Below are positions 1 to 11,485 of a stretch of 11,485 nt of DNA, piece by piece. The notes under the pieces are model-generated. The model saw nothing but the letters and a program-made list of their open reading frames with translations, was not told the DNA's origin and searched no databases. Source of the stretch: Bacteroidota bacterium (GTDB lineage Bacteria > Bacteroidota > Bacteroidia > Flavobacteriales > Flavobacteriaceae); the NCBI GenBank assembly GCA_022560715.1, contig JADFSQ010000023.1:1-11485 (forward strand), given 5' to 3'. The translations under genes and the position numbers were made by a program. Positions within the stretch are counted from its first letter, which is position 1. Every line of letters starts with the position of its first letter.

Positions 1-5
1 ACTAT

Positions 6-29
6 AAAAAAACTCCGGGCAAACTGGAG
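6..29 (-). terminator. Possible weak intrinsic terminator
   Basis: Read on the minus strand, a 4-bp GC-rich stem (CTCC pairing with GGAG, positions 13-16 and 26-29) is followed directly by a run of seven T at 12-6. It lies about 30 bases after the stop of the small DUF1059-like gene, where a terminator would be expected. The stem is short and the loop is 9 nt, so this is only a plausible call. Confidence 0.35.
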
Positions 30-58
30 ATTTTCTCTGCTCGAATTGTTTCTGACTA

Positions 59-290
59 TTAAACGTCTTCTAGGATATCAAATTTATTCTTAAAATCTTG
101 ATACCATTTTCCTTGATCTTCTTTGCTCATTTGCATCATTCTGTCAACAGCCTCTTTATGAGCTTGATCACCAGCTTGTACCGATTCCATGACATGTTTT
201 TTTAGAATTTTCACCCATTTCCTCAGCGGTTTCACCAGTTATGACAGTATCACAGGCACCTTTTAACCCTTTGCAACTTATTTTTTTCAT
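59..290 (-). pseudogene. DUF1059-like small protein, broken by a one-base frameshift
   Basis: From ATG at 290 the frame reads MKKISCKGLKGACDTVITGE and continues through the pattern GETAEEMGENSKK, which resembles the DUF1059 family of small proteins of unknown function with a Cys-x(6)-Cys pair (here Cys6 and Cys13). It then stops early at 168-170 after 40 codons. Removing one A from the run of seven A (197-203, written as T on the plus strand) restores a frame that runs on as HVMESVQAG...KWYQDFKNKFDILEDV to TAA at 59-61, about 76 residues in all. The charged, helical C-terminal half (HKEAVDRMMQMSKEDQ) fits a continuous protein. Either the gene is truly broken or the homopolymer length is wrong. 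The family name rests on my recognition of the N-terminal pattern. It lies 20 nt after the pilin-like gene on the same strand. Confidence 0.6.
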
Positions 291-295
291 AAAAA

Positions 296-301
296 AGTAT
301 A
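296..301 (-). promoter_or_regulatory. -10 box TATACT directly before the DUF1059-like gene
   Basis: The minus strand reads TATACT, five T, then the ATG at 290. A start site 6-7 nt after the box would fall on or next to the ATG, so the mRNA would be leaderless. No good -35 match is seen 17 bp upstream. Confidence 0.4.
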
Positions 302-310
302 AGTAAATTA

Positions 311-799
311 CTAATTTGATGCCTGAAAATATTTGGTTGACCCGTTCCAGCCAGTACTAGAGGCTTCAAGAACGCCCGAACCACCACCAGCCGTGGGCTC
401 AGTTAAACTTTGCAATGTTACTTCTTCATTTTCGTTTTCTAAATTAGCATAAAGGGCGCACTTACTTCCATCAGCAGTAACAATATATCGGTAAAACGAT
501 TCGGTGTCTGTTCCAGTTTTTGGATCTTTTGGATTGACTGATATGGCTTTGCCCGCTTGAGGAAACTTTATTTTGACTTCGTCTATAATTTCCAAAAAAT
601 CATACTCACCACCACCAGCGTATGGTAAATAACAAGAAAGAGTAAGAAATTTACCAATTTGGGAAATTTCAAATTTTCGTTTTGCATCTCTTGCCTTAAT
701 TCTGGCTGAACTAGTAGCGACAATGACTATGCTAGCAATAATTCCAATAATGCCAATCACTACCAGAAGCTCAATCATGGTAAATCCACTCTTTTTCAT
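311..799 (-). CDS. Type IV pilin-like protein (prepilin)
   Basis: This is a 162-residue secreted pilin-like protein. It begins MKKSG|FTMIELLVVIGIIG, a class III signal: a short positive leader, a prepilin peptidase site after Gly5, N-methylated Phe6, and Glu10 (position +5 of the mature protein). A hydrophobic helix runs from about residue 9 to 28, followed by the amphipathic segment ARIKARDAKRKFEISQIGKF. The rest is a small globular domain with two cysteines (Cys56 and one in the C-terminal half, SKCALY) that could form a disulfide, and a Gly/Ser-rich tail. I chose the ATG at 799 because it puts the peptidase site five residues in; an in-frame ATG at 853 would add an 18-residue extension without signal character. 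The KARDAKRK style after the helix is common in Patescibacteria pilins, which is recollection rather than proof. It follows the multicopper oxidase fragment by 58 nt. Confidence 0.85.
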   Translation of the reverse strand: MKKSGFTMIELLVVIGIIGIIASIVIVATSSARIKARDAKRKFEISQIGKFLTLSCYLPYAGGGEYDFLEIIDEVKIKFPQAGKAISVNPKDPKTGTDTESFYRYIVTADGSKCALYANLENENEEVTLQSLTEPTAGGGSGVLEASSTGWNGSTKYFQASN

Positions 800-807
800 A
801 CATGCAA

Positions 808-813
808 AGTATA
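808..813 (-). promoter_or_regulatory. Extended -10 box (TGGTATACT) before the pilin gene
   Basis: The minus strand reads TGGTATACT, an extended -10 element, then 8 nt, then the ATG at 799. Transcription starting 7-9 nt after the box would give a leaderless or nearly leaderless mRNA. The -35 region (about 831-836) matches the consensus poorly, as is usual for extended -10 promoters. This promoter also supports 799 over 853 as the start codon. Confidence 0.45.
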
Positions 814-857
814 CCATAAAAAAATCGCCTACTTGACGACTTTTTATATCCAAAAAT

Positions 858-1184
858 TTAACTCTCAGTTACAATAAAATTAAACTTCATTCCTGATGTT
901 AGATGTTCTGCAATATGACAGTGCGCCATCCATTCCCCGGGATTTGTTACATCTAATAATATATCAACATATGAACCAATTGGAACTAGGACTGTATCTT
1001 TCCAAGCTAAATTTTCTGATTTAATACCATTTTTTTCAAGGACTAAAAATCTTTGACCATGAAAATGAATTGGGTGTTGGAACGGGTCAGATATGCTTTT
1101 ATCATTAAACAGTCTAATTTTTACCCTATCGCCAACCTTAAATTTTAAATCAATCTCATCATTTTTTTTACCAGTAGCTGTATC
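858..1184 (-). other. C-terminal domain of a multicopper oxidase, fused in frame to SecY
   Basis: Residues about 305-407 of the composite frame are not SecY. They form the last cupredoxin domain of a multicopper oxidase (laccase/CueO-like family). The sequence has HPIHFHG at 336-342, giving the HxxHxH copper ligands, and HCHIAEHLTSGM at 387-398, giving the HCHxxxHxxxxM motif: the type 1 Cys388 and His393, type 3 histidines 387 and 389, and axial Met398. The stop at 858-860 is at the normal place for the family, a few residues after this motif. The first two cupredoxin domains, with the remaining trinuclear-cluster histidines, are missing, so the segment could not be an active oxidase. Upstream sequence is flavobacterial secY; downstream on the same strand are the pilin and DUF1059-like genes. 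The 3' end of an oxidase gene from another genome joined at assembly is the best reading. Confidence 0.85.
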
Positions 1185-2081
1185 TTTTAAAAATCCAGAT
1201 CCTCCTATTAAACTTGGCACAAACATAATGGCTTGGGCAAAGATAATTGGCATTACTCCTGATGCATTTAATTTTAAAGGTATGTATTGTCTGGAGCCAA
1301 ATATATTTTTTTCATAACCTCCGGAAGCTGTACGTCTGGCATACTGAACCTTAATCTTTCTTACAGCCAATACTAACATAATAGATGCTAAAATAATGAC
1401 TAACCAAATTACAAGTTCTATTAAAATCATTATTAATCCTCCATTAGATTCAGTAACTCTTGAAACGTATTCCTGAACAAAAGAAAGAGGAAGTCTTGCA
1501 ACGATACCTACCATAATTAATATTGAAATACCATTTCCAATACCTTTGTCAGTAATTTTTTCGCCCAGCCACATCGCAAAAATTGTTCCTGTTACCAAGA
1601 TGATAATTGAAGAAAAATAGAAAACTCCTCCTTGTCCTAATAAAAATGCTTCTTGTGGAATTCCTAAAGCTGGTAAACTCACCAAATAACCTGGTGCTTG
1701 TACCATACAAATTGCAATGGTTAACCATCGTGTTATTTGCGTTATTTTCTTTTGCCCACTAGCACCTTCCTTTTGTAGTTTTTGTAAATACGGAATTGCA
1801 ATTCCCATTAACTGAACTACAATGGATGCAGAAATGTAAGGCATAATACCCAATGCAAAGACAGAAGCGTTAGCAAATGCTCCTCCTGTAAAGGCGTTAA
1901 GTAATCCCAGAAGACCACTATCTGTGGCTGCTGCTATACCACCTAATTTACTAGCATCTATACCTGGCAATACAACTTGTGCTCCAAAGCGGTAAACTAA
2001 AAGCATTCCTAAAGTAAGAATGATTCTGTCTTTAAGCTCTGTTATTTTCCAAACATTTTTTATGGATTCTATAAATTTCAT
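858..2081 (-). CDS. secY: Protein translocase subunit SecY, truncated and chimeric
   Basis: SecY is the pore of the SecYEG channel that moves unfolded proteins across or into the inner membrane. Residues 1 to about 304 are a good SecY: a cytoplasmic N-terminus, TM1 (about 18-38), a plug-like Gly/Ala-rich stretch (about 45-70), TM2 with GIMPYISASIVVQL (78-91), further helices near 118-138, 152-172, 184-198 and 214-241, the basic loop KIKVQYARR, then SRQYIPLKLNASGVMPIIFA (263-282) leading into TM7. After FLKDTATG (297-304) the sequence becomes a multicopper oxidase. TM8-TM10 and the large cytoplasmic loop that contacts ribosome and SecA are absent, so the product could not work as SecY. Flavobacterial SecY is usually about 440-450 residues. 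It lies 14 nt after rplO, the normal place at the end of the spc cluster. The N-terminal identity is sure; the full 407-residue frame is probably not real. Confidence 0.85.
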   Translation of the reverse strand: MKFIESIKNVWKITELKDRIILTLGMLLVYRFGAQVVLPGIDASKLGGIAAATDSGLLGLLNAFTGGAFANASVFALGIMPYISASIVVQLMGIAIPYLQKLQKEGASGQKKITQITRWLTIAICMVQAPGYLVSLPALGIPQEAFLLGQGGVFYFSSIIILVTGTIFAMWLGEKITDKGIGNGISILIMVGIVARLPLSFVQEYVSRVTESNGGLIMILIELVIWLVIILASIMLVLAVRKIKVQYARRTASGGYEKNIFGSRQYIPLKLNASGVMPIIFAQAIMFVPSLIGGSGFLKDTATGKKNDEIDLKFKVGDRVKIRLFNDKSISDPFQHPIHFHGQRFLVLEKNGIKSENLAWKDTVLVPIGSYVDILLDVTNPGEWMAHCHIAEHLTSGMKFNFIVTES

Positions 2082-2095
2082 TTTCTATAAGACTG

Positions 2096-2545
2096 TTATA
2101 ATGTTACAGCTTCTCCTCCTGCAGCTTCAATAGCAGCTTTTGCTGAAGCAGTAAATTTATGAGCAGTTACTTTTAATTTCGCTTTTAATTCTCCTCTTCC
2201 TAATATTTTAACCAGTTCATTTTTACCAGCTAAACGAAAAGCAATCATTGTATCTAAATCTATTTTACCTTTTATTTTTTTAGCATCAACCATTTCTTGT
2301 AAAGTATCTAAATTAATACCTTGGTATTCTTTACGGTTAATGTTAGTAAAACCAAATTTAGGCACACGTCTTTGAAGTGGCATTTGCCCACCTTCAAAAC
2401 CTAGTTTTCTGGAATAACCTGATCTAGATTTTGCTCCTTTATGTCCTCTTGTAGAAGTACCACCTTTACCGGAACCTTGTCCTCTACCTAATCGTTTACC
2501 AGTATTAATTGATCCTTTAGCAGGTTTTAAATTACTTAAATCCAT
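2096..2545 (-). CDS. rplO: 50S ribosomal protein L15 (uL15)
   Basis: L15 binds 23S rRNA and joins late in assembly of the large subunit. The 149-residue length is normal. The N-terminal half is the typical extended Gly/Arg/Lys-rich tail ([20 protein letters not shown], residues 18-37, then [15 protein letters not shown]), which threads into rRNA. The C-terminal half is the globular domain with [20 protein letters not shown] and a closing [12 protein letters not shown]. It starts with ATG at 2545, 15 nt after rpmD, and secY follows after 14 nt, the conserved rpmD-rplO-secY order of the spc cluster. No internal breaks are seen. Confidence 0.97.
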
Positions 2546-2560
2546 TTTCCAGTTTTATTT

Positions 2561-2740
2561 TTAAGCTTCTTCTACAGAAACTAAATGTTTAACTTTATTA
2601 ACCATACCAAGAATATTTGGCGTGGCATCATGTTCTACTGTTTGTCCAATCTTTCTTAAGCCAAGAGCTTCAAGAGTTCTTTTCTGTCTTAATGGACGAT
2701 TAATTGCACTTTTTCGTTTTGTTACTTTAATTTTAGCCAT
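2561..2740 (-). CDS. rpmD: 50S ribosomal protein L30 (uL30)
   Basis: This short gene encodes 59 residues, beginning MAKIKVTKRKSAINRPLRQK and ending VKHLVSVEEA. It carries the L30 signature: a first beta strand (KIKVTKRKSAI), then RTLEALGLRKIGQTVEHDAT and NILGMVNKVKHLV. L30 is a small protein on the large subunit near domain II of 23S rRNA. The length is typical for bacterial L30. It fills the rpsE-rplO interval with gaps of 11 and 15 nt, its expected place. An AAGGA lies about 5 nt before the ATG, which is unusual in this operon, where most leaders are simply A/T-rich. Confidence 0.95.
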   Translation of the reverse strand: MAKIKVTKRKSAINRPLRQKRTLEALGLRKIGQTVEHDATPNILGMVNKVKHLVSVEEA

Positions 2741-2751
2741 CTTATCCTTAA

Positions 2752-3276
2752 TTATCCGTTAAAAACTTTTTCGAGAGAAATTCCTCTTTCTTTAGCTATT
2801 TTTCTAGCGTCTCTTAATTGTAATAAGGCATCAAAAGTTGCTTTTACAACATTATGAGGATTAGAAGAACCTTGAGATTTTGATAATACATCATGTACAC
2901 CAACTGCTTCTAAAACTGTTCTTACAGCTCCTCCAGCAATAACTCCTGTACCAGGAGCCGCAGGAATAATATTAATTCTCGCTCCACCATATTTACCTTT
3001 TTGTGCATGAGGCAATGTTCCTTTAACAATAGGAATACGAACTAAATTTTTCTTGGCGTCTTCAATTGCTTTTGCAATAGCACTTGCTACATCTTTAGAT
3101 TTTCCTAAACCTTGACCAACAACTCCTGCTTCATTACCAACTACAACAATTGCTGAAAAACCAAATGCCCTACCACCTTTTGTTACTTTAGTAACTCTTT
3201 GTACACTAACCAAACGATCTTTAAGATCGAATCCACTTGGTTTTACTAATTCTGCGCTTTTGTATTTATGATACAT
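2752..3276 (-). CDS. rpsE: 30S ribosomal protein S5 (uS5)
   Basis: S5 sits at the mRNA entry side of the small subunit and helps decoding accuracy. The 174-residue protein has the S5 N-terminal double-stranded-RNA-binding fold: [27 protein letters not shown] at 22-48, with the basic loop VTKGGR, then [20 protein letters not shown]. The C-terminal domain contains [29 protein letters not shown] and ends [24 protein letters not shown]. Length and motifs are normal. The ATG at 3276 gives an N-terminal [20 protein letters not shown]. It lies 7 nt after rplR and 11 nt before rpmD. Confidence 0.97.
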
Positions 3277-3283
3277 AATTTTA

Positions 3284-3640
3284 TTAGAATTTAAGTCCTG
3301 CTTCTCTAGCTGCGTCAGCTAATGATTTTACTCTACCATGATATAGATATCCACCTCTATCAAAAGCAATTTTCTCTACTCCTGCCTTTACAGCTTTTTC
3401 GCCAATAGATTTACCTACCAAAGTGGCAATATCTACTTTTGTTCCTTTAACAGAACTAATATCTTTATCTCTTGAAGATGCTGCACTAATAGTTTTACCA
3501 GTTACATCATCGACAATTTGAGCATAAATTTCTTTATTACTTCTAAAAACAGATAGTCTTGGTTGCATTTCAGTACCTGAAACTATTTTACGTATTCTGT
3601 TTTTTATTCTTTGTCTTCTTTGTGTCTTTGTTAATGCCAT
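3284..3640 (-). CDS. rplR: 50S ribosomal protein L18 (uL18)
   Basis: L18 binds 5S rRNA and fixes it to the central protuberance together with L5. The 118 residues show the usual basic N-terminus ([20 protein letters not shown]), the core [18 protein letters not shown] (residues 28-45), and the C-terminal signature [29 protein letters not shown]. It is complete. The gap to rplF upstream (82 nt) is larger than most in the operon and contains a degenerate repeat, described separately. rpsE follows 7 nt later. Confidence 0.97.
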
Positions 3641-3657
3641 CTTTATACTTACTATTT

Positions 3658-3692
3658 TTGATTTACGGTTTTTGACTTTTGATTTACTATTA
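3658..3692. repeat. Degenerate copy of the 14-bp TTGATTTACGATTT tandem repeat
   Basis: On the plus strand the rplF-rplR gap reads TTGATTTACGGTTT (3658-3671), a half unit TTGACTT (3672-3678), then TTGATTTACTATTA (3679-3692). The first differs by one base from the exact unit found twice at 11172-11199. Both sit in unusually long gaps of the same operon. Confidence 0.6.
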
Positions 3693-3722
3693 CGTACATC
3701 TAAAATCTTAATTCGTAAATTT

Positions 3723-4265
3723 TTATGCAGTTTTACCTGCTTTTCTTCTTAATTGTTCACCAACAAACTTAATTCCTTTTCCTTTGTAAGGTTCAGGTCT
3801 GCGAAATGAACGAATCTTTGCCGCTACCTGTCCTACAAGTTGTTTATCGTGAGATGTTAATTTTATAATAGGATTTTTTCCTTTTTCTGAAATTGTTTCA
3901 ATCTTAACTTCCGAAGCTATGTTTAAAACAATACTATGAGAAAAACCTAAAGCCAAGTCAAGTCTTTGTCCTTGATTGCTTGCTCTATATCCTACACCTA
4001 CGAGTTCTAATTCTTTGGTATATCCTTTAGAAACCCCTTCTACCATATTACTAAACAGGGATCTGTATAGACCGTGTTTAGCTTTATGTTCTTTAATTTC
4101 AGTAGAACGTTGTACTATTATATTACCATCTTCAACTTTAACAGTTACAGCCGAATAATCTTGAGATAATTCTCCTAATTTTCCTTTTACTGTAACAATG
4201 TTATTGTTTACATCAACTGTAACTCCTTCTGGAATTGCTACTGGGTTATTACCTATTCTTGACAT
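3723..4265 (-). CDS. rplF: 50S ribosomal protein L6 (uL6)
   Basis: L6 binds 23S rRNA near the factor-binding centre. The 180-residue protein starts [15 protein letters not shown] and has the two related domains typical of L6. The first spans about 1-82 and the second about 83-170, with the bacterial signature [26 protein letters not shown] at the boundary and [27 protein letters not shown] near the end (153-178). Length is normal and no internal defects are seen. It lies 18 nt after rpsH, in standard spc order. Confidence 0.97.
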
Positions 4266-4283
4266 TTCTTTAATGGTCTTTAA

Positions 4284-4682
4284 TTAGTAAACGTAACATA
4301 AAACTTCTCCTCCAACATTTTCTTTTTTGGCTTGTTTACCTGTCATTACTCCATGAGAAGTAGAGATAATAGCAATTCCAAGACCATTTAGAATACGAGG
4401 AAGTTCGGTAGAATTCGAATATTTACGTAAACCTGGTTTACTTATCCTTTGGAGTTTTTTAATTACAGGTTCTTTGGTGTCTTTCGTGTATTTTAAAGCG
4501 ATTTTAATCGTTCCTTGTACTGAAGAATCATCGAACTTGTAACTTAAAATATATCCTTGGTCAAATAATATTTTTGTGATTTCTTTCTTAAGATTAGAAG
4601 CAGGGATTTCTACAACTCTGTGTCCAGCACTCATTGCGTTTCTAATTCTTGTTAAATAATCCGCTATTGGATCTGTATTCAT
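4284..4682 (-). CDS. rpsH: 30S ribosomal protein S8 (uS8)
   Basis: S8 is a primary 16S rRNA-binding protein of the small-subunit platform. The 132-residue protein begins [20 protein letters not shown], a classical S8 start, and ends with the signature [26 protein letters not shown] (107-132), the conserved RNA-binding region. The middle part contains [24 protein letters not shown]. In E. coli S8 also represses translation of the spc mRNA; I see no clear mimic of its helix-21 target here, so such control is not claimed. The gap to rpsN upstream is 61 nt of A/T-rich sequence with no gene. Confidence 0.97.
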
Positions 4683-4743
4683 ATGTATTAATTTGCGATT
4701 TTGGTTTTTAATCTATCGCTAAACCTGAAATCAATTTATAATT

Positions 4744-5013
4744 TTACCAACTTGCTTTTCTTACTCCAGGAATTAATCCTTTATTAGCCATTTCGCGAAA
4801 CATAACACGAGACAATCCAAAAGTACGCATATAGCCTTTTGGTCTTCCTGTTAATTTGCATCTATTGTGCATACGAACTGGTGAAGCGTTTTTTGGCAGC
4901 TTTTGTAATCCTTGGTAATCTCCAGCTTCTTTTAAAGCTTTACGTTTAGCCGCATATTTTGCTACTGTTTTAGCTCTTTTTACCTCACGGGCTTTCATTG
5001 ATTCTTTAGCCAT
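4744..5013 (-). CDS. rpsN: 30S ribosomal protein S14 (uS14, zinc-independent form)
   Basis: S14 binds the 3' major domain of 16S rRNA in the head of the small subunit. At 89 residues with a single cysteine (Cys52 in [21 protein letters not shown], residues 49-69), this is the C-minus form without the four-Cys zinc knuckle found in short S14. The N-terminal half ([22 protein letters not shown]) is basic and helical, and the end [22 protein letters not shown] is standard. It lies 3 nt after rplE. The zinc-free type would need no replacement paralogue during zinc starvation, an inference from the family. Confidence 0.97.
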
Positions 5014-5016
5014 ATC

Positions 5017-5568
5017 TTAATTTTTTTTAAAAGGCAAGCCTAATTCCGTTAGTAATGATTTTGCTTCTTTATCTGTTTCTGCCGAAGTGACAAATGTAAT
5101 ATCCATTCCAGCTATTTTGTTTACCTTATCTATATTAATCTCCGGAAAAATAATTTGTTCGGTAATTCCTAAACTGTAATTACCTCTTCCATCAAATCCG
5201 GTAGCTCTAATACCTCTAAAATCTCTTACTCGTGGTAATGCAGCGGTTACAAAACGGTCTAAAAACTCATACATTTGCTCTCCTCTTAACGTAACCTTTG
5301 CTCCAATTGGCATTCCTTTACGTAATTTAAAAGATGCTACATCTTTTTTAGATATAGTAACAATAGCTTTTTGCCCAGATATTTTTGTCATTTCATCAAC
5401 GGCATAGTCAATTAACTTTTTATCTGCTACTGCATCGCCAACTCCTCTGGATAATACTATCTTTTTAAGTTTAGGCACTTGCATTATATTTTTATATCCG
5501 AACTCTTCTGTAAGAGTAGAAACTATCTTGTTCTTGTACTCTTGTTTTAACCTTGAAATATATGCCAT
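5017..5568 (-). CDS. rplE: 50S ribosomal protein L5 (uL5)
   Basis: L5 binds 5S rRNA and contacts the P-site tRNA and the small subunit through the central protuberance. The 183 residues contain the family marks: an N-terminal [27 protein letters not shown], then [39 protein letters not shown] sequence (here [20 protein letters not shown]), and the C-terminal [20 protein letters not shown] followed by [27 protein letters not shown]. Full length. It lies 2 nt after rplX and 3 nt before rpsN, so translation is probably coupled. Confidence 0.97.
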
Positions 5569-5570
5569 AA

Positions 5571-5882
5571 CTATATTACTTCATTAGATTTTTTAGCAAA
5601 TCTTACTTTTTTATCGCCTTCCATTCTATATCCAACTCGTGTTGTTTCTCCATTTGAAGTAAACAATGATAAGTTAGAAATTCGAATAGCTGCTTCTTTT
5701 TCAACGATTCCTCCTTGAGGATTTTTTGCGTCAGGTTTCATATGTTTTTTCACCATATTAACACCTTCTACAATCGCCTTATTTTTATCTTTTGAAATTT
5801 TAAGAATTTTACCTTCTTCTCCTTTATGGTCTCCAGTTATAACTCTTACTGTATCTCCCGATTTTATTTTAAGCTTTTTCAT
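5571..5882 (-). CDS. rplX: 50S ribosomal protein L24 (uL24)
   Basis: L24 is one of the first proteins to bind 23S rRNA and starts assembly of the large subunit. The 103 residues carry an N-terminal KOW motif (residues about 5-32, [20 protein letters not shown]) and the usual [13 protein letters not shown], then [18 protein letters not shown]. The start is ATG at 5882; an 89-bp repeated element occupies the gap before it, so its leader differs from those of its tightly packed neighbours. rplE follows after 2 nt. Confidence 0.97.
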
Positions 5883-5971
5883 GTGTTATATTTATTGTTT
5901 TTTAACGGTCACATGCTGTTCGCCATTAATCATTCTCTTATTTGTGAAAATTTTTAACATGCTCGTTTCAT
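5883..5971 (-). repeat. 89-bp inter-cistronic element, copy A (upstream of rplX)
   Basis: On the minus strand this begins ATGAAACGAGCATG and ends ...AACAC, immediately before the rplX start codon. It has a second copy at 6825-6913. Without gaps the two agree at 67 of 89 positions. Identical blocks include the first 14 bases and GCGAACAGCATGTG in the centre. It fills nearly the whole rplN-rplX gap, which most bacteria keep very short. What it does is unknown to me. Confidence 0.8.
5892..5960 (-). CDS. Possible 22-codon micro-ORF in element copy A
   Basis: Inside the 89-bp element an ATG opens a frame of 22 residues beginning MLKIFTNKRMINGEQHVTV and ending before TAA at 5892-5894. The matching frame in the other copy encodes 19 residues, and both share M-L-K, an internal Met, and the block EQHV. 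Substitutions between the copies are spread over all three codon positions and the C-termini differ, so there is no clear sign of selection on protein. It may be a real small protein, a leader peptide, or chance in a conserved DNA or RNA element. No Shine-Dalgarno is seen, but that is normal for Bacteroidota. Confidence 0.3.
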   Translation of the reverse strand: MLKIFTNKRMINGEQHVTVKKQ

Positions 5972-5986
5972 CTTCTTAAATCTGTA

Positions 5987-6355
5987 TTAAAGCACCTCTG
6001 GTGCTAATGATACAATTTTCATGAATTGTTTATCACGAAGTTCTCTAGCTACAGGCCCAAATACACGTGTACCTTGCATTTCTCCAGTTGGATTTAACAG
6101 CACACAAGCATTGTCATCAAATCTTATATATGAACCATCTGGTCGTCGAACTTCTTTTTTTGTGCGGATTACAACTGCTGTTGCAATCGATCCTTTTTTA
6201 ACACCACTATTAGGGGTAGCTTCTTTTACAGTAACTACAATTTTATCGCCTAAAGAAGCATACCTTCTTTTTGTACCACCCAAAACACGAATAGTTAAAA
6301 CCTCTTTCGCTCCAGTGTTATCAGCTACTATTAATCTTGATTCTTGTTGTACCAT
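5987..6355 (-). CDS. rplN: 50S ribosomal protein L14 (uL14)
   Basis: L14 binds 23S rRNA at the subunit interface, forms bridge contacts with 16S rRNA and is the docking site for the silencing factor RsfS. The 122-residue length is exact for the family. It starts [20 protein letters not shown] and contains [62 protein letters not shown] and a final [12 protein letters not shown], all textbook L14 sequence. It lies 2 nt after rpsQ. The 3' gap holds repeat copy A. Confidence 0.98.
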
Positions 6356-6357
6356 AA

Positions 6358-6615
6358 TTATTTAGCTCTTTCAATTACTTCTACTAATCTCCAACATTTA
6401 GATTTACTTATAGGTCGTGTTTCCATGATCTTTACAGTATCTCCAATATTACAGTCGTTTTTTTCGTCGTGTGCAACATATTTTTTTGTTTTTAACACGA
6501 ACTTACCATACATAGGATGTTTTACTTTTTTAACTTCAGCAACCACAATTGATTTCTGCATTTTGTTACTGGTAACAATTCCTATACGTTCTTTTCTTAA
6601 ATTTCTTTTTTCCAT
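6358..6615 (-). CDS. rpsQ: 30S ribosomal protein S17 (uS17)
   Basis: S17 is a primary 16S rRNA binder of the 5' domain with an OB fold. The 85 residues show the standard pattern: [20 protein letters not shown] (7-26), [24 protein letters not shown], and [30 protein letters not shown]. Complete, normal length. It lies 14 nt after rpmC and 2 nt before rplN in the conserved rplP-rpmC-rpsQ-rplN block. Confidence 0.98.
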
Positions 6616-6629
6616 CTTTCAGCAGAATA

Positions 6630-6824
6630 CTATTCTTGTATTTCTCTATTAGTTAACTCTGTTGCAATTCTAGCTATAGTACGTCTAATACCTTGTAACT
6701 GAATTGGGTTTTCCAGAGGTGAGATTGCATGCGACATTTTAAGGTCGGCATAACTCTTTTTAGTCTCACCAAGTTTTTCTTGTAACTCGGTTATGGATAG
6801 TTCTTTAACTTCTGATTGTTTCAT
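6630..6824 (-). CDS. rpmC: 50S ribosomal protein L29 (uL29)
   Basis: L29 is a small two-helix protein beside the peptide exit tunnel, near the docking site for signal recognition particle and trigger factor. The 64 residues match the family: MKQSEVKELSITELQEKLGE for helix 1, and the signature IRRTIARIATELTNREIQE for helix 2. The ATG at 6824 comes directly after the second copy of the 89-bp element, so rpmC is separated from rplP by 101 bases where most genomes have almost none. Confidence 0.97.
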   Translation of the reverse strand: MKQSEVKELSITELQEKLGETKKSYADLKMSHAISPLENPIQLQGIRRTIARIATELTNREIQE

Positions 6825-6913
6825 GTGTTTAAATTATGTTTTTTAGCTGAACACATGCTGTTCGCTATTAGTCATTTCCTTGAGTGATAAACTTTTTAGC
6901 ATGCTCGTTTCAT
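6825..6913 (-). repeat. 89-bp inter-cistronic element, copy B (upstream of rpmC)
   Basis: This is the second copy of the element at 5883-5971, the same length to the base, starting ATGAAACGAGCATG and ending ..AACAC just before the rpmC ATG. It is 75% identical to copy A without gaps. Differences cluster near 21-36 and 63-70 of the element. Within each copy the start (ACGAGCATG) and the middle (AACAGCATG) resemble each other, each followed by a TAAAAA tract. Confidence 0.8.
6843..6902 (-). CDS. Possible 19-codon micro-ORF in element copy B
   Basis: The frame reads MLKSLSLKEMTNSEQHVFS and stops at TAA (6843-6845). It is the positional and sequence counterpart of the 22-codon frame at 5892-5960, aligned without gaps for 17 codons with the shared block EQHV. 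I do not know the product. The case for translation is weak: conserved length, start codon and core. The case against is that bases outside the frame are equally conserved. Confidence 0.3.
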   Translation of the reverse strand: MLKSLSLKEMTNSEQHVFS

Positions 6914-6925
6914 AATATCAATAAA

Positions 6926-7345
6926 TTAAGCTTCAAAATCTCTAGCAATTATAAACTTCGTTCTTACCGGAAGCTTTTGTGCAGCGAGACGTAATGCTTC
7001 TTTTGCAATTTCTAAAGACACACCTCCAACTTCGAATAATAATCTTCCTGGTTTAACTACAGCTACGTAATATTCCACAGAACCTTTTCCTTTTCCCATA
7101 CGTACTTCGAGAGGTTTCTTTGTAATAGGCTTGTCCGGAAATATTTTAATCCATAATTGTCCTTCTCTTTTCATGTAACGTGTCGCGGCAATACGAGCGG
7201 CTTCAATTTGACGAGAAGTAACAAACTTTGAGTCTAATGATTTTATACCAAACATTCCGTAAGCTAGTCGGTTTCCTCTTCCAGAGTTACCTTTCATTCT
7301 TCCTTTCTGTTGTTTACGAAATTTCGTTCTTTTTGGTTGTAACAT
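6926..7345 (-). CDS. rplP: 50S ribosomal protein L16 (uL16)
   Basis: L16 lies between the central protuberance and the peptidyl transferase centre and is needed for A-site tRNA positioning. The 139 residues start [19 protein letters not shown] and include [20 protein letters not shown] (44-63), [36 protein letters not shown] (65-100) and [17 protein letters not shown]. Arg82 in VRMGKGKG corresponds to the arginine that is hydroxylated in E. coli L16; whether that happens here is unknown. It lies 20 nt after rpsC. Confidence 0.98.
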
Positions 7346-7365
7346 TTTTCTTTAAATTTAAAAAA

Positions 7366-8079
7366 TTACTTTCTACGACGATTTTTATTATTACCGCCTC
7401 GTCCACCTTTTCCTTGCTTTTTAGATAAACCAATAAGCGGAGAAAGTTCTCTTTTACCATATACTTCACCTTTCATAATCCAAACTTTAATACCCAATTT
7501 ACCATAGGTTGTATTGGCTTCTACTAAAGCATAGTCAATGTCGGCTCTAAATGTTGATAAAGGAATTCTTCCGTCTTTGAAGTGTTCACTACGTGCCATT
7601 TCTGCACCATTTAATCGTCCACTAATTTGAATTTTAATACCTTCAGCATTCATTCGCATTGAAGCAGTAATTGCCATTTTAATTGCACGCTTGTATGAAA
7701 TACGATTTTCAATTTGACGTGCTACACTTGATGCTACGAGATACGAATCCAGTTCTGGTCTTTTAATTTCAAAGATGTTTATTTGAACTTCTTTACCTGT
7801 AATCTTTTTAAGCTCTTCTTTTAACTTGTCTACCTCTTGACCACCTTTACCAATAATAATTCCAGGACGTGCTGTTGTGATAGTAACGGTTACAAGTTTA
7901 AGGGTTCTTTCGATGATTACTCTCGATACACTGGCTTTTGATAAACGAGCGAAAATATACTTTCTGATTTTATGATCTTCAGCCAGTTTATCTCCATAAT
8001 CGTTTCCTCCATACCAGTTAGATTCCCATCCTCTGATAATTCCTAAACGATTTCCAATCGGATTTGTCTTTTGTCCCAT
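7366..8079 (-). CDS. rpsC: 30S ribosomal protein S3 (uS3)
   Basis: S3 is in the head of the small subunit and forms part of the mRNA entry tunnel with helicase function. The 237-residue protein starts [20 protein letters not shown]. It has a type II KH domain with the GxxG loop at 77-80 ([16 protein letters not shown], 71-86), then the C-terminal domain with [37 protein letters not shown] and [13 protein letters not shown]. It ends in a flexible Gly/Asn/Arg/Lys-rich tail ([17 protein letters not shown]). Normal for the family. It lies 3 nt after rplV. Confidence 0.98.
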
Positions 8080-8082
8080 TTA

Positions 8083-8493
8083 TTAATTGCTTTGTGTGTT
8101 ATTGTTAGCTCCAAGCACGAGTGTTACGTGGTTAGATCTTTTTCTAATTCTATGAGCTCGCCCTTGTGGTGCTGGGCGTAATCTTTTTAACATTGTTCCA
8201 CAATCAACTCTAATTTCTTTTACAAATAAATCGGCATCTTCAACATCAGCTTCTTCATTTTTAGCTTGCCAGTTTGCAACAGCCGACATTAGCAATGTTT
8301 CTAAACGTCGTGATGCTTCTTTTGGACTAAACCTTAAAATATTAAGTGCTCTTTCTACTTTTTCGCCTCTTACCAAATCGGCTACTAAACGCATTTTTCT
8401 TGGTGACGTAGGACAGTTATTAAGTTTCGCAAAAGCGATTTGCTTCTTTTCTGCCTTAATAGCGTCTGCCATTTGTTTTTTACGACTTCCCAT
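8083..8493 (-). CDS. rplV: 50S ribosomal protein L22 (uL22)
   Basis: L22 lines the peptide exit tunnel at the constriction with its beta-hairpin loop and is a known site of macrolide resistance changes. The core runs from about residue 20 ([24 protein letters not shown]) through [28 protein letters not shown] to the loop at 96-120 ([20 protein letters not shown]). The first about 18 residues ([17 protein letters not shown]) are an extra basic extension compared with E. coli, which I believe is common in Flavobacteriia. The ATG at 8493 is 5 nt after rpsS; an internal Met8 would be an alternative start. Confidence 0.97.
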
Positions 8494-8498
8494 AGCTC

Positions 8499-8777
8499 TT
8501 ATCTTTTACCTTTATTTTTTGCACCTGCATGACCTCTAAAAGATCGTGTTGGCGAAAATTCTCCTAATTTATGACCTACCATGTTTTCAGTAATATAAAC
8601 TGGCACAAATTGTCGACCATTATGTACAGCAATTGTTTGACCAACAAAGTCTGGAGTAATCATACTTGCTCTAGACCAAGTTTTAATTACAGTTTTCTTT
8701 TTAGCCTCAGTATTTGCTAATACTTTTCTTTCTAATTTATAATGAACGTAAGGTCCTTTTTTTAATGATCTTGCCAT
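8499..8777 (-). CDS. rpsS: 30S ribosomal protein S19 (uS19)
   Basis: S19 binds the head of the small subunit together with S13 and contacts 23S rRNA in an inter-subunit bridge. The 92 residues start [20 protein letters not shown] and contain [59 protein letters not shown], every part of the family signature. Complete. It lies 6 nt after rplB and 5 nt before rplV. Confidence 0.98.
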
Positions 8778-8783
8778 AACTAT

Positions 8784-9608
8784 TTATTTATTTCTACGTT
8801 CTATAATATATTTATTACTCGCTTTTGTTTTAGAACGGGTTCTATATCCTTTAGCAGGAATACCTTTTCTAGAACGTGGATGACCACCTGAAGCTTTCCC
8901 TTCTCCACCACCCATTGGATGATCGACAGGATTCATAGCCACTGGTCTTGTACGTGGACGTCTTCCTAACCATCTGCTTCTACCTGCTTTACCAGATACC
9001 AATAACTGATGGTCGGAATTTGAAACAACTCCAATAGTTGCCAAACAGTTTATAAGAATCAATCGTGTTTCTCCAGAAGGTAATTTAATAGTAGCAAATT
9101 TACCATCTCTTGCCATTAACTGTGCAAAAGCTCCAGCACTACGAGCCATAACAGCACCTTGACCTGGATGTAATTCGATACAAGAAATAACGGTACCTAA
9201 TGGAATTTGGCTTAAAGGCATAGCATTTCCAATTTCTGGAGCTATTTTTTCGCCTGATACAACTGTTTGCCCAACTTGAAGTCCACTTTGAGCAATCATA
9301 TATCTTTTCTCACCATCCTGATAATTCAACAACGCGATAAACGCTGTACGGTTTGGATCGTATTCAATAGATTTAACTTCTGCTGGAATACCAGTTTTGT
9401 TGCGTTTAAAATCTATAATACGATACCTCTTTTTATGACCTCCACCTATATAGCGCATGGTCATTTTTCCTTGACTGTTTCTACCACCTGAACGTTTTTT
9501 CGGAGCGAGTAAACTCTTCTCCGGCTTATCAGTAGTAATGGCGTCAAACCCATTTACTACTCTAAATCGCTGTCCTGGTGTGATTGGTTTTAATTTTCTT
9601 ACTGACAT
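8784..9608 (-). CDS. rplB: 50S ribosomal protein L2 (uL2)
   Basis: L2 is a primary 23S rRNA binder close to the peptidyl transferase centre and is needed for subunit joining. The 274 residues start [20 protein letters not shown], with the OB-like domain from about 37 ([20 protein letters not shown]) and the SH3-like domain from about 125. The C-terminal signature [21 protein letters not shown] is present (226-246). His230 corresponds to E. coli His229 (mature numbering), the residue important for peptide-bond formation. The next-but-one residue, often His, is Met here. It lies 11 nt after rplW. Confidence 0.98.
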
Positions 9609-9619
9609 TTTTTGTCTAA

Positions 9620-9910
9620 TTACATGTTAGCGTATAAATCAATCGTTTCACCTTCCGCCAGTTGTACAATTGCTTTTTTAACAGCATTTGTTTTACCATT
9701 TTGAATTCCCGTTTTTGTATGACGGGTTTTTCGATCTGGACGGACATTTATAGTACGAACTTTTTCAACAGAAACACCATAAGCAGCTTCAACTGCTTTT
9801 TTAATTTCTATCTTGTTCGCCTTTGTATTCACAGAAAAAGTGTAACGATTATTTAATTCGCTATCGTTAGTTGCTTTCTCAGTGATTATTGGTTTAATTA
9901 AGATATTCAT
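9620..9910 (-). CDS. rplW: 50S ribosomal protein L23 (uL23)
   Basis: L23 sits at the exit of the peptide tunnel and is the docking site for trigger factor and signal recognition particle. The 96 residues include the signature [20 protein letters not shown] (1-20), [36 protein letters not shown] (21-56), a basic extended loop ([19 protein letters not shown]) that reaches into rRNA, and [16 protein letters not shown] near the end. Complete. It lies 6 nt after rplD. Confidence 0.97.
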
Positions 9911-9916
9911 TGTTTC

Positions 9917-10546
9917 TTATTTACTTAAGTTCAATTCAATTTCTTCTAAAGAGCTTTCCATAAGCACTACTTGATTTGCATTTAAAATCTTGTAAGTACT
10001 TAATTCTGAATTCAATACAACTTCAGACCTTTTTAAATTGCGTGACGACAAATATACATTATTATTTAAGTCGCCCAACACAAACAAAGATTTTTTATTC
10101 TCAAGTCCCAAAGCCTTTAAAATAGCTGTAAATTCTTTGGTTTTTGGAGTTTCAAAATTAAAGTCTTCTAATACAGTTATCGCCTTTTCACTTGCCTTAA
10201 TACTTAATGCAGATTTTCGTGCTAAACGTTTAAGATTTTTATTTAATTTGAATCTATAATCTCTTGGTCTTGGACCAAAAATACGTCCACCACCTCTAAA
10301 TATACCAGACTTTATACTCCCTGCTCTTGCAGTACCAGTACCTTTTTGTTTTTTAATCTTACGTGTACTTCCAACAATATCTGCTCTTTCTTTTGCCTTA
10401 TGTGTTCCTTGACGTTGATTAGCAAGATATTGCTTAACATCGAGGTAAACAGCATGGTTATTTGGCTCAATAGCATACACAGCTGCAGAAAGGTTCACCT
10501 TTCTTCCTGTGTCTTTTCCGTTAATATCTAAAACTGCTATTTTCAT
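9917..10546 (-). CDS. rplD: 50S ribosomal protein L4 (uL4)
   Basis: L4 lines the peptide tunnel opposite L22 and, in E. coli, represses its own S10 operon. The 209-residue protein has a long Gly/Arg/Lys-rich loop at about 42-100 (NQRQGTHKAKERADIVGSTR, then KKQKGTGTARAGSIKSGIFRGGGRIFGP) that reaches the tunnel wall, followed by RDYRFKLNKNLKRLARKSALS and a C-terminal globular domain. The start ATG overlaps the rplC stop by one base (TAATG), so translational coupling with rplC is likely. Whether it autoregulates here cannot be told: the leader of the operon lies outside the window. Confidence 0.98.
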   Translation of the reverse strand: MKIAVLDINGKDTGRKVNLSAAVYAIEPNNHAVYLDVKQYLANQRQGTHKAKERADIVGSTRKIKKQKGTGTARAGSIKSGIFRGGGRIFGPRPRDYRFKLNKNLKRLARKSALSIKASEKAITVLEDFNFETPKTKEFTAILKALGLENKKSLFVLGDLNNNVYLSSRNLKRSEVVLNSELSTYKILNANQVVLMESSLEEIELNLSK

Positions 10547-11163
10547 TATTTTCTAATAATTACATAAGCGTTTTTTGGTCCAGGAATACACCCTTTAACC
10601 ACCAGTAGATTCTTTTCAGGAACTACTTTTAAAACTCTTAAATTTTGAACTTTTACTGTTACGCCTCCCATTCTTCCTGCCATTCGCATTCCTTTAAATA
10701 CTCTTGCAGGATATGAAGCGGCTCCAATAGAACCTGGTGCTCTTAAACGGTTATGCTGACCGTGAGTAGCTTGACCAACTCCAGCAAAACCATGACGTTT
10801 TACAACACCTTGAAATCCTTTTCCTTTTGATGTTCCAGCAACATCTACAAACTCACCTTCTGTGAAGTGCTCCACAGTAATTTCGTCACCTAATTTGTAC
10901 TCCACATCAAAACCTTTGAATTCAACGATTTTGCGTTTTACAGAAGTTCCTGCTTTTTTAGCGTGACCAAGGTCGGCTTTAGTAGCACTTTTTTCTGTCG
11001 CGTCATCGAAACCCAATTGAATGGCTTCATAGCCATCAATTTCTTTAGTTCTGACTTGGGTAACAACGCATGGTCCAGCTTTGATTACTGTACAAGGAAT
11101 ATTCTTCCCGTTTTCATCAAAAATGCTGGTCATTCCGATTTTTTTTCCTATTAACCCAGACAT
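10546..11163 (-). CDS. rplC: 50S ribosomal protein L3 (uL3)
   Basis: L3 starts large-subunit assembly and reaches the peptidyl transferase centre with a long extension. The 205 residues start [20 protein letters not shown], and the central extension (about 112-170) contains [56 protein letters not shown]. By my alignment Ala148 occupies the place of the Gln that PrmB methylates in E. coli L3 (GSIGQ there, GSIGA here), so that modification cannot occur at this position. The closing [21 protein letters not shown] is normal. Unlike its neighbours it is separated from the preceding gene by a 248-bp gap with repeats. Confidence 0.98.
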
Positions 11164-11171
11164 ATTAATTA

Positions 11172-11199
11172 TTGATTTACGATTTTTGATTTACGATTT
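11172..11199. repeat. Exact tandem duplication of TTGATTTACGATTT
   Basis: Two perfect adjacent copies of the 14-mer (11172-11185 and 11186-11199) lie 8 bases upstream of the rplC start codon, in the untranslated stretch between rpsJ and rplC. A degenerate version is present at 3658-3692. Function is unknown. Confidence 0.85.
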
Positions 11200-11327
11200 T
11201 AGAATTTATCTAAATTAAATCTCAAATCTGTTATTAATTATTTTACTATTCAGACGTTTTAAAAAACGTTTTTCAAAAATTTAGGGTCAAAATACGTTTC
11301 AACCCTGAATTGTATTTTTACCGTTTT

Positions 11328-11348
11328 TCCTTAACCAATCGTTAAGGA
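11328..11348. other. Perfect 8-bp inverted repeat, 5-nt loop, in the rpsJ-rplC gap
   Basis: TCCTTAAC (11328-11335) and GTTAAGGA (11341-11348) are exact complements around CAATC. No T-run follows on the minus strand (it continues AAAAACGG), so it is not an intrinsic terminator of the operon. A second weaker hairpin, AGGGT/ACCCT, lies at 11283-11305. Confidence 0.6.
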
Positions 11349-11357
11349 CATGTTTGC

Positions 11358-11407
11358 TTTCCGCGAAAGCGGAAATCTTTTCATGAGATTCCTGCCTTCG
11401 CAGGAAT
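11358..11407. repeat. REP-like pair of palindromes between rpsJ and rplC
   Basis: The first palindrome has a perfect 7-bp stem with tetraloop, TTTCCGC GAAA GCGGAAA (11358-11375). Twelve bases on is a second perfect 8-bp stem with tetraloop, ATTCCTGC CTTC GCAGGAAT (11388-11407). Paired palindromes of this form, with the CATTCCTGCGAAGGCAGGAAT core on the minus strand, belong to the family of dispersed REP-type repeats found between genes in many bacteria and often moved by RAYT transposases. The far end is only 5 bases from the rpsJ stop. I recognise the type; the copy number in this genome cannot be seen here. Confidence 0.75.
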
Positions 11408-11411
11408 GACA

Positions 11412-11485
11412 CTACACTTTAATTTCTACCTCAACGCCACTTGGTAATTCAAGTTTCATTAAAGCATCGATTGTTTTTGATGATG
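11412..11485 (-). CDS. rpsJ: 30S ribosomal protein S10 (uS10), 3' end only
   Basis: The last 24 codons are inside the window, reading SSKTIDALMKLELPSGVEVE and then IKV before TAG at 11412-11414. This is the normal C-terminus of bacterial S10 (LELPSGVEVEIKV), which binds 16S rRNA in the head of the small subunit and also acts as NusE in antitermination. The rest of the gene lies beyond 11485. It is the usual first gene of the S10 cluster, before rplC, but here 248 bases separate the two. Confidence 0.93.
   Translation of the reverse strand, partial: SSKTIDALMKLELPSGVEVEIKV

Follow-up and report, generated by a model that had tools for sequence, protein, structure and literature searches.

A small, probably mobile element at the start codons of genes in the Flavobacteriaceae

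Why should two genes of a single ribosomal operon each be preceded by nearly the same short block of DNA? The question is raised by the stretch analysed here (the window), 11,485 nucleotides of contig JADFSQ010000023.1 from a member of the Flavobacteriaceae, whose minus strand carries, in the order ... rplP, rpmC, rpsQ, rplN, rplX ..., genes that we take to be these from their sequences. Two repeats of 89 nt, copies A and B (Table 1), are identical without gaps at 67 of 89 positions, and the best of 20,000 simple shuffles reached 45 of 89. This recount upholds the original prediction of two repeats of equal length, and so do their ends, each of which lies just before the next start codon: copy A stops one base before the rplX start (5882) and copy B before that of rpmC (6824). 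The ATGAAA that follows each copy makes up the first two codons of rplX and rpmC; because it is common to both, the repeat extends to 95 nt, the length to which a repeat finder extended the pair (77% identity). We argue that both repeats are very probably copies of a non-autonomous, MITE-like mobile element of the Flavobacteriaceae, some 89–90 bp long, which inserts in one orientation into ATGAA(A/T), mostly at start codons.

Table 1. Features of the two element copies and their host genes in the window
Feature	Position	Strand	Basis
Element copy A, type 1, at rplX start codon	5883..5971	-	Repeat finder, genome search, empty sites in relatives
Element copy B, type 1, at rpmC start codon	6825..6913	-	Repeat finder, genome search, base-exact empty site
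Gene-side ATGAA, copy A (holds rplX start codon)	5878..5882	-	Sequence, ORFs, congener comparison
Flank-side ATGAA, copy A (place of former rplX start)	5967..5971	-	Sequence, congener comparison
Gene-side ATGAA, copy B (holds rpmC start codon)	6820..6824	-	Sequence, ORFs, congener comparison
Flank-side ATGAA, copy B (place of former rpmC start)	6909..6913	-	Sequence, congener comparison
Mini-ORF MKRAC-stop at former start, copy A	5954..5971	-	Sequence
Mini-ORF MKRAC-stop at former start, copy B	6896..6913	-	Sequence
Conserved 3' segment, copy A (CATGTG, A-rich leader, CAC), common to subfamilies	5883..5915	-	Alignments
Conserved 3' segment, copy B	6825..6857	-	Alignments
rplX, host gene of copy A	5571..5882	-	ORF; name given from sequence
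rpmC, host gene of copy B	6630..6824	-	ORF; name given from sequence

Some other features of the window may be recorded here. AT-rich direct repeats (TTTTTGATTTACG...) occupy positions 3649-3679 in the rplR-rplF gap and 11163-11207 next to the rplC start. The secY frame (858-2081) matches SecY to about residue 293 and then continues as the end of a multicopper oxidase (Pfam Cu-oxidase_2), with a pilin-like ORF (311-853) beside it; this frame is probably chimeric, joined at the low end of the contig.

The state of the two sites before the element arrived can be read in close relatives. At rpmC, the congeners G001 (L075) and G004 (L076) have a base-exact empty site, ...GAAGCTTAATTTATTGATATT|ATGAAACAATCAG, and in the window this left flank is followed by ATGAAACGAGC ... 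ACAC and, after that, by ATGAAACAATCAG. The rplX site is empty in the congener G003 (L077) and in others; it is filled, with a palindrome, in the congener G002 (L074), which at rpmC carries two tandem copies, the outer one decayed. The rplX copy is missing in 28 of 29 relatives, and the rpmC copy in 24 of the 25 that could be read, the motif not having been found in the other four (L078, L092, L097 and L102). A third pair is provided by fmt, where G002 is empty (...ACTTATAAGATAAAATGAAAAATG) and the window genome has an insert at that same ATGAA. The upstream frame of G002, with 500 open codons, ends there on a TGA that overlaps the fmt start, and in the window genome the same frame is open over the 54 codons covered; since a copy of ATGA stands on each side of the insert, the upstream stop and the fmt start are both kept. 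No bases were lost at rpmC, rplX or fmt, and a gene-side ATGAA is found in 167 of the 172 copies of the wider set described below. About 89 bp have thus been inserted at a native start codon, with ATGAA left at both ends. The comparison of operons with and without the repeats, proposed at the outset, has therefore yielded exact empty sites in congeners; of the idea of a mobile element landing between cistrons, the mobility stands, but the place of landing is the start codon itself.

Copies of the element are also dispersed well beyond this operon. In its own genome (G000; 2.38 Mb in 444 contigs, 82% complete), 43 matches to copy A were found at E<=10, and at least 28 of them span 92 or more of the 95 positions in the query, figures that are a lower bound because the best 40 of 53 candidates were scored. 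Several of the distant copies are closer to copy A (up to 89%) than copy B is (80%). A local duplication that copied one gap of the operon into the other might be suggested by two similar copies lying 942 bp apart, but this closer kinship with copies elsewhere argues against it, as does the fact that the rplX and rpmC sites each have their own empty state in relatives; we give that explanation practically no chance. When the best seven candidates at most were scored per genome, 21 of 119 genomes, the own one included, matched at E<=0.001, some of these matches being weak and partial. A scan of 84,980 species genomes with the 39-nt 3' end gave 62 matches in 60 stretches, distributed over Wocania, Winogradskyella, Lutibacter, Xanthomarina, Seonamhaeicola, Galbibacter and Arenibacter, other Flavobacteriaceae or Bacteroidetes records, a Crocinitomix MAG and one Sulfurovum MAG contig. 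Viral contigs held no exact match to one element pattern, and plasmids and phages none to one query of each of the two main subfamilies (types 1 and 2, see below). Wocania arenilitoris has undergone a recent burst, with 17 copies more than 93% identical to one reference. Tandem copies that share an ATGAA occur in the family as well. The original prediction had named two marks by which the pair could be judged, other copies in related genomes and conservation of the two gaps in close relatives: the former are abundant, but the filled gaps at rplX and rpmC are shared only with G002.

The Sulfurovum contig (NORP62) and Lutibacter NORP71 carry nearly the same crcB-like gene with a nested element (L216, L251); the element-bearing Sulfurovum contig is probably misbinned.

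The subfamilies of the element have in common their first bases, ATGAAAC, and about their last 39 (CATGTGACC..T.AA.AACAATAAATATAAACACATGAA), and differ in the middle, which is ATGAAACGAGCATG in type 1, the type of the window, ATGAAACATCC in type 2 and ATGAAACCGACATG in type 3; a fourth is perhaps represented by the middle ATGAAATGAGC. By eye, the ends (ACGAGC/ACATCC against ...AACAC) form no inverted repeats. The type 2 stem AACATCCAT/ATGGATGTT varies with compensation: 93.3% of its cells are paired, as against 23.5-42.8% in slid controls, and this value, the 12 double-change cells and the covariation of 0.183 were each reached by none of 500 shuffles; the remaining two of the five measures did not rise above the shuffles, 75 of 500 being as high for double-change pairs and 304 of 500 for further pair types. 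For type 1, the alignments revealed no covarying hairpin and no common helix beyond a conserved pairing of CATGTG with CACATG. The structure alignments, of 80 and 52 copies, had been thinned to 58 and 32, of which 43 and 30 were later used.

REP-kind palindromes (CTGCCTGCGGCAGGCAGG, TCCCGATAACTATCGGGA, CCTGCACTGAGC...) occur at or beside the element's CATG in a number of copies (among them L014, L015, L016, L019, L165, L222 and L244), as if CATG were a hotspot for a second, palindromic family. The rplX copy of G002 has a palindrome in the place of the window's CATG, and hence the two states can interchange after insertion.

As its other alternative, the original prediction had named a regulatory RNA retained ahead of rpmC and rplX. 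A family of attenuators, processing signals or translational controls, vertically inherited before particular genes, would account for the position exactly before start codons, for the covarying stem of type 2 and for copies that precede one gene in several species; a ddl-like gene is preceded by a copy in both G000 and G002, and one gene (M.PNTIISES... or alike) has a type 2 copy in four species of Winogradskyella (L195, L209, L212, L223), so that some insertions must be old and have been kept. As an origin it is nonetheless contradicted by the exact empty sites and by the lack of the rplX and rpmC copies in nearly all relatives, and it sits poorly with the many different genes that copies precede and with a near-identical burst in one species. 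The mobile reading is also favoured by different subfamilies preceding what is apparently the same gene in different genera: a coaD-like gene has a type 1 copy in L234 and a type 2 copy in L057, and the MKTIKGPAVFLAQF gene a type 1 copy in L221 and a type 2 copy in L196. In the window no Rfam model matched at its gathering score, looser cut-offs brought up chance-level matches only and elsewhere E was 0.95 or worse, and the single-sequence folds of the two 95-nt window copies are weak (z -1.75 and -0.22). An origin as a regulatory RNA is accordingly very improbable, and the mobile element is the reading that we pursue.

Where does the element insert? A profile search over the gathered loci left 172 distinct copies extending to the 3' end. 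They were obtained from 387 raw hits, of which only the best at each place was kept, provided that the 3' end and a further 35 nt downstream were present, and duplicated flanks were dropped; 104 of them are nearer type 1 and 68 nearer type 2, type 3 and odd copies having been assigned to the better of the two profiles. The loci are no random sample, because they were gathered by similarity. Thirteen copies run into a further copy. Among the 159 that do not, the 3' ATG begins an ORF in 146 (one of at least 60 codons in 144, and one that is open to the sequence end in two), 11 have a short ORF and two lack the 3' ATG. In the background (66 loci, 515 kb), gene starts account for 181 of the 474 ATGAA sites that lie outside genes (Fisher p 2e-35), by rough gene calls in which each long ORF starts at its first ATG. 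The nucleotide that follows ATGAA is also unevenly distributed (A 139, T 7, G 0 and C 0 at copies against A 121, T 34, G 16 and C 10 at background starts; p 4e-11). All seven copies with a gene-side ATGAAT carry a flank-side ATGAAAC, and the part common to both ends is therefore ATGAA. In the young Wocania set of 17, 12 copies stand at start codons, more than the background would give (p 0.007), and five elsewhere. From all these counts we take the DNA target to be ATGAA(A/T), with start codons favoured and other non-coding sites also used. The excess at start codons may in part be survivorship, since copies elsewhere can decay unseen, and it is the 17 young copies alone that bear on this point.

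What the insertion does to the gene can be read from the sequence. An ORF of 4-5 codons now begins at the former start codon, and the A-rich leader ahead of the new start codon belongs to the element, so that the reading frame of the gene is left untouched. The former start opens MKRAC-stop, MKHP-stop and the like, and 134 of the 148 copies with a flank-side ATG stop within six codons; A makes up 63% of the final 24 nt ahead of the new start (146 copies), as against 45% ahead of 284 background ORFs. The leader may act as a translation initiation region, which would explain why hits in essential genes and in a ribosomal operon are tolerated. A secondary effect of the copies on translation is possible. 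It would be a further step to suppose that copies of mobile origin now regulate their genes, with translation starting at the old ATG and stopping after 4-5 codons, and with structure and the A-rich leader setting reinitiation. The frequency of early stops and the leader itself are consistent with such control, and base pairing is possible between CATGTG and the CACATG in which the start codon lies, but the mini-ORF follows automatically from the sequence of the element, and in some copies (L053, L054, L115) the flank-side ATG has decayed and the gene-side ATG has been retained. We consider this regulation rather unlikely.

The element can also mislead start-codon calls: the ORF lister began an argG-like and an msrA-like gene at a TTG inside it.

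Which enzyme moves so small an element? Its anatomy is best fitted by an IS200/IS605-like route, in which a single-strand (HUH/Y1) transposase would act in trans. In IS200/IS605 elements each end has a hairpin to which the transposase binds, and the tetranucleotide next to the left end is recognised by base pairing with a guide that lies just 5' of the hairpin foot (PMC6006769, PMC5934647). Read on the antisense strand, the order of the element is TTCAT (target) | GTG - ~24 nt - CACATG - hairpin - TTTCAT, a layout reminiscent of two cleavage sites with a guide and a hairpin between them, compressed into a single short unit; in the alignments the antisense CACATG lies 5' of the hairpin foot and could pair with CATGTG (target plus end). 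As to the hairpins, type 2 has one covarying stem and type 1 has none that is supported. A Y1-type route in trans is a real but tentative possibility.

Among the genomes searched, however, none of 44 Y1_Tnp loci (five in the own genome, 26 in five of six relatives and 13 in five of seven further genomes) had the element's ends by pattern, BLAST or eye, and the nearest likeness was a 17-base A-rich match about 1 kb from a Y1 gene (L257). In G065, a genome of one contig, no replication-strand bias was seen: a hand count that took a tandem triple as one copy and assumed base 1 to be the origin gave 22 co-directional against 18. That the element is moved by some other enzyme, whether a recombinase (IS110-type or tyrosine), a route through reverse transcription or another activity in trans, has a chance that we put close to even. 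In its favour, copies without any Y1_Tnp hit occur in G009 (rated 90% complete), in Lutibacter NORP71 (G119) and in L. oricola (G120), the latter two unrated, although loss or incompleteness could explain this absence. No autonomous copy, with ends that bracket a gene, appeared among the scanned loci or in ten stretches, mostly around lone 3' ends, from Wocania and G065; that search met only truncated, tandem, divergent or palindrome-bearing copies. IS110 genes are found in seven of 12 element-bearing genomes, but none was found in G001, G002, G003, G009 and G120, and the eight loci examined of 18 showed no element ends. Against a non-Y1 enzyme in general, the short fixed target and the hairpin of type 2 resemble IS200/IS605 rules. 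A Y2_Tnp query matched in none of ten genomes, and a control query was likewise without any match.

RAYT was rejected as the mobiliser, since the query does not follow the element: it hit 12 of the 33 entries searched and thus, with G042 and G123 taken as one genome, eight of 16 distinct element-bearing genomes and four of 16 without the element. A scan of RAYT loci met a copy in L271 alone, at some 1.2 kb from the gene, and a 14-base match in L282; six of the 13 loci were inspected, and all have other palindromes upstream. Some flavobacterial RAYT genes have palindromes on both sides (L267, L269, L276, L277), such as CCTGCAAGGTTTT...AACCTTGTAGG and CCTTCCAGAGTTT...CTCTGGAAGG. Contig C208 of the own genome (L045:382-1857) holds a 491-aa coproporphyrinogen III oxidase ORF with a RAYT-like N-terminal stretch, and the Y1 hits in frames of 507-509 aa in G124 and G125 may be the same type of ORF.

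Literature searches found no description of such an element. Non-autonomous elements are well known, and a start-codon target with replacement of the leader was not found described; we therefore regard it as a new variety of a known kind. Mobile elements are usually tolerated where they miss genes. The present one repeatedly hits the most sensitive codon of a gene, in ribosomal protein genes and in what their sequences suggest are fmt, coaD and dnaN, and its persistence there is apparently due to the replacement leader and the regenerated ATGAA. If so, it has an insertion specificity that makes hits harmless, which is directly testable, and it would be a steady source of new 5' leaders in the Flavobacteriaceae as well as a defined substrate for finding its enzyme. 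It is conceivable, if somewhat doubtful, that minimal elements of this sort home on start codons and rebuild the start that they interrupt, with an enzyme in trans that lies outside the classes tested here; this would amount to a 5'-untranslated region that can move, entering essential operons with little harm and altering the expression of genes throughout a family of bacteria.

How, finally, does the element compare with known systems? Like MITEs it is non-autonomous, short, present in many copies and divided into several subfamilies; unlike the classical (DDE) ones it has neither terminal inverted repeats nor a variable target duplication, but a fixed ATGAA at both ends. HEARO/IscB-type elements insert beside ATGA or GTGA. 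The present element shares an ATGA-type insertion site with them, but it has no internal ORF, and the Rfam scans gave no HEARO match. The REP and REPIN sequences moved by RAYT (TnpAREP) are likewise small, dispersed and non-coding, and the type 2 hairpin and a movement that, if it occurs at all, would be in trans are further points of likeness. A REP is defined by a GT[AG]G head before its palindrome (PMC2817692), whereas the subfamilies here begin with ATGAAAC and have no such head; nor, in the loci scanned, do they flank RAYT genes, of which the six inspected have other palindromes upstream. From IS200/IS605 (IS608, ISDra2) the element differs in measuring about 89 bp in all, with apparently one hairpin instead of two, in its ATGAA target, which is usually a start codon, in showing no replication-strand bias in G065, and in that no tnpA was found with its ends. 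With these and their possible non-autonomous derivatives it nonetheless shares a short fixed target, the lack of terminal inverted repeats, precise insertion, a hairpin near one end (in type 2) and a candidate guide at the foot of that hairpin.
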